From the NCBI RefSeq assembly GCF_003050835.1, contig NZ_QAOJ01000001.1:186001-250000 (forward strand): 64,000 nucleotides of DNA. The letters are read 5' to 3'. This DNA is from Pseudomonas sp. GV071 (lineage in GTDB: Bacteria > Pseudomonadota > Gammaproteobacteria > Pseudomonadales > Pseudomonadaceae). Both the position numbers and the translations under genes were made by a program. The notes beneath the pieces are model-generated. The model had not been told where the DNA came from, did no database searches, and was given only the letters and a program-made list of their open reading frames with translations. This document shows positions 1 to 64,000 of the stretch, in pieces (within the stretch, counting starts at the first letter, position 1; every line of letters begins with the position of its first letter).

Positions 1-663
1 CAGCAGGTATTGCTCGCGACTGACCGCGTCGCCCCACAGGTTGAGGTCGATCACCGAGCGACCGATGCACTCGCTCGGGGTCCAGCCGAACAGGGTTTCG
101 AAATGCTGGTTGGCGGCGATCAGTACGTTGTCTTCGTAACGCACCAGCAGGATCACGTCGGGGCTCAAGTGGAACAGGCTGGCGAAGCGTTGTTCTGAAG
201 CGCGCAGCGCGTGTTCGCGCTCCTGCTGTTCGGTGACGTCGCGGATCACCCCCATGATGCTTTGTTTGCCGTTTTCATCGCGCTGCAGGCTGCCGGAGAT
301 CTCCAGCCAGTGCAGGCTACCGTCCGGCCAGCGGATGCGGTGGCGAAAGGCGCGGTTGGTCGGCAGGCCGCTGATGGCTTCCTGGAACAGTTGCATCACT
401 GCGTCGCGCTCCTCGTCTGGAATCAGCGAGAAATAATCGACTTGAGTGCGCACCGGGCGGTTGGGGTCGAGGCCGAAAATCGCCTGGGCGCCACGTGACC
501 AGTTGATCCGCCCGGTGTCCAGCTCCCAGTGCCAGGCACCCAGGTGTGCGCCATTGAGCGCGGCGAGCAGGCGCGGCGCGTCTTGCCAGGCTTTCTCCCG
601 TTCCACGGGGTCGAGCGCTGGAATATGCGGGCGCGGAGGCAGGTGATCAGATGGCTTGGGCAT
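1..663 (-). CDS. PAS/PAC sensor protein, N-terminal part (gene runs off the left edge)
   Basis: On the minus strand an ATG at 663 opens a frame that stays open to base 1, giving 221 residues with no stop, so the C-terminal part lies outside the window. About residues 28-150 form a PAS fold followed by a PAC motif (IMGVIRDVTEQQEREHALR). A second PAS begins at about residue 158 (SEQRFASLFHLSPDVILLV). This two-PAS N-terminus is typical of Pseudomonas GGDEF/EAL enzymes or hybrid kinases, but the output domain cannot be seen. The role is therefore limited to a soluble signal sensor. No signal peptide or membrane segment is visible in this part. It lies downstream of, and in the same direction as, the LysR gene. 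Confidence 0.85.
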   Translation of the reverse strand, partial: MPKPSDHLPPRPHIPALDPVEREKAWQDAPRLLAALNGAHLGAWHWELDTGRINWSRGAQAIFGLDPNRPVRTQVDYFSLIPDEERDAVMQLFQEAISGLPTNRAFRHRIRWPDGSLHWLEISGSLQRDENGKQSIMGVIRDVTEQQEREHALRASEQRFASLFHLSPDVILLVRYEDNVLIAANQHFETLFGWTPSECIGRSVIDLNLWGDAVSREQYLL

Positions 664-788
664 AGAGGGCCCATTCAATGAGGCGGTACGGCAGGGTGCA
701 GCGAACGCGGGGTGGGGTCATCGGCTAGCCCTTCTTATCGTTATGTGTAGCACGTTAGCGCCAGCCTGGCCGCTTAGGCAAGATGCCA

Positions 789-1682
789 CTACTGATCGGC
801 TGGAGGGATCACGCTGCGCTGTGCATCCAGCAGGGCCATGAAGGCTTTGGCCGCGTTGGACAGGGTTCGTTCGGTATGCAGGATGTAGCCCAGGTCGCGC
901 TGCAGCTGAATGCCCGGAATAGGCAGGCGCGCCACTTGGTCGTCGAGCATGGTGCGTGGCAAAACGCTCCAGGCCAGACCGATGGAAACCATCATCTTGA
1001 TGGTCTCCAGGTAGTTGGTGCTCATGCCGATGTTGGGCGTCAGGCCCTGTTCGGCGAACAATTTGCTGACGATGCGGTTGGTGAAGGTATTTTCCCCGGG
1101 GAATACCGCCGGGTGCTGAGCAATGGCCTTCAGGTCGATTTTTTTCAGGCGTGCCAGCGGGTGTTCGGGGGCAGCGACGAAATCCAGTGGGTCGTCCCAC
1201 ACCGTCACCGCTCTCACTGGTGCGTGGGTTTGTGGTGCCAGGGTGATCACCGCCAGCTCGGCGCGGCCATGCAGAATTTCCTCATAGGCCACTTCCGAGT
1301 CGAGGAACTGGATGTCCAGCGCCACCTGCGGATACGCCCGGGTAAAGGCGCGCAGCAACGGCGGCAAGCGGTGCAGGCCGATGTGGTGACTGGTGGCCAG
1401 GGTCAGGCGGCCGCTGATCTCGCCGTTGAGGTTGGAGAGGGCGCGGCGCGTATCATCCAGCACATTGAGAATCTGATAGGCGCGTGGCAGCAGTGCACGG
1501 CCGGCTTCGGTCAGGCTCACTTCGCGCCCCAAACGGTCGAACAGGCGCATGTTCAGTTGCTGCTCAAGGCTGGCGATACGTTTGCTGATCGCTGGCTGCG
1601 TGAGGTGCAAGCGCTCGCCGGCGCCGGAAAAGCTGGCGGTTTCAGCGATGGCGATAAAGGCGTTGAGGTTGGCCAGATCCAT
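789..1682 (-). CDS. LysR-family transcriptional regulator
   Basis: A 297-residue protein of standard LysR length. The winged helix-turn-helix covers about residues 4-62 (FSGAGERLHLTQPAISKRIA) and the rest is the two-lobed effector-binding domain. It is transcribed divergently from leuC, with 166 bp between the starts, which is the usual layout for a LysR regulator and its target. A LysR gene sits in the same place beside leuC in P. aeruginosa (PA3122, from memory). Control of leuCD or of its own gene is an inference; the effector is unknown. The start is the ATG at 1682. Confidence 0.92.
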   Translation of the reverse strand: MDLANLNAFIAIAETASFSGAGERLHLTQPAISKRIASLEQQLNMRLFDRLGREVSLTEAGRALLPRAYQILNVLDDTRRALSNLNGEISGRLTLATSHHIGLHRLPPLLRAFTRAYPQVALDIQFLDSEVAYEEILHGRAELAVITLAPQTHAPVRAVTVWDDPLDFVAAPEHPLARLKKIDLKAIAQHPAVFPGENTFTNRIVSKLFAEQGLTPNIGMSTNYLETIKMMVSIGLAWSVLPRTMLDDQVARLPIPGIQLQRDLGYILHTERTLSNAAKAFMALLDAQRSVIPPADQ

Positions 1683-1756
1683 ACTGGGATTCCACTTGGT
1701 TATCCAAAGTATGAAAAATATGAATTTGAGTTATTTAATGCAAGTCCTTAGCATCC

Positions 1757-1777
1757 AACCCCATAAGCAGAAGGGTT
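1757..1777. promoter_or_regulatory. inverted repeat AACCC-N11-GGGTT between lysR and leuC
   Basis: An inverted repeat with an 11-nt spacer lies in the 166-bp divergent intergenic region, about 70 bp upstream of the leuC start. Size and spacing suit a LysR-type binding site, but the central T-N11-A rule is not clearly met. It could also be a weak RNA hairpin in the leuC leader. Low confidence. Confidence 0.3.
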
Positions 1778-1848
1778 ATTCGGTGCGGGCTAAAAGGCCC
1801 TGAGTCGAGAAGACCCAAACGCATAGAACCTGATGAGGAATGACTGAA

Positions 1849-3276
1849 ATGGCTGGCAAGACGCTCTACGACAAACTCTGGGAAGCGCACGAGGTCAAGC
1901 GACGCGACGACGGTTCGTCGCTGATCTACATCGACCGCCATATTCTCCATGAAGTGACCTCGCCACAAGCGTTCGAAGGTCTGCGTCTGGCCAGCCGCAA
2001 GCCATGGCGCATCGACGCCAACATCGCCACCCCGGACCACAACGTGCCGACCACCTTGACCGAGCGCAAGGGCGGCATCGCTGCTATCGCCGATGAAGTG
2101 TCGCGCATTCAGGTGCAGACCCTGGACGACAACTGCGACGAGTTCGGCATCCTCGAATTCAAAATGAACGACGTGCGTCAGGGCATCGTGCACGTGGTCG
2201 GCCCGGAGCAGGGCGCCACCTTGCCGGGCATGACCGTGGTCTGCGGCGACTCGCACACCTCCACCCACGGCGCGTTTGGCGCCTTGGCCCACGGTATCGG
2301 TACCTCGGAAGTCGAGCACGTGCTCGCCACCCAGTGCCTGGTGGCCAAGAAAATGAAAAACATGCAGGTACGCGTGGAAGGCAAATTGCCCTTCGGCGTA
2401 ACCGCCAAAGACATCGTGCTCGCTGTGATCGGCAAGATCGGCACCGCCGGCGGTAACGGCCATGCCCTGGAATTTGCCGGCAGCGCCATTCGTGATCTGT
2501 CCATTGAAGGCCGCATGACCATCTGCAACATGTCCATCGAAGCCGGTGCTCGCGTTGGCCTGGTGGCTGCCGATGAAAAAACCGTGGCCTACATCGAAGG
2601 TCGCCCGTTCGCGCCGAAAGGTGCCGATTGGGTGGCCGCCGTGGAAGCCTGGAAAGACTTGGTTTCCGACGACGATGCGGTGTTCGACACCGTGGTCGAA
2701 CTGGACGCCGCGCAGATTCAACCGCAAGTAACCTGGGGCACCTCGCCGGAGATGGTGTTGCCGGTCGACGCCAACGTGCCGGACCCGAGCAAAGAAGCCG
2801 ACCCGGTGAAGAAAGACTCCATCGAACGCGCGCTGAAATACATGGGCTTGGCCGCCAACCAGGCGATCACCGATATCCAACTGGACCGCGTGTTTATCGG
2901 CTCCTGCACCAACTCGCGGATCGAAGACCTGCGCGCGGCTGCCGTGGTTGCCAAGGGCCGCAAAGTGGCTTCGACCATCAAGCAAGCGATGGTGGTGCCG
3001 GGCTCCGGTCTGGTCAAAGAGCAAGCCGAAAAAGAAGGCCTGCACACCATTTTCCTCGAAGCCGGTTTTGAATGGCGCGAGCCGGGCTGCTCGATGTGCC
3101 TGGCGATGAACCCGGACAAACTCGGCAGTGGCGAGCATTGCGCGTCCACTTCGAACCGTAACTTCGAAGGCCGTCAGGGCGCCGGTGGTCGTACCCACCT
3201 GGTGAGCCCGGCCATGGCTGCCGCTGCTGCGGTGACCGGCCGTTTTATCGACGTGCGTGAATTGACCCAGGCCTGA
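1849..3276 (+). CDS. leuC: 3-isopropylmalate dehydratase large subunit
   Basis: LeuC with LeuD isomerises 2-isopropylmalate to 3-isopropylmalate in leucine synthesis, using a [4Fe-4S] cluster. The 475-residue product has the aconitase-family features: the [20 protein letters not shown] block and the three cluster ligands at about Cys353 (GSCTNSR) and Cys414/Cys417 (PGCSMC). An ATG at 1840 is in frame, but the GAGG at 1835-1838 leaves only 1 nt before it and 10 nt before the ATG at 1849, so 1849 is preferred; the protein then begins [12 protein letters not shown] as in other pseudomonads. leuD follows after 10 nt, so the two are surely co-transcribed. Confidence 0.98.
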
Positions 3277-3286
3277 GGACAAGTAG

Positions 3287-3928
3287 ATGAAAGCGTTTAC
3301 CCAACACACCGGCCTGGTCGCAGTACTTGATCGCGCCAACGTCGACACCGACCAGATCATTCCCAAGCAGTTCTTGAAATCGATCAAGCGCACCGGTTTT
3401 GGTCCGAACCTGTTCGACGAATGGCGTTACCTGGATGTCGGGCAGCCCAACCAGGACAACTCCAAGCGTCCGCTGAACCACGATTTTGTTCTGAACTTCC
3501 CACGCTACCAAGGCGCCAGCGTGTTGCTGGCCCGCGAGAACTTCGGTTGCGGCTCCAGTCGCGAGCACGCGCCGTGGGCGCTGGAAGAGTACGGTTTCCG
3601 CGCCATCATCGCGCCGAGCTACGCCGACATCTTCTTCAACAACAGCTTCAAGAACGGCTTGCTGCCGATCATCTTGCCGGAAGCGGAAGTGGACGAGCTG
3701 TTTGAGCTGGTGGAAGCCAATGTTGGCTACCAGCTGAGTGTTGACCTGGCGGCGCAGACCGTGACCCGTGCTGACGGCAAAGTCATCGGTTTTGATGTGG
3801 ATGCGTTCCGCAAGCACTGCCTGTTGAACGGTCTCGACGATATCGGTCTGACCCTGCAAGACGCAGCGGCGATCAGCACTTTCGAGACCAAACATCGCGC
3901 CAGCCAACCCTGGTTGTTCCGCGATTGA
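3287..3928 (+). CDS. leuD: 3-isopropylmalate dehydratase small subunit
   Basis: The small 213-residue subunit of isopropylmalate isomerase (swivel domain) that completes the active site of LeuC. Diagnostic motifs are [11 protein letters not shown] near the N-terminus and [16 protein letters not shown] around residues 83-98, the substrate-recognition loop. The start is the ATG at 3287, 10 nt after leuC. The gene is followed by a REP-type hairpin and then the methyltransferase gene, so leuB is separated from leuCD by one extra gene. Confidence 0.98.
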
Positions 3929-3937
3929 GAGGACCCT

Positions 3938-4011
3938 TGTAGGAGCGGCTTCAGCCGCGATGCTTTTGGCGTTTTCAGGCTCGGCCAATCGCGGCTGAAG
4001 CCGCTCCTACA
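3938..4011. repeat. REPIN-type inverted pair of REP units
   Basis: The REP sequence TGTAGGAGCGGCTTCAGCCG at 3938 is repeated as its inverse ending at 4011, with about 26 nt between them, so the pair folds into one long hairpin. The core is the well-known Pseudomonas GTAGGAGCGGCTTCAGCCGCG element. It lies between leuD and the methyltransferase gene and may slow transcription or protect the leuCD message. Confidence 0.92.
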
Positions 4012-4042
4012 ACAGCTCGGCCACCCCAAGAAGGACGTCACC

Positions 4043-4807
4043 ATGACCAGCAACGCCCACGCCCAAGTGGTACAGAAACAATTCGGTGAACAGGCTGCCG
4101 CCTACCTGAGCAGTGCTGTGCACGCCCAAGGTACTGAATTCGCTCTGCTACAGGCGGAGTTGGCTGGCCATGAGGCGGCGCGGGTGTTGGACCTGGGTTG
4201 CGGTGCCGGGCACGTGAGTTTCCATGTTGCGCCGCTGGTAAGCGAAGTGGTGGCGTATGACCTGTCGCAGCAGATGCTCGACGTGGTCAGCGCTGCCGCC
4301 ACTGAACGTGGTTTGGCTAATATTCGCACCCGGCACGGCGCCGCCGAGTGCCTGCCGTTTGCCGATGGCGAGTTCGACTTCGTGTTCAGCCGTTATTCGG
4401 CGCACCACTGGAGCGATGTCGGCCAGGCCTTGCGCGAAGTGCGTCGGGTACTGAAGCCGGGTGGGGTGGCGGCGTTTATCGACGTGATGTCGCCGGGCAG
4501 CCCGCTGCTGGATACCTATTTGCAAACCGTGGAAGTGCTGCGCGACACCAGCCATGTGCGCGACTATTCGGCCAGCGAGTGGCTGCGTTTTGTCAGCGAC
4601 GCCGGTCTGGCAACCCGCAGCTACAGCCGCCAGCGTTTGCAGCTGGAGTACAGCTCCTGGGTCGAGCGCATGCGTACCCCGGAAAACCTGCGGGTGGCGA
4701 TTCGCGAACTGCAGCAGGCCATGGGCGCGGAAGTGCGCGAGTATTTCGAGATTGGCGCCGACGGCACCTTCAGCACCGATGTGCTGGTGCTGTGGGCTGA
4801 GAAGTAA
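4043..4807 (+). CDS. class I SAM-dependent methyltransferase (UbiE/COQ5-like)
   Basis: A 254-residue soluble Rossmann-fold methyltransferase. Motif I (VLDLGCGAGH, residues 48-57) binds S-adenosylmethionine. An acidic residue follows the second strand (VVAYDLSQQML), and a LPFADGEFDFVFSRYSAHHW block (about 111-130) precedes the post-motif RVLKPGG. Sequence style is that of UbiE-like small-molecule methyltransferases; the substrate cannot be told. It is inserted between leuD and leuB, as in P. aeruginosa, yet nothing ties it to leucine synthesis. The ATG at 4043 has an AAGGA about 9 nt upstream. Confidence 0.9.
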   Translation: MTSNAHAQVVQKQFGEQAAAYLSSAVHAQGTEFALLQAELAGHEAARVLDLGCGAGHVSFHVAPLVSEVVAYDLSQQMLDVVSAAATERGLANIRTRHGAAECLPFADGEFDFVFSRYSAHHWSDVGQALREVRRVLKPGGVAAFIDVMSPGSPLLDTYLQTVEVLRDTSHVRDYSASEWLRFVSDAGLATRSYSRQRLQLEYSSWVERMRTPENLRVAIRELQQAMGAEVREYFEIGADGTFSTDVLVLWAEK

Positions 4808-4835
4808 CGCGCTGACAGATTGAATTTATTACGGC

Positions 4836-4857
4836 GGTCCGCCCACGGTCCGCCCAC
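4836..4857. repeat. perfect 11-bp tandem duplication upstream of leuB
   Basis: GGTCCGCCCAC occurs twice head to tail with no spacer, 20 bp before the leuB start. It could be a recent slippage event or part of a leader structure; no function can be assigned. Confidence 0.8.
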
Positions 4858-4876
4858 TTGGTTAATTGAGGAACGC

Positions 4877-5959
4877 ATGAGCAAGCAGATTCTGATTCTT
4901 CCCGGTGATGGCATTGGTCCGGAAATCATGGCCGAAGCGGTCAAGGTGCTGGAGCTGGCCAACGACAAGTTCCAGCTCGGTTTCGAGCTGAGCGAAGACG
5001 TTATCGGTGGCGCCGCCATCGACAAGCACGGCGTGCCGCTGGCTGACGAAACCCTGGCTCGCGCGCAAGCCGCTGACGCCATTCTGCTGGGCGCCGTCGG
5101 TGGCCCGAAATGGGACAAGATCGAGCGTGACATTCGCCCTGAGCGCGGCCTGCTGAAAATCCGTTCGGCCCTGGGTCTGTTCGCCAACCTGCGTCCGGCC
5201 ATTCTCTACCCGCAACTGGCCGACGCTTCATCGCTGAAGCCGGAAGTGGTGGCGGGCCTGGATATTCTGATCGTCCGTGAGCTGACCGGCGGCATCTACT
5301 TCGGCGCCCCGCGTGGCAGCAAGGAACTGGAGAACGGCGAGCGTTTCGCCTTCGACACCCTGCCGTACAGCGAAAGCGAAATCCGCCGTATTGCCCGTGT
5401 CGGCTTCGACATGGCTCGCGTGCGTGGCAAGAAGCTGTGCTCGGTGGACAAGGCCAACGTGCTGGCGTCCAGCCAACTGTGGCGCGAAGTGGTCGAGGAA
5501 GTGGCCAAGGACTACCCGGACGTTGAACTCAGCCATATGTACGTCGACAACGCCGCCATGCAGCTGGTGCGTGCGCCCAAGCAGTTCGACGTGATGGTTA
5601 CCGACAACATGTTCGGCGACATTCTGTCGGATGAGGCTTCCATGCTCACCGGTTCCATCGGCATGCTGCCGTCCGCCTCGCTGGATGCCCACAACAAAGG
5701 CATGTACGAGCCGTGCCACGGTTCGGCCCCCGATATCGCAGGCCAAGGCATTGCCAACCCGTTGGCGACCATTCTGTCGGTGTCGATGTTGCTGCGTTAC
5801 AGCTTCAACCAGAGCGCCGCAGCTGACGCCATTGAGAAGGCGGTCAGTGTGGTGCTGGATCAGGGCTTGCGCACTGGTGATATCTGGTCGGCTGGCCATA
5901 CCAAAGTCGGCACCCGTGAAATGGGTGACGCAGTTGTACAGGCGCTGAAGGCGCTATAA
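4877..5959 (+). CDS. leuB: 3-isopropylmalate dehydrogenase
   Basis: Oxidatively decarboxylates 3-isopropylmalate to 2-oxoisocaproate with NAD+, the third step of leucine synthesis, in the cytoplasm. The product has 360 residues, the family's usual length. It begins [17 protein letters not shown] and carries the isocitrate/isopropylmalate dehydrogenase signature [20 protein letters not shown] plus the NAD-binding HGSAPDIAG motif. The frame is open further upstream, but the ATG at 4877 has a good GAGGA at 4868-4872 and gives the conserved N-terminus. asd follows after 107 nt containing inverted repeats. Confidence 0.98.
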
Positions 5960-5962
5960 GCA

Positions 5963-6036
5963 ACAACCGCTTTCAGGGGTCGCAAGGGCGACAACAAGTC
6001 GGTTACTCTCTGCGGCCCCCTCGAAAGCGGGGGTTC
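5963..6036. repeat. nested inverted repeats between leuB and asd
   Basis: GCTTTCAGGGG near 5968 can pair with CCCCCTCGAAAGC near 6016-6029. Two smaller hairpins lie inside: GTCGCAAGGGCGAC, and CCCCCTCGAAAGCGGGGG at 6016-6033. There is no T-run, so this looks more like a leader structure or attenuator than a classic terminator. Confidence 0.45.
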
Positions 6037-6066
6037 GTATTCATGTTTTCTTAAGGTGTAGTTGCG

Positions 6067-7179
6067 ATGAAGCGTGTAGGTCTGATCGGTTGGCGCGGGA
6101 TGGTCGGTTCCGTACTCATGCAGCGGATGCTCGAAGAGCAGGATTTCGATTTGATCGAACCGGTGTTCTTCACCACGTCCAACGTCGGTGGCCAAGGCCC
6201 TGCCGTGGGCAAGGACATTGCGCCGCTGAAAGACGCTTACAGCATTGATGAGCTGAAAAGCCTCGATGTGATCCTGACCTGCCAGGGTGGCGACTACACC
6301 AGCGAAGTATTCCCCAAGCTGCGCGAGGCGGGCTGGAACGGCTACTGGATCGACGCCGCCTCGTCGCTGCGCATGGACGACAACTCGGTCATCGTGCTCG
6401 ACCCGGTCAACCGCAAGGTCATCGACCAGGCGCTGGACGCCGGCACCAAGAACTACATCGGCGGCAACTGCACCGTCAGCCTGATGTTGATGGCCTTGGG
6501 CGGTCTGTTCGAAGCGGGCTTGGTGGAGTGGATGAACGCCATGACCTACCAGGCGGCCTCCGGTGCTGGCGCGCAGAACATGCGTGAGCTGATTAAGCAG
6601 ATGGGCGCGACCCACGCGGCCGTTGCGGACGAACTGGCCAATCCGGCCAGCGCGATCCTCGACATCGACCGCAAAGTGGCTGAAGCCATGCGCAGCGATG
6701 CCTTCCCGACCGAGAACTTCGGCGTGCCCTTGGCAGGCAGCCTGATCCCGTGGATCGACAAGGAACTGCCGAACGGCCAGAGCCGCGAAGAGTGGAAAGG
6801 CCAGGCCGAGACCAACAAGATTCTTGGTCGCTTCAAGAGCCCGATCCCGGTTGATGGCATCTGTGTGCGCATCGGCGCCATGCGTTGCCACAGCCAGGCA
6901 CTGACTCTGAAGCTGAACAAAGACGTACCGTTGAGCGACATCGAAGGCCTGATCAGCCAGCACAACCCGTGGGTGAAACTGGTGCCGAACCAGCGCGAGC
7001 TGAGCATCAAGGAACTGACCCCGACTGCCGTGACCGGCACCCTGACTGTTCCGGTCGGCCGTCTGCGCAAACTCAATATGGGTTCGCAATACCTGGGCGC
7101 CTTCACCGTTGGCGACCAACTGCTGTGGGGCGCCGCCGAGCCGCTGCGTCGCATGCTGCGGATTCTGCTGGAGCGTTGA
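6067..7179 (+). CDS. asd: aspartate-semialdehyde dehydrogenase
   Basis: Reduces aspartyl phosphate to aspartate semialdehyde with NADPH, the branch point to lysine/diaminopimelate, threonine and methionine. The 370-residue product has the [10 protein letters not shown] nucleotide loop at residues 8-17, the catalytic Cys135 in GGNCTVS and the active-site His275 in [10 protein letters not shown], as in the E. coli-type enzyme. It is expected to be essential for cell-wall synthesis. A strong terminator-like hairpin follows, and then the paralogue usg. Confidence 0.98.
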
Positions 7180-7224
7180 TCGGTGTGGCGCCTTCTGTAG
7201 CGAAGGCGCTGCCGCTGCTGAAAG

Positions 7225-7259
7225 ACAGCCTTGGGGCGAAACTCCAAGGCTGTTTTTTT
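7225..7259 (+). terminator. rho-independent terminator after asd
   Basis: A perfect 10-bp stem, ACAGCCTTGG at 7225-7234 and CCAAGGCTGT at 7244-7253, is followed at once by TTTTTTA. It separates asd from the downstream paralogue. Confidence 0.92.
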
Positions 7260-7323
7260 ATGTCCGGACGGGTACAGTGCCGCTCCCCGCGTTCCACCCC
7301 CAGCTTTTTCCAGAGGTAACAGC

Positions 7324-8334
7324 ATGAGCCAGACCTTCGATATCGCCGTCATTGGCGCCACCGGCACCGTCGGCGAAACCCTTGTGCAAGTGCTGGAAGA
7401 GCGCGAATTCCCGATTGGTACCCTGCATTTGCTGGCCAGCATCGAGTCTGCCGGCGCCTCGGTGCCGTTTCGTGGCAAGAACGTGCGGGTGCGTGAGGTC
7501 GAACAGTTCGATTTCAGCCAGGTGCAAATAGTGTTTTTCGCGGCGGCCGAAGCAGTCACCCACAGTTTTGCGCCGCGCGCTCAGGCGGCTGGATGCCACC
7601 TGATCGATCTGTCGGGCGCTTTGCCAGCCGAACAGGCGCCAATGCTGGTGCCGGAAGCCAACGCCGGGGTGCTGGCCACCCTCAAGGCGCCGTTCCAGAT
7701 CAACAGCCCAAGCCCCTGTGCAATTGCCCTGGCCGTCGCCCTGGCGCCGCTGCGTGAGGTTGTCAGTATTCGGCGGGTGAACGCGACGGCCTGTCTGGCG
7801 GTGTCTAGTGTCGGTCGCGAGGGCGTGTCGGAACTGGCGCGGCAAACCGCGGAACTGTTGAACGTGCGCCCGCTGGAGCCGCGCTTCTTTGATCGTCAGA
7901 TCGCCTTCAACGTGCTGGCCCAGGTGGGTAAACCAGACGCCAGCGGCTACAGCCGGGTAGAAAAACGCCTGGTCGATGAGCTCAAGCTGGTGCTCGCCGA
8001 GCCGACCCTTAAAGTGTCGGCTACCTGCGTGCTGGCACCGGTGTTTTTTGGCGACAGCCTCAGTGTTTCCCTGCAATGCGCAGGTCCGGTTGACCTGGCG
8101 GCGGTAAACGCGGCGTTGGAGGCCGGCGAGGGGATCGAGCTGGTGGAAGAGGGCGATTATCCGACAGTGGTTGGCGATGCCGTAGGCCAGGATGTGATCT
8201 ACGTAGGGCGTGTTCGTGTCGGATTCGACGATTTGTCCGAACTCAATTTGTGGATTGCGTCTGATAATGTGCGCAAAGGCGCTGCTCTGAACGCTGTGCA
8301 AATTGCTGAGTTATTGATAAAACACTATCTGTAA
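7324..8334 (+). CDS. usg: USG-1-type aspartate-semialdehyde dehydrogenase paralogue, probably inactive as ASADH
   Basis: A 336-residue homologue of Asd with the N-terminal GATGTVGETL nucleotide loop (residues 11-20). A Cys remains near the catalytic position (Cys132 in INSPSPCAIA), but the stretch that in active enzymes reads like PVFNGH here reads LAPVFFGDSLSV, with Asp244 in place of the acid-base His. Members of this USG-1 group near truA/fimV are usually thought to lack the dehydrogenase activity. It may be a scaffold or a different oxidoreductase. The ATG at 7324 (MSQTFDIAVIG) is preceded by AGAGGTAAC. Confidence 0.9.
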   Translation: MSQTFDIAVIGATGTVGETLVQVLEEREFPIGTLHLLASIESAGASVPFRGKNVRVREVEQFDFSQVQIVFFAAAEAVTHSFAPRAQAAGCHLIDLSGALPAEQAPMLVPEANAGVLATLKAPFQINSPSPCAIALAVALAPLREVVSIRRVNATACLAVSSVGREGVSELARQTAELLNVRPLEPRFFDRQIAFNVLAQVGKPDASGYSRVEKRLVDELKLVLAEPTLKVSATCVLAPVFFGDSLSVSLQCAGPVDLAAVNAALEAGEGIELVEEGDYPTVVGDAVGQDVIYVGRVRVGFDDLSELNLWIASDNVRKGAALNAVQIAELLIKHYL

Positions 8335-8501
8335 AAGATACTTACCTAGAAATTTGAAGAATCATTCTAGCTTGGCCTATCTTGGTACATCCGGGGGCTG
8401 AGCTGTTGTTGGTTGGGGAGCCGCCATTCGGCGGAACAGGCAGCAACTGTATTAAGACCCTCTCGCGCGTCGAGAAAAAAGATAAAACAAGGGATATCGC
8501 T

Positions 8502-11453
8502 ATGGCTCGGGTTCGCAAACTGGTGCTGGCAATCGCGGCTGCTTCGGCGCTGACGTCCGGTATGGCGCACGCGTTGGGGCTCGGGGAAGTGACCCTGAAG
8601 TCGGCGCTGAATCAGCCATTGGACGCAGAAATCGAATTGGTCGAAGTTCGAGATCTGGCTTCTAACGAGGTGATTCCGACTCTGGCGTCCCCTGAAGAAT
8701 TCAATAAAGCCGGCATTGATCGTCAGTACTTCCTCACTGATCTCAAATTCACCCCGGTGCTCAAGCCCAACGGCAAGAGCGTTATCCGCGTTACTTCCAG
8801 CAAGCCTATCCGCGAGCCTTACCTGAACTTCCTGGTGGAAGTGCTGTGGCCGAGCGGTCGTGTGCTGCGTGAATACACCGTGCTGCTGGATCCGCCGCTG
8901 TACTCCCCACAAGTAGCCACCGCAGCTGCGCCAAAACCGCCAGTCGCGGCTCCGGTTGCCAAGCCTGCGGTGAAGCCTGCGCCGGTTGCACCGACTGCGC
9001 GCCCAGCGGCTCCGGTTGCGGCCGAGCCTGCTCCAGTAGCACCGACTGCCCGTCCGGCAGCGCCTGCGCCAAGCGCCGCGGCACCGGCTGGCAAAGTGGC
9101 TGACGACGCCTACAAAACCACCTCCAGCGATACGCTGTGGGAAGTGGCCCAGCGCACTCGCTCCACGGGTTCGGTGCACCAAGCCATGCTGGCGATCCAG
9201 GACCTCAACCCGGATGCCTTCGTCGACGGCAATATCAACCGTCTGAAAAGCGGCCAGGTGCTGCGCCTGCCGGACGATCAACAGATCAAATCGCGCTCGC
9301 AAAGCGACGCCATCGCCCAAGTCGCTGCGCAGAACACTGCCTGGCGTGAAGGCCGTAGCGTGGCTGCCAGCGGCGCTCGTCAACTGGACGCCACCAAACG
9401 CGCCACCGCGGGTGATGCGCCGGCCAAGACTGACGACAAAGACAGCCTGAAGCTGGTATCCGGCGACGCCGGTAAAGCCACCAAAGGTGCCGAGAAGGGC
9501 GCCAGCGGCGACACCAAAGCGCTCAACGATAAGCTCGCAGTCACCAAAGAAAGCCTGGACTCCACTCGCCGTGAAAACGACGAGCTGAAGAGCCGCATGG
9601 GCGACCTGCAAAGCCAGTTGGACAAGCTCAACCGCCTGATCCAACTGAAAGACAGCCAGATGGCCAAACTGCAGGCGGACATCGCTGCCAAGGGTAACCA
9701 GCCAACTGCCGCCGCGCCTGCGGCTGCCGCTGCCTCGGCCACCCCGACCGCTGCCGTTAAACCGGCCACGCCGGTGGCCCCGGTTGCCAGCGCCACCCCA
9801 GCTGCCGAGCCGGCCAAACCCGCCGTAGCGCCTACCACCAGCGCACCGGCCGGCGACAAGCCAGCGGCTACTGACTACAACTACAGCGAAGAACAAGCCG
9901 CCAAACCGGCTGGCGACGCTGCTGCCGAAGCCGCCAAGGTGCCAGAAGCAGCTCCGGTCCCGGCTCCAGCCCCAGTTGTGGAAAAACCAGTCAAGCCGAA
10001 ACCCGCTCCAGTGGTTGAGCCGGCTCCGGTAGAAACCAGCTTCGTCGACGACCTGATGGCCAACCCGATGCTCCTCGGCATTGCCGGCGGTGGCGCGCTG
10101 TTGCTGCTGTTGGTGGGGCTGATGGTGCTGTCGCGCCGCAACGCTCAGAAGGAAGCACAACTGCACATCGACCTGGCTGCCCAGGACGAGCAGAGCCCGT
10201 TCGATAACGACCTGGACGTGCCGGACACCACCTTCGCCGGTCTGGACAGCGACATCGACGAGCCTGTGCTGCCTGCCAAGGAAGAGCGCGTGACTGCGCA
10301 AACCGGCGACGTGCTGGGCGAGGCGGATATCTACATCGCCTACGGCCGCTTCACCCAGGCCGCCGAGCTGCTGCAAGACGCTATCAACAACGAGCCGCAG
10401 CGCGCTGATCTGCGCCTGAAGCTGATGGAAGTGCAGGCCGAACTGGGCGACCAGGAAGGCTTCGCTCGCCAGGAGCGCGAGCTGAGCGAAATCGGCGGCG
10501 CCCAGAGCGAAATCGAACAACTGAAATCGCGCTACCCAGGTATGGCTGCTGCTGCGTTCGCAGGCTTTGCCGGCGCCGCTGCTGCTTCGGCACTGGATAA
10601 CGATGCCGACAACTTCAGCCTCGACGACCTGACCCTGGACGAGCCAGCCCCAGCCGCTGCCGCCCCGGTTGACGAGATGGACCTGAGCCTGGACGACCTC
10701 GAAGCCGAGCTGGACCGCGACCTGACGTCGGCCAGCAGTGACTCGTTGAACGATTTCGGCGACCTCAGCCTGGACGACGAACTTGACCTGAGCTCCACCA
10801 ACTCGCCGGCCGCCAGCGGTCTCAGCGACCTGGACTTCGACCTGAGCCTGGACGACACCCCGAGCGCCACCAGCAGCGCCGCCCTGAGCGACGACCTGGC
10901 TGACTTCAGTCTGGATCTGGACGAGCCGAAGGCTGCCGCCAGCAGCGCCGAAGACGACTTCCTGCTGAGCCTGGACGATGACCTGAGCAGCACCGGCAAC
11001 AACGACTTCGCCGACCTCAGCCTGGAACCGGATGCAACCCCGGAACTGGACGCTGGTCTGGATGCCGAGCACGAACTGCCGGCCGACTTCGACCTGTCGC
11101 TGTCTGACGACGCCCCAAGCGCGCCGGTATCCAACGAGACCTTCGCGGCCAAACTGGATGAAGTGACTGCCGAATTGGATCAGATGAGTGAAAAACTGGA
11201 CCTGCCGGAAGAAGACGACTTCGACTCGCTGATCGCCCCAGCCAGCAGCCCAGCCGCTGCCAGCCTGGATGCCGACGATGACTTCGATTTCCTTTCCGGT
11301 ACCGATGAAACCGCCACCAAGCTCGATCTGGCTCGCGCCTACATCGACATGGGTGACAGCGAAGGCGCCCGCGACATCCTCGATGAAGTGATCAGCGAGG
11401 GTACCGACGCCCAACAACAGGAAGCGCGCGAGCTGATCGCCCGTATCGTCTGA
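8502..11453 (+). CDS. fimV: FimV polar hub protein (LysM, TPR/FimV C-terminal domain)
   Basis: FimV anchors at the cell pole and organises type IV pilus assembly and cAMP signalling in pseudomonads. The 983-residue product has a signal peptide (about 1-24), an N-terminal periplasmic domain, Pro/Ala-rich linkers with a duplicated PAPVAPTARPAAP unit, a LysM-like peptidoglycan-binding domain at about 203-270, a coiled coil at about 345-400 and a single membrane helix at about 523-545. A very acidic cytoplasmic region (about 703-890) has many copies of a DLSLDD-like motif, and the C-terminal FimV domain spans about 930-983. The ATG at 8502 follows AAGGGA by 7 nt. Confidence 0.97.
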   Translation: MARVRKLVLAIAAASALTSGMAHALGLGEVTLKSALNQPLDAEIELVEVRDLASNEVIPTLASPEEFNKAGIDRQYFLTDLKFTPVLKPNGKSVIRVTSSKPIREPYLNFLVEVLWPSGRVLREYTVLLDPPLYSPQVATAAAPKPPVAAPVAKPAVKPAPVAPTARPAAPVAAEPAPVAPTARPAAPAPSAAAPAGKVADDAYKTTSSDTLWEVAQRTRSTGSVHQAMLAIQDLNPDAFVDGNINRLKSGQVLRLPDDQQIKSRSQSDAIAQVAAQNTAWREGRSVAASGARQLDATKRATAGDAPAKTDDKDSLKLVSGDAGKATKGAEKGASGDTKALNDKLAVTKESLDSTRRENDELKSRMGDLQSQLDKLNRLIQLKDSQMAKLQADIAAKGNQPTAAAPAAAAASATPTAAVKPATPVAPVASATPAAEPAKPAVAPTTSAPAGDKPAATDYNYSEEQAAKPAGDAAAEAAKVPEAAPVPAPAPVVEKPVKPKPAPVVEPAPVETSFVDDLMANPMLLGIAGGGALLLLLVGLMVLSRRNAQKEAQLHIDLAAQDEQSPFDNDLDVPDTTFAGLDSDIDEPVLPAKEERVTAQTGDVLGEADIYIAYGRFTQAAELLQDAINNEPQRADLRLKLMEVQAELGDQEGFARQERELSEIGGAQSEIEQLKSRYPGMAAAAFAGFAGAAAASALDNDADNFSLDDLTLDEPAPAAAAPVDEMDLSLDDLEAELDRDLTSASSDSLNDFGDLSLDDELDLSSTNSPAASGLSDLDFDLSLDDTPSATSSAALSDDLADFSLDLDEPKAAASSAEDDFLLSLDDDLSSTGNNDFADLSLEPDATPELDAGLDAEHELPADFDLSLSDDAPSAPVSNETFAAKLDEVTAELDQMSEKLDLPEEDDFDSLIAPASSPAAASLDADDDFDFLSGTDETATKLDLARAYIDMGDSEGARDILDEVISEGTDAQQQEARELIARIV

Positions 11454-11456
11454 TAG

Positions 11457-12311
11457 ATGACTGAAGCAATACCCACAGCGGCGGCCGAAATGGCCGCCGT
11501 TGGCTTTTCCAGAATCGCCCTCGGCGTGGAATACAAAGGCTCGCGTTACCGCGGTTGGCAGCGCCAGGCCTCCGGCGTGGCGACTATCCAGGAAGAACTG
11601 GAAAAAGCACTGTCGCGGGTGGCTGATTCGCCGGTCGTGCTCAACTGCGCCGGGCGTACCGATGCCGGTGTGCATGCCTGCGGCCAGGTGGTGCATTTCG
11701 ATACCCAGGCCGAGCGCACGCTGAAAGCCTGGGTGATGGGCGCCAATATCAACCTGCCGCACGACATCAGCGTGACCTGGGCCAAGGTGATGCCCGCGCA
11801 CTTCCATGCGCGCTTCAAAGCCATCGCTCGGCGCTACCGCTATGTGATCTATAACGATCAGATCCGTCCGGCGCATCTGGGTGAAGAGATCACCTGGAAC
11901 CACCGTCCGCTGGATGTCGAGCGCATGCGCGAAGCGGCCCAGTACCTGGTGGGCGAGCATGACTTCAGCGCCTTCCGCGCCGGCCAGTGCCAGGCCAAAT
12001 CGCCGATCAAAAAGATGCACCACCTGCGAGTGACCCAGCACGGCAAGATGATCGTGCTTGATCTGCGCGCCAATGCCTTTCTGCACCATATGGTGCGCAA
12101 CATCGCGGGTGTGCTGATGACCATCGGTGCCGGTGAGCGCCCGGTGGAATGGATGAAAGAGGTGCTGGAGTCGCGGATTCGCCGCACTGGCGGGGTTACC
12201 GCGCATCCGTTTGGGTTGTACCTGGTGCAGGTCGAGTACCCGGCGGAGTTCGTGTTGCCTGAGCGCTATATCGGCCCGCATTTCCTTTCGGGCTTGCCGG
12301 ACCTTGGCTGA
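11457..12311 (+). CDS. truA: tRNA pseudouridine(38-40) synthase
   Basis: Converts U38, U39 and U40 in the anticodon arm of many tRNAs to pseudouridine. The catalytic Asp is residue 69 in the GRTDAGVHA motif, and the C-terminal half has FRAGQCQAKSP and FLHHMVRNIAG, also family motifs. The product has 284 residues. The gene starts 3 nt after the fimV stop, so translation is probably coupled. A shorter start at the ATG at 11490 would remove 11 non-conserved residues. Confidence 0.96.
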   Translation: MTEAIPTAAAEMAAVGFSRIALGVEYKGSRYRGWQRQASGVATIQEELEKALSRVADSPVVLNCAGRTDAGVHACGQVVHFDTQAERTLKAWVMGANINLPHDISVTWAKVMPAHFHARFKAIARRYRYVIYNDQIRPAHLGEEITWNHRPLDVERMREAAQYLVGEHDFSAFRAGQCQAKSPIKKMHHLRVTQHGKMIVLDLRANAFLHHMVRNIAGVLMTIGAGERPVEWMKEVLESRIRRTGGVTAHPFGLYLVQVEYPAEFVLPERYIGPHFLSGLPDLG

Positions 12312-12366
12312 CGGCGGCCGATAGGCTTTGCTACCATCCCTGGCTTCTGTTTTTAAGGTGCGTGCC

Positions 12367-12987
12367 GTGTCCCTTGTTCGCAGCAAAATCTGTGGCATTA
12401 CCCGTCTTGAGGACGCCTTGGTGGCGATCGAGGCGGGCGCTGACGCCATTGGTTTCGTGTTCTACGCCAAAAGCCCGCGGGCGGTGACGGTCGAGCAGGC
12501 GCGGGCGATCATCGCTGCGCTGCCGCCGTTCGTGACCACCGTGGGCCTGTTTGTGAATATGCCGCGCTCCGAGTTGACCGAGCTGCTGGCGCAGGTACCG
12601 CTGGACCTGTTGCAGTTCCATGGCGATGAAACGGCCGCCGACTGTAGCGGTTATGGGCGTCCTTATATCAAGGCGCTGCGGGTGCAGGCCGGTGATGAGG
12701 TGGCGGCAATGATCGCGCTTTATCCCGAGGCTTCAGGCATTCTGCTCGACACCTTTGTTGCCGGTGTACCGGGCGGTACGGGTGAGGCTTTCGATTGGAG
12801 TCTGGTGCCGCAGCAGCCGAGCAAGCCGATCGTTCTCGCCGGTGGTCTGACTGCAGAGAATGTGCGTGCCGCCATCGAGCAGGTGCAGCCCTATGCCGTG
12901 GATGTCAGTGGTGGGGTAGAGCAGAGCAAAGGCATCAAGAGTGCGGAAAAGGTTCGCGCCTTTATTGCTGCAGTAAAGGGCGCCTAG
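12367..12987 (+). CDS. trpF: phosphoribosylanthranilate isomerase
   Basis: Third step of tryptophan synthesis: Amadori rearrangement of phosphoribosylanthranilate to CdRP in a TIM barrel. The conserved KICGIT motif stands at the N-terminus, [20 protein letters not shown] in the middle and [14 protein letters not shown] near the end. The GTG at 12367 is chosen because AAGG lies 8 nt upstream and it gives a normal 206-residue protein; an in-frame ATG at 12328 would add 13 residues. trp genes are scattered in pseudomonads, so lying next to truA/accD is normal. Confidence 0.96.
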
Positions 12988-13205
12988 GGGGCGATTGGGC
13001 AGGATAGGTCTGGCATGTGACGGCAGGCCAGTAAGGGCCGTCCATAACCCTGTCGCTGCAGCGGCGCGATGAACTTCGCGGCCAGCTTGCGGTTAAACCC
13101 TTACAGCGGTTAGCGGCAACAGCGCGTCCGGGGCCGGCAACACACGCCAACGACCGGGCCGCACAACCTGAATTTTTTGCTTTGCGACAGGTAGCGGAAT
13201 ACGCC

Positions 13206-13217
13206 GCCTGTACAGGC
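13206..13217. promoter_or_regulatory. 12-bp perfect palindrome in front of accD
   Basis: GCCTGTACAGGC lies 23 bp upstream of the accD start and 10 bp before its GGAG ribosome site, in a 253-bp intergenic region without genes. It may be an operator, or an mRNA hairpin near the start. It is not a LexA box, because that would need eight bases between CTGT and ACAG. Confidence 0.35.
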
Positions 13218-13240
13218 CAACAGCTTTGGAGAATGAGTGC

Positions 13241-14131
13241 ATGAGTAACTGGCTGGTAGACAAGCTGATCCCATCGATCATGCGATCCGAGGTGAAAAAG
13301 AGCTCCGTTCCCGAGGGTTTGTGGCACAAATGCCCGTCTTGCGAAGCGGTGCTCTACCGCCCTGAGCTGGAAAAGACCCTGGATGTTTGCCCCAAGTGCA
13401 ACCACCACATGCGCATCGATGCCCGCGCCCGTCTGGATATCTTCCTCGACAGCGACGGCCGTGAAGAAATCGGTGCTGACCTGGAGCCGGTAGACCGTCT
13501 GAAATTCCGCGACGGCAAAAAGTACAAAGACCGCCTCACCGCGGCGCAGAAGCAGACCGGCGAAAAAGATGCGCTGATCGCCATGCGCGGCACCCTGCAA
13601 GACATGCCTATCGTTGCCTGTGCTTTCGAGTTCGCCTTTATGGGCGGCTCGATGGGCGCCATCGTCGGTGAGCGCTTCGTGCGTGCCGCCAACGTCGCCC
13701 TCGAACAGCGTTGCCCGCTGGTGTGCTTTGCCGCTTCCGGTGGGGCGCGTATGCAGGAAGCGCTGATTTCGCTGATGCAGATGGCCAAGACCTCCGCCGT
13801 GCTGGCTCGTCTGCGCGAAGAGGGCGTGCCTTTCATTTCCGTGCTGACCGACCCGGTGTACGGCGGTGTTTCCGCCAGCCTGGCCATGCTCGGTGATGTG
13901 ATCGTCGCCGAACCAAAAGCGCTGATCGGCTTCGCCGGCCCCCGCGTGATCGAGCAGACCGTGCGTGAAAAACTGCCGGAAGGCTTCCAGCGCAGCGAGT
14001 TCCTCCTTGCCCACGGCGCCATCGACATGATCATTTCCCGTGAGGAACTGCGTCCGCGTCTGGCTCGCCTGTTGGCCCAGATGCAAAACTTGCCGACTCC
14101 GGTCGCTGTGCCTACCCCCATCAGCGCATGA
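13241..14131 (+). CDS. accD: acetyl-CoA carboxylase carboxyltransferase subunit beta
   Basis: The beta subunit of the carboxyltransferase that makes malonyl-CoA, the first committed step in fatty acid synthesis. The 296-residue protein has the N-terminal zinc ribbon (Cys31, Cys34, Cys50, Cys53) and the crotonase-fold carboxyltransferase core with GGARMQEA and [12 protein letters not shown] motifs. The ATG at 13241 follows GGAG at 13228 and gives the conserved [13 protein letters not shown] start. Its stop overlaps the folC start by 4 nt (ATGA), so the two are translationally coupled. Confidence 0.98.
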
Positions 14132-15435
14132 TCCAGCGCAACCTGGCCGAGTGGCTGAGCTACCTGGAGCAACTGCACCCGGTCGCCATCGACATGGGTC
14201 TGGATCGCTCCAGAGAGGTGGCCAGCCGCCTCGGTCTGGGGAGGCCGGCGGCCAGGGTGATCACCGTTACCGGCACCAATGGCAAGGGTTCAACCTGCGC
14301 CTTTCTCGCTTCGCTACTCGCTGAGCAGGGCCTCAAGGTTGGCGTCTACAGCTCGCCGCACCTGCTGCGCTATAACGAGCGTGTGCAGCTTGCTGGCGTC
14401 GAAGCCACGGATGCCGAGTTGTGCGAGGCCTTCGCTGCGGTTGAAGCGGCGCGCGGCGAAATTTCCCTGACCTATTTTGAAGTAGGCACCCTGGCCGCGT
14501 TCTGGTTGTTCCAGCGCAGTGGCCTGGATGCGGTGGTGCTCGAAGTGGGGCTGGGCGGGCGTCTGGATACAGTCAATCTGATCGACCCTGATGTGGCCGT
14601 GGTCACCAGTATTGGTCTGGACCATGCTGACTACCTGGGCGACACCCGCGAGTCGGTAGCGTTCGAAAAGGCCGGGATTTTCCGCGCTGGCAAACCTGCT
14701 ATCTGCGGTGACCTCAACCCGCCCGCACCGCTGCGTGACAAAGTCCGATCGTTGCCATGCCCATTGTTGCTGCGCGGGCCAGATTATGACCTGGCGTTCG
14801 GCGAGCACGCCTGGCACTGGCGCGGCATCAATGCTGCCGGCGAGCCACTGACGCTGCACGACCTGCCGCTGCTTGATCTGCCGATGGAAAACGCGGCCCT
14901 GGCGCTGCAAGCCTATGCCTTGCTCGACCTGCCTTGGCAGGCTGACCAGTTGGTCACCGCGTTGCAGCGTACCCGGGTAGCCGGGCGCCTGGATCGACGA
15001 GCGGTAAATTGGCGTGGCAAGGCACTCACGCTGCTGCTGGATGTTGGGCATAATCCCCATGCCGCCGAATACCTGGCGCAGCGTCTGGCCAGCCAATCGC
15101 TGACCGGCAAGCGTTTGGCAGTGTTCGGTTTGTTGGCCGACAAGGACTTGCCCGGTGTGCTCGCGCCCCTGGTGGGGCAGGTGGCCGGATGGGCAGTAGC
15201 ACCATTGCCGACACCGCGCAGCCGACCAGCCGCCGAGTTGCAGGCCGCATTGCTGAACCACGGCGCCAGCGTCAACGCCTACGGCGATATCGCTGAAGCG
15301 TTGGAGGCACAGCTGGAACGCGCGACGGCAGATGACGAAATTCTGTTGTTTGGATCTTTTTACTGCGTGGCCGAGGCCCTGGAATGGCTGGCCCGCCATG
15401 CCATGGGAGAAGTGGGGAATGGCTTTGCTGGATAA
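14128..15435 (+). CDS. folC: bifunctional dihydrofolate synthase / folylpolyglutamate synthase
   Basis: An ATP-dependent ligase of the Mur family. It joins glutamate to dihydropteroate and adds further glutamates to reduced folates. The 435-residue product has the P-loop [14 protein letters not shown] at about residues 49-62, the [12 protein letters not shown] motif and the [15 protein letters not shown] block typical of FolC. It overlaps accD by 4 nt and the following SPOR gene by 17 nt. The accD-folC-dedD arrangement is conserved in gammaproteobacteria. Confidence 0.97.
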
Positions 15436-16045
15436 AGGATTGAAGCAGCGGATTGTCGGCGCCTTGGTGCTGCTGGCTCTGGCGATCATCTTTTTGCCGA
15501 TGCTGCTGTCGCGTCAGGACGAGTCCCGCCATGTGGTGGTCGACGCTCCGGCCATGCCGCAAGCGCCGGCGATGCCTGAAGTGAGCCAGGAGCCGGTGTC
15601 GGTTCCTGAGCCGGAACTGCTTCCGGAAGAGCCGGTGCCTGTTGATACACCGGCCACCACGCCCGCGCCGCTGCCGTCTGCACCTATTGCCTCTGCTGCA
15701 CCGACTACGCCGATTGCACCGACGCCATCGAAGCCAGCCGCTGCTGCCACGCCTGCTGCACCGGTTGCCGCACCCGCTGCAGCAAGCCGCCTGGACGCCA
15801 ACAGCCTGCCCATCAGTTGGTCGATTCAGTTGGCCAGCCTGTCCAGCCGCGCCAGCGCGGAAACCTTGCAGAAAACCCTGCGCAGCCAGGGTTACAACGC
15901 CTATATCCGCAGTGCCGAAGGCATGAACCGGGTGTTTGTCGGCCCACTGATCGAACGTGCCGAAGCGGACCGCCTGCGGGATCAGTTGACCAAGCAGCAG
16001 AAACTCAAAGGGTTTGTGGTGCGCTTCCAGCCGGAAAGCAGCTGA
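15419..16045 (+). CDS. SPOR-domain cell-division protein (DedD-like)
   Basis: A bitopic inner-membrane protein. It has a short cytoplasmic N-terminus, one membrane helix at about residues 11-29 (IVGALVLLALAIIFLPMLL), a long Pro/Ala-rich periplasmic linker (about 40-130) and a C-terminal SPOR domain (about 132-206) that binds denuded glycan at the septum. It has 208 residues and occupies the position of dedD in enterics and of the SPOR protein gene in P. aeruginosa. The ATG at 15419 lies inside the end of folC, and GGGGAAT stands just before it. Confidence 0.93.
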   Translation: MALLDKGLKQRIVGALVLLALAIIFLPMLLSRQDESRHVVVDAPAMPQAPAMPEVSQEPVSVPEPELLPEEPVPVDTPATTPAPLPSAPIASAAPTTPIAPTPSKPAAAATPAAPVAAPAAASRLDANSLPISWSIQLASLSSRASAETLQKTLRSQGYNAYIRSAEGMNRVFVGPLIERAEADRLRDQLTKQQKLKGFVVRFQPESS

Positions 16046-16058
16046 TTGGCTGTCGAAC

Positions 16059-16138
16059 GCATCGCGGCTAAAGCGGAGCGCCGCCCGGCCGTTCCTACGG
16101 ATTGTGCTATCTCGTAGGAGCGGCTTCAGCCGCGAAGC
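16059..16138. repeat. degenerate REPIN (inverted REP pair)
   Basis: A REP unit at about 16113-16138 (CGTAGGAGCGGCTTCAGCCG) faces a decayed inverse copy (ATCGCGGCTAAAGCGGAGCG to CCGTTCCTACGG, 16059-16100). It belongs to the same family as the pair at 3938-4011. A separate smaller inverted repeat, AACCCG/CGGGTT, follows near 16165-16190. Confidence 0.8.
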
Positions 16139-16246
16139 TTTTCAGCCCGCCGGCCATGAATAAACCCGAGTTCGATAAATCGCGGGTTACTCCTTGCCGA
16201 ACGCTCTGCTAAAATCCCGCGCCTCTTCCGTCGGTAGGCCTGCAAC

Positions 16247-16798
16247 GTGCCATTTACCTGGGTCGATTGGGCGATCATCGCCGTTATCGTGATTTCCAGT
16301 TTGATCAGCTTGAGCCGCGGCTTCGTCAAAGAGGCCCTGTCGCTGGTCACCTGGATTATCGCTGGGGTCGTCGCCTGGATGTTTGGCGGCGCGCTGTCCC
16401 AGCACCTGGTGGATTACATCGACACCCCCTCCGCTCGCGTTATCGCCGGCTGTGCCATTCTTTTCGTAGCCACATTATTAGTGGGTGCCCTATTTAATTT
16501 TCTTATTAGCGAGTTGGTGCGGGTTACCGGACTATCGGGCACTGATCGCGTGCTGGGCATGGTCTTTGGTGCCGCTCGCGGCGGTTTGCTGGTGGTGTTG
16601 GTGGTCGGGCTGCTCAGCCTGGCCCCGGTGACCCAGGACGCCTGGTGGCAACAGTCGGTGCTGGTCCCGCATTTTCTGATCGTCGCCGACTGGTCGAAAA
16701 ACATGATTCTGACCCTGGCCAGCCAATGGCTGGCCAGCGGTGTGAGTGGCCCGGCAGAGTTGTCGTTTAAAAACGTTCTGCAGCCGAAGTCGTTGTAG
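16247..16798 (+). CDS. cvpA: CvpA family inner-membrane protein
   Basis: A polytopic membrane protein of 183 residues with four predicted helices, found upstream of purF in most gammaproteobacteria and known from colicin V production. The N-terminal helix (IIAVIVISSLISLSRGF) and the GRVLG-like loop (TDRVLGMVFGAARGGLLVVL) match the family. It starts at a GTG (16247), with TAGG about 8 nt before it. Its molecular function is unsettled. A long hairpin repeat lies between it and purF. Confidence 0.92.
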   Translation: MPFTWVDWAIIAVIVISSLISLSRGFVKEALSLVTWIIAGVVAWMFGGALSQHLVDYIDTPSARVIAGCAILFVATLLVGALFNFLISELVRVTGLSGTDRVLGMVFGAARGGLLVVLVVGLLSLAPVTQDAWWQQSVLVPHFLIVADWSKNMILTLASQWLASGVSGPAELSFKNVLQPKSL

Positions 16799-16812
16799 TT
16801 GTCCGTAATTTA

Positions 16813-16929
16813 GAAACGTAGCGAGCGAAGGTTAGGCAAGGCGAAAGCAGATGAAAAAGCGCAGTTGGCTGTAGCCAATGAGCATTTTGAATCTGCTTTC
16901 AACGCGGCGTAACCGAGCGCAGTAGTTTC
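16813..16929. repeat. long hairpin repeat, copy A (three-copy family)
   Basis: A 117-nt imperfect palindrome fills the gap between cvpA and purF. From the outside in: GAAAC/GTTTC arms, GGCAAGGCG facing CGCGGCG, a perfect 9-bp stem AAAGCAGAT/ATCTGCTTT, and a central palindrome TTGGCTGTAGCCAA. Copies with the same layout lie at 36393-36507 and 63835-63953. In the cvpA-purF message it would form a large leader structure ending about 28 nt before the purF start. Confidence 0.9.
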
Positions 16930-16957
16930 CGCAGTTAACTAGATAGGGGTTGGTCGC

Positions 16958-18463
<1,506 letters not shown>

Positions 18464-18484
18464 TCACGCTAGATTGATGACTGC

Positions 18485-18502
18485 AGCCCGCTTCGGCGGG
18501 CT
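18485..18502 (+). terminator. UUCG-loop hairpin between purF and metZ
   Basis: AGCCCGC-TTCG-GCGGGCT is a perfect 7-bp stem with a very stable tetraloop, 22 nt after the purF stop. The following bases are not a T-run, so termination may be partial, or the hairpin may only mark the mRNA end. Confidence 0.6.
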
Positions 18503-18541
18503 GAACGTTTCCAGTGCTACTGAATTTGATGGAGAAAGGGC

Positions 18542-19753
18542 ATGACGCAGGAATGGGATGCCGGCCGGCTGGACAGTGACCTCGAAGGCGTAGGTTTCGA
18601 CACCCTGGCGGTACGCGCCGGGCAGCACCGCACGCCAGAAGGCGAGCATGGCGAAGCGATGTTCTTCACCTCCAGCTACGTGTTCCGCACCGCTGCCGAT
18701 GCCGCCGCGCGGTTTTCGGGTGAAGTGCCGGGCAACGTCTATTCGCGTTACACCAACCCCACCGTGCGTACCTTCGAAGAGCGCCTGGCCGCCCTCGAAG
18801 GCGCCGAGCAGGCGGTGGCTACCGCTTCCGGCATGTCGGCGATCATGGGTGTGGTCATGGCCTTTTGCAGCGCCGGCGACCATGTATTGGTGTCGCGCAG
18901 TGTGTTCGGCTCGACCATCAGCCTGTTCGAAAAATACCTCAAGCGCTTCGGTGTGCAGGTCGACTATGTCGAGCTGACCAACGTCGCCGGTTGGGGGGAG
19001 GCGTGCAAGCCGAACACCAAGCTGTTCTTCGTTGAATCGCCGTCCAACCCGTTGGCCGAACTGGTGGACATCGCCGCGTTGGCGCAAGTGGCCCACGCCC
19101 ATGGCGCCAAGCTGGTGGTCGACAACTGCTTCTGCACCCCGGTGCTGCAAAAGCCGCTGGCCCTTGGTGCCGACGTGGTCGTGCACTCGGCGACCAAATT
19201 CATCGACGGCCAGGGTCGTTGCCTGGGTGGCGTGGTAGCCGGCAGTTCGGTGCTGATGAACGAGATCGTCGGTTTCGTTCGCACCGTTGGCCCGACCATG
19301 AGCCCGTTCAACGCCTGGGTGTTCCTCAAAGGCCTGGAAACGCTGCGTATCCGCATGCAGGCACACTGTGCCAGCGCGCAGCAATTGGCTGAGTGGCTGG
19401 AGCAGCAACCGGGCATCGAGAAAGTCCACTACGCCGGTTTGCCCAGCCACCCGCAGCATGAACTGGCCAAGCGTCAGCAGCGCGCATTCGGCGCGGTGGT
19501 GAGCTTCGAAGTGAAGGGCGGCAAAGAGGGTGCCTGGCGCTTTATCGACGCCACCCGCTTGCTGTCGATCACCGCCAACCTGGGCGACAGCAAGTCGACC
19601 ATTACCCACCCGAGCACCACCTCCCATGGTCGTCTGACCCCGGCTGAGCGGGCTTCGGCGGGTATTCGCGACAGCCTGATCCGCGTCGCGGTCGGTCTGG
19701 AAGAAGTGCAGGACATCCAGGCCGACCTGGCGCGTGGTCTCGCTGCGCTGTGA
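18542..19753 (+). CDS. metZ: O-succinylhomoserine sulfhydrylase
   Basis: A PLP enzyme of the Cys/Met metabolism family that forms homocysteine from O-succinylhomoserine and sulfide, the direct sulfhydrylation route used by pseudomonads. The 403-residue protein has the PLP lysine at about Lys219 in [10 protein letters not shown] and the [20 protein letters not shown] substrate block. Start at the ATG at 18542. The stop overlaps the next gene's GTG start (GTGA), so the SDR gene is coupled to it. Confidence 0.96.
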
Positions 19754-20526
19754 TTGAGCTTGAAGTGGATCGCCCGCTGGCCAGCAACGGCAAAGTTGCC
19801 CTGGTCACGGGCGCCGCACGCGGCATCGGCTTGGGCATCGCCGCCTGGCTGATCGCCGAGGGCTGGCAGGTGGTGCTGGCCGATACCGAGCGTGAGCGCG
19901 GCGGCAAAGTGGCCAAGGCGCTGGGTGAGAATGCCTGGTTCGTGGCCATGGATGTCAGCCAGGAGAGCCAGGTGGTAGAAGGTGTCGCCCAGGTGCTCGG
20001 GCAGTTCGGTCGGCTGGATGCGCTGATCAACAACGCTGCCATCGCCGAGGCGCACAACCCGCCGCTGGACAGCCTCGATCTGGCGCAGTGGAACCGGGTG
20101 CTGGCGGTCAACCTCACAGGGCCGCTGTTGCTGGCCAAGCATTGCGCGCCGTACCTGCGTGCCCATTACGGCGCGATCGTCAACATCACCTCCACCCGTG
20201 CCCACCAGGCCGAACCCGATACCGAAGCCTATTCGGCGAGCAAGGGCGGTTTGCTGTCACTGACCCATGCGCTGGCCGTCAGCCTGGGCCCGGATATTCG
20301 CGTCAATGCGGTGAGCCCGGGCTGGATCGATTCGCGTGATCCCAATGAGCGCCGCGCGGCACCGCTGAGCGACGCCGACCACGACCAGCACCCGGCAGGC
20401 CGGGTGGGCAGCGTGGAAGATGTGGCGGCGCAAGTGGCCTGGTTGTTGTCGGCGAGTGCCGGGTTTATCACCGGTCAGGAGTTCGTTGTTGACGGCGGTA
20501 TGACCAGAAAGATGATTTACGCGTAG
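19750..20526 (+). CDS. short-chain dehydrogenase/reductase
   Basis: A 258-residue classical SDR. It has the cofactor loop [10 protein letters not shown] near residues 20-29, NNAA at about residue 96, the catalytic YSASK at about 160 and the C-terminal [16 protein letters not shown]. An acidic residue at the end of the second strand ([10 protein letters not shown]) suggests NAD(H). The substrate is unknown. The gene overlaps metZ by 4 nt and is followed by an inverted repeat. The same SDR follows metZ in P. aeruginosa, which suggests a lasting link without showing its nature. Confidence 0.92.
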
Positions 20527-20600
20527 GGCGAATATCGCCTTGGCGATATCCGCCGATTCGCTGGACACGTGGCGGATATCCGCAAGCGGATGTTCGCCCT
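20525..20600. repeat. large inverted repeat between convergent SDR gene and gspD
   Basis: AGGGCGAATATCGCC at 20525 faces TGTTCGCCCT ending at 20600, and inner arms GCGATATCCGCC and GGCGGATATCCGC also pair, giving a hairpin of about 75 nt. It lies in the short gap between two convergent genes and so may act as a two-way transcription stop. Confidence 0.85.
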
Positions 20601-20614
20601 GCGCGGTGTGCGTT

Positions 20615-22582
20615 TTATTGCGGCCGCAAATCGATCGCCGAATCCCCCTGACCATCAAACAACTGCCCCGGCTTCTGCGGCAGGATACTTGGCCGTGCGC
20701 TGTCGTCGGCGCCGCCGAGCACGCGGATATCGCTGTATTTTTTCCCGGACAAAGCCGCCAGGCCGGCACTGTCGCGGATCACGCTCGGGCGCAGAAATAC
20801 CATCAAATTGCGTTTGGTATGGGATTCCTTGGTGGAGCGGAACAAGCGGCCCAGCCAGGGAATGTCGCCAAGTAATGGCACCTTGGAGTCGGTCATAGTG
20901 ACGTCGTCCTGAATCAGGCCGCCCAGCACGATGACCTGGCCATCCTCGGCCAGGATGGTGCTTTTGATCGAGCGTTTATTGGTGATCAGGTCCACCGCTT
21001 GTGCGGAAATGGTCGCACTCGGCGCGATCGAGGAAATCTCCTGTTCGATCTCAAGGCGCAATGAAGCGCCGTCGTTGATATGTGGGGTGACCTTGAGGGT
21101 TACGCCGATATCTTTGCGTTCAATGGTGGTAAAGGGGTTGGTGGTGCCGTTGGTGGTCCCACTGGTGCTGTAGGAGCCGGTCTGGAACGGTACGTTCTGG
21201 CCCACCAGAATTTCCGCTTTCTGGTTGTCCAGGGTCAGCAGGCTGGGGGTCGATAGCAGGTTGCTTTTGCTGTTGGCCGACAGCGCGGTAATCAGTGCGC
21301 CGAAGTTCTTGCTGCCGATGCCGATGATGGCGCCGTCGGGAAGGCTTTCCGGAACGGTTTCATCCTGAATCGCCTGCAACACCGAGCCGACTGAAAGCCC
21401 GGTGTTGTTGAAGTTCACCCCACCCAGGCCGCCGCTGTCGCCGCGCGCATCTACCGCCCACTGCACACCGAGGGCGTCGGTGATATCGCCGGAAATCTCG
21501 ACGATGGCGGCTTCCACCATCACCTGCGCACGCGGCACATCCAGTTGACGGACGATCTCTTCAAGCATCGCCACGGTGTCCGGTTCAGCCAATAACACCA
21601 GGGCGTTGAGGCTCTCGTCGGCGCGAATCAGGATGTTCTGTGGCTTGCCACCGCCGGCTTCGGCGGTGCCGCCGGCTGGGTTCTTGATGCCTTCGGAAAT
21701 CTCCCCGAGTACGGTGGCGAGGGTTTTCGCATCGTTGTGGCGCAGGCGAATCACTCGGGTATTGGCGGAGCGGCTGCTCGGGGTGTCGAGGGATTTGGCC
21801 AGGCCGATCATGCGTGCGCGGGCGGCTGGAGGGCCGAGCAGAACCAGGCGGTTGGTGCGGGTGTCGGCGATCACCTGGGTGCCGCCGGAGGCGCCTTTGG
21901 CCTGGCCGCCACGGGCGAGGCTGGCGTTGATGGCTTCAGCCGCATCGGTCACCCAGGCGTACTGCAGATTGACCACGCTGTAATCGTTGTCACCTTTTTG
22001 GTCCAGTTGATGGATCAGGTCCTCGATGCGGGCGATGTTGGCGCTGCGGTCACTGATGATCAGGGCATTGGCCGAGGTCACTGCAGCCAGGTGGCCGTAT
22101 TGCGGAATCAATGGGCGAATAAGCGGAATCAGTTCGGCGACGTTGCCGTGCTGTACCTGAATCAAGCGGGTTTCCAAGCGGTCCGGCGCTGAGCGGCCGC
22201 TGTCGGCGTCGGCCTTGGCCTCGGCATTGGGCACGATGCGTGCCTGGTCGCCCTGGGTAATCACGCTGAACCCGTGGGTGGCCATCACCGAAAGGAACAG
22301 CTGATAGATTTCGCTGAGCGACAGCGGCGCCTTGGAAACGACATTGACCTGGCCCTTCACCCGCGGATCGACCACAAAGGTTTCGCCGGTGATATCGGCG
22401 ATCTGGTCGATGAACTCGCCGATGTCGGCATCCTTGAGGTTGATCGTCCAACGCTCCTGGTCCTGCTGCTCCTGCCCGGCACTGGCGGGCGCCGGGGTGA
22501 TGGCCGCGCTGGCGGTGACGCTGAGGCCAAGCAGGCTGCAGGCGAGCAGGGCGAGGCTCAGGCGTGTAAGGGTTGATGGCAT
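20615..22582 (-). CDS. xcpQ: type II secretion outer-membrane secretin
   Basis: GspD forms the outer-membrane channel of the Xcp type II secretion system. The 655-residue precursor has a signal peptide (about 1-28, ending ASAAIT), an N0 domain beginning INLKDADIGEFIDQIADITG, three KH-like N1-N3 domains and the C-terminal secretin core (LLSTPSLLTLDNQKAEILVG). The ATG at 22582 is chosen because it starts the signal peptide; the frame stays open further upstream but runs into gspC. It lies 4 nt downstream of gspC and diverges from gspE-M, the arrangement of P. aeruginosa xcpP-xcpQ. Confidence 0.96.
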   Translation of the reverse strand: MPSTLTRLSLALLACSLLGLSVTASAAITPAPASAGQEQQDQERWTINLKDADIGEFIDQIADITGETFVVDPRVKGQVNVVSKAPLSLSEIYQLFLSVMATHGFSVITQGDQARIVPNAEAKADADSGRSAPDRLETRLIQVQHGNVAELIPLIRPLIPQYGHLAAVTSANALIISDRSANIARIEDLIHQLDQKGDNDYSVVNLQYAWVTDAAEAINASLARGGQAKGASGGTQVIADTRTNRLVLLGPPAARARMIGLAKSLDTPSSRSANTRVIRLRHNDAKTLATVLGEISEGIKNPAGGTAEAGGGKPQNILIRADESLNALVLLAEPDTVAMLEEIVRQLDVPRAQVMVEAAIVEISGDITDALGVQWAVDARGDSGGLGGVNFNNTGLSVGSVLQAIQDETVPESLPDGAIIGIGSKNFGALITALSANSKSNLLSTPSLLTLDNQKAEILVGQNVPFQTGSYSTSGTTNGTTNPFTTIERKDIGVTLKVTPHINDGASLRLEIEQEISSIAPSATISAQAVDLITNKRSIKSTILAEDGQVIVLGGLIQDDVTMTDSKVPLLGDIPWLGRLFRSTKESHTKRNLMVFLRPSVIRDSAGLAALSGKKYSDIRVLGGADDSARPSILPQKPGQLFDGQGDSAIDLRPQ

Positions 22583-22586
22583 CGGC

Positions 22587-23279
22587 TTAGTCGCTTTCCG
22601 TAGACGGGTCAGTAGGAAGGGGGTCGGTTGATTGCGGCGCAGCCGGGGGCTCGGCTTCATACACCGGCTCCTGTTCTGTAGGGGCTTCGGGCTGGCCGCC
22701 AGCGCTTTCCATCTGTTGGCGCAACGCCTCCATGCGGTCACGCAATTGCTGTTCATCCTGTTGTTGCAAGGTGGACAGCTCGTCCACCGCACTTTCATTG
22801 ATCGGCTGGTTGCCGCCGGGGCTGCCTTTGCGCTTGTTGAACATCAAGGTTTCCAGGCGGCCGTTACGCTCGATCTCCACCCGGTCGCGGTAAACCGCGT
22901 GCAGGCGAATGCCTTTGTCGATTTCACTGCCGATGGCAAAGCGTAATGGCTTGCTGCCCTCGCGTTGAATGATCGCGCTGGAGCTCTTCGCATCGCTGTG
23001 CACGAAGCTGCCGCGCAAGGTCAGGCGCAGGGTGGTAGCAGGTGGGGCGGCGCTCTGGCTGACGCGGGCGGGGCCGAACAGGGTTTGAATGCTGTCCAGC
23101 GCCGGGGCGGCGGCCGATTCGTTGGTGTCGCTGGCCGGAACAGTAGCGTGGCTGCGATTGAGCTGTAACCAATCGATGGTTTGTGTGGCGAAACTCAGGC
23201 TGATTAGCAGGATCAACAACACGCCCAGCAGTGTCGGGGCGTTATGTAGCAGCCTACGTAGGGTCTCGGGCACGGACAA
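22587..23279 (-). CDS. xcpP: type II secretion system protein C
   Basis: GspC links the inner-membrane platform to the secretin. The 230-residue protein has a short cytoplasmic tail, one membrane helix at about 18-32 (LLGVLLILLISLSFA), a periplasmic homology region at about 75-150 (LRLTLRGSFVHSDAKSSSAI) and a long acidic, Pro-rich C-terminus. A PDZ domain is absent; the tail instead has a Gln-rich coiled-coil-like stretch (STLQQQDEQQLRDRMEALRQ), as in XcpP. The start is uncertain: TTG at 23279 or GTG at 23273, neither with a good ribosome site. Confidence 0.88.
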   Translation of the reverse strand: MSVPETLRRLLHNAPTLLGVLLILLISLSFATQTIDWLQLNRSHATVPASDTNESAAAPALDSIQTLFGPARVSQSAAPPATTLRLTLRGSFVHSDAKSSSAIIQREGSKPLRFAIGSEIDKGIRLHAVYRDRVEIERNGRLETLMFNKRKGSPGGNQPINESAVDELSTLQQQDEQQLRDRMEALRQQMESAGGQPEAPTEQEPVYEAEPPAAPQSTDPLPTDPSTESD

Positions 23280-23543
23280 AGAAATTACTCGCTACTGTCG
23301 GATTTGCTGGCGGCCGATCATAGAGCAGCCACATGTTTTTTAGCATCCACTTTGCCCGGTAGTCCTATTCTGTTTTTTCTGGGGGGCGCTGTGTTTTTTC
23401 GGCAGTATGGTAAAGATAGCGCCCGCTGCGGGTTCTTCGAGCCGTAACGCGCAAAAACAATAAAAAAACAGCGGCATGGCGTGCAATCGTCATCCTTAAT
23501 CTTGAACATGAGGCGCCATTACGATGCCAGGGTTGGGTTACAG

Positions 23544-25112
23544 ATGAATGTGTCTCCGGTGGAAACGCTGCCACGTCGTTTGCCGTTCAGCTATGCCAAG
23601 CGCAATGGTGTGGTGCTGATGCTCGATCAGGACCTGGTGTGCCTGGGCTTCCGCCCCGCCGTGGACATGGTGGCGTTGGCCGAAGCGCAACGTTTTGTAG
23701 GCCGCCGCCTGCCGCTGCGCGCGCTCACCCCCGCCGCCTTCGACCAAGCCATGGCCTCGGCCTATCAACATGACTCGGCCTCCATGCAACTGGCCGAAGA
23801 CATCGGCGGGCGCCTGGACCTGGCCGCCCTGGCTGACCAGGTGCCGGAAACCGAAGACCTGATGGAGCAGGAAGATGATGCGCCGATCATTCGCCTGATC
23901 AATGCCATCCTCGGCGAGTCGATCAAAGAAAACGCCTCGGATATTCACCTCGAAACCTTTGAAAAACGTTTGGTCGTGCGCTTTCGCGTCGACGGCGTAT
24001 TGCGTGAAGTGCTGGAGCCCAAGCGCGAGCTGGCTGCCTTGTTGGTATCGCGGATCAAAGTCATGGCGCGCCTGGACATCGCCGAAAAACGAGTGCCCCA
24101 GGATGGCCGTATTTCCCTGCGGGTAGGTGGCCGCGAGGTGGACGTGCGGGTGTCCACCTTGCCCTCAGCCAACGGCGAACGGGTGGTGTTGCGACTGCTC
24201 GACAAGCAGGCAGGGCGCCTGAGCTTGCAGCACCTGGGCATGTCCAGCCGCGATTGCCAGATGATGGAAGCCAGCGTGCGCAAGCCGCACGGCATCATTC
24301 TGGTCACCGGGCCAACCGGTTCGGGCAAGACCACCACTCTGTACGCCAGCCTGGTCAGCCTCAATGACCGCACGCGCAACATCCTTACTGTTGAAGACCC
24401 GATCGAATACCACCTTGAGGGCATCGGCCAGACCCAGGTCAACACCAAGGTCGACATGACCTTCGCCCGCGGCTTGCGCGCCATTCTGCGGCAAGACCCG
24501 GACGTGGTGATGGTCGGCGAAATCCGTGACGCGGAAACCGCGCAGATCGCCGTGCAGGCCTCGCTGACCGGGCACTTGGTACTGTCGACTCTGCACACCA
24601 ACAGTGCGATTGGCGCCGTCACCCGCCTGGTCGACATGGGCGTCGAGCCGTTCCTGCTGTCTTCCTCTTTGCTCGGGGTATTGGCCCAGCGTCTGGTGCG
24701 GGTGCTGTGTCCGCACTGCAAGGAAGGTTTGCCGGTGACTGAAGCCGAGGCCCAGGTGCTCGGCGTGCGCAGCGGCGAGATGCCGGTGATTCACCACGCC
24801 CGTGGCTGCCCGGAATGCAAACAGCAGGGCTATCGCGGCCGTACCGGTATCTATGAGTTGGTGGTCTTCGATGACCACATGCGCACCCTGGTGCACAGCG
24901 GCGCCGGTGAACAGGAAATGACCCGTCATGCCCGCGGCAACGGCCCGAGCATTCGTGACGATGGCCGGCGCAAGGTGCTCGAGGGCATCACCAGCCTGGA
25001 AGAAGTGCTGCGCGTGACCCGTGAAGACGAAGCGCCGAGCACGGGCGCTCAGCGGCGCGAACTATCTTCGGCCTCGCCGACTCAACACCAACGTAGGGGC
25101 GACAGACGTTGA
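23544..25112 (+). CDS. xcpR: type II secretion ATPase
   Basis: GspE is the cytoplasmic hexameric ATPase that drives pseudopilus assembly. It has an N1E domain, Walker [11 protein letters not shown], an Asp box ([14 protein letters not shown]), a His box ([11 protein letters not shown]) and the tetracysteine zinc motif (CPHC then CPEC). The ATG at 23544 is preferred because [15 protein letters not shown] resembles the XcpR start and gives 522 residues; in-frame GTG 23481 and ATG 23508 would add 12-21 unlike residues. A tail of about 27 residues beyond the usual end (after [11 protein letters not shown]) is unusual. gspF follows after 46 nt. Confidence 0.95.
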
Positions 25113-25158
25113 TGGCGCTTGAGCCCGTCCGCACAGTCAAACCGTTGGGCACATTCTG

Positions 25159-26376
25159 ATGGCGGCTTACGAATACCTTGCCCTGGACCAAGCAGGGCGC
25201 CAGCAAAAAGGCGTGATGGAGGCCGACAGCGCCCGTCAGGTGCGGCAAATGCTGCGCGACAAACAGCTGGCGCCGCTGCAGGTCAATGCCACCCGCACGC
25301 GCGAGCAAGCCAGCAATGACGGTCACTTCACCTTTGTTCGCGGCCTGTCGGCACGTGATCTGGCGATGCTTACCCGGCAACTGGCGACCCTGATCCAGGC
25401 TGCTTTGCCGATTGAGGAAGCCTTACGCGCGGCTGCCGCCCAGGCCTCGGCGCCGCGGGTGCAAGCGATGTTGCTGGCGGTACGCGCAAGGGTGCTGGAA
25501 GGCCATAGCCTGGCCGCTGCGCTGAAGGAGTTTCCCGCCGCATTTCCCGAACTGTACCGCGCCACGGTCGCTGCCGGTGAGCACGCCGGGCATCTGGGGC
25601 CGGTGCTGGAGCAACTGGCCGATTACACCGAGCAGCGCCAACAGTCGCGGCAAAAGGTGCAATTGGCGCTGCTGTATCCGCTGGTGCTGATGGTCACTTC
25701 GCTGATCATCGTCGGCTTTTTGCTCGGTTACGTGGTGCCCGATGTGGTGCGCGTGTTCATTGATTCCGGGCAGACCCTGCCGGCTCTCACCCGTGGCCTG
25801 ATTGCGTTGAGTGATGGGGTGAAACACTGGGGCTGGTTGTTTGTACTGCTGGCGGTGGCCGGTGGTTTTACCGCGCGCTGGGCGTTGCGCGATGACAAGG
25901 TCAAACGCCGCTGGCATGCCTTTCAATTGCGCCTACCGCTGGTTGGGCGCCTGGTGCGCGCCACCGACTGCGCACGGTTTGCCTCGACCCTGGCGATTCT
26001 CACCCGCAGCGGTGTGCCGCTGGTGGAGGCGCTGAGCATTGGCGCCCAGGTGATTTCCAACCGGGTGATTCGCGCCGACGTGGTGCTGGCCGCGCAGAAG
26101 GTGCGTGAGGGCGGCAGCCTGACCCGTGCGCTGGAGGCCAGCGGGCAGTTCCCGCCGATGATGCTGCACATGATCGCCAGCGGTGAGCGCTCCGGCGAAC
26201 TGGACCAGATGCTGGCCCGCACCGCGCGTAATCAGGAGGGCGACCTGGCCGCGCAGATCGCGCTGATGGTCGGCCTGTTCGAACCTTTCATGCTGGTATT
26301 CATGGGCGTTGTGGTGCTGCTCATCGTGCTGGCGATTCTTCTACCGATTCTGTCCTTGAACCAATTAGTGGGGTGA
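25159..26376 (+). CDS. xcpS: type II secretion inner-membrane platform protein F
   Basis: GspF is the polytopic platform protein that GspE acts on. The 405-residue protein has two repeated cytoplasmic GspF domains (about 70-195 and 275-395) and three membrane segments, near 170-190 (LIIVGFLLGYVVPDVV), 225-240 and 375-400 (VFMGVVVLLIVLAILLPIL). It starts at the ATG at 25159. Its end overlaps or abuts the gspG start region. Confidence 0.96.
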   Translation: MAAYEYLALDQAGRQQKGVMEADSARQVRQMLRDKQLAPLQVNATRTREQASNDGHFTFVRGLSARDLAMLTRQLATLIQAALPIEEALRAAAAQASAPRVQAMLLAVRARVLEGHSLAAALKEFPAAFPELYRATVAAGEHAGHLGPVLEQLADYTEQRQQSRQKVQLALLYPLVLMVTSLIIVGFLLGYVVPDVVRVFIDSGQTLPALTRGLIALSDGVKHWGWLFVLLAVAGGFTARWALRDDKVKRRWHAFQLRLPLVGRLVRATDCARFASTLAILTRSGVPLVEALSIGAQVISNRVIRADVVLAAQKVREGGSLTRALEASGQFPPMMLHMIASGERSGELDQMLARTARNQEGDLAAQIALMVGLFEPFMLVFMGVVVLLIVLAILLPILSLNQLVG

Positions 26377-26381
26377 TGACC

Positions 26382-26828
26382 ATGCAACAGATAGCCATGA
26401 ATACAGGACGTCGACAGTCGGGTTTCACCCTGATTGAGATCATGGTGGTGGTGGTGATTCTCGGCATCCTCGCCGCGCTCATCGTGCCGCAAGTGATGAG
26501 CCGTCCGGACCAGGCCAAGATCACCGTGGCCAAGGGCGATGTGAAAGGCATCAGCGCGGCCCTGGACATGTACAAGCTCGACAACCACACCTACCCCAAC
26601 ACCCAGCAGGGTCTCGAAGCTCTGGTGAAAAAGCCCACCGGCAATCCGGCAGCTAAAAACTGGAACGCCGACGGCTACCTCAAGCGTTTGCCGATCGACC
26701 CGTGGGGCAACCCGTATCAATACCTGGCGCCGGGCAGCAAAGGCCCGTTCGATTTGTACTCGTTTGGCGCCGACGGCAAGGAAGGCGGCAGCGACAACGA
26801 CGCCGATATCGGTAACTGGGATCAGTGA
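26382..26828 (+). CDS. xcpT: major pseudopilin GspG
   Basis: The main subunit of the type II pseudopilus, cleaved and N-methylated by PilD. The prepilin peptidase site is RRQSG|FTLIEIMVVVVILG, with Glu5 after cleavage. The C-terminal half has the calcium-site region and the family motif DPWGNPYQY. The start could be GTG 26373, ATG 26376 or ATG 26382; GGGGTG at 26370-26375 sits best for 26382, giving 148 residues. The stop overlaps the gspH start by 4 nt. Confidence 0.96.
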   Translation: MQQIAMNTGRRQSGFTLIEIMVVVVILGILAALIVPQVMSRPDQAKITVAKGDVKGISAALDMYKLDNHTYPNTQQGLEALVKKPTGNPAAKNWNADGYLKRLPIDPWGNPYQYLAPGSKGPFDLYSFGADGKEGGSDNDADIGNWDQ

Positions 26829-27376
26829 TACGCGTGCGGCCCCGAACGCAAGCCGGCTTCACCCTGATCGAAATCATGGTGGTGCTGGTGATTCTCGGCG
26901 TAGTGATCGGCCTGGCCGTGCTCAGCAGCGGTATTGCCGGCCCCTCGCGGGAACTGCGCAATGAAGCCGAGCGGCTGACGGGGCTGATCGGTGTGCTGGC
27001 AGATGAGGCCGTGCTGGATAACCGCGAATATGGCCTGTGGTTCGATACCACCTCCTACCAGGTGCTGCGCTATGACGCGGCGAAGAACAGCTGGCAGGCG
27101 CTGGACAAAAATCCCCACGCGCTGCCGGCCTGGGCCGTGCTGACCTTGGAGCTGGAAGGTAATGCGCTGAAGTTGCCCAGCCCTGACGCTGAGGAAGAAG
27201 GGCAGAAGGGCGCCCAGCGCAGCCCGCAACTGTTGATTCTGTCCAGCGGTGAGCTCAGCCCGTTTCGGCTGCAACTGGCCGAGAAACGCCCACAGGGCGC
27301 GCGGTTGCAAATGAGCAGTGACGGTTTTCGCCTGCCCAAAGTGGAAGCCGCCGATGCCAAGCAGGCAGTGAAATGA
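26825..27376 (+). CDS. xcpU: minor pseudopilin GspH
   Basis: A minor pseudopilin thought to join the tip complex to the GspG fibre. The cleavage site is RPRTQAG|FTLIEIMVVLVILG with Glu5 present, and 183 residues include a C-terminal beta domain. It starts at a GTG overlapping the gspG stop (GTGA). The C-terminal part is hydrophilic, rich in Pro, Glu and Lys around EEEGQKGAQRSPQ. Confidence 0.94.
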   Translation: MIRVRPRTQAGFTLIEIMVVLVILGVVIGLAVLSSGIAGPSRELRNEAERLTGLIGVLADEAVLDNREYGLWFDTTSYQVLRYDAAKNSWQALDKNPHALPAWAVLTLELEGNALKLPSPDAEEEGQKGAQRSPQLLILSSGELSPFRLQLAEKRPQGARLQMSSDGFRLPKVEAADAKQAVK

Positions 27377-27777
27377 AGCGCCTGGGCGGCTTTACCTTGC
27401 TGGAGGTGCTGGTGGCCCTGGCAATTTTCGCCCTGGTCGCCGCCAGTGTGCTCGGCGTCAGCGCCCGCAGCTTGCAGACCGCCGCACGTCTGGAAGACAA
27501 GACCCTGGCGATGTGGATTGCCGACAACCAATTGAGTGAGATGCAGCTGGCGCCTAGCCCACCTGGCGATGGCGATCAGCAGGGCCAGGTGGACTTCGCC
27601 AACCGCCAATGGCAGTGGCAGAGCACGGTGGAAAATACCAGCGAGCCGACCATGCGCCGCGTCACCGTCTGGGTGGCCGGGCGCGATGAGCGTGGTCGTG
27701 GCGGCACCATCAAAGACCGTGCGGTGGTCACCCTGGTCGGCTTTGTCAGCACCGAGCCGCTTGGGGTCGAGCAATGA
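27373..27777 (+). CDS. xcpV: minor pseudopilin GspI
   Basis: With GspJ and GspK, GspI forms the pseudopilus tip; XcpV is the nucleator in P. aeruginosa. It has a very short leader, MKRLGG|FTLLEVLVALAIFA, with Glu5, and 134 residues, normal for the family. It starts at an ATG that overlaps gspH by 4 nt and ends in the same manner at gspJ. Confidence 0.94.
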   Translation: MKRLGGFTLLEVLVALAIFALVAASVLGVSARSLQTAARLEDKTLAMWIADNQLSEMQLAPSPPGDGDQQGQVDFANRQWQWQSTVENTSEPTMRRVTVWVAGRDERGRGGTIKDRAVVTLVGFVSTEPLGVEQ

Positions 27778-28469
27778 GGCCTCAGCGCGGTTTTACTTTG
27801 CTGGAGTTGCTGATTGCCGTGGCCATCTTCGCCCTGTTGGCGCTGGCTACCTACCGTATGCTCAGCAGCGTGATGCAGGCCGACGGCGCCACCCGTGAAC
27901 ACGAGCAGCAACTGCGCGAAGTGGTGCGCGCCATGGCCGCGTTCGAGCGTGACGTGCTGCAGGTGGTACCGCGCCCGACCCGCGACCCCTTTGGCGAGGA
28001 CCGCCCGGCATTGATCGGCGAAGACGGCGACGACACGGCCCTGGAGTTCACCCGCAGCGGCTGGCGCAACCCCATGGGCGCGCCGCGTTCGCGTTTGCTG
28101 CGGGTGCGCTGGAAACTCAGTGGTGAGCAGTGGCAGCGCCGTTACTGGAACGTGCTCGACCAGGCCCAAGACAGTAAGCCGCAGGTGCAAGCGGTGCTCG
28201 ACGGAGTGACCTCATTCACCTTGCGTTACATGGACCGCCAAGGCCAATGGCTAGCCAGTTGGCCGCCCACCGATGGCACCGCCAAAGAGCGTTTTGAGCG
28301 CTTGCCCCGAGCCGTCGAACTGGTGCTCGAACACCGCCGTTATGGCCAACTGCGGCGTGTGCTGCGTTTGCCCGATGGTGCCAAGGACAGCAAGCCAGGC
28401 GACGGCCAGACACCGGAATCGGGCGACGGGCAGAACAACGGCGATAACGCCGGGCAGGTGCAGCAATGA
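27774..28469 (+). CDS. xcpW: minor pseudopilin GspJ
   Basis: A tip pseudopilin of 231 residues. The leader is MRPQRG|FTLLELLIAVAIFALL with Glu5 present. The body has the family pattern AMAAFERDVLQVVPRPTRDP. The C-terminal 25 residues are low-complexity and polar (Asp, Gly, Gln, Asn) and probably disordered. It has 4-nt overlaps with both neighbours. Confidence 0.94.
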   Translation: MRPQRGFTLLELLIAVAIFALLALATYRMLSSVMQADGATREHEQQLREVVRAMAAFERDVLQVVPRPTRDPFGEDRPALIGEDGDDTALEFTRSGWRNPMGAPRSRLLRVRWKLSGEQWQRRYWNVLDQAQDSKPQVQAVLDGVTSFTLRYMDRQGQWLASWPPTDGTAKERFERLPRAVELVLEHRRYGQLRRVLRLPDGAKDSKPGDGQTPESGDGQNNGDNAGQVQQ

Positions 28470-29449
28470 GACGTCAGCAGGGTGTGGCCCTGATCACCGT
28501 GCTGCTGGTGGTGGCGGTGGTGACCGTGGTCTGCGCCGGGATGATCGCCCGTCAGCAAGTTTCCATTCGCAGCAGTGCCAACCTGCTGGATGTGCGCCAA
28601 GCCTGGCATTACGCCCTGGGCGGCGAAACTCTGGCCAAAGCCCTGCTCAAACAAGACCTGCGCCGCGGTGACCCGCGCCAGCCGGTGGACCACCTCAGCG
28701 AAGCCTGGGCCAAACCGCTGCAACCCTTCACCCTGGATGAAGGCGGGGTGCTCAATGTGCGCATTGAAGACCCCAGCGGCCGCTTCAACCTCAATAGCCT
28801 GGTGAATCAGGAGCAGGTCAACGACCAGGCGGTGGCGCGCTTTCGCCGCTTGCTGCTGCGCCTGGGTATCGTCGAGCCCTACGCCGAACGGCTGGTGGAC
28901 TGGCTCGACAGCGATCAGGAACCCACGGGCGGCGATGGCGCCGAAGACAATCAATACTTGCTGGCCAAACCGGCGTACCGCACCGCCAACCGACGCCTGC
29001 AGGACATCTCCGAGCTACGGTTACTGTTGGGCATGACCGAGGTCGATTACCGGCGTCTGCTGCCCTACGTCAGCGCGTTGCCGGCGGACGTCGGCCTCAA
29101 CGTCAACACGGCCGGGGCGATGGTGTTGTCCTGCCTGGCGGATGGCCTGACCCCGGATCTCGCCCAGGGCATTATTCAGGCGCGCGGCGCCAAGGGCTTT
29201 GCCACGGTGGAGGCCTTCAATAGCCAGCCGGCACTGGCCGGTTTCGGTATAGAGGGGCAGGGATTGACGGTGGGTACCCAGTATTTTCAAGTGATCAGCG
29301 AAGTGCGCATCGGCGATCGCCGGCAAGTGCTGGTCAGTGATGTACAGCGTGATGAGCAAGGGCGGGTGAGGGTGTTGGCACGTGACCTGGGGCAAGAGGG
29401 TTGGGTCCAGTACGGGCAAGGAACGGCAAACAAGGAGCAGGCACCATGA
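28466..29449 (+). CDS. xcpX: minor pseudopilin GspK
   Basis: The large tip pseudopilin that caps the fibre and may touch substrates; 327 residues. The leader MRRQQG|VALITVLLVVAVVTVV lacks Glu5, which is the rule for GspK and fits its place as the first subunit. The large alpha domain follows the helix (LNVRIEDPSGRFNLNSLVN). It has a 4-nt overlap with gspJ before it and with gspL after it. Confidence 0.95.
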   Translation: MRRQQGVALITVLLVVAVVTVVCAGMIARQQVSIRSSANLLDVRQAWHYALGGETLAKALLKQDLRRGDPRQPVDHLSEAWAKPLQPFTLDEGGVLNVRIEDPSGRFNLNSLVNQEQVNDQAVARFRRLLLRLGIVEPYAERLVDWLDSDQEPTGGDGAEDNQYLLAKPAYRTANRRLQDISELRLLLGMTEVDYRRLLPYVSALPADVGLNVNTAGAMVLSCLADGLTPDLAQGIIQARGAKGFATVEAFNSQPALAGFGIEGQGLTVGTQYFQVISEVRIGDRRQVLVSDVQRDEQGRVRVLARDLGQEGWVQYGQGTANKEQAP

Positions 29450-30591
29450 GCCTGGTAACACTATTTCTGCCTGCAGCGGCGGCCGTGACGGTCGACGACA
29501 GCCTGGTGGTCGACCGCGTGCGCGGCGGCGTACATGACCAGCCGCTGCTGGCTAATGCGCTGGCTGAGTTGGACGGGCCGTGGCGGCTGATCGTGCCGGT
29601 GGAGGCGATCACTGCCTGCGCCGTACAGTTGCCGACGCAAAAGGCGCGCTGGTTGCGCCAGGCATTGCCCTTCGCGGTTGAGGAGCTGTTGGCCGAAGAG
29701 GTGGAGCTGTTCCACCTGGCCTTGGGCTCGCCGCTGGCCGATGGTCGCCACCGCATCTATGCCGTGCGCCAGAGTTGGCTGCAAGGCTGGTTGGCGCTGT
29801 GCCCGGGTATGCCGCCGGAGAGCATTCAGATCGACGCCGACCTGCTGCCGGAGCAGGGCACGCAACTGTGCTGGCTGGGCGAGCGCTGGCTGCTCGGCGG
29901 CCAACTGGCGACGCGCCTGGCCATGGCCACCGACGATTGGCCGGCGCTGGCCGGGCAATGCCCGTTGCCGCTGCACGCCGTGGCACCACCTGGCCAAGTG
30001 CTGCCCGAAGGCATCGAAACCGCGCAACGCGAAGACGATCCCTATCTGTGGCTGGCCAGCCAGACCGGCGCTTGCAACCTGGCTCAGGGCGAGTTGGCCA
30101 GTCGCGAAGAAAGCCAGGGGTTGAAACGCTGGCGCCCGGTGCTTGGCCTGGTCGGCCTGTGGCTGGTGCTGCAATGGGGATTCAACCTGGCCCAGGCCTG
30201 GCAGCTGCAACACAAAAGCGATGCCATCGCGGCTGCCAACAATGACCTGTACCGCGAGCTGTTTCCCCAGGACAGCAAGTTGATCAACCTGCGCCATCAG
30301 CTGGACGAGCACTTGAGCCAAGGGGCGGCGGGCGGCAAGAGCCGGCTCCTGGCTTTGATGGAGCTGGCCAGTACCGCCGTGCAGGCCGATGGCGGCTTGG
30401 TGCGCGTGCAGCAGCTCGACTTCAGCGACATTCGCGGCGATCTGGCGCTGCAACTGCAGGCGCCCGACTTCGCCGCGCTGGAACGCCTGCGCCAACGCTT
30501 GGCAGACGCAGGCCTGGCCGTGCAACTGGGCTCGGCCAGCCGTGAAGACAGCGGCGTCAGCGCCCGTTTAGTCGTAGGAGGGCAGGGATGA
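29446..30591 (+). CDS. xcpY: type II secretion system protein L
   Basis: A bitopic platform protein that holds GspE at the membrane through an actin-like cytoplasmic domain (about 1-220). A membrane helix near 235-251 (PVLGLVGLWLVLQWGFN) and a small periplasmic ferredoxin-like domain that pairs with GspM follow. It has 381 residues. The ATG at 29446 overlaps the gspK stop by 4 nt; the open frame upstream is gspK sequence read in another frame. Confidence 0.95.
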   Translation: MSLVTLFLPAAAAVTVDDSLVVDRVRGGVHDQPLLANALAELDGPWRLIVPVEAITACAVQLPTQKARWLRQALPFAVEELLAEEVELFHLALGSPLADGRHRIYAVRQSWLQGWLALCPGMPPESIQIDADLLPEQGTQLCWLGERWLLGGQLATRLAMATDDWPALAGQCPLPLHAVAPPGQVLPEGIETAQREDDPYLWLASQTGACNLAQGELASREESQGLKRWRPVLGLVGLWLVLQWGFNLAQAWQLQHKSDAIAAANNDLYRELFPQDSKLINLRHQLDEHLSQGAAGGKSRLLALMELASTAVQADGGLVRVQQLDFSDIRGDLALQLQAPDFAALERLRQRLADAGLAVQLGSASREDSGVSARLVVGGQG

Positions 30592-31109
30592 ACACGACAA
30601 TGCTCAAAGGCCAGTTGCTCGAACGCTGGCAACGCTCGCCGCTGCAGCGACGCTGGAACACCCTGGTGCCGCGCGAACGAATGGCGTTGGCCCTGATGCT
30701 GCTGTGCATCGTCGGTGCGCTGCTGTACATCAGCTTCTGGCAACCGGCTCAACACCGTCTGCACAACGCCCGCGAAGCGCTGGCCCAGCAACTGGAGCTC
30801 AGCGGCTACCTGCAAGCCAAGGCGCCGCAGGCCCGGGCGTTGGTGGAACGGCCGACCAGCAGCATTGCTCCCGAGCAACTGCAAGGCCTGGTCACCACCA
30901 GCGCCGCTGCCGCGCAACTGACCATCGAGCGCATCGACAATCAGGGCGATGGCAGCCTGCAGGTCAGCCTGCAGCCGGTGGCGTTCAACCTGTTGCTGCG
31001 CTGGTTCAATGAGCTGGAAGCGCAGGGTGTGCGTATTGATGAAGCGGGGCTAGACCGTAATGAAGAAGGCCTGGTGACGTCACGGTTGACCTTGCGGGTG
31101 GCGCAGTAA
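30588..31109 (+). CDS. xcpZ: type II secretion system protein M
   Basis: Partner of GspL in the inner-membrane platform; 173 residues. A short cytoplasmic N-terminus is followed by a membrane helix at about 27-45 (MALALMLLCIVGALLYISFW) and a periplasmic ferredoxin-like domain. It is the last gene of the operon; no GspN follows, as in P. aeruginosa Xcp. The ATG at 30588 overlaps gspL by 4 nt. Confidence 0.94.
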   Translation: MNTTMLKGQLLERWQRSPLQRRWNTLVPRERMALALMLLCIVGALLYISFWQPAQHRLHNAREALAQQLELSGYLQAKAPQARALVERPTSSIAPEQLQGLVTTSAAAAQLTIERIDNQGDGSLQVSLQPVAFNLLLRWFNELEAQGVRIDEAGLDRNEEGLVTSRLTLRVAQ

Positions 31110-31234
31110 AAGCATCGCGGCTAATCGGAGCTTTTTCACTTAAACGCGCAACCCCCCACAGCGATCGCCATTCAGCCTGGCGAAGCGGGCAAACAGAAAA
31201 AACCGTTAATTTAAGAAAATTTCTATATGGGGTG

Positions 31235-31263
31235 TTGACTTAGGTGTGTCCCCCGCGTAAATT
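31235..31263 (+). promoter_or_regulatory. sigma-70 promoter of the tRNA-Val-Asp-Asp operon
   Basis: TTGACT at 31235-31240 and TAAATT at 31258-31263 are separated by exactly 17 bp. The -10 is followed by a G/C-rich discriminator (TCGCGCC), typical of stringently controlled stable-RNA promoters. Transcription would start near 31270, about 12 nt before the tRNA-Val 5' end. Confidence 0.85.
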
Positions 31264-31281
31264 TCGCGCCTCGCAAGCAAG

Positions 31282-31357
31282 GGGTGATTAGCTCAGCTGG
31301 GAGAGCATCTGCCTTACAAGCAGAGGGTCGGCGGTTCGATCCCGTCATCACCCACCA
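31282..31357 (+). tRNA. tRNA-Val (anticodon TAC)
   Basis: A 76-nt cloverleaf. The acceptor stem is GGGTGAT/ATCACCC and the D-arm carries AGCTCAGCTGGGAGAGC. The anticodon loop CTTACAA has anticodon TAC, the T-arm carries GGTTCGATCC, and CCA is encoded. It reads GUA and, when modified, other Val codons. Confidence 0.98.
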
Positions 31358-31388
31358 CTTGTGAAACCGGACGAAAGTCCACCGACGC

Positions 31389-31465
31389 GCAGCGGTAGTT
31401 CAGTCGGTTAGAATACCGGCCTGTCACGCCGGGGGTCGCGGGTTCGAGTCCCGTCCGCTGCGCCA
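31389..31465 (+). tRNA. tRNA-Asp (anticodon GTC), first copy
   Basis: A 77-nt cloverleaf. The acceptor stem is GCAGCGG/CCGCTGC, the anticodon loop CTGTCAC has GTC, the T-arm carries GGTTCGAGTCC, and CCA is encoded. It is identical in sequence to the copy at 31575. Confidence 0.98.
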
Positions 31466-31574
31466 TTATTTGCCAGGTACGACCTAGTCGGGCCTGAGAT
31501 CGGAAAGCCAACCAGGGCTTGAAGGTCAGACGCTAGAACGTTTCATGCTGTACCGGACGCAAGTCCACCGACAC

Positions 31575-31651
31575 GCAGCGGTAGTTCAGTCGGTTAGAAT
31601 ACCGGCCTGTCACGCCGGGGGTCGCGGGTTCGAGTCCCGTCCGCTGCGCCA
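31575..31651 (+). tRNA. tRNA-Asp (anticodon GTC), second copy
   Basis: Base-for-base the same as the first tRNA-Asp. About 22 bp upstream of each copy are also nearly identical, so a unit of about 100 bp has been duplicated in tandem, with 86 bp of unique sequence between. Confidence 0.98.
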
Positions 31652-31657
31652 TATACG

Positions 31658-31691
31658 AAACCCTTGGTTCGCAAGAACCAAGGGTTTTTTA
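31658..31691 (+). terminator. rho-independent terminator of the tRNA operon
   Basis: A perfect 13-bp stem, AAACCCTTGGTTC and GAACCAAGGGTTT, with loop GCAA and a run of T, lies 7 nt after the last tRNA. Confidence 0.95.
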
Positions 31692-31786
31692 TTGCCTGCG
31701 CTTTTTAAAGTGTGGCCTGAGTGCTTCGTTCATCTGTTGTTCATCTGCGGGTTTTAGGCTTGGCCGCAGACCCAAACGACAAGCAC

Positions 31787-31894
31787 ATGAGCGAGCACAA
31801 GCAAATGGACGAATACCAGGAAGAGCTTCTGGAATACCGCGCAGCGGAGCAAGACGAGCCGGCAGAGCTGATCGAAGACGCCACCGAGCTGTGA
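31787..31894 (+). CDS. possible 35-residue acidic small protein
   Basis: A short open frame (MSEHKQMDEYQEELLEYRAA and 15 more residues) that is strongly acidic and helix-prone, with codon use like the neighbouring genes. The same frame stays open upstream, and a TTG at 31760 would add nine polar residues. No clear ribosome site is seen at either start. It lies between the tRNA terminator and the end of the araC gene on the other strand. No family is recognised; it may be chance. Confidence 0.4.
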   Translation: MSEHKQMDEYQEELLEYRAAEQDEPAELIEDATEL

Positions 31895-31967
31895 GTGTGG
31901 ACTTGCGTGGCTCTAGCCACGAAACTCCGAAGAGGCCTTAAAAGCCTGTTTGTCGCCACGCCGCGGT

Positions 31968-33005
31968 TTATCCTGCCTTGCGCTGTTCCCGCCGAAACTC
32001 CCCTGGCGTCTTGCCCGCCCAGCGCTTGAACGCGCGCTGAAACGCCTCTGCCGAGGCAAACCCCAACAAGTAGGCAATCTCGCCAAAGGCCAATTCCGTG
32101 TCACGGATATAGGCCATGGCCAGGTCGCGGCGGGTGTCGTTGAGGATGGCGCGGTATTGGGTGCCTTCTTCGGCGAGTTTGCGCCGCAGGGTCCAGGTAG
32201 GCAGCTGCAGGCGCGCGGCGACTTCTTCGAGGTCGGGTTCGCGGCCATTCAACAGCGGGCCGAGCAATTGGCTGATGCGCTCGCGCAGGCTGCGGGTGCG
32301 GGTCAGTTGGTCTAGCTCGCGCTCGCAGATTTCCAGCAAGTGGCGCCAGGTGCTCGGGCAGTGCTCGGGGTTGCGCAGGGCGAGGGTGGCCTGGTTCAGG
32401 CGCAGTTGGTTAGTGCTGCTGGCGAACTCCACCGGGCAGCCGAAAAGCGCGCTGTAGTGTTCGGCGTAGCTGGTGGCGGGGAATTCGATGTCGACCTTTT
32501 CCACTGCCAGTTTCTGACCGGCCAGTGCTCCCAGTTGCGCTGCCCAACCAGCCAGCACCGAGTCGACCACAAAGCGGTTGTAGGCGTTGTACGGGCTGAT
32601 GGAATAGAAGCGCAGCCAGGCGCCACGGGCGTCTTCATGGAAACTCGACTGGCCGCGATAGTTGTAGGCGTACAGGGGTTCGAAGCGAATCAGTGCTCGT
32701 GCCGCCTCGCGCACATTGGGTGCCTGGGCGGCGGTGACACCGGCCAGGCCAACCTGGCTGAGGCGGGTAAACACCCCCATGCTCAGGCCCAGTCCCGGTT
32801 CGCCGCTGAGTTGAATGGCGGCATGGCCCAGGCGCATATAGCGCGGAATCGACAGGCGCGCCCGCGGCTCGGCCAGGCGGGCGCTGTCCAGGCCGTATTG
32901 TTCCAGCAGCGGCTCGGGGTCTTGCCCGGCGTGGCGTAGGGCGTCGTCCAGGCCATGCACAAAACCTACCGACAGGTCGCCTAGCCGTACACGCACCGGT
33001 TTCAT
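31968..33005 (-). CDS. AraC-family regulator with arabinose-binding-like N-terminal domain
   Basis: A 345-residue regulator. The N-terminal about 200 residues resemble the Arabinose_bd domain of OruR/ArgR-like AraC proteins (LGLSMGVFTRLSQVGLAGVT). The C-terminal about 100 residues carry two helix-turn-helix motifs (LEEVAARLQLPTWTLRRKLA and FGEIAYLLGFASAEAFQRAF), with the closing GKTPGEFRRE. It lies 3 nt downstream of the nitrilase-fold gene on the same strand, so the two likely share a message. The direct repeats in front of fadH (34217-34245) are possible binding sites; this is inferred from spacing only. Confidence 0.93.
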   Translation of the reverse strand: MKPVRVRLGDLSVGFVHGLDDALRHAGQDPEPLLEQYGLDSARLAEPRARLSIPRYMRLGHAAIQLSGEPGLGLSMGVFTRLSQVGLAGVTAAQAPNVREAARALIRFEPLYAYNYRGQSSFHEDARGAWLRFYSISPYNAYNRFVVDSVLAGWAAQLGALAGQKLAVEKVDIEFPATSYAEHYSALFGCPVEFASSTNQLRLNQATLALRNPEHCPSTWRHLLEICERELDQLTRTRSLRERISQLLGPLLNGREPDLEEVAARLQLPTWTLRRKLAEEGTQYRAILNDTRRDLAMAYIRDTELAFGEIAYLLGFASAEAFQRAFKRWAGKTPGEFRREQRKAG

Positions 33006-33008
33006 CGG

Positions 33009-34151
33009 TTACAGCCAGATGTTCAGCAGGCGGCCACCATGACCACCGGCGTCGTTGACCAGGCTGACGTTTTGCTCGGTGGCCAACAGGCTCTGCCCGT
33101 CACTGCCCAGGTTCCACAGTTGCCCGCGCATAAACACCGTCAGCCCAGCCTGCGCGCCACTGCTGCGCAAGCGGTTGGCCATTGCCAACTGCTGCCAGGC
33201 CTGGCCTTCGGTAACCGCTCCGGGTTGCACGGCGACATCGTCCGGGGTTGGCGCGCCGTTATAGCCGCCCCAGGGTTTCGACCAGTTGCCATTGCCGGTA
33301 AGAAAGGCTGGCACGACGAGCAGTTGCACGCCCTGTTTGCCCAGTTCGGCATAGCCGGCGGGGTACCAGCTGTCGGCGCAGATCAGCACGCCCAGACGCC
33401 CGGCCGGGGTGTCGACCACCTGCAGCGCGCTGGCTGGCGCGGCGGCGATAAACACCTGCTCATCGCGAATCGGATAGACCTTGCGCTGCGGCTGGCCCAG
33501 CGGTGCGCCATCGCTGCCGAACACCAGGCTGACGTTGTACAGCGGGCCATCGCCGACCACTAACTGGCCGTTCTCCACCCGAGGCTCGGGCAGCACGATG
33601 GAGCCGGCCACCAGGGTGATGCCGAAATCCTTGGCCAGGCCGCCGAACACCGCTTGGTAGTCGCGGGCCATGGCGTCGCCTTTCATTCGCAGCAGGGCGT
33701 CCTGCAGGCGGTCTTCACCCTTGGCCGAGAGCAGCGCGCGACCCAGTTTCAGCGGGTTGCTGGCGGCCAACCAAGCCATGGCGCTGTCGATGGTCTGCGC
33801 CTGATAGACCTCGGCCTTTTCGCCGCTGATCACCAGCCAGGTACCTATATGTTCCGGCAGTACGGCCACTGTTTTGCCATTCAGCAGGCCTTCATCGCGG
33901 GCCTTGTGCAGGTAGGCGGCGAGCTTCAGACGCAGCAGGTCGGTGCTGTGGTAGTCGCCGGAAAACATCTCCGGCTGGATGCCCAGCAGGTTGCCCTTGT
34001 CGCCAGGCTGGCCCTGGTTGAGCGCCACGTGGCTGCGCAGGTCGGAGAGGTAATGGGCGTCGGTGGGGATGTCGGTCCACAGCGCATAGGCGCCGAGCAG
34101 GATGACGACGATAGCGGCCAAGGTGTTGCCAAGTAGTCTGCGCATGGTCAT
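33009..34151 (-). CDS. membrane-anchored carbon-nitrogen hydrolase (nitrilase fold)
   Basis: About 380 residues with an N-terminal signal anchor (LLGNTLAAIVVILLGAYALW) and a nitrilase-superfamily domain. The triad can be placed: Glu in VAVLPEHIGTW, Lys in QPQRKVYPIRDE and Cys in LGVLICADSWYPAGY. The anchored form suggests action at the periplasmic face, as in apolipoprotein N-acyltransferase relatives, but the multi-helix Lnt membrane domain is absent. The substrate is unknown. The start is uncertain (ATG 34151, ATG 34145, or in-frame ATG 34202). It is paired with the AraC gene, as in P. aeruginosa PA3094-PA3093 (from memory). Confidence 0.85.
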   Translation of the reverse strand: MTMRRLLGNTLAAIVVILLGAYALWTDIPTDAHYLSDLRSHVALNQGQPGDKGNLLGIQPEMFSGDYHSTDLLRLKLAAYLHKARDEGLLNGKTVAVLPEHIGTWLVISGEKAEVYQAQTIDSAMAWLAASNPLKLGRALLSAKGEDRLQDALLRMKGDAMARDYQAVFGGLAKDFGITLVAGSIVLPEPRVENGQLVVGDGPLYNVSLVFGSDGAPLGQPQRKVYPIRDEQVFIAAAPASALQVVDTPAGRLGVLICADSWYPAGYAELGKQGVQLLVVPAFLTGNGNWSKPWGGYNGAPTPDDVAVQPGAVTEGQAWQQLAMANRLRSSGAQAGLTVFMRGQLWNLGSDGQSLLATEQNVSLVNDAGGHGGRLLNIWL

Positions 34152-34216
34152 GGGAGTGCGGAATGAGGGTGTAAGGGTAGGGCGCCGATGATCGCTTGCC
34201 AAGTCGTGCTGCGCAG

Positions 34217-34245
34217 TTGGATCAATAACTTGTCACTTTGGATCA
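34217..34245. promoter_or_regulatory. paired TTGGATCA direct repeats between nitrilase-fold gene and fadH
   Basis: TTGGATCA occurs at 34217-34224 and again at 34238-34245, start to start 21 bp, or two helical turns. Such spacing is typical for AraC-family dimers, and an AraC gene is close by. Just downstream, GAGGGGGCGC and GCGCCCTC (34248-34266) form a hairpin. Confidence 0.5.
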
Positions 34246-34328
34246 TTGAGGGGGCGCGGCGCCCTCTTTATCGTTCAGCCCATAACTGACCGCCACCCGC
34301 TTGAGGTGGCTGGCATTCCGTGCATTAA

Positions 34329-36386
<2,058 letters not shown>

Positions 36387-36392
36387 CTAACC

Positions 36393-36507
36393 GAGCTCCT
36401 TGTCGTCGGCCAGGCGGCGTTGCGTCCTCGCTTTTAATGCTCGCGTACTGCAGTACGCTGCGCTTAAAAGCTCCGGGGCGCCTTGCCTGGCCTTAGCCCA
36501 GAAGCTC
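36393..36507. repeat. long hairpin repeat, copy C (three-copy family)
   Basis: A 115-nt palindrome between fadH and the NTF2-like gene, in inverse orientation to copy A. GAGCTCC/GAAGCTC arms enclose GCCAGGCGGCG facing CGCCTTGCCTGGC, an inner stem GCTTTTAA/TTAAAAGC and a perfect 14-bp centre CGTACTGCAGTACG. Small motifs shared with copies A and B (GGCAAGGC, AGCGCAG, GAGCATT, CAACGC) show common origin although the stems differ. Confidence 0.85.
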
Positions 36508-36510
36508 TCG

Positions 36511-36529
36511 ACCGAGTTGTCGGTTTTAT
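36511..36529 (+). terminator. short hairpin with T-run before the NTF2-like gene
   Basis: ACCGA-GTTG-TCGGT followed by TTTAT. The stem is only 5 bp, so this is a weak terminator at best; it lies 31 nt before the next gene. Confidence 0.4.
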
Positions 36530-36559
36530 AAAGGCAAAAACAACAACAAAGGAGTTGCC

Positions 36560-36994
36560 ATGACCAGTTCCGCTTTGAGTTCCAACCCCGCCGTCACCGC
36601 CACCCTTGAGCAGTGGCATTCGATGATCAGCAGCAAAAGCCTCAAGGCCTTGCCTGAGTTGCTCGACCCGAAAGCGGTGTTCCGTTCGCCTATGGCCTAC
36701 AAACCGTATGAGGGCGCGCAAATGGTCAATCTGATTCTGAACACGGTGATTCAGGTGTTCGAGAACTTCGAATACCACCGCCAACTGGTCAGCGCCGATG
36801 GCCAGAGCGTGGTGCTGGAGTTCAGTGCCACAGTGGGCGACCGTCAGCTCAAGGGCATCGACATGGTGCAGTTCAACAGCGACGGCAAGATTGTCGACTT
36901 CGAAGTGATGATTCGCCCCATGAGCGGCCTGCAGGCGCTCGGGGAGGAGATGGGCAAGCGGTTGGCGCCATTTCTGGCCAAAGCGCCAGCCTGA
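36560..36994 (+). CDS. NTF2/SnoaL-fold protein of unknown function
   Basis: A 144-residue cytoplasmic protein with the alpha+beta cone pattern of the nuclear transport factor 2 family (TLEQWHSMISSKSLKALPEL ... VFRSPMAYKPYEG ... DMVQFNSDGKIVDFEVMIRP). Such folds serve as isomerases, hydrolases or binding proteins; no catalytic set is clear. It has an excellent AAAGGAG ribosome site at 36548-36554. It follows fadH in the same direction, as in P. aeruginosa, so a link to fatty acid use is possible but not shown. Confidence 0.88.
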   Translation: MTSSALSSNPAVTATLEQWHSMISSKSLKALPELLDPKAVFRSPMAYKPYEGAQMVNLILNTVIQVFENFEYHRQLVSADGQSVVLEFSATVGDRQLKGIDMVQFNSDGKIVDFEVMIRPMSGLQALGEEMGKRLAPFLAKAPA

Positions 36995-37149
36995 ACTGCA
37001 AAAGTTCCCGGCTGAATAACAAAAGTTGACTGTTGTACCAATTCCGTCACAGTTTCACCCCAGCGCCCGATTCCAGGGCGCTGACCACGGGTGACTGCCA
37101 ACCCAGTCACATTGCCGTCGGTCCTTTTTACCCTAGACTTGAGCCAAAT

Positions 37150-37165
37150 GTAGGAATACGCCTAC
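37150..37165. promoter_or_regulatory. palindrome GTAGG-N6-CCTAC upstream of the coiled-coil gene
   Basis: GTAGGAATACGCCTAC is a dyad of two 5-bp halves, 80 bp before the next start. Its size would fit a LuxR/NarL-type response-regulator site. The surrounding 250-bp gap shows no gene. Confidence 0.35.
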
Positions 37166-37244
37166 TTTCTCGCTGTGCGCGCAGAAAAATTCGAGCGTAT
37201 TCGTAAGCGCGATAGCTCGCCGTGTTTGGCTTAGGGGTTCGTTG

Positions 37245-38612
37245 ATGAGCATGCAGATCAAGCCGCAAATGGTTGAGGCCGTGGTGTTCTTCAGTGAACG
37301 CGGTATCTGCAAGGAAATGCTGTTTCCCGAGTTCGAGGCCTTGCTCGACGGCGTGGTCAATATGCCGGAATTTCGCGATCAGCAAATGCGTGTCGCCTAC
37401 GTGCTGATCAACCCCCGTCTGCTAGTGCGCGCGGCGGTGTTCTTCTTCCTCGATTTTGATGAACGCGGCTCGCCTGATAGCGGCTGGAACATTCCCCTGC
37501 GTCACCTCGCCGAACGCTCCGGCCGTGGCCCTGACTTGGGTGCCGGTCCCATCCGCCTGGCTTGCCGCAGCCAGTGCCCGGTGTCCTGGCACCAGATGCA
37601 CCTGTGGGACCCAAGCCTGGTGCCCGGCCAGAACGACCTGGTGCTGCTGCGCGATACCGTCAAACGTAACCAGTTGGGCCTGTTGGTCGAAGATGACCTC
37701 GGCCAGAGTGTTTCTACCGAGCGCCTGCAGTTGGCCCCGGAAGACCAGTGGCACGCGCCGGACCCAGGCAAAGAGGCCGCCGAGCAACTGGCAGAAAAGA
37801 TCGAGCAGGAACACCGGCTGAAAACCGCCCAACTGATCAAGCAGCAGCGCCTGCGCATCAGCAGCCAGACCCAGCAATACGAAGAGGAGTTGGCCAAGCT
37901 CAAACTGGCCGGCGCCGAAGACACGCAGAAAATGCTGGCGCAGATCCAGACCCTGCACCAGGCCCTGCGCCAACAGGAAGAACTGAACGTCAGTCTCAAG
38001 GGCCAACTCGCTGCCCAGGCCGACACCTTCCAGAAAAACCGCGAAGAAATGACCGAGCAACTGCGCGCCATCGAACGCCACGGCCGCACCGAAACCGACA
38101 TTCTGCGCGCCCAGTTCGACAGCGAGTTGCAGGCGCGCATCGCCTCCGCGGTGGTCGAGTACAAAGAGCAGATCGCCATTCGTGATGTCGAGCTGGCGTA
38201 CCGCAATGAACTGGACACCCAGCTTGAGCAGGAAGTTGAGCGCCTCAAGCAGGAGCGCGACGCCTTTGCCAGCCAGGGGGGCGAACAGATTCTCGAGCGC
38301 CTGTCGAAACTCGGCGTGGTGTTTGTGGTGTACCACCCAGGCGCCGGGCACCTGACCATTCCGCTGCAAGACATCGCCCGCTACCAGGACAACCCCATGG
38401 CCTACGCGGCCGCCAAGTGTTTTGTCGCTGAGCCGCAGTACCGCCAGTGGCTGGCCCATTACGAAAAACCCAGCTGCGATGCCAGCCTGCCTAATGGCGA
38501 CCGTTGCGGCATTCCTCTGGATCGTATCGATTCCCCTAGCCGTTTTGTCATTGGCGACTCCAACTGCTGCGCGCGGCACAAAACCGGCGCACGCCTGCGT
38601 ACCGTCAGCTAA
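37245..38612 (+). CDS. coiled-coil protein with Cys-rich C-terminal tail, function unknown
   Basis: A 455-residue protein. An N-terminal globular part (about 1-165) with RAAVFFFLDFDERG is followed by a long coiled coil at about 170-345 (many Glu, Gln, Lys; EQLAEKIEQEHRLKTAQLIK). A C-terminal domain (about 350-455) ends in Cys-x8-Cys and then Cys-Cys-x2-His (CDASLPNGDRC ... NCCARHK), which could bind zinc. No signal peptide or membrane segment is present. Relatives in pseudomonads have been labelled chromosome-partitioning protein, which the sequence does not support. ATG 37245 follows AGGGG by 7 nt; TTG 37242 and ATG 37251 are alternatives. Confidence 0.85.
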   Translation: MSMQIKPQMVEAVVFFSERGICKEMLFPEFEALLDGVVNMPEFRDQQMRVAYVLINPRLLVRAAVFFFLDFDERGSPDSGWNIPLRHLAERSGRGPDLGAGPIRLACRSQCPVSWHQMHLWDPSLVPGQNDLVLLRDTVKRNQLGLLVEDDLGQSVSTERLQLAPEDQWHAPDPGKEAAEQLAEKIEQEHRLKTAQLIKQQRLRISSQTQQYEEELAKLKLAGAEDTQKMLAQIQTLHQALRQQEELNVSLKGQLAAQADTFQKNREEMTEQLRAIERHGRTETDILRAQFDSELQARIASAVVEYKEQIAIRDVELAYRNELDTQLEQEVERLKQERDAFASQGGEQILERLSKLGVVFVVYHPGAGHLTIPLQDIARYQDNPMAYAAAKCFVAEPQYRQWLAHYEKPSCDASLPNGDRCGIPLDRIDSPSRFVIGDSNCCARHKTGARLRTVS

Positions 38613-38615
38613 ACC

Positions 38616-39596
38616 TTGCCGCTCAGCCTGCCGTCCTGGTCTCCCCAGGCGCCTCTACAGCGCCTGGTAATGCCCTGGCTGGAGGAGACCGGCGTTGAGG
38701 TGGCGGTGTTGCGCCTGGACCTGATCGACCCGCTGATCAGTGGCAACAAGTGGTTCAAGTTGCAGCATCACCTGCACGCCGCCGAAGCGGCCTGCGCTGC
38801 CGGCGTGATCAGCCTTGGCGGGGCCCACTCCAATCACCTGCACGCCCTGGCCGCCGCCGGTAAACGCTTTGGCTTCGCCACCGTCGGCCTGCTGCGCGGC
38901 GAGCCGCAAGACACGCCCACTGTTCGCGACCTGCACGCTTGGGGTATGCAGCTGCATTGGCTCGGCTATGGCGGCTATCGCCAGCGCCACCAGGCTGATT
39001 TCTGGCAACCCTGGTTAGCGCGTTATCCCAATTTCTACCCTGTGCCCGAGGGCGGTGGCGGCTTGCCTGGAGCGCGCGGTTGCATGGCGTTGCGCGAGAT
39101 GGCTGAGGCGCAATTGGCCAGCATCGGCTGGGACGATTTCGACGCCTGGTGGCTGGCCGTCGGTACCGGCACCACCCTGGCCGGGCTGGTGCTGGCCGAG
39201 GCCGGGCGGCGGCTGGTCTATGGGGCAGCGGCGGTGCCGGCGGGGCATGGCGTGGAAGATAACCTGCGGGCGATCTTCGAGCTGGCTGGAGAAAACGATC
39301 AGGGGTATCGCTTGCTGGAGGCGAGCCGTGGTGGTTTTGCTAAGGTCGATACAGCGCTGACGACGTTTGTCGAGCAGGTGGAGGTAGGCAGCGAGGTGCC
39401 GCTTGAAGCGATTTATACCGGTAAGGCACTAATGGCGTTGCGCCTATACGTGGTGGCCGGTAACGTGGCTCGCGGCACGCGCCTGCTGTTCGTCCATACG
39501 GGCGGTCTGCAGGGGCGTCGGGCCACTCACCTGAACATTGCGCACCCTGGCGGGACGCCGGGCTTGCCGTTGGAGTCTGACCATTTCCATGAGTGA
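38616..39596 (+). CDS. PLP-dependent D-cysteine desulfhydrase / ACC deaminase family enzyme
   Basis: A 326-residue fold-type II PLP protein. The Lys in DPLISGNKWFKLQHHL (about residue 45) is the cofactor lysine and SLGGAHSNHLHALAAAGKR its phosphate-side partner; VGTGTTLAGLVLAEAG holds the phosphate loop. The final HTGGLQG is also typical. The group includes D-cysteine desulfhydrase and 1-aminocyclopropane-1-carboxylate deaminase; the sequence alone does not decide, and most pseudomonad members are probably not true ACC deaminases. Start: TTG 38616, 3 nt after the previous gene; ATG 38670 would cut into the conserved N-terminus. Confidence 0.85.
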   Translation: MPLSLPSWSPQAPLQRLVMPWLEETGVEVAVLRLDLIDPLISGNKWFKLQHHLHAAEAACAAGVISLGGAHSNHLHALAAAGKRFGFATVGLLRGEPQDTPTVRDLHAWGMQLHWLGYGGYRQRHQADFWQPWLARYPNFYPVPEGGGGLPGARGCMALREMAEAQLASIGWDDFDAWWLAVGTGTTLAGLVLAEAGRRLVYGAAAVPAGHGVEDNLRAIFELAGENDQGYRLLEASRGGFAKVDTALTTFVEQVEVGSEVPLEAIYTGKALMALRLYVVAGNVARGTRLLFVHTGGLQGRRATHLNIAHPGGTPGLPLESDHFHE

Positions 39597-40698
39597 CCCC
39601 CTTAACCTTGAGCAACTGCGCAGTCTGACGCCGCTCAATGTGTTGTCCGAGCAGCAATGGCGTGAACTGCGCAGCCAACTGGTGCCGCAGCCGATGCTGG
39701 CCGGGCAGTTGCTGTTTCGCCCCGGCGATCAGGCGCGCCTGACCTATTACCTGTTGGCCGGCGAGCTGTTGCTGACCACCGTCGACGGGCAGCAAACGCG
39801 CTTGCAGGCCGGCAGCGAAGCCAGCTGCCATCCGTTGTCACCCAGCCTGCCGCGGCTGCACGAAGCCCGTGCGCTTACCGACATCAGCCTGCTGATTCTC
39901 GACAGCGCCACCCTGACTCGCTTGTTGACCTGGCGCCTGGCCTACCAGGACCTGTTGCTGGAACTGGGTCAGCGCGGCGGCGATGTCGAATGGCTGGAGC
40001 GGCTGCTGGAAAACCCGCTGTTCGCCAAGGTGCCGTCCCCCAACGTGCGCGCCATGCTCGACCGCCTGCAGCGCATCGAATTGAAAGCCGGCAGCACCGT
40101 GCTCAGTGAAGGCGAGGCGGGCGATTGCTGCTTCTTCCTCAACAGCGGGCGTGCCGAAGTGATCCGCAGCGCCGGCAGCGACCGTCAGGTGTTGGCCGAG
40201 CTGGAAGTGGGTGCCTGTTTTGGTGAGGAAGCACTGCTGGCCGACCAGCCGCGCAATGCCACCGTGACCATGCTCGAAGACGGCGTGGTGCTGCGCCTGG
40301 ATCGCCAGGACTTTTTCGCCTTGCTCAAGGCGCCGATTGTTGACGAGGTGTCGTTTGGCGAAGCCGCGCGTTTGCTGTCCGGCGGCGCGCAATGGCTGGA
40401 CGTGCGCTTGCAGGAAGAATACGAGCGGGCCCACGCCCTCCAATCGCTGAACATGCCGCTGCAACTGCTGCGTCTCAAAGCGCGGTTGCTGGATAAAACC
40501 CGCACCTACCTGTGCTACTGCGACAGCGGCAACCGCGCCACCAGTGCGGTGTTTCTGCTCTCGCAGCTGGGCTACAACGCCTACGCCTTGCGCGATGGCC
40601 TGAATGCCTTGCCGGCGGTGATGCGCGATGGGCTGTTGTGTGAGAGTGGGTCGGGGTATTTGGCGCGGTCGGGGGGGAGGACCGAGCGTAGTCGATAG
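39589..40698 (+). CDS. cyclic-nucleotide-binding domain / rhodanese fusion protein
   Basis: A 369-residue soluble protein with three parts. There is a degenerate cNMP-binding fold (about 10-120), a complete one (about 140-255) whose phosphate cassette is FGEEALLADQPRNATV, and a rhodanese domain (about 262-350) with active-site loop CDSGNRATS, so the catalytic Cys is present. A DNA-binding domain is not seen, so it is not a CRP-type regulator. It overlaps the preceding PLP gene by 8 nt, and a sulfur link is plausible: desulfhydrases release sulfide and rhodanese carries sulfane sulfur. Confidence 0.9.
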   Translation: MSDPLNLEQLRSLTPLNVLSEQQWRELRSQLVPQPMLAGQLLFRPGDQARLTYYLLAGELLLTTVDGQQTRLQAGSEASCHPLSPSLPRLHEARALTDISLLILDSATLTRLLTWRLAYQDLLLELGQRGGDVEWLERLLENPLFAKVPSPNVRAMLDRLQRIELKAGSTVLSEGEAGDCCFFLNSGRAEVIRSAGSDRQVLAELEVGACFGEEALLADQPRNATVTMLEDGVVLRLDRQDFFALLKAPIVDEVSFGEAARLLSGGAQWLDVRLQEEYERAHALQSLNMPLQLLRLKARLLDKTRTYLCYCDSGNRATSAVFLLSQLGYNAYALRDGLNALPAVMRDGLLCESGSGYLARSGGRTERSR

Positions 40699-40787
40699 CA
40701 CCGGATCTGCGACGGTTCCGATATTCTGAATCCTGAATCGTCGGTCCGCCGCCTGCACTCGGACGACGGAGACTTCTGCACCAGACA

Positions 40788-40880
40788 CCGTCATTCCAGC
40801 GCAGGCTGGAATTCAGTATGTCGGGTGGAAATGCGTTCTCCTGGCTTATTCTGGGTCCCAGCCTGCGCTGGGACGACGGA
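40788..40880. repeat. inverted repeat pair (CCCAGCGCAGGCTGGGA family), copy 1
   Basis: CGTCATTCCAGCGCAGGCTG at 40788 faces the inverse unit ATTCTGGGTCCCAGCCTGCG ending near 40880. The same two units, in opposite order, lie at 57208-57289. A decayed third unit is visible near 40745-40772. It lies between the cNMP/rhodanese gene and the convergent DUF1853 gene. Confidence 0.85.
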
Positions 40881-40937
40881 GGTTTTCAGGTTTACTCTCG
40901 TCTTTCTCACGTAGGCGGCGGTCCAGCGTTTTAGCTG

Positions 40938-41888
40938 TCACGCATACCGTTGGCCATTCCACTGCGGCCAGGCATCGGCCACCAAAAACACCCGCTCTAC
41001 CTCCTGCCACGCCCCTTCCTCGTCTCGCTCAAAGCGCACCAACAATTGCGCCTGCGCATCGGGCTCCAGCTCATCCAGCCACTGGGTAAAACGCTCAGTC
41101 GTCCACAGCGTCTGATCCTGTTCCCGCGCCGGCGCCAGCCAGGTTTGCCGGGGAATGGGCTGCCAGTGCCCGCGGCCATTCTGCAACGCCGGCCAGTCTT
41201 TGCGATGCAGCCAACGCCCGCGCAAATGCTCGTTCAGTGCGCCGGCCGGCGGCTGACTAAATCCCGGCCACGGATAAAACAGATAGCCCGCCAACCACAG
41301 CTGCGGCTGCACCTGCGTGATACCCAACTGCGCCAACGCAGCCTGCGCTTCGGGCCGTGCCGAGAGTGGTAATTGGTGGTTCAACAGATGCTCAAGCTTG
41401 CGCGCCAGGCGGTCCTGGCTGCCGGGCCCCAGCCACTCGTGAGCGTTGCTGCCATCGCCTTGCTGCGGGCCGAGGTAGAGCTTGATCGCCAGCTCCTGGT
41501 GGTGCACGCCGTCATCGTCTTGCAGCAGCAAATCCAGCTCGCCGAGGGTGTGCCCACCCTGACGAATTGCCAGGTTGGCGGCCAGCAATTGCACTCCGGG
41601 TGCGGCCATCAGGGCGAACTGCCACAAGCGTTCGTAGTACAGACCCAGGCGGCGAATGCTGTGCTGCGCGAGCCAGGCGCTGAGTGGGGTCGGGTCACGG
41701 TCGAGGGCGTACAGCCAGTCGGCCAGTTGCTCGGGGGCCGCTACCCAGGCGCTGGCCGTCAGCGGGTGGCGCTGCGGGCAAACTGCGGGGTCGAGCAGGG
41801 GCGGTGACAACAGCACCCACGCCAGATCACGTACGGCCGGCTGATGCAGGTGCTGGGGCAGGGCGCTGAGGGTGGGAAAAAGCGTCAT
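40938..41888 (-). CDS. DUF1853 family protein, possible nuclease fold
   Basis: A 316-residue soluble protein of the conserved DUF1853 group. One stretch, GELDLLLQDDDGVHHQELAI followed by KLYL, has the layout D-(about 14)-E-x-x-K that marks PD-(D/E)XK nuclease folds, with a preceding Glu in LGLYYERLW. The C-terminal half is rich in Trp and Pro. Whether it cuts DNA is not known. The start is the ATG at 41888, and it diverges from nadK with 154 bp between. Confidence 0.85.
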   Translation of the reverse strand: MTLFPTLSALPQHLHQPAVRDLAWVLLSPPLLDPAVCPQRHPLTASAWVAAPEQLADWLYALDRDPTPLSAWLAQHSIRRLGLYYERLWQFALMAAPGVQLLAANLAIRQGGHTLGELDLLLQDDDGVHHQELAIKLYLGPQQGDGSNAHEWLGPGSQDRLARKLEHLLNHQLPLSARPEAQAALAQLGITQVQPQLWLAGYLFYPWPGFSQPPAGALNEHLRGRWLHRKDWPALQNGRGHWQPIPRQTWLAPAREQDQTLWTTERFTQWLDELEPDAQAQLLVRFERDEEGAWQEVERVFLVADAWPQWNGQRYA

Positions 41889-42042
41889 TCTGCGAGCATA
41901 GCGGTTAGCTCGGGCAATGTGCGCCTTGGTTTGCTTGGCGCCTTTCGCCCATAATTGCCCCGTTCACCGAAATCGGCCTGTCTGGCCCTCTCTGCATCGA
42001 GAGCGCTTTTTCTTATTTCTGCCAGCGTCTCCCAGGAGCCTC

Positions 42043-42933
42043 ATGGAGCAATTTCGCAATATCGGCATCATCGGCCGCTTGGGCAGTTCCCAGGTGCTGG
42101 ACACCATCCGCCGCCTGAAAAAACTGCTTATCGAGCGTCAGCTCCACGTGATCCTTGAGGACACCATTGCCGAAGTGTTGCCCGGCCACGGCCTGCAGAC
42201 TTCCTCGCGCAAGAGCCTGGGCGAAGCCTGTGATCTGGTGATCGTGGTCGGCGGCGACGGCAGCATGCTCGGCGCCGCCCGCGCCCTGGCGCAGTTCAAT
42301 GTGCCGGTGCTGGGGATCAACCGCGGCAGCCTGGGCTTTCTCACTGATATTCGCCCCGATGAGTTGGAGACGAAGGTAGCCGAAGTGCTCGATGGCCAGT
42401 TCCTGGTGGAGAACCGCTTCCTGCTGCAAGCCGAAGTACGCCGCCATGCCGAAGTGATAGGCCAGGGCGATGCGCTGAACGACGTGGTGCTGCACCCCGG
42501 CAAGTCGACGCGGATGATCGAGTTCGAGTTGCACATCGATGGCCAGTTCGTCTGCAGTCAGAAAGCCGACGGCCTGATCGTCGCCACCCCGACCGGCTCC
42601 ACGGCCTACGCCTTGTCCGCCGGCGGGCCGATCATGCACCCCAAGCTCGACGCCATTGTGGTGGTGCCGATGTACCCGCACACCCTGTCCAGTCGGCCGA
42701 TTGTGGTCGACGGCAACAGCGAGCTGAAAATCGTCGCCTCCAAGGACATGCAGATTTATCCGCAGGTGTCCTGCGACGGCCAGAACCATTTCACCTGCGC
42801 CCCTGGCGACACCCTGATCGTCAGCAAGAAACCGCAGAAGCTGCGCCTGATTCACCCGCTCGACCATAACTACTACGAGGTCTGCCGGACCAAGCTGGGT
42901 TGGGGCAGTCGGCTCGGAGGCGGGAACGACTGA
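42043..42933 (+). CDS. nadK: NAD kinase
   Basis: Phosphorylates NAD to NADP. The 296-residue protein has the GGDGS motif at residues 70-74 (VGGDGSMLGAARAL), the NE/D loop (GDALNDVVLHPG) and the conserved TPTGSTAYALSAGGPIMHP block. The ATG at 42043 follows CCAGGAG and begins MEQFRNIGIIGRL. The stop and the next start share a base (TGATG), so nadK and the phosphatase gene are coupled. Confidence 0.97.
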   Translation: MEQFRNIGIIGRLGSSQVLDTIRRLKKLLIERQLHVILEDTIAEVLPGHGLQTSSRKSLGEACDLVIVVGGDGSMLGAARALAQFNVPVLGINRGSLGFLTDIRPDELETKVAEVLDGQFLVENRFLLQAEVRRHAEVIGQGDALNDVVLHPGKSTRMIEFELHIDGQFVCSQKADGLIVATPTGSTAYALSAGGPIMHPKLDAIVVVPMYPHTLSSRPIVVDGNSELKIVASKDMQIYPQVSCDGQNHFTCAPGDTLIVSKKPQKLRLIHPLDHNYYEVCRTKLGWGSRLGGGND

Positions 42934-43910
42934 TGGAACTCGACCCGGCGCGCGGTTATGACCTGATCGGTGATGTGCACGGCTGTGCGCACACCCTCGC
43001 GCGCCTGCTTGATGGCCTCGGTTACCAGCGCCGCGGCGGCGTGTGGCGCCACCCGCGGCGGATGGCGATTTTCCTCGGCGATATCGTCGACCGTGGCCCG
43101 CGTATTCGCGAGGCGCTGCACATCGTCCACGACATGGTCGACGCCGGACAGGCGCTGTGCATCATGGGCAATCATGAATTCGACGCGCTCGGCTGGAGCA
43201 CCCCGGCGCCGCCCGGCAGTGGCCGCCAGTTCGTTCGCGAGCACACGCCGCGCAACGCCCGTCTGATTACCCAGAGCCTGGCTCAATTCGATGCCTACCC
43301 CCACGAGTGGCGCGAATTCCAGCGCTGGTTCTACGAGCTGCCGCTGTTTATCGACGCCGGTCATTTCCGCGTCGTGCATGCCTGCTGGGATGCCGGCTTG
43401 ATCGACTCGCTGCGCACCTTGCACCCGGATGGCCGGGTGGACGAAGCCTTTGTGCAGGACGCCGCGGTGTCCGGCAGCTTCGCCAGCCGGGTATTCAGCC
43501 GCCTGCTGCGCGGCACCGACATGCGCCTGCCGGACGGCCTGACCCTGACCAGCGACGACGGCTACACCCGCGCCTTCTTTCGCACCAAGTTCTGGGAAGA
43601 AGATCCGCAGACCTATGGCGATATCGTCTTCCAGCCCGACGCCTTGCCCGACGCCGTGGCGCGCACGCCGCTGACCCCGCGGGAGAAAACCGAACTGCTG
43701 CGCTACGGCCCGAAAGAGCCGCCGCTGTTCGTCGGCCACTACTGGCGCAAAGGCCGCCCGGCGCCGATCCGCCCCAACCTGGCGTGCCTGGACTACAGCG
43801 CCGTGCTGTACGGTCGGCTGGTGGCATACCGGATGGACCAGGAAAGCCGCATCGACCCGAATAAATTTGCCTGGGTGGACGTTGAGCGCCCGGAGCTGCC
43901 CATTGAGTGA
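42933..43910 (+). CDS. calcineurin-like metallophosphatase
   Basis: A 325-residue phosphoesterase with metal-binding motifs in order: GDVHG (about 14-18), GDIVDRGP (about 51-58), GNHEFD (about 79-84) and VHACWD. The pattern is that of serine/threonine or Ap4A-type phosphatases of bacteria. The substrate is not known. It starts at an ATG overlapping nadK by one base. The order nadK-phosphatase-rhomboid is conserved in P. aeruginosa (from memory). Confidence 0.92.
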   Translation: MELDPARGYDLIGDVHGCAHTLARLLDGLGYQRRGGVWRHPRRMAIFLGDIVDRGPRIREALHIVHDMVDAGQALCIMGNHEFDALGWSTPAPPGSGRQFVREHTPRNARLITQSLAQFDAYPHEWREFQRWFYELPLFIDAGHFRVVHACWDAGLIDSLRTLHPDGRVDEAFVQDAAVSGSFASRVFSRLLRGTDMRLPDGLTLTSDDGYTRAFFRTKFWEEDPQTYGDIVFQPDALPDAVARTPLTPREKTELLRYGPKEPPLFVGHYWRKGRPAPIRPNLACLDYSAVLYGRLVAYRMDQESRIDPNKFAWVDVERPELPIE

Positions 43911-43917
43911 TAGCGCG

Positions 43918-44781
43918 ATGAATCCCGTTGAAGTGTTGCGGTTGCCGGTGAGCGTGAACCTGGCCGGCTTTGTCGAACTGTTGCAGCGCATGCAGGTGCC
44001 GCATCGGGTCAGTGAGGAGTCGGGCGAGCAGGTGTTGTGGGTGCCGGGCGAGGAGCTGGCTGGCCAGGTGCGCGGTCTGTATCAGCAGTACCCCGAGGGC
44101 GATCCGGAGCAGCGTTTACAGCTGCCACCCGCCGTGCAGCCCAAGGCCGGCGGCTTCGTTCAGCAACTGCGCGACAGCCCGCTGACGGCGGCAGTGTTGC
44201 TGCTGACCTTGATCGTTGCCGGCATCACCTTGCTCGGCGACAACCACGGCACCATTCACTGGCTGAGCTGGTTCGACTACCGCGTGCAGGGCGAATACGC
44301 CTATTTCGTGCCCTGGCTTGACAGCATGGCCGCCGGCCAATACTGGCGGCTGATCACGCCGATCTTTATCCACTTCGGCATCCTGCACCTGGCCATGAAC
44401 AGCATGTGGTACTGGGAGTTGGGCCGGCGCATCGAGTTCTATCAGGGCAAGTGGCTGCTGCTGGGGCTGACGCTGTTCTTTGGCCTGGTCTCCAACGCCG
44501 TGCAGTTCTGGTGGGCAGGGCCGTCGATTTTTGGCGGGCTGTCGGGTGTGCTTTACGGTTTGCTCGGCTACTGCTGGATTTACCAGCTGCTGGCGCCCAA
44601 TCGCGCGTATCACCTGCCCAAGGGCGTGGTGGTGATGATGTTGATCATGTGGGTTATCTGCATGAGCGGCATTACAGAGCTAGCAGGCTTCGGGATTGCC
44701 AACGCCGCGCACACCGGCGGCTTGGTGGCGGGCTGCCTCACCGGTCTGTTGGGCGGTGCACTGGCGCGCCGTCGCCGTTAA
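43918..44781 (+). CDS. rhomboid-family intramembrane serine protease (GlpG-like)
   Basis: A membrane protein of 287 residues with an N-terminal cytoplasmic domain like that of GlpG and six helices. The catalytic dyad is visible: Ser209 in FGGLSGVLYG and His265 in NAAHTGG; the HFGILHLAMN motif in helix 2 is present. It cuts transmembrane segments of other proteins. Start choice: the ATG at 43918 has only a weak GAGTGA; a TTG at 43903, overlapping the previous stop, has GGAG 7 nt before it and would add five residues. Confidence 0.93.
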   Translation: MNPVEVLRLPVSVNLAGFVELLQRMQVPHRVSEESGEQVLWVPGEELAGQVRGLYQQYPEGDPEQRLQLPPAVQPKAGGFVQQLRDSPLTAAVLLLTLIVAGITLLGDNHGTIHWLSWFDYRVQGEYAYFVPWLDSMAAGQYWRLITPIFIHFGILHLAMNSMWYWELGRRIEFYQGKWLLLGLTLFFGLVSNAVQFWWAGPSIFGGLSGVLYGLLGYCWIYQLLAPNRAYHLPKGVVVMMLIMWVICMSGITELAGFGIANAAHTGGLVAGCLTGLLGGALARRRR

Positions 44782-44808
44782 ACTGCGACTTTGTTTTTGG
44801 AGGCGTCT

Positions 44809-45069
44809 ATGTCGTCCTTTGCTGAAATGATTGAAAACATCACCCCGGATATCTACGAAAGCCTGAAGTTGGCAGTGGAAATCGGTAAATGGTCCGACGG
44901 CCGCAAACTGACCCAGGAGCAGAAAGAGCTGAGCCTGCAGGCAGTGATCGCCTGGGAGCTGCAGAACCTGCCGGAAGACCAGCGCACCGGTTACATGGAA
45001 TTGCAGGAGTGCAGCTCCAAGTCCAAGCCCGTGCCGAATATTTTGTTCAAGTCGGACGCTATCCATTGA
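44809..45069 (+). CDS. YeaC-like DUF1315 family small protein
   Basis: An 86-residue soluble acidic protein (MSSFAEMIENITPDIYESLK ...), matching the YeaC/DUF1315 family that is widespread in gammaproteobacteria. The function is unknown. It has a strong GGAGG at 44799-44803, 5 nt before the ATG. The next gene seems to begin in its stop codon, so the two are probably made together. Confidence 0.9.
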   Translation: MSSFAEMIENITPDIYESLKLAVEIGKWSDGRKLTQEQKELSLQAVIAWELQNLPEDQRTGYMELQECSSKSKPVPNILFKSDAIH

Positions 45070-45893
45070 GTGAATTGGGTCGTGGTGCCTTGAGCAAAAT
45101 GGCCGCCCGTTTGGGCGCGCCCGTGCAGTACGCCTTTCGTCTGGGCGATGAAGAAGTGCCGGTCAATCCACTGATCGGTCAGACCGTGCGGCTTGAGTAC
45201 CTGGGTGCGATTCATTGCAGCCACTGCGGGCGCAAAACCAAAACCAGTTTCAGCCAGGGTTATTGCTACCCGTGCATGACCTCGCTGGCGCAGTGCGACA
45301 CCTGCATGATGAGCCCCGAGCGCTGCCACCACGAGGCCGGCACCTGCCGCGAGCCGGAGTGGGCAGCGCAGTTCTGCATGACGGACCATATCGTCTACCT
45401 GGCCAACTCCTCGGGGGTGAAGGTCGGCATTACCCGCGCCACCCAGGTGCCGACCCGCTGGCTCGACCAGGGAGCCAGCCAGGCGCTACCGATCATGCGC
45501 GTCAGCACCCGCCAGCAGTCCGGTTTCGTCGAAGACGTGTTGCGCAGCCAGGTAGCGGATAAAACCAACTGGCGTGCACTGCTGAAAAGCCATGCTGCGC
45601 CGGTGGATCTCGCCGCTGTGCGCGACGAACTGTTCGCCACCTGCGCCGATGGTCTGTTGGGGTTGCAGCAGCGCTTTGGCTTGCAGGCGATTCAGCCGAT
45701 CACAGACGTCGAGCCGATTGAAATTACTTATCCGATCGAAGCCTACCCGGCGAAGATCACCAGCTTTAATCTGGATAAAGACCCGGTTGCCGAAGGCACT
45801 TTGCTGGGCATCAAGGGCCAGTACCTGATGTTCGATACCGGCGTCATCAATATTCGCAAATACACGGCCTACCAATTGGCCGTGCATTCCTGA
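45066..45893 (+). CDS. DUF2797 protein: zinc-cluster plus GIY-YIG-like region
   Basis: A 275-residue soluble protein. Residues about 50-100 hold a Cys/His cluster (CSHC, CYPC, CDTC and CHHEAGTC), likely two zinc sites. It is followed by HIVYLANSSGVKVGITRATQ, which resembles the opening strands of GIY-YIG nuclease domains such as T5orf172. The family is annotated only as DUF2797. Start: TTG 45066 overlaps the previous stop (TTGA), like the TTG alternative of the rhomboid gene; ATG 45099 is the other choice. Confidence 0.87.
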   Translation: MSELGRGALSKMAARLGAPVQYAFRLGDEEVPVNPLIGQTVRLEYLGAIHCSHCGRKTKTSFSQGYCYPCMTSLAQCDTCMMSPERCHHEAGTCREPEWAAQFCMTDHIVYLANSSGVKVGITRATQVPTRWLDQGASQALPIMRVSTRQQSGFVEDVLRSQVADKTNWRALLKSHAAPVDLAAVRDELFATCADGLLGLQQRFGLQAIQPITDVEPIEITYPIEAYPAKITSFNLDKDPVAEGTLLGIKGQYLMFDTGVINIRKYTAYQLAVHS

Positions 45894-45911
45894 ACGTGAA
45901 GGGAACCCGTC

Positions 45912-48569
45912 ATGCGCACCGAACAACCGAAGATGATTTACCTGAAGGACTACCAGGCGCCGGATTACCTGATTGACGAGACCCATCTGACTTTCGAATT
46001 GTTCGAGGACCACACCCTGGTCCACGCGCAGCTGGTGATGCGTCGCAACCCGGCGCACGGCAGCGGTTTGCCGGCGTTGGTGCTGGATGGCCAGGAACTG
46101 GAGCTGGTGTCGCTGAGCCTGGACGGCAAGGCCCTGGAGGAGGGTGACTATCAGCTCACCGACAGCCACCTGACCCTGCAACCGGCCGCCGATACCTTCG
46201 TGATCGACAGCAGCGTGCGCATCCACCCGGAAAGCAACACTGCGCTGGAAGGCTTGTACAAGTCTGGCAGCATGTTCTGCACCCAGTGCGAGGCCGAGGG
46301 TTTCCGCAAGATCACCTACTACCTCGACCGCCCGGACGTGATGAGCAAGTTCACCACCACCCTCAGCGCCGAGCAGCACAAGTACCCGGTGCTTCTGTCC
46401 AACGGCAACCCGATTGCCAGCGGCCCGGAAGACGGCGGTCGTCATTGGGCGACCTGGGAAGACCCGTTCATGAAACCGGCCTACCTGTTTGCCCTGGTAG
46501 CCGGTGACCTGTGGGCCATCGAAGACACCTTCGACACCATGAGCAAGCGCGAAGTGGCGCTGCGTATTTATGTCGAGCCGGAAAACATCGACAAATGCCA
46601 GCACGCCATGGACAGCCTGAAAAAATCCATGCGCTGGGATGAAGAGGTGTACGGCCGCGAATACGATCTGGATATTTTCATGATCGTCGCCGTCAACGAC
46701 TTCAACATGGGCGCCATGGAAAACAAGGGCCTGAACATCTTCAACTCCAGCTGCGTACTGGCCAAGGCCGACACCGCCACCGACGCTGCGCACCAGCGCG
46801 TTGAAGGGGTGGTAGCGCACGAGTACTTCCACAACTGGTCGGGCAACCGCGTGACCTGCCGCGACTGGTTCCAGCTGTCGCTCAAAGAAGGTTTCACCGT
46901 GTACCGCGACGCCGAGTTCTCGGCGGACATGAATTCGCGCACAGTCAAACGCATCGAAGACGTGGCCTACCTGCGCACCCACCAGTTCGCCGAAGACGCC
47001 GGCCCCATGGCTCACGCCGTGCGCCCGGACAGCTTTATCGAGATCTCCAACTTCTACACCCTGACCGTGTACGAAAAAGGCTCGGAAGTGGTGCGTATGC
47101 TCCACACCCTGTTGGGCGGCGAAGGCTTCCGCAAAGGCAGCGACCTGTACTTCGAGCGCCACGACGGCCAGGCCGTGACCTGCGATGACTTCATCAAGGC
47201 CATGGAAGATGCCAACGGCGCCGACTTCACCCAGTTCAAACGCTGGTACAGCCAGGCCGGCACGCCGCGCCTGCAAGTGAGCGAGGCGTATGACGCTGCC
47301 GCGAAAACCTACACGCTGACGTTCCGTCAGAGCTGCCCGCCGACCCCGGGGCAGACCGAGAAGCTGCCATTCGTGATTCCGGTGGAGCTGGGCTTGCTCG
47401 GCGCCAAAGGCCAGGCATTGACCCTGAAGCTGGCGGGTGAGGGCGCTGCTCGCGGTGAGTCCACTGTGATTGCGGTCACCGAAGCCGAGCAGAGCTTCAC
47501 CTTCGTCGAGGTGGCCGAGCAGCCACTGCCGTCGTTGCTGCGTGGCCTGTCGGCGCCGGTGAAGCTGAGCTTCCCCTACAACCGCGACCAACTGATGTTT
47601 TTGATGCAGCACGACGCTGACGGCTTCAACCGGTGGGAAGCCGGCCAGCAATTGTCGGTACAGGTGCTGCAAGAGCTGATTGGCCACTACCAGCGCGGCG
47701 AAACGCTGGTGCTGGACAAGCGTCTGGTCAGCGCCTTCGAAACCTTGCTGACTGATGACAGCCTGGATCAGGCCATGGTCGCGGAAATGCTCTCGCTGCC
47801 GAGCGAGGCCTACCTCACCGAAATAAGTGAAGTAGCTGAAGTCGACGCCATCCACGCCGCCCGTGAATTCGTCCGTAAAGAGCTGGCCGACGCCCTGTAT
47901 GCGCCGCTGTGGCAGCGTTATCAGCAGAACCGCGAGGTGTCTCGTAACAGTGAGTACGTGGCCCAGGCCGAGCATTTCGCCCGCCGCAGCCTGCAGAACA
48001 TCGCGCTCTCATACTTAATGCTGAGTGGCAAACCGGAAGTACTGGCAGCCTGCCTGGAGCAGTACGACGCCTGTGACAACATGACCGAACGCCTCACCGC
48101 GCTGGCCGTGTTGGTCAATTCCGCCTTCGAAACGGAGAAGGCCAAAGCCCTGGCGGCGTTTGCCGAACACTTCAAAGACAACCCGCTAGTCATGGATCAA
48201 TGGTTTAGCGTGCAGGCGGCGAGCGCTCTACCTGGCGGCCTGGAGCGGGTCAAGGTGCTGATGGAACACCCGGCCTTCACCCTGAAAAACCCCAACAAGG
48301 TGCGGGCACTTATCGGTGCTTTCGCCGGTCAGAACCTGGTCAATTTCCACCGCGCCGATGGTTCGGGCTACCACTTCCTGGCGGATCTGGTGATTACCCT
48401 GAATGGCTTCAACCCGCAGATCGCTTCGCGGCAATTGGCGCCATTGACCCGCTGGCGCAAGTACGACGCCAGCCGTCAGGCGCTGATGAAGGCCGAGCTA
48501 GAGCGGATTCTCGCCTCTGGTGAGCTGTCTTCCGACGTCTACGAAGTGGTCAGCAAGAGCCTGGCGTAA
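45912..48569 (+). CDS. pepN: aminopeptidase N
   Basis: A zinc M1 aminopeptidase that removes N-terminal residues from peptides in the cytoplasm. The 885-residue product has the exopeptidase motif GAMEN at 267-271 and the zinc motif HEYFH at 303-307 with the third ligand Glu326 (HEXXH-x18-E). The C-terminal half is the long helical domain. Start at the ATG at 45912, with AAGGGAA upstream. A strong terminator follows. Confidence 0.98.
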   Translation: MRTEQPKMIYLKDYQAPDYLIDETHLTFELFEDHTLVHAQLVMRRNPAHGSGLPALVLDGQELELVSLSLDGKALEEGDYQLTDSHLTLQPAADTFVIDSSVRIHPESNTALEGLYKSGSMFCTQCEAEGFRKITYYLDRPDVMSKFTTTLSAEQHKYPVLLSNGNPIASGPEDGGRHWATWEDPFMKPAYLFALVAGDLWAIEDTFDTMSKREVALRIYVEPENIDKCQHAMDSLKKSMRWDEEVYGREYDLDIFMIVAVNDFNMGAMENKGLNIFNSSCVLAKADTATDAAHQRVEGVVAHEYFHNWSGNRVTCRDWFQLSLKEGFTVYRDAEFSADMNSRTVKRIEDVAYLRTHQFAEDAGPMAHAVRPDSFIEISNFYTLTVYEKGSEVVRMLHTLLGGEGFRKGSDLYFERHDGQAVTCDDFIKAMEDANGADFTQFKRWYSQAGTPRLQVSEAYDAAAKTYTLTFRQSCPPTPGQTEKLPFVIPVELGLLGAKGQALTLKLAGEGAARGESTVIAVTEAEQSFTFVEVAEQPLPSLLRGLSAPVKLSFPYNRDQLMFLMQHDADGFNRWEAGQQLSVQVLQELIGHYQRGETLVLDKRLVSAFETLLTDDSLDQAMVAEMLSLPSEAYLTEISEVAEVDAIHAAREFVRKELADALYAPLWQRYQQNREVSRNSEYVAQAEHFARRSLQNIALSYLMLSGKPEVLAACLEQYDACDNMTERLTALAVLVNSAFETEKAKALAAFAEHFKDNPLVMDQWFSVQAASALPGGLERVKVLMEHPAFTLKNPNKVRALIGAFAGQNLVNFHRADGSGYHFLADLVITLNGFNPQIASRQLAPLTRWRKYDASRQALMKAELERILASGELSSDVYEVVSKSLA

Positions 48570-48603
48570 CAGTTGGTCCTTACCTCCCCGCAACATCTGG
48601 GAA

Positions 48604-48640
48604 GTGTTACTGGCACCTGGCCGGTAACACTTTTCTGTTA
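48604..48640 (+). terminator. rho-independent terminator after pepN
   Basis: GTGTTACTGGC pairs with GCCGGTAACAC (11 bp with one G-T pair) around a small loop, followed by TTTTCTGTTA; it lies 35 nt after the pepN stop. Confidence 0.88.
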
Positions 48641-49098
48641 CTTACCGAAATAACGCGCCCACTTTTTATTAGAAAACCCTTAATAGGTTGGGGCTTTGCT
48701 CTTGACTGTTTTCTGATTGTGCGGCCAGGAAAAAAACTTACAAACACCCCGAGTGACTATGCGCGCCAGATCGTAGGACAAATTGTGCAAATGTTTCCTG
48801 AATGATGCGCGAGCTGGTTAATGAATGATCAGTCACGTTGCGGCTGGCAAACCATAAAACGTTGGCGCCATTTAATTGGATTGAAACGCTTGTTTGGCAC
48901 CATGGTTGCATTGCTCGACTGTAATTGGCCCCGCAATGGTGCAGGTAATGCTCGGGGGTGCGTGCTAGACGCGTTGGAAGGAAATCTTCCGATCAACCAA
49001 AAAGACCGCCTGCTCAGCACGAGCCAGCGGCGTTGAATGAGCTCTCTCACTAGAGAGGGCCAATAAGAATAACGATCTGTCCACGGAGTAAAGTCTCG
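48641..49098. other. 458-bp intergenic region upstream of the DUF1302 gene
   Basis: No convincing gene was seen; an open frame at 48821-49036 encodes a basic, unlike product and is not accepted. The first 100 bp are A/T-rich compared with the neighbours. TTGACT at 48703-48708 is a possible -35, but no good -10 lies 17 bp away. A hairpin GCTCTCT/AGAGAG at about 49041-49057 stands in front of the DUF1302 start and may be a leader structure. The length and A/T content suggest a regulated promoter. Confidence 0.6.
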
Positions 49099-51051
49099 AT
49101 GGAATTCAAGTCCCGTAGTCCTATGTTGCGTTTCGCACCGTCCAAGGCTGGTTTCGCCTTCGCCGGTCTCCTGCCGTTGCTGGTTGCTGTACAAGCTCAA
49201 GCGGTGGAATTCAGCTTTGCCGACGACGAAGTCACCGGTTCCATCGACACCACCGTGTCCTACGGCCAACTGTGGCGTGTACAGGGTCGTGACAAGAACA
49301 ACGACGACATCAATACCAACGACGGCAACCGCAACTTCGACACCGGTCTGGTTTCCGAGGTGTACAAGATCACTTCCGACCTGGAAGCGACCTACAAGAA
49401 CTACGGTCTGTTCGTGCGCGGTACCGCTTTCTATGACACTCAGATCATGGACAAGCGCACCGACTACGGCGACAACAACAGCCCGTCTCAGCCAAGCCAG
49501 AACTACCCGAACAACGACAGCCTGACTTACGACGCTCGCCACAAGGCTGGTCGTGATGCTCAGATTCTCGATGCCTACGTTTATGGCAACTGGGACGTAG
49601 CCGATATGCCGGTTACCGCCCGTCTGGGTAACCAGGTGTTCAACTGGGGTGAAGGCCTGTTCTACCGTGGTGGCGTCAACACCACCAACCCGGTCGACGC
49701 TGCGAAATTCCGTCTGCCAGGTTCTGAATTGAAAGAAGTGTTGGTGCCGGTCGAGGCGCTGAGCTTCAACTTGGGCCTGACCGACAACCTGTCGATGGAA
49801 ACCTTCTACCAGTTCAACTGGAAAGAGTCGGCCATCGACCCGGCTGGTACTTACTTCTCCGAGACCGACCTGTTTGCTGAAGGTGGTAATACTGCCTACT
49901 CCACCCAGCCAAAACTGCAACCGCTTGCTGCGCTGTACTCCGGCCTGAGTCGTCTGGGCACTGGTGGCCTGAATGGCGGTCGGACAATCGACAGCAACGG
50001 CAATATCCAGGTTGCGAAAATTGGGTCTGATATCAACGCGAAGAACGACGGTCAGTACGGCGTTAACTTCAAATACATCGCTGAAGAATTGAACTCCACC
50101 GAGTTCGGAGCTTACTTCGTTAACTATCACTCTAAAGAGCCGACCATCGCGGCCAACCTGGGTGATTACGACGGTATTACTAGCTTGACTACTCTCGCCG
50201 GCGCCGCCTGTGTGGCTCAAGGGCTGGCTGGGGCGTGTGCGAACCCTGCTGTGCTGGCGAACTTCGCTACCGCCGCCGGTGGCTTGGCGACTCTCGATGT
50301 GGCCAACCAAGTCAACGCCCAGCGTGAGTATTCCGAAGACATCCGTATGTACGGTTTCAGCTTCAACACCACCCTTGGCAACGCCTCGGTGTTTGGTGAG
50401 CTGGCCTACCGTCCGAACCTTCCAATCGGCATCGCAACCACCAACGACCTGTTGGGTGATCTGCTGCTGCAAGCGCCGGCATTGGCAACTCGTCAGACCG
50501 TCAACATTGGCGGCCAGGCCGTTCACCTGGGCGACGAAATCCACAACGTGACGCGTGTCGAGGCGTACAACACCTCCCTGGGTACCATTTACAACTTCGG
50601 TCCAGTTGCTGGTTTCGACTCGCTGTTCGGTGTTGCCGAACTGGCGTCCGAGCACCTGCGTGGCGACGATCTGAAGTACACCGCCTATGACGGCACCACC
50701 CGTTACTACTCCGGCCGCGGCAACAACTCTTACGTGAGTGGCGGCGACCGTGACGACCAGGTCAACAAGAACGCCTACGGCTACACCCTGGTGCTCTCGG
50801 GTACCTGGAACGACGTATACGCTGGCGTGAACGTTTCCCCGTACGTGGTCTACAAGGACGACTTCGAGGGTAACTCCTATCAGACCGGTAACTTCATCGA
50901 AGGTCGTAAGGCTTACACCCTGGGCGTCAAAGCCAGCTACCTGAACAGCCTGGAAGGCGAACTGGCCTACACCGAGTTCTACGGTGCCGGCGAGAACAAC
51001 TCCAGCCGTGACCGCGACAACATCGGCGTCAACGTTAAGTACTCGTTCTAA
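49099..51051 (+). CDS. DUF1302 family predicted outer-membrane beta-barrel protein
   Basis: A 650-residue precursor. The signal peptide is about 1-35 (AFAGLLPLLVAVQAQA), cut before VEFSF. The mature part is rich in alternating aromatic/polar strands, and the chain ends GVNVKYSF, with the terminal Phe that marks outer-membrane barrels for BAM insertion. The family is commonly found beside DUF1329 genes, and the next gene is DUF1329. Channel or adsorption function for a hydrophobic compound is inferred, not shown. The ATG at 49099 is preceded by CACGGAGTAAAG. Confidence 0.92.
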   Translation: MEFKSRSPMLRFAPSKAGFAFAGLLPLLVAVQAQAVEFSFADDEVTGSIDTTVSYGQLWRVQGRDKNNDDINTNDGNRNFDTGLVSEVYKITSDLEATYKNYGLFVRGTAFYDTQIMDKRTDYGDNNSPSQPSQNYPNNDSLTYDARHKAGRDAQILDAYVYGNWDVADMPVTARLGNQVFNWGEGLFYRGGVNTTNPVDAAKFRLPGSELKEVLVPVEALSFNLGLTDNLSMETFYQFNWKESAIDPAGTYFSETDLFAEGGNTAYSTQPKLQPLAALYSGLSRLGTGGLNGGRTIDSNGNIQVAKIGSDINAKNDGQYGVNFKYIAEELNSTEFGAYFVNYHSKEPTIAANLGDYDGITSLTTLAGAACVAQGLAGACANPAVLANFATAAGGLATLDVANQVNAQREYSEDIRMYGFSFNTTLGNASVFGELAYRPNLPIGIATTNDLLGDLLLQAPALATRQTVNIGGQAVHLGDEIHNVTRVEAYNTSLGTIYNFGPVAGFDSLFGVAELASEHLRGDDLKYTAYDGTTRYYSGRGNNSYVSGGDRDDQVNKNAYGYTLVLSGTWNDVYAGVNVSPYVVYKDDFEGNSYQTGNFIEGRKAYTLGVKASYLNSLEGELAYTEFYGAGENNSSRDRDNIGVNVKYSF

Positions 51052-51118
51052 CACCCCTCTATAAAAGAAGCCGGGCGCCTACGGGCGCTCGGACGATGAT
51101 TGACCACGGAGAACTATG

Positions 51119-52489
51119 ATGCTGAAAAAGCACACGCTGATTAGCGCCGCGATCGCTCTGGCGTTGACCGCCGGTAGCGCGCTGGCAGCCGTTTCGCCTT
51201 CCGAAGCGGCCAAGCTGGGTACCACTCTGACGCCGTTCGGTGCTGAAAAAGCCGGTAACGCCGCCAATACCATTCCGGCTTGGACCGGTGGTATCACCAA
51301 GGCCCCGGCCGAGTATAAAACCCCTGGCCAGCACCACGTCGATCCGTTCCCGGGCGACAAGCCGCTGTTCACCATCACCAAAGCCAACCTGGACCAGTAC
51401 AAGGCCAACCTGACCCCGGGTCAGATCGCCCTGTTCAACGCCTACCCGGCGGACTACCAGTTGCCGGTGTACCAGACCCGTCGCTCCGGCTCCGCGCCGC
51501 AGTGGGTGTATGACAACACCGTGAAGAACGCCACCACCGCCAAACTGCTGGACGGCGGCAACGGCTTCGCTGACGCCTACGGCGGCGTGCCATTCCCGAT
51601 CCCGCAAAACGGCGTGGAAGCGGTTTGGAACCACATTGCTCGCTACCGGGGTACCTACATCGTGCGTCGCGCTTCGGAAGTAGCTGTACAGCGCAATGGC
51701 GACTACACCCTGGTGACCTCGCAGCAAGAAGCGATGTTCCGCTTCTACGACCCGAAAAGTAACTACTCGAACCTGAACAACATCCTGTTCTACTACCTGT
51801 CCTTCACCAAGAGCCCAGCCCGTCTGGCCGGCGGTGCAGTACTGGTACACGAGACCCTGGATCAGGTTAAAGAGCCGCGTCAGGCCTGGGGCTACAACGC
51901 CGGTCAGCGTCGCGTCCGTCGCGCGCCGAACCTGGCTTACGACACCCCGATCGCTGCCGCTGATGGCCTGCGCACTGCAGACGACACCGACATGTTCAAC
52001 GGCTCGCCAGATCGTTATGACTGGAAGCTGGTCGGCAAGAAAGAGATCTACATTCCGTACAACAACTACAAGGTCAGCAGCCCCGACGTGAAATACGCCG
52101 ACCTGCTGAAAGTGGGTCACCTGAACCCGGCCTACACCCGCTACGAACTGCACCGTGTGTGGGTTGTAGAAGGCACCTTGAAAGCCGGCGCTCGTCACAT
52201 CTACTCCAAGCGTGTGCTGTTCCTCGACGAGGACAGCTGGCAAGCAGCAGAAGTTGACCAGTACGACGGCCGTGGCGAACTGTGGCGCGTGTCCCTGGCG
52301 TACCTGAAAAACTTCTACGAGCTGCCGACCACCTGGTCTGCACTGGACGTGTTCCACGACCTGCAAGCCCGTCGTTACCACGTACAGAACCTGGACAACG
52401 AAGAGCCGACCACCATCGACTTCAGCCAGCCGATTCCAGACGATGGCTACTTCAAGCCAGCCGCTCTGCGTCGTCGCGGTACTCGTTGA
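51119..52489 (+). CDS. DUF1329 family periplasmic protein (LolA/LolB-like)
   Basis: A 456-residue precursor with a clear signal peptide (MLKKHTLISAAIALALTAGS, cut about residue 24 before AVSPSEA). The family is often annotated as outer-membrane lipoprotein-sorting protein because its fold is thought to be like LolA/LolB, a half-barrel that carries lipids. Family marks: GGVPFPIPQNGVEAVWNHIA and the TYIYSKRVLFLDEDSW-like KRVLFLDEDSWQAAEVDQYD. There is no lipobox Cys, so it should be soluble. GGAG at 51108 fits the ATG at 51119 better than the one at 51116. It is probably in one operon with DUF1302, 67 nt before it. Confidence 0.93.
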   Translation: MLKKHTLISAAIALALTAGSALAAVSPSEAAKLGTTLTPFGAEKAGNAANTIPAWTGGITKAPAEYKTPGQHHVDPFPGDKPLFTITKANLDQYKANLTPGQIALFNAYPADYQLPVYQTRRSGSAPQWVYDNTVKNATTAKLLDGGNGFADAYGGVPFPIPQNGVEAVWNHIARYRGTYIVRRASEVAVQRNGDYTLVTSQQEAMFRFYDPKSNYSNLNNILFYYLSFTKSPARLAGGAVLVHETLDQVKEPRQAWGYNAGQRRVRRAPNLAYDTPIAAADGLRTADDTDMFNGSPDRYDWKLVGKKEIYIPYNNYKVSSPDVKYADLLKVGHLNPAYTRYELHRVWVVEGTLKAGARHIYSKRVLFLDEDSWQAAEVDQYDGRGELWRVSLAYLKNFYELPTTWSALDVFHDLQARRYHVQNLDNEEPTTIDFSQPIPDDGYFKPAALRRRGTR

Positions 52490-52500
52490 TGGGTTGAACT

Positions 52501-52574
52501 GTTGGGCTTCGCCTGCGGCTCAACCCAACCTACGCGTCCTGGGGTAGGTTGGGTTGAGCGAAGCGAAGCCCAAC
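52501..52574. repeat. large inverted repeat (GTTGGGCTTCG family) after DUF1329
   Basis: GTTGGGCTTCG at 52501 is the inverse of CGAAGCCCAAC ending at 52574, and CAACCCAACCTACG faces GTAGGTTGGGTTG inside, so 74 bp fold into one hairpin. Repeats of this type are common between genes in gammaproteobacteria. Confidence 0.88.
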
Positions 52575-52660
52575 ACGGGCCGGCCCAACGCAATCGACAA
52601 ACATACGCTGCGGTCGAGGTTGACCATAGGCAACACAACGCCAGTTGTGTAGTGTTCGGC

Positions 52661-52688
52661 AAAGGCCGCTACAGTCGTAGCGGCCTTT
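52661..52688 (+). terminator. perfect 12-bp hairpin before the YCF48 gene
   Basis: AAAGGCCGCTAC-AGTC-GTAGCGGCCTTT. A strong stem, flanked by A on one side and T on the other, so it could stop transcription both ways. With the repeat at 52501 it splits the four-gene locus into two likely units. The 372-bp gap 52490-52861 holds no other gene. Confidence 0.75.
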
Positions 52689-52861
52689 GTGCATCAGGAG
52701 TATCTATTCCGGTGCATCAGAGGTGCCTATAACGTGTCAATCACGCGGGTTTGCCTTAACAAAACATAACGTCACGTTGATTGTCAGACCTTTCGAAAGC
52801 TGGATAGGATAGGCGGCCTGCTAAAAGGCTGATATCCCATAACAATAAAGGGGAAAGGTGT

Positions 52862-53956
52862 ATGAGTGAGCCCGTCATGCGGCGCACCCAGTCTGGTGAA
52901 GCTACGAAGTTCCGCACACCAGCGTTCCGCTTCCACTCGCCGCTGGCTAACGTGCTTTCGCTGTGTAGTGTGTTGTCCGTTCTGAGTTTCGTGGCACCGC
53001 TTCAGGTGCAAGCGGCGACCGATGCGTCGGCCACCGTTTACTCGATCGAATCCGCCAAGGCTGCAGACTCTCTGTTGCTCGACATCGACAACGCCGGCAA
53101 GCGCCTGGTGGCTGTAGGTGATCGTGGCCACATTCTGTATTCCGACGACGAAGGCAAATCCTGGACCCAGGCCAAAGTGCCGACCCGGATGATGCTCACG
53201 GCGGTGGCCTTCGGTGACGACAAGCACGGCTGGGCGGTTGGTCACGATGCACTGATCCTCGCCACTGAAGATGGTGGCAGCACCTGGACTCAACAGTTCA
53301 GTGACCAGGAGCGGGAGGAGGGCGCGCCTTTCCTCGACGTCTGGTTCAAAGATGATTCCACCGGTTTTGCCGTAGGTGCTTATGGTGCGCTGTTCGCCAC
53401 CACCGATGGCGGCAAGAACTGGGAAGATGCCGGTGACCGTCTCGACAACCCCGACGGCTACCACCTCAATGCCATTACCGAAGTGAAAGGCTCCGGCCTT
53501 TTCGTGGTCGGTGAAATGGGCAGCATGTTCAGAAGCTCGGACGATGGCGAAACCTGGGAAACCATCAAGGGCCCTTACGAGGGTTCGTTGTTCGGCGTCC
53601 TCGGCACCAACCAGCCGGGCACCGTTCTGGCCTACGGCCTGCGCGGCAACCTGTTCCGCTCTACCGATTTCGGTACCACCTGGACCGCCATCAAAGTCAA
53701 GTCGCCACGCGGCAAACTCGACTTCGGTCTGTCCGGTGGCGCACTGCTCAAAGATGGCTCGATTGTCATCGTCGGGCACGGCGGCAGCGTACTGAAAAGC
53801 ACCGATAACGGCCTGACCTTCAGCCTGATCAACCGTCCCGATCGCCTGTCCTTGTCCGGCGTTGCGGGTGACGACAAAGGTGATCTGGTCCTGGTCGGCC
53901 AAGGTGGCGTCCATGTCACTTCGCCTTCCGGCGAAGACGCTAGCCCAAAACAATAA
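52862..53956 (+). CDS. YCF48/BNR-repeat beta-propeller protein (HCF136-like)
   Basis: A 364-residue precursor. An N-terminal hydrophobic stretch (about 29-52, ending VQAATDA) is a signal peptide with a long n-region. The mature part is a propeller of repeated blades with the pattern DGG..W / S-D-D-G-W (YSDDEGKSW, TEDGGSTW, TTDGGKNW, SSDDGETW, STDFGTTW, STDNGLTF). Related plant/cyanobacterial HCF136/YCF48 helps assemble photosystem II, so here it may be an assembly or docking factor. The RND gene follows after 25 nt, and co-transcription is likely. The ATG at 52862 has GGGGAAAGG upstream. Confidence 0.92.
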   Translation: MSEPVMRRTQSGEATKFRTPAFRFHSPLANVLSLCSVLSVLSFVAPLQVQAATDASATVYSIESAKAADSLLLDIDNAGKRLVAVGDRGHILYSDDEGKSWTQAKVPTRMMLTAVAFGDDKHGWAVGHDALILATEDGGSTWTQQFSDQEREEGAPFLDVWFKDDSTGFAVGAYGALFATTDGGKNWEDAGDRLDNPDGYHLNAITEVKGSGLFVVGEMGSMFRSSDDGETWETIKGPYEGSLFGVLGTNQPGTVLAYGLRGNLFRSTDFGTTWTAIKVKSPRGKLDFGLSGGALLKDGSIVIVGHGGSVLKSTDNGLTFSLINRPDRLSLSGVAGDDKGDLVLVGQGGVHVTSPSGEDASPKQ

Positions 53957-53981
53957 GCCGTGGCTTTGAGGTATGAGTACG

Positions 53982-56357
53982 ATGAGTAACCATCATCAGG
54001 ATAAGGGCTCCCTTCTCGAGCGCCTGATCTTCAACAACCGGCCGACAGTGATCCTCATCTGCCTGCTGGTCAGCGTGTTCCTGTTCTACCAAGCGTTGCA
54101 GGTGCGTCCGTCCACCAGCTTCGAAAAGATGATTCCGCTGCAGCATCCGTTCATTCAGAAGATGCTCGAGCACCGTAATGATCTGGCCAACCTGGGCAAC
54201 ACCGTGCGTATCTCGGTGGAAGCCAAAGATGGCGATATCTTCAGCAAGGAATACATGGAAACCCTGCGTCAGGTGAACGACGAGGTGTTCTACATTCCAG
54301 GCGTCGACCGTTCCGGTCTGAAGTCGCTGTGGAGCCCGAGCGTTCGCTGGACCGAAGTGACCGAAGAAGGTTTTGCCGGCGGTGAAGTAATCCCGCAGAC
54401 CTACGACGGCTCGCCCGACAGTCTCGACGAACTGCGCAACAACGTGCTCAAGTCGGGCCAGATCGGCCGACTGGTCGCCAACAACTTCAAGTCGAGCATC
54501 GTCGACGTGCCGTTGCTGGAGTCCTACCCGGACCCGCAAGACCAAGGCACCTTGCTGAAACTCGACTACCGCCAGTTCTCCCATGAACTGGAAGAGAAGA
54601 TCCGCGACAAGTACGAAGCACAGAACCCCAATGTGGAAATTCACATTGTCGGCTTTGCCAAGAAGGTCGGTGACCTGATCGATGGTCTGGTAATGGTGGT
54701 AGCGTTCTTTGCCATCGCATTCCTGATCACCCTGGTGCTGCTGATGTGGTTCACCCGCTGCATCCGCTCCACCGTTGCCGTGCTGTTCACCACCCTGGTG
54801 GCGGTGGTCTGGCAACTGGGCCTGATGCACACCGTGGGCTTTGGCTTGGACCCGTACTCGATGCTGGTGCCATTCCTGATCTTCGCCATCGGTATTTCCC
54901 ACGGCGTACAGAAAATCAACGGTATCGCCCTGCAATCGAGTGAAGCGGACAGCTCGCTGACCGCCGCGCGCCTGACCTTCCGCCAACTGTTCCTGCCGGG
55001 CGCCATCGCGATTCTGGCCGACGCCGTGGGCTTTATCACCCTGTTGATCATCGACATCGGCGTGATCCGCGAGCTGGCCATCGGTGCTTCGATTGGTGTG
55101 GGCGTGATCGTCTTCACCAACCTGATCCTGCTGCCAGTTGCCATCTCCTATGTCGGCATCAGCAAGAAGGCCATCGAGCGCAGCAAGAAAGACGCCGTGC
55201 GTGAACACCCGTTCTGGCGCCTGCTGTCGAACTTCGCTCACCCGGTGGTGGCACCGATCTCGGTGGTCATTGCCCTGGCAGCCTTCGGTGGCGGCCTGTG
55301 GTACGGCCACGGGCTGAAAATCGGTGACCTCGATCAGGGTGCACCGGAGCTGCGTCCGGACTCGCGCTACAACCAGGACAACGCCTTTATCATCAACAAC
55401 TACTCGACCAGTTCGGATGTGTTGGTGGTAATGGTCAAGAGCAAACCGGAAGGCTGCTCGATCCATGAAACCATGCAGCCGATCGACGAGCTGATGTGGA
55501 CCATGAGCAACACCGAGGGCGTGCAATCGGCCATTTCCCTGGTCACTGTGTCCAAGCAGATGATCAAGGGCATGAACGAGGGCAACCTGAAGTGGGAAAC
55601 CCTGTCGCGCAACAAAGACGTGCTGAACAACTCCATCGCCCGTGCCGATGGCCTGTTCAACAACGACTGCTCGCTGGCCCCGGTGCTGGTGTTCCTCAAC
55701 GACCACAAAGCCGAGACCCTGGATCGCGCGGTCAATGCCGTGAAAGCCTTCGCCAAGGATCACGACACCGAGGACCTGCAGTTCCTGCTCGCCGCCGGTA
55801 ACGCCGGTATCGAAGCTGCGACCAACGAAGTGATCAAGGAAACCGAGTTCACCATCCTGATCTTGGTGTACATCTGCGTCGCCGCCATGTGCATGATCAC
55901 CTTCCGCTCGATTGCTGCGACCCTGTGTATCGTGCTGCCGCTGATCCTCACCTCGGTGTTGGGTAACGCGCTGATGACCTTCCTGGGCATCGGCGTGAAG
56001 GTGGCAACCCTGCCAGTGATCGCGCTGGGTGTAGGTATCGGGGTCGACTACGGCATCTACATCTACAGCCGTCTGGAAAGCTTCCTGCGTGCCGGCATGC
56101 CGCTGCAAGAGGCCTACTACCAGACCCTGAAGTCCACCGGTAAAGCGGTACTGTTCACCGGTCTGTGCCTGGCCATCGGCGTGTGCACCTGGATCTTCTC
56201 GGCGATCAAGTTCCAGGCCGACATGGGGCTGATGCTGACCTTCATGCTCCTCTGGAACATGTTTGGCGCCCTGTGGCTGCTGCCAGCACTGGCGCGCTTC
56301 CTGATCAAACCGGAGAAGTTGGCCGGCAAGGTCGGTGGTTCGCTGCTCGCGCACTAA
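53982..56357 (+). CDS. MMPL-type RND transporter
   Basis: A 791-residue inner-membrane protein with the two-fold RND plan. TM1 near 21-40 (VILICLLVSVFLFYQALQV) is followed by a periplasmic domain, five helices (about 228-385), TM7 near 425, a second periplasmic domain (about 450-625) and five more helices. The C-terminal half has the proton-relay motif GVGIGVDYGIYIY with Asp689-Tyr690; the equivalent N-terminal place reads FAIGISHGVQ, with Ser306-His307 instead. Such permeases often export or move lipids and other hydrophobic molecules. GAGG at 53968 suits the ATG at 53982 (10 nt) better than that at 53973 (1 nt). Confidence 0.94.
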   Translation: MSNHHQDKGSLLERLIFNNRPTVILICLLVSVFLFYQALQVRPSTSFEKMIPLQHPFIQKMLEHRNDLANLGNTVRISVEAKDGDIFSKEYMETLRQVNDEVFYIPGVDRSGLKSLWSPSVRWTEVTEEGFAGGEVIPQTYDGSPDSLDELRNNVLKSGQIGRLVANNFKSSIVDVPLLESYPDPQDQGTLLKLDYRQFSHELEEKIRDKYEAQNPNVEIHIVGFAKKVGDLIDGLVMVVAFFAIAFLITLVLLMWFTRCIRSTVAVLFTTLVAVVWQLGLMHTVGFGLDPYSMLVPFLIFAIGISHGVQKINGIALQSSEADSSLTAARLTFRQLFLPGAIAILADAVGFITLLIIDIGVIRELAIGASIGVGVIVFTNLILLPVAISYVGISKKAIERSKKDAVREHPFWRLLSNFAHPVVAPISVVIALAAFGGGLWYGHGLKIGDLDQGAPELRPDSRYNQDNAFIINNYSTSSDVLVVMVKSKPEGCSIHETMQPIDELMWTMSNTEGVQSAISLVTVSKQMIKGMNEGNLKWETLSRNKDVLNNSIARADGLFNNDCSLAPVLVFLNDHKAETLDRAVNAVKAFAKDHDTEDLQFLLAAGNAGIEAATNEVIKETEFTILILVYICVAAMCMITFRSIAATLCIVLPLILTSVLGNALMTFLGIGVKVATLPVIALGVGIGVDYGIYIYSRLESFLRAGMPLQEAYYQTLKSTGKAVLFTGLCLAIGVCTWIFSAIKFQADMGLMLTFMLLWNMFGALWLLPALARFLIKPEKLAGKVGGSLLAH

Positions 56358-56371
56358 GCCGCAACCGCAAC

Positions 56372-56405
56372 AAAAAAACCGCAGCCAAGAGCTGCGGTTT
56401 TTTTT
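56372..56405. terminator. strong bidirectional terminator after the RND gene
   Basis: AAAAAAACCGCAGC-CAAGA-GCTGCGGTTTTTTTT. A G/C stem is flanked by A- and T-runs, so it works for the RND gene and, on the other strand, for the MBL-fold gene that ends at 56459. Confidence 0.95.
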
Positions 56406-56458
56406 GCTTCTCAATCTGTATAGGTCGCGCTTTTGATCTCCTACAAGGATCTCCGTGT

Positions 56459-57184
56459 TTATTTGTGAGCGGCGAACCAATCATCAATCATGCTGCGCAA
56501 ACGCTCCCCGGAAAAACTGTCGAAATGCCCGCCATGCACGGTGCGCACGGGCAACCGGCGCAGGCGTTCCAGGCTAGCGGCGTAGTGCTCGAGGTTGGAG
56601 TGGTAGGCGTCTTCGATCAGCGGGCCGTCATAGATGATGTCACCGCTGAACAGGGTTTCGGTGTTGGCTTCCCACAAGCTGATGCCACCGGGTGAATGGC
56701 CGGGCGTGTGCAGCACCTGTAGCACGCGGTTGCCCAGATCCAGCACGTCGCCGTCTTCGACAAAACCGGTGGCCGGCGCAGCTTTCACCTGGTATTCGGC
56801 GTAGCACAGCGGGCAGTCGGGGTGGGCCTCGAACATGTCGTCGCCCACGAAGGCGGTGCTCAGGGTATTGGCGCCATCGGGGTGGGCGAGGATGTCTGCT
56901 TCGGCCGGGTGCACCAGGCGTTCGCTGAATTCGTGGTGGCCGGCGATATGGTCGAAGTGGCAATGGCTGGCCACCGCCAGCAAGGGTTTCTCGGTGAGCC
57001 AAGGCAGCTGTTCACGCAGACTGACCAGGCCGGAACCACTGTCCAGCAGCAGGTCTTTGTCGCGACCCTGGATATGCCACAGGTTGCAGCGGTAGAAGGG
57101 GCGGATATAGGGCTCGTGGATCAGGCTGATGCCGTCGTAGCAGTGCCGTACCTCGAACCATTTGTCACGGCTGACGATTTTCAT
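56459..57184 (-). CDS. metallo-beta-lactamase-fold hydrolase
   Basis: A 241-residue soluble MBL-fold protein with the dinuclear zinc motif SHCHFDH (His74, His76, Asp78, His79), a further metal His in HTPGHSPGG and the bridging Asp in FSGDIIYDG, so it should be active. The close families hydrolyse thioesters, lactones and glutathione adducts. It is the last gene of the minus-strand cluster and is separated from the TPP-enzyme gene by a REP-like inverted pair. The exact substrate is not known. Confidence 0.9.
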   Translation of the reverse strand: MKIVSRDKWFEVRHCYDGISLIHEPYIRPFYRCNLWHIQGRDKDLLLDSGSGLVSLREQLPWLTEKPLLAVASHCHFDHIAGHHEFSERLVHPAEADILAHPDGANTLSTAFVGDDMFEAHPDCPLCYAEYQVKAAPATGFVEDGDVLDLGNRVLQVLHTPGHSPGGISLWEANTETLFSGDIIYDGPLIEDAYHSNLEHYAASLERLRRLPVRTVHGGHFDSFSGERLRSMIDDWFAAHK

Positions 57185-57207
57185 GGGGTGTCTCGGTTGT
57201 TCTCACT

Positions 57208-57289
57208 ATTCTGGATCCCAGCCTTCGCTGGGATGACGGCGATCTTTGCAAAAAAATCTGTCATCCCAGCGTAGGCTGGGATCCAGAAT
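57208..57289. repeat. inverted repeat pair (CCCAGCGCAGGCTGGGA family), copy 2
   Basis: ATTCTGGATCCCAGCCTTCG at 57208 is the inverse of GCGTAGGCTGGGATCCAGAA ending at 57289; about 20 nt of A-rich sequence forms the loop. The units match those at 40788-40880 in opposite order. It sits in the 105-bp gap between the TPP-enzyme and MBL genes. Confidence 0.9.
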
Positions 57290-58891
57290 TTATGGAGCAA
57301 ACGGCGGCGCTTGAACGATCTCGATCACCAGTGGCCGATCGCTCGGCGCACTCTCTAACAGCTCGGCCAAATGCGGCATATCGCGGGCCCGTTCCGCCAC
57401 GCAACCAAACCCACGGGCAATGGCAATAAAGTCCGGGGTATAGATATCCACTCCAATCGGGGTGATATCCCGGCGCTGCATATAACCCTTGATCTCACCG
57501 TAGCCGAAGTTGTTCCACAGCAGCAGCACGATGCCGACCTTGGCTTCGACTGCGCTGGCCAGTTCCGGCAGGGAAAATTGCAGGCCGCCATCGCCGATCA
57601 GGCAAATCACCGGAGTTTCTGGCTCTGCCAGTTTGGCGCCGATGGCGGCGGGCAGGGCGTAGCCGAGGGTGCCGTAGCCGGTGGAAGAGTTGAACCAGCG
57701 GCGCGGCCCGTCGAGGTCCACCAGGTGGTTGCCGCTGTATACGGTCTGCGTCGAATCGCCGACAAACCGCGCCTGCGGGTGAACCCGCAGCAGGGTGGCG
57801 AACAGCGCGCGGTAGTGCGCCCAGCCGCTGAAGTCTTCGGCCAGTTGTCCGCGCACATCACCGGCGCGTTGGGCGCCGGGGCTGCTGGCGTCGCTGGCGC
57901 GCGCCGGCAGCTCGGCCAGCAGTGCGCTCATTGCCTGCTTGGCGTCGCTGTGAATCGCCAGGGTCGGGGCGTGGTTGCGCACCAGTTGCTGCGGGTCGAT
58001 ATCGATGCGAATCAGCTCGCCATTGAGGGCAAAACCGCCGTTGAACACCACGTCGTAATCGGTTTCGCCGAGCTCGGTGCCGATGGCCAGAATCACGTCG
58101 GCAGCCGCCGCCAGTTCACGTACCGGAATCAGTGACTGGTTGCTGCCAAGCAGCAGCGGATGGTCGGCGGGCAGCAGGCCTTTGGCGTTGATGGTCAGCG
58201 CTGTCGGCGCATCGAGGGCGTTGGCCAGGGCGGCGATTTCTTCGGCGGCGTCCAGGCAACCGCCGCCGATCAGCAGCAGTGGCTGTTGCGCTGCGCTCAG
58301 CTTGGAGGCGGCTTCGCGAATCAGCGCCAAGGCCGGAGCAGGGCGGCTCAGCCTGGCGCGCGGTAACACGCGCATGTGCGCGGCGTTGGCGGTGATGATG
58401 TCCAGCGGCAGCTCGATATGCACCGGGCGCGGGCGCTCGCTGTCGAACACGGCAAAGGCCCGGGCCAGCACCTCAGGCAATTGTTCAACGCTGAGCACGG
58501 TGTGGCTGAAGGCGGTAACCCCAGCCGTGAGACCGCGTTGGTCCGGCAGTTCGTGCAGGTAGCCGTTGCCGCTACCCAGGCGCGAGCGCTCGTTTACGCT
58601 GGAAATCACCAGCATCGGAATCGAATCGGCGTACGCCTGGGCCATGGCGGTGAGGATGTTGGTCATCCCAGGACCGGTGATGATGAAACACACCCCCGGT
58701 TTGCCGGTCACCCGCGCATACCCATCCGCCATAAAGCCGGCGCCCTGTTCATGGCGCGGAGTGATATGGCGGATGCCGCTCTGCGGCAAACCGCGATACA
58801 GCTCCACGGTATGCACGCCAGGAATGCCGAACACGGTGTCGACGCCCCAGGCCTCGAGTTGCTTAACCAGAAATTCGCCGCAGGTGGTCAT
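57290..58891 (-). CDS. TPP-dependent decarboxylase/synthase (acetolactate synthase-like; AruI-like?)
   Basis: A 533-residue thiamine diphosphate enzyme with three domains: PYR (1-170) with the catalytic Glu48 in RHEQGAGFMADGYAR; a central domain (190-330); and PP with the metal/TPP motif GDGGLQFSLPELASAV to NNFGYGEIKGY. The overall type is acetolactate synthase large subunit, but no small regulatory subunit is near, and the gene lies in a catabolic cluster. Pseudomonad relatives are often named 5-guanidino-2-oxopentanoate decarboxylase (AruI); that is a possibility, not a proof. It starts 9 nt after the aldolase gene. Confidence 0.88.
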   Translation of the reverse strand: MTTCGEFLVKQLEAWGVDTVFGIPGVHTVELYRGLPQSGIRHITPRHEQGAGFMADGYARVTGKPGVCFIITGPGMTNILTAMAQAYADSIPMLVISSVNERSRLGSGNGYLHELPDQRGLTAGVTAFSHTVLSVEQLPEVLARAFAVFDSERPRPVHIELPLDIITANAAHMRVLPRARLSRPAPALALIREAASKLSAAQQPLLLIGGGCLDAAEEIAALANALDAPTALTINAKGLLPADHPLLLGSNQSLIPVRELAAAADVILAIGTELGETDYDVVFNGGFALNGELIRIDIDPQQLVRNHAPTLAIHSDAKQAMSALLAELPARASDASSPGAQRAGDVRGQLAEDFSGWAHYRALFATLLRVHPQARFVGDSTQTVYSGNHLVDLDGPRRWFNSSTGYGTLGYALPAAIGAKLAEPETPVICLIGDGGLQFSLPELASAVEAKVGIVLLLWNNFGYGEIKGYMQRRDITPIGVDIYTPDFIAIARGFGCVAERARDMPHLAELLESAPSDRPLVIEIVQAPPFAP

Positions 58892-58900
58892 GGGCCTTCC

Positions 58901-59632
58901 TTAATTTTTATAGGTGGGGTCGAGCCGGTCGAGTTTGCGCAGCCAGGCATCCCACAACAGCGGCCGCTGCCATTCGCAGCCCTGGAACTGCTCGCACGCA
59001 TGCTGGGCCAGCTTGCCGGGAATCTCGCTGACGCCATCGAGCACGGCAGCCGTCAGTTGAATCTCACAGGCCTTGTTCAGGTAGTACATGACGTAGAAGG
59101 CATCGGCGACGCTGGTGCCGACGCTGAGCAAACCGTGGTGACGGAGGATCATCGCGATGTTGTCGCCCAGCGAGGCAATCAGGCGCTCGCGCTCACCGAG
59201 ATCGAGGGCAATACCTTCGTACGCGTGGTAACCGACGCGGCGGTAGAACTCGGCGCTGATCTGGTTGAGCTGCGCCAGGCCCTGATCGCTGGCCGCCACT
59301 GCCATGCCTGGCAGGGTGTGGGTGTGGATCACGCAATGGGCGTCGTCGCGGGCCATGTGCACGGCGCTGTGAATGGTGAAGCCGGCAACGTTGTAGTCGG
59401 CGTTGCCGTCCAGCACGTGGCCATGCATGTCCACCACCAGCAGGTCGCTGGCGCGCACTTCTTCGAACAACAGGCCGAACGGGTTGATCAGAAAGCGCGG
59501 CTCGGGCCCTGGCAGGCGCGCGGAAAAATGCGTGTACAGCGTGTCGTCCCAGCCAAACAGCGCGGCCAAACGATAGGCCGCGGCAAGGTCACGACGCAGG
59601 GTGGCTTCGGTGGGCCTGAGTGCAGTGGACAT
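58901..59632 (-). CDS. class II aldolase/adducin-fold protein
   Basis: A 243-residue protein of the zinc-dependent class II aldolase family (fuculose-phosphate aldolase/RhaD fold). Metal ligands are His103 and His105 in CVIHTHTLPG and a His in LRHHGLLSVG. The acid residue normally in the loop before (FEEVRASDLLVVD region) is not certain, so it may be an aldolase, decarboxylase or epimerase. The ATG at 59632 begins MSTALRPTEATLRRDLA. It lies between the ABC ATPase and the TPP enzyme with gaps of 8 and 9 nt, so surely one message. Confidence 0.88.
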   Translation of the reverse strand: MSTALRPTEATLRRDLAAAYRLAALFGWDDTLYTHFSARLPGPEPRFLINPFGLLFEEVRASDLLVVDMHGHVLDGNADYNVAGFTIHSAVHMARDDAHCVIHTHTLPGMAVAASDQGLAQLNQISAEFYRRVGYHAYEGIALDLGERERLIASLGDNIAMILRHHGLLSVGTSVADAFYVMYYLNKACEIQLTAAVLDGVSEIPGKLAQHACEQFQGCEWQRPLLWDAWLRKLDRLDPTYKN

Positions 59633-59640
59633 AGGCGCGC

Positions 59641-60375
59641 TCAATGGCTGATCTGCGACAGAAAGGCTTGCAGGCGAGGGTGCTTGGGCTGCTCGAAGAA
59701 CTCGGTGGGCGGTGCGGTTTCGACAATCTGCCCGGCGTCCATAAACACCACGCGGTCGGCCACCTTGCGGGCAAAACCCATCTCGTGGGTGACGCACAGC
59801 ATGGTCATGCCTTCCAGCGCCAGTTCGGTCATCACCTCCAGCACTTCGCCGACCATTTCCGGGTCGAGCGCCGAGGTCGGCTCATCGAACAGCATCACCT
59901 TCGGGTTCATGCACAGCGCCCGGGCAATCGCCACGCGCTGCTGTTGGCCGCCGGACAGCTGGCCGGGTTTCTTCTGCGCCTGGCTGCCGATATGCACACG
60001 GTTTAGGTAGCGCAGCGCCTGCTCTTCGGCTTGGGCGCGCGACACGCCACGGACCTTCATCGGTGCCAGGGTGCAGTTCTCCAACACCGTCAGGTGCGGA
60101 AACAGATTGAAGTTCTGGAACACCATGCCCACTTCGCGGCGCACATTGGCGCTGCCGGCTTTGCTCGCCACGTCCTGGTTTTCCACGGTGATGGTGCCGG
60201 TGTCATGGGGTGCCAGGCGGTTGATGCAGCGGATCAGGGTGGACTTGCCCGAGCCCGACGGCCCGCAGATGACGATCTTCTCGCCCTGGCGCACCGACAG
60301 GTTGATGCCTTGCAGCACCTGGAAGTCGTCGTAGCGTTTGCCGACGTTGTCCAGGCGGATGATTTCTTCGTTCAT
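59641..60375 (-). CDS. polar amino-acid ABC transporter ATPase
   Basis: A 244-residue ATPase with Walker [10 protein letters not shown], signature [15 protein letters not shown], Walker [13 protein letters not shown] and the switch His in CVTHEMGFA. It is of the GlnQ/HisP type for amino-acid uptake. The start is the ATG at 60375 ([15 protein letters not shown]); the frame extends a little upstream without conservation. It partners the permease and binding protein genes just upstream. Confidence 0.94.
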
Positions 60376-60385
60376 GGCGTGCTCC

Positions 60386-61126
60386 TTAGATGCGACGCAT
60401 ACGGGCAAGGGTGCGTTGCACCAGGCCGACGTTCTTTGCCGCCGGGCTCACGTGGTCCCAAGACAGGCGTCGTTCCAGGCGGCTCTGCAGCCAGGTCAGG
60501 GTGTAAACCATCACTAGGTAGTAGACCAAGGCCACCGCGTAGTACTCGGAGAACTGGAAGGTGGTGGATACCGTCTGCGAGGTCACGGCCATCAGTTCCT
60601 GCAGGGAAATCACCGAGGCCAGCGAGGTGATTTTCAGCAGGGTGATGAACTCGTTGGCGGTCGGCGGAATGGCAATGCGCGCCGCTTGCGGCAGGGTGAC
60701 GTAACGGAAGATCTGCCAGCCCGACAGGCCCAGGGCGTGGCCGGCGGCGTGCTGGCCTTTATCCAGGGCCTTGAGCGCGGCGCGGTTGATCTCCACCTGG
60801 TAGGCCATTTCATTCAGGCTCAGGGCGATCCAGGCGGCGAAAAAGGGCGTGAACCAGCTCTCACGAAAAATCGGAAAGAACTGCGGCAGAGCGTTCCACA
60901 CGAACAGCAATTGCAACAGCGTCGGCGCGCCGCGGAACACGCTGAGGATGGCGCGCAAGATGATGCGCAGCGGATTTGGTGGACCATCCAGGGCCAAAGC
61001 GGCGGGAATCGATAGCGCGATGCCCACCGAGTGAGCGAGCAGGGCCAGCAGCAAAGTGATGCAGGCGCCCTTGAAGAAGGGGTAGGAAAACAGCGCGTCC
61101 CAGAACACGGCAACGTCGAAATGCAT
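60386..61126 (-). CDS. polar amino-acid ABC transporter permease
   Basis: A 246-residue inner-membrane protein of the HisM/GlnP type with about five helices and the EAA-like coupling loop [20 protein letters not shown]. Only one permease gene is present, so it probably works as a homodimer. It starts at the ATG at 61126 and ends 10 nt before the ATPase start. Confidence 0.93.
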
Positions 61127-61203
61127 GGGGGTATCCCCTATGGAGCGGTGAGAAAAAGCGCTGGCTTTAGCGGGTCAGCAGCTTGCAACGGTGTTGGCCC
61201 CGG

Positions 61204-61255
61204 CCCTCTCCCCCAGCCCCTCTCCCGCAGGCGGGCGAGGGGCTGGGGAGAGGGG
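61204..61255. repeat. inverted repeat CCCTCTCCCCCAGCCCCTC between binding-protein and permease genes
   Basis: CCCTCTCCCCCAGCCCCTC at 61204 faces GAGGGGCTGGGGAGAGGG ending at 61255 with one G less, so an 18-bp stem forms around a 14-nt loop. As in other ABC operons, such a hairpin can give more binding protein than permease by protecting the upstream part of the message. Confidence 0.88.
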
Positions 61256-61280
61256 GACGGGCAACGAGGCTCGTCCGGTA

Positions 61281-62102
61281 TTACTCGCCAGCGCCTTCAA
61301 CGTTGACCGGGTCGAGCTTCCATTTCTCACTGATGGCTTTCAGCGTGCCGTCGGCTTTCAACGCCTTGATCGCCTCTGCCACAGCCTTCTTGTTGGCCGG
61401 ATCTTTTGGCAGATAGGCGCCAAACACGTCCTTCTCGGGGAAGGTGTAGAGGGTCTTGAACTGCCCTGGGGTTTGCAGTTCGCGGTAGGCCAGTTCGGTG
61501 TCCTGCGACAAGCCGGCGGCGGCACGGCCGACCAGTACTTGCTGGGCTACGTCACTGCCTTTGGGGTAGGTCTGGATAGTCGCTTCGGTTTTGCCGGCGG
61601 CTTTGAGCTCGGTGTTGAGCTTCTCCATGATCGCCACATAACGGGTACCGGATTGCACGGCCACCACTTTGCCGGACAGGTCTTCCAGCTTGCTCAGGGA
61701 AACGTCGCTCTTGCCGCTGCCAAACACGATGGTGGCACTGGCCAGGTACGGCACGGCGTCGAGTTTCTGGGTGCGTTCCGGGGTAATCAATGCACCGCTG
61801 ATGACCACGTCGCAACGTTTTGAATCCAGGCCCGGCAGCAAGCCGGTGAACTCTGTGACGATAAAACGCGCCGGCACGCCCCAGGTTTTCGCCATGGCGC
61901 GGATCAGGTCGGCGTCGAAGCCGCTGGGTTCGCGGTCACCGGTTTTTTCGAAAAATTCCAATGGTGGGAAGGTTGGGTCGGAGCAGACATTGAAGCTGCC
62001 ACCGCTGACGAAAGAAGGTTTTTCAGCCGCTTGGGTAGCAGGGCTAAGAGCGGCGGCCAGCAGGCCGAGAACAGCGATAAGGCGAGTCGAACGAGTGCGC
62101 AT
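61281..62102 (-). CDS. polar amino-acid ABC transporter substrate-binding protein
   Basis: A 273-residue precursor with a signal peptide (about 1-25, LLAAALSPATQA) and the SBP_bac_3 fold (FNVCSDPTFPPLEFFE at the start of the mature part; GFDADLIRAMAKTWG). The binding-site Arg/Asp pattern is amino-acid-like, but which compound is bound cannot be told. First gene of the ABC part; an inverted repeat separates it from the permease gene. Confidence 0.93.
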   Translation of the reverse strand: MRTRSTRLIAVLGLLAAALSPATQAAEKPSFVSGGSFNVCSDPTFPPLEFFEKTGDREPSGFDADLIRAMAKTWGVPARFIVTEFTGLLPGLDSKRCDVVISGALITPERTQKLDAVPYLASATIVFGSGKSDVSLSKLEDLSGKVVAVQSGTRYVAIMEKLNTELKAAGKTEATIQTYPKGSDVAQQVLVGRAAAGLSQDTELAYRELQTPGQFKTLYTFPEKDVFGAYLPKDPANKKAVAEAIKALKADGTLKAISEKWKLDPVNVEGAGE

Positions 62103-62225
62103 CGGTTATTCCTCAAGGGGCTGGGTGCATCTGTTATTGGCAGTTCAAGAATCAAGCCAGCGAGGGCTTGTAGAGCCGTTTGTTGTTATGCAAAACCGGT
62201 TACATCGGTGTACGACTTACGATTT

Positions 62226-62289
62226 ATCGCGGCTGAAGCCCCTCCCACAAGGAAATGCGATCCCCTGTGGGAGGGGCTTTAGCCGCGAT
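62226..62289. repeat. REPIN-type inverted pair (GTGGGAGGGGC family)
   Basis: ATCGCGGCTGAAGCCCCTCC at 62226 faces its inverse ending in GGGCTTTAGCCGCGAT at 62289, with a 16-nt loop. It is a sister family of the REP units at 3938 (GGGAGGGGC instead of GGAGCGGC). It lies between the permease gene (NCS1) and the binding-protein gene. Confidence 0.92.
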
Positions 62290-62296
62290 GCTTTTC

Positions 62297-63808
62297 TTAC
62301 GCGATTTCAGTAGTGCCCTTTACCTCGGCATCTTTGGGCAGCGGCATCCAGCGCGGGCCCTGCGGGCCATAGACTTCAGCCGGTTCCGGGAACAGCACCA
62401 GCAGCACCAGGTACAGCACTGCCGCCAGCCCCAGGGTCACCGGCAAGCTGATGTCGATGCCATTGGCCAGGTTGCCCAGCGGGCCAACGAACTGCCCCGG
62501 CAGGTTAACGAAGCACAGGCCGATCAACGCGCTCGGCACCCAGGCGCCCATACCGCGCCAGTTCCAGCCGTGGGTGAACCAGTAGCTGCCACCTTTTTGC
62601 CCACGGGTGAACACTTGCAGGTCATCGGCGTGGTACGCGCCACGGCGAATGATCAGGCCGAGGATCATGATCACCATCCACGGCGTGGTGCAGGTGATGA
62701 TCAGCACGGCGAAGGTCGACACGCTCTGCACCAGGTTGGCAGCGAAGCGGCCAATGAAGATGAAGGCAATCGATAGCACACCGATCAGCAGGGTGGCTTT
62801 CACCCGGCTCAATACGCGGGGGAACACGCTGGACATGTCCAGCCCGGTGCCATAGAGCGACGTAGTGCCGGTGGACATGCCGCCGATCACCGCAATCAGG
62901 CACACCGGCAGGAAGAACCAGGTCGGGCACACGGCCAGCAGGCCGCCAACATAGTTGTTGGCGGCGATGTAGTCCGGCGCTTTTACGGCGACGATGGTGG
63001 CGGTGGCCAGGCCGAACAGGAACGGAATCAGGGTGGCCAGTTGGGCGAAGATCACCGCCAGCATGATGCGGCCCTTGGACGTTTCCTTGGGGATGTAACG
63101 CGCCCAGTCACCGAGGAACGCACCGAAGGAAATCGGGTTGCTCATGGCCACCAGTGCGGCACCGATAAACGCGGCCCAGAAGCCTTCGGTGCCGAGGTTG
63201 ACGCTGCCGGCATAGGCGCTGTCGAAGGTGCTGGCGAAGGCGAAGATGCCCAGCAGGAACAGCACGCTGGCGCTCCATACCGCGACCTTGTTGACCCACA
63301 GCAGAAAGCGGAAACCGTAGATGCATACGGTCAGCACCAGCAGGGCGAACAGGCCGTAGGCCAGGCCCAGGGTCAGGTCGGTTTCGGGCAGGCCGATCAG
63401 GCGCTTGGCGCCACCGATAAGGGCGTCCCCCGAGCTCCACACCGACAGCGAGAAAAACGCGATGGCGGTGAGCAGCGAGAGGAACGAGCCGACGATCCGG
63501 CCATGCACACCGAAGTGCGCGCCGGAGGAAACGGCGTTGTTGGTGCCGTTCAGCGAACCGAACAGGCCCATCGGCGCGAGGATCACCGAGCCCACCAGCA
63601 CGCCCAGCAGAATCGCCCAGACGCCGGCCTGGAACGACAGGCCGAACAGCACCGGGAAGCTGCCGAGGACGGCGGTGGCGAAGGTGTTGGCGCCGCCGAA
63701 AATCATGCGGAACAGGTCCAGCGGTTTGGCGCTGCGTTCGTTGTCGGGGATTTGCTCAACCCCGAAGGTTTCGATACGCGTCAAAGCGTGTTCATTGTTG
63801 TTATGCAT
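62297..63808 (-). CDS. NCS1-family permease (purine/cytosine permease-like)
   Basis: A 503-residue polytopic protein with about twelve helices, matching the purine-cytosine permease/NCS1 group (DLFRMIFGGANTFATAVLGS near residues 31-50 and SNPISFGAFLGDWARYIP near 219-236). It imports nucleobases, hydantoins, thiamine or related compounds with Na+ or H+. It is the first gene of the minus-strand cluster; the likely promoter is in the about 190 bp to its right, where the long hairpin repeat also lies. The substrate is probably the same N-compound as, or related to, that of the ABC system; this is an inference. Confidence 0.92.
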   Translation of the reverse strand: MHNNNEHALTRIETFGVEQIPDNERSAKPLDLFRMIFGGANTFATAVLGSFPVLFGLSFQAGVWAILLGVLVGSVILAPMGLFGSLNGTNNAVSSGAHFGVHGRIVGSFLSLLTAIAFFSLSVWSSGDALIGGAKRLIGLPETDLTLGLAYGLFALLVLTVCIYGFRFLLWVNKVAVWSASVLFLLGIFAFASTFDSAYAGSVNLGTEGFWAAFIGAALVAMSNPISFGAFLGDWARYIPKETSKGRIMLAVIFAQLATLIPFLFGLATATIVAVKAPDYIAANNYVGGLLAVCPTWFFLPVCLIAVIGGMSTGTTSLYGTGLDMSSVFPRVLSRVKATLLIGVLSIAFIFIGRFAANLVQSVSTFAVLIITCTTPWMVIMILGLIIRRGAYHADDLQVFTRGQKGGSYWFTHGWNWRGMGAWVPSALIGLCFVNLPGQFVGPLGNLANGIDISLPVTLGLAAVLYLVLLVLFPEPAEVYGPQGPRWMPLPKDAEVKGTTEIA

Positions 63809-63834
63809 TTTCCCCTCCCCGGGAAAAACACTCT

Positions 63835-63953
63835 GAAAACTACTGCGCTCGGTCTGGCGGCGTTAAAAACAGACTCGCAATGCTCATTGGCTACAGCCAA
63901 CTCCGCTTGCTCGCCTGTTTTTGCCTTGCCATACCGTCGCTCGCTACGTTTTC
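63835..63953. repeat. long hairpin repeat, copy B (three-copy family)
   Basis: A 119-nt palindrome upstream of the NCS1 permease gene, inverse in orientation to copy A. Outer arms GAAAAC and GTTTTC, CGTAGCGAGCG facing TACTGCGCTCG, an inner stem AAAAACAG/CTGTTTTT and the centre TTGGCTACAGCCAA. Flanks are nearly identical to copy A, but the inner stem has other bases and still pairs. Confidence 0.9.
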
Positions 63954-64000
63954 AAAGCGTTTTTAATGGCTACGGTTTTTGTTGTATTGCCGTTTTCAAA

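What the first reader, a model, noticed from the sequence alone, without database searches (positions are those of the whole stretch)
49099..56357. Four-gene trans-envelope locus: DUF1302 barrel, DUF1329 carrier, YCF48 propeller, MMPL permease
Seen: four adjacent same-strand genes that code for an outer-membrane-type barrel (signal peptide, terminal Phe), a periplasmic DUF1329 protein without lipobox, an exported BNR propeller with six DGG/DDG..W blades, and an RND/MMPL permease. Known: MMPL proteins move lipids and hydrophobic compounds, and DUF1329 is regarded as LolA/LolB-like. Inferred: the set forms a path inner membrane - periplasmic carrier - outer membrane for a hydrophobic molecule, with the propeller as assembly or docking factor. 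No catabolic enzymes are in the locus, so the role may be in the envelope and not in growth on a substrate.
Basis: partly seen in the sequence, partly recalled or inferred. Interest (0 to 1): 0.8.

Follow-up and report, generated by a model that had tools for sequence, protein, structure and literature searches.

The report
Shared engine for greasy-molecule uptake
This stretch of a Pseudomonas-type genome codes for an outer-membrane barrel, a periplasmic carrier, a propeller protein and a membrane pump; in related genomes the propeller and pump often sit alone, far from several barrel-carrier pairs, so one pump unit likely serves them all and would bring water-hating food molecules such as fatty acids into the cell.

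Summary
The four genes are real: DUF1302 barrel (A), DUF1329 carrier (B), YCF48-type propeller (C), MMPL/RND pump (D). The kind is known: AmeABCD of Castellaniella (PMC6394551) and P. putida PP_0765/0766 with PP_2018/2019 (PMC10866462). New here: the set is two modules. Of 68 Pseudomonas loci with enough upstream sequence, 53 have CD without AB and 14 have AB in front of C. A block in front of C is conserved in 76 of 80 loci. The window's genome has 10 B and 9 A but 3 D. In 148 family genomes strong B and D occur in the same 123, with B > D in 116; in 299 phylum genomes in the same 34, 22 outside the family. Seven of 20 chosen genomes have no B within 10 kb of a D. A widespread AB-only pair lies beside a long-chain acyl-CoA ligase. 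Best reading: CD is a motor shared in trans by many AB inlets for hydrophobic substrates, likely for uptake. Sharing is inferred from genomes and one published case, direction from precedents; nothing was tested at the bench.

The parts
49123..51051 (+). A: DUF1302 outer-membrane barrel, 642 aa (alternative upstream ATG at 49099)
   Evidence: Pfam PF06980 536 bits; model of mean pLDDT 69.4 resembles porins and AlgE only loosely
51116..52489 (+). B: DUF1329 periplasmic carrier, LolA-like domain at residues 162-455, 457 aa
52756..52771 (+). conserved box TTAACAAAACATAACG in front of C
   Evidence: found with up to 3 mismatches in 76 of 80 CD loci with or without AB; one exact site in the genome
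52781..52810 (+). promoter-like pair TTGTCA-18-TAGGAT of CD
   Evidence: position conserved in the alignment of 13 loci; the consensus scan alone is not above its shuffles (1 found, mean 2.2)
52862..53956 (+). C: YCF48/BNR-type propeller, six Asp boxes, 364 aa
   Evidence: Pfam PF14870 95.5 bits; repeats
53973..56357 (+). D: MMPL/RND pump, 794 aa; TM4 Ser309-His310, TM10 Asp692-Tyr693
   Evidence: Pfam PF03176 106.5 bits; alignments
45912..48569 (+). pepN, aminopeptidase N: the upstream neighbour of AB here and of CD in many relatives (context, not part of the system)
   Evidence: Pfam Peptidase_M1 and DUF3458; synteny

Best explanation
The locus joins two modules, a propeller-pump pair (CD) that likely acts as one inner-membrane motor for many barrel and carrier pairs (AB) coded elsewhere, and it would likely carry hydrophobic growth substrates such as fatty acids inwards. 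Shown: the four genes; CD as a unit that often stands without AB and has a conserved upstream block; many AB pairs without CD; B and D in the same genomes; a LolA-like fold for B. Inferred: A lets the molecule through the outer membrane, B ferries it across the periplasm, C docks B at D or assembles the complex, and D works on the proton gradient through Asp692. Inferred too: the AB pair in the window is one inlet among several of this genome; its own substrate is not known.
For: 53 of 68 loci have CD without AB; conserved block in front of C in 76 of 80; 10 B and 9 A against 3 D in the genome; strong B and D in the same 123 of 148 family genomes, B > D in 116, B < D in 0, and in the same 34 of 299 phylum genomes; in 20 genomes chosen for a lone CD, 58 unlinked B against 25 unlinked D and 7 genomes without any linked pair. 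Published: AB and CD of P. putida lie apart and share a Tween 20 phenotype. Uptake: ligase-A-B-MalT/LuxR order in 11 of 11 loci, ligase of a long-chain-fatty-acid subfamily.
Against: AmeABCD was read as an exporter: its mutant held slightly more Nile Red with CCCP and grew worse at high limonene even with acetate. Characterised relatives by sequence (MmpL, HpnN) are described as exporters. Two complete sets in this genome keep their own CD, and linked B and D pair 27 to 27, so sharing is not the rule for all types. Sampled genomes are related and the two samples overlap. DUF1302 is less strictly tied: three genomes have a strong A without B or D. No interaction of an AB-only B with the window's D was tested.
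Confidence: 0.5

Rival explanations
1. A self-contained four-part exporter, as proposed for AmeABCD: D takes hydrophobic toxic compounds from the inner membrane and B, C and A pass them out of the cell.
For: Same four families in the same order as AmeABCD, whose mutant is less tolerant to monoterpenes and holds slightly more Nile Red with CCCP (PMC6394551); MmpL and HpnN relatives.
Against: CD stands without AB in 53 of 68 loci. In the same paper real-time Nile Red efflux was almost identical in mutant and wild type. Growth on Tween 20 and adjacency to an acyl-CoA ligase are not explained by detoxification.
Confidence: 0.25
2. One reading: the set moves an envelope lipid between inner and outer membrane and is not for growth on a substrate.
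For: LolA-like fold of B; MMPL pumps that move lipids (recalled functions); no enzymes of a degradation pathway in the window's set.
Against: Neighbours of AB pairs elsewhere look catabolic in most cases; published phenotypes are growth defects on carbon sources.
Confidence: 0.13
3. AB pairs work without CD, as an outer-membrane pore with a periplasmic chaperone; B and D merely occur in the same kinds of bacteria.
For: 58 of 85 B lie more than 10 kb from any D in 20 chosen genomes; five stand-alone B genes in G225.
Against: No genome with a strong B lacks D in the 148 family genomes or the 299 phylum genomes (the samples overlap); P. putida AB and CD phenotypes correlate.
Confidence: 0.12

Closest known systems
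AmeABCD of Castellaniella defragrans 65Phen (PMC6394551; PMC4109377)
   Same: Same four families in the same order: DUF1302, DUF1329 of the LolA superfamily, COG4447 propeller, RND pump.
   Different: The paper says all members of the lineage lie in four-gene cassettes; here CD stands without AB in 53 of 68 loci and AB without CD in 6 pairs of this genome. Ame lies among monoterpene genes, the window set does not.
P. putida PP_0765/PP_0766 with PP_2018/PP_2019 (PMC10866462)
   Same: DUF1302 and DUF1329 genes apart from a periplasmic protein and pump, one shared Tween 20 phenotype; two genomes titled P. putida (L023, L068) have pepN and CD without AB.
   Different: Here an AB pair sits in front of CD. 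KT2440 itself was not among the sequences held, so orthology to its genes was not tested.
MmpL3, MmpL5 and HpnN (RND lipid or siderophore exporters)
   Same: Sequence matches of D, mostly to its C-terminal half.
   Different: MmpL3 and MmpL5 show Asp-Tyr in TM4 and TM10, HpnN Asp-Phe in TM4 only; D has Ser-His in TM4 and Asp-Tyr in TM10. D scores 64.8 bits against HpnN's cut-off of 751.85.
LolA-type carriers: LolA3 of P. gingivalis (9tp6) and the DUF1329 protein 4z48
   Different: B has a further confidently modelled N-terminal part (about residues 30-160) that these matches do not cover, and partners of other families.

Membership tests
AmeABCD-type RND system | DUF1302, DUF1329, YCF48/COG4447-type propeller and MMPL/RND genes together in the order A-B-C-D | tested here: met
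   Pfam matches over cut-off and gene order
AmeABCD-type RND system | pump of the HAE3 family | tested here: inconclusive
   TIGR00921 (HAE3) is the best NCBIfam match of D but at 140.5 bits, under its cut-off of 351.9
AmeABCD-type RND system | close sequence relation to the Ame proteins themselves | not tested
   The Ame sequences were not fetched
AmeABCD-type RND system | tolerance to monoterpenes | not testable with these tools
   needs a mutant
Tripartite HAE1 efflux pump | membrane fusion protein and TolC-type outer-membrane factor beside the pump | tested here: not met
   None of the four genes nor the four neighbours scanned matches such a family; the pump matches MMPL, with AcrB family only below its cut-off
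HpnN hopanoid transporter | score over the curated HpnN model | tested here: not met
   64.8 bits, cut-off 751.85
BstABC sterol transporter | score over the curated BstA model | tested here: not met
   35 bits, cut-off 1400
LolA superfamily (for B) | LolA-like fold | tested here: met
   PF17131 just over cut-off
LolA superfamily (for B) | binds a lipid or lipoprotein in the cavity | not testable with these tools
   model coordinates and docking were not available

The most novel reading that the evidence does not exclude
One RND pump with its propeller is a common inner-membrane engine for a whole set of exchangeable outer-membrane barrel and carrier pairs, powering uptake of fatty acids, terpenes, aromatics and other greasy foods: a TonB-like division of labour run by an RND protein that imports, with a reworked proton site (Ser-His in TM4, Asp-Tyr in TM10).
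Probability: 0.42. Interest if true: 0.85.

Novelty: new variant of a known kind. Interest (0 to 1): 0.62.

Why it matters
How hydrophobic carbon sources cross the Gram-negative envelope beyond FadL-type channels is poorly understood (general knowledge, not from a call). If one propeller-pump unit serves many inlets, two large families of unknown function (DUF1302, DUF1329) gain a common role, deleting one operon would switch off several transport routes at once, and an RND protein would be shown to work with many changeable partners and possibly inwards.

Tried and rejected
Rejected: the four genes as one fixed operon (CD without AB in 53 of 68 loci; B-C gap 372 bp against 64 for A-B and 16 for C-D in the window). 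Rejected: that the box in front of C marks a regulon shared with the AB pairs (no site with up to 3 mismatches in L010-L018 or L179-L198; one exact site and two with 2 mismatches in the genome). Led nowhere: sequence search of solved structures with B (best E 0.0018); paper searches for Tween 20 with RB-TnSeq and for LolA-like with RND (0 papers each). The barrel model has mean pLDDT 69.4; its matches to porins and AlgE (TM-score by query about 0.3-0.4) say only 'barrel', and no TolC-type match among the 50 rows shown excludes nothing. The hydropathy scan of D gave 20 overlapping windows and no clean count of segments. My TM10 pattern was too narrow (no match in 62 of 83 D); a looser one matched 36 of 36 D. 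My TM4 pattern missed 3 of 36 D and probably hit a wrong place in one; the three missed ones show Ser-His when aligned. Trees put the B of L147, which stands beside a window-like CD, next to the AB-only clade with 94/61 support only, so it is a hint and not used. Rows dropped: 12 of 80 loci with less than 4.5 kb upstream of C; three family genomes with only weak B hits (E 9e-5 to 7e-8) not counted as B carriers.
Full report
What is there. The window lies at G000:C1:186001-250000 of a 5.7 Mb genome. Its pump D is 79-90% identical to that of the 80 loci fetched from named genomes, 79 of which are titled Pseudomonas and one Pseudomonadaceae. Four + strand genes follow pepN: A, DUF1302, 49123-51051; B, DUF1329, 51116-52489; C, YCF48/BNR propeller, 52862-53956; D, MMPL/RND, 53973-56357. 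C has six Asp boxes, A ends in Phe, none has a lipobox-like motif in its first 60 residues.

The kind is known. C. defragrans AmeABCD (PMC6394551; I read parts 1-3 of 5) has the same four families in the same order. Its deletion lowers growth on non-functionalised monoterpenes but not on perillyl alcohol, aldehyde or acid; acetate restores growth up to 5 mM limonene but not above; with CCCP the mutant holds slightly more Nile Red, while real-time efflux is almost identical. The authors read it as an exporter. In P. putida, PP_0765 (DUF1302) and PP_0766 (DUF1329) were essential for Tween 20 use, and their phenotypes correlate with PP_2018 (periplasmic) and PP_2019 (pump); co-folding there gave a strong PP_2018-PP_2019 contact and weak contacts of PP_0766 with PP_2019 and PP_0765 (PMC10866462, section 12). 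From passages of other papers: an ameB insertion with decreased growth on monoterpenes and perillic acid (PMC4109377); a DUF1329, YCF48 and MMPL cluster in a benzene-degrading culture, and a cited Delftia DUF1329 deletion impaired on phenanthrene (PMC13101534); DUF1302 and DUF1329 proteins in Delftia nanopods (PMC3110197); RND, DUF1302 and DUF1329 genes listed among alkane-related genes of an oil isolate (PMC7145413); a DUF1302-DUF1329 pair in a phenol-hydroxylase cluster (PMC7012976).

One genome, unequal numbers. The window's genome holds 10 DUF1329 genes, 9 DUF1302 genes, three loci with a propeller match and three pumps of this lineage. Three sets are complete (window, C2:418-425 kb, C19:64-71 kb); six AB pairs and one lone B are without C or D. 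By identity six AB-only B proteins are nearer to the window's B (51-75%) than are the B of the two other complete sets (43 and 41%); the lone B is at 43%.

CD is a module of its own. Of the 80 named loci (the best 80 of at least 584), C is next to D in 80. Of the 68 with at least 4.5 kb upstream of C, 14 have AB, 1 has B alone, 53 have neither. pepN lies upstream in all 14 with AB and in 35 of the 53 without; in a few of these (L071, L072, L094) other genes lie between pepN and C. Median gaps are 23.5 bp for A-B and 197 bp for B-C (14 loci), 18 bp for C-D (80 loci). A box in front of C is present in 76 of 80 loci with or without AB, followed at a fixed place by TTGTCA-18-TAGGAT; by consensus alone that pair is not above chance, so the conservation carries the point. 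The box has one exact site in the genome. Outside the family C is next to D in 20 of 20 loci, with D before C in two (L142, L143) and the order C-D-A-B in L148.

B and D go together, but not one to one. In 148 genomes of the family, strong B hits occur in 123 and D in the same 123; three more have weak B hits only and no D. B outnumbers D in 116, equals it in 7 and is never fewer. At most 12 B and 6 D candidates per genome were scored; in the 96 genomes under both caps there are 499 B and 188 D. In 299 genomes of the phylum (E-value limits 1e-20 and 1e-60), B and D occur in the same 34, 22 of them outside the family (lists compared by eye). DUF1302 at 1e-10 was found in 85 of 299, all 34 among them; of the other 51, three are strong (G212, G294, G326, incomplete or fragmented genomes) and 48 weak, so A is less strictly tied. 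In 14 well-known control genomes B had one match, below its cut-off, and A none. Sampled genomes are related and the samples overlap, so I give counts and no probability.

Separate loci. For 20 named genomes that I chose because they have a CD locus without AB, all listed B and D are 85 B and 52 D. Within 10 kb they pair 27 to 27; outside, 58 B face 25 D, and 16 of 20 genomes have exactly one unlinked D (at least one is there by choice). Seven genomes have no linked pair; one of them, G452, is a metagenome assembly with one B at a contig end and one partial. In G444, one contig, B lie at 1.03 and 5.14 Mb and the only D at 2.56 Mb; in G445 B lie at 1.12, 1.35 and 5.37 Mb and D at 2.93 Mb.

What the AB pairs sit beside. 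In this genome: acyl-CoA ligase, thiolase and a MalT/LuxR regulator (L010); SDR, hydrolase and MalT/LuxR (L012); MFS, hydrolase and MalT/LuxR, with an aldehyde dehydrogenase further off (L014); MFS and LysR (L013); MFS on one side and alcohol, short-chain and aldehyde dehydrogenases from about 2 kb away on the other (L015); L011 shows no obvious catabolic neighbour. The complete set L018 lies among FAD monooxygenases, a dioxygenase-like protein and FAA hydrolase. I fetched the top-scoring B locus of 11 of the 20 genomes: in 11 of 11 the order ligase-A-B-MalT/LuxR is kept (L179-L189). In five second loci (L190-L194) SDR-A-B-MalT/LuxR is kept in five and the hydrolase in four (regulators there only 36-40% identical to those here). 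The ligase passes the cut-off of a long-chain-fatty-acid-CoA ligase subfamily (701.7 bits, cut-off 476). On a tree of 63 B proteins 20 AB-only B form one clade (100/100), and the label needs 4 changes against a shuffled mean of 18.9.

Structure and motif. B folds with mean pLDDT 88.2; residues 162-455 are LolA-like, with a further confident N-terminal part. In D, TM4 reads Ser-His where MmpL3 and MmpL5 have Asp-Tyr and HpnN Asp-Phe, while TM10 keeps Asp-Tyr, which HpnN lacks. Ser-His was found in 83 of 83 D of the first set and in 16 of 16 aligned from the wider set, three of them shared with the first. It may mean an altered proton path; this is inference.

Mechanism. I take CD as a motor shared by AB inlets (about 0.7) for hydrophobic growth substrates, more likely inwards than outwards (about 0.55 to 0.6); the whole picture gets 0.5. 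For uptake: loss of growth on carbon sources, adjacency to an acyl-CoA ligase that would trap imported fatty acids, activator-type regulators. Against: the limonene tolerance and dye accumulation of the Ame mutant, and the export role of characterised relatives. Complete sets that keep their own CD show that sharing is not universal.

What is new. Six paper searches that name these families or genes show 13 held papers with DUF1329; I read passages or sections of six and saw only the listing of the other seven. The P. putida case already has AB and CD acting from separate loci. None of the passages I read states a shared motor as a general rule, and PMC6394551 says that all members of the lineage are in four-gene cassettes.

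Noticed in passing
L091:3620-12385: P. alcaligenes NBRC 14159 has A-B-B-C-D with two different B genes in a row.
   Followed up: no
L202-L206 (G225): A genome outside the family has one D and six B; five B genes stand alone, with no A, C or D found in 17 kb around each.
   Followed up: partly
L016:9404-10747: A lone B gene without A in the window's own genome, among genes that look like housekeeping ones.
   Followed up: no
L074:7344-8699: P. congelans has B in front of C but no A was found.
   Followed up: no
L142, L143, L198: A divergent branch with the gene order B-A-D-C instead of A-B-C-D.
   Followed up: partly
window 52756-52771: The 16-base box in front of C is kept in 76 of 80 relatives but matches no regulator that I know, and its exact form occurs once in the genome.
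   Followed up: partly
window 53973-56357: D and HpnN look like mirror images at the proton site: D lacks the TM4 Asp and keeps that of TM10, HpnN the reverse.
   Followed up: no
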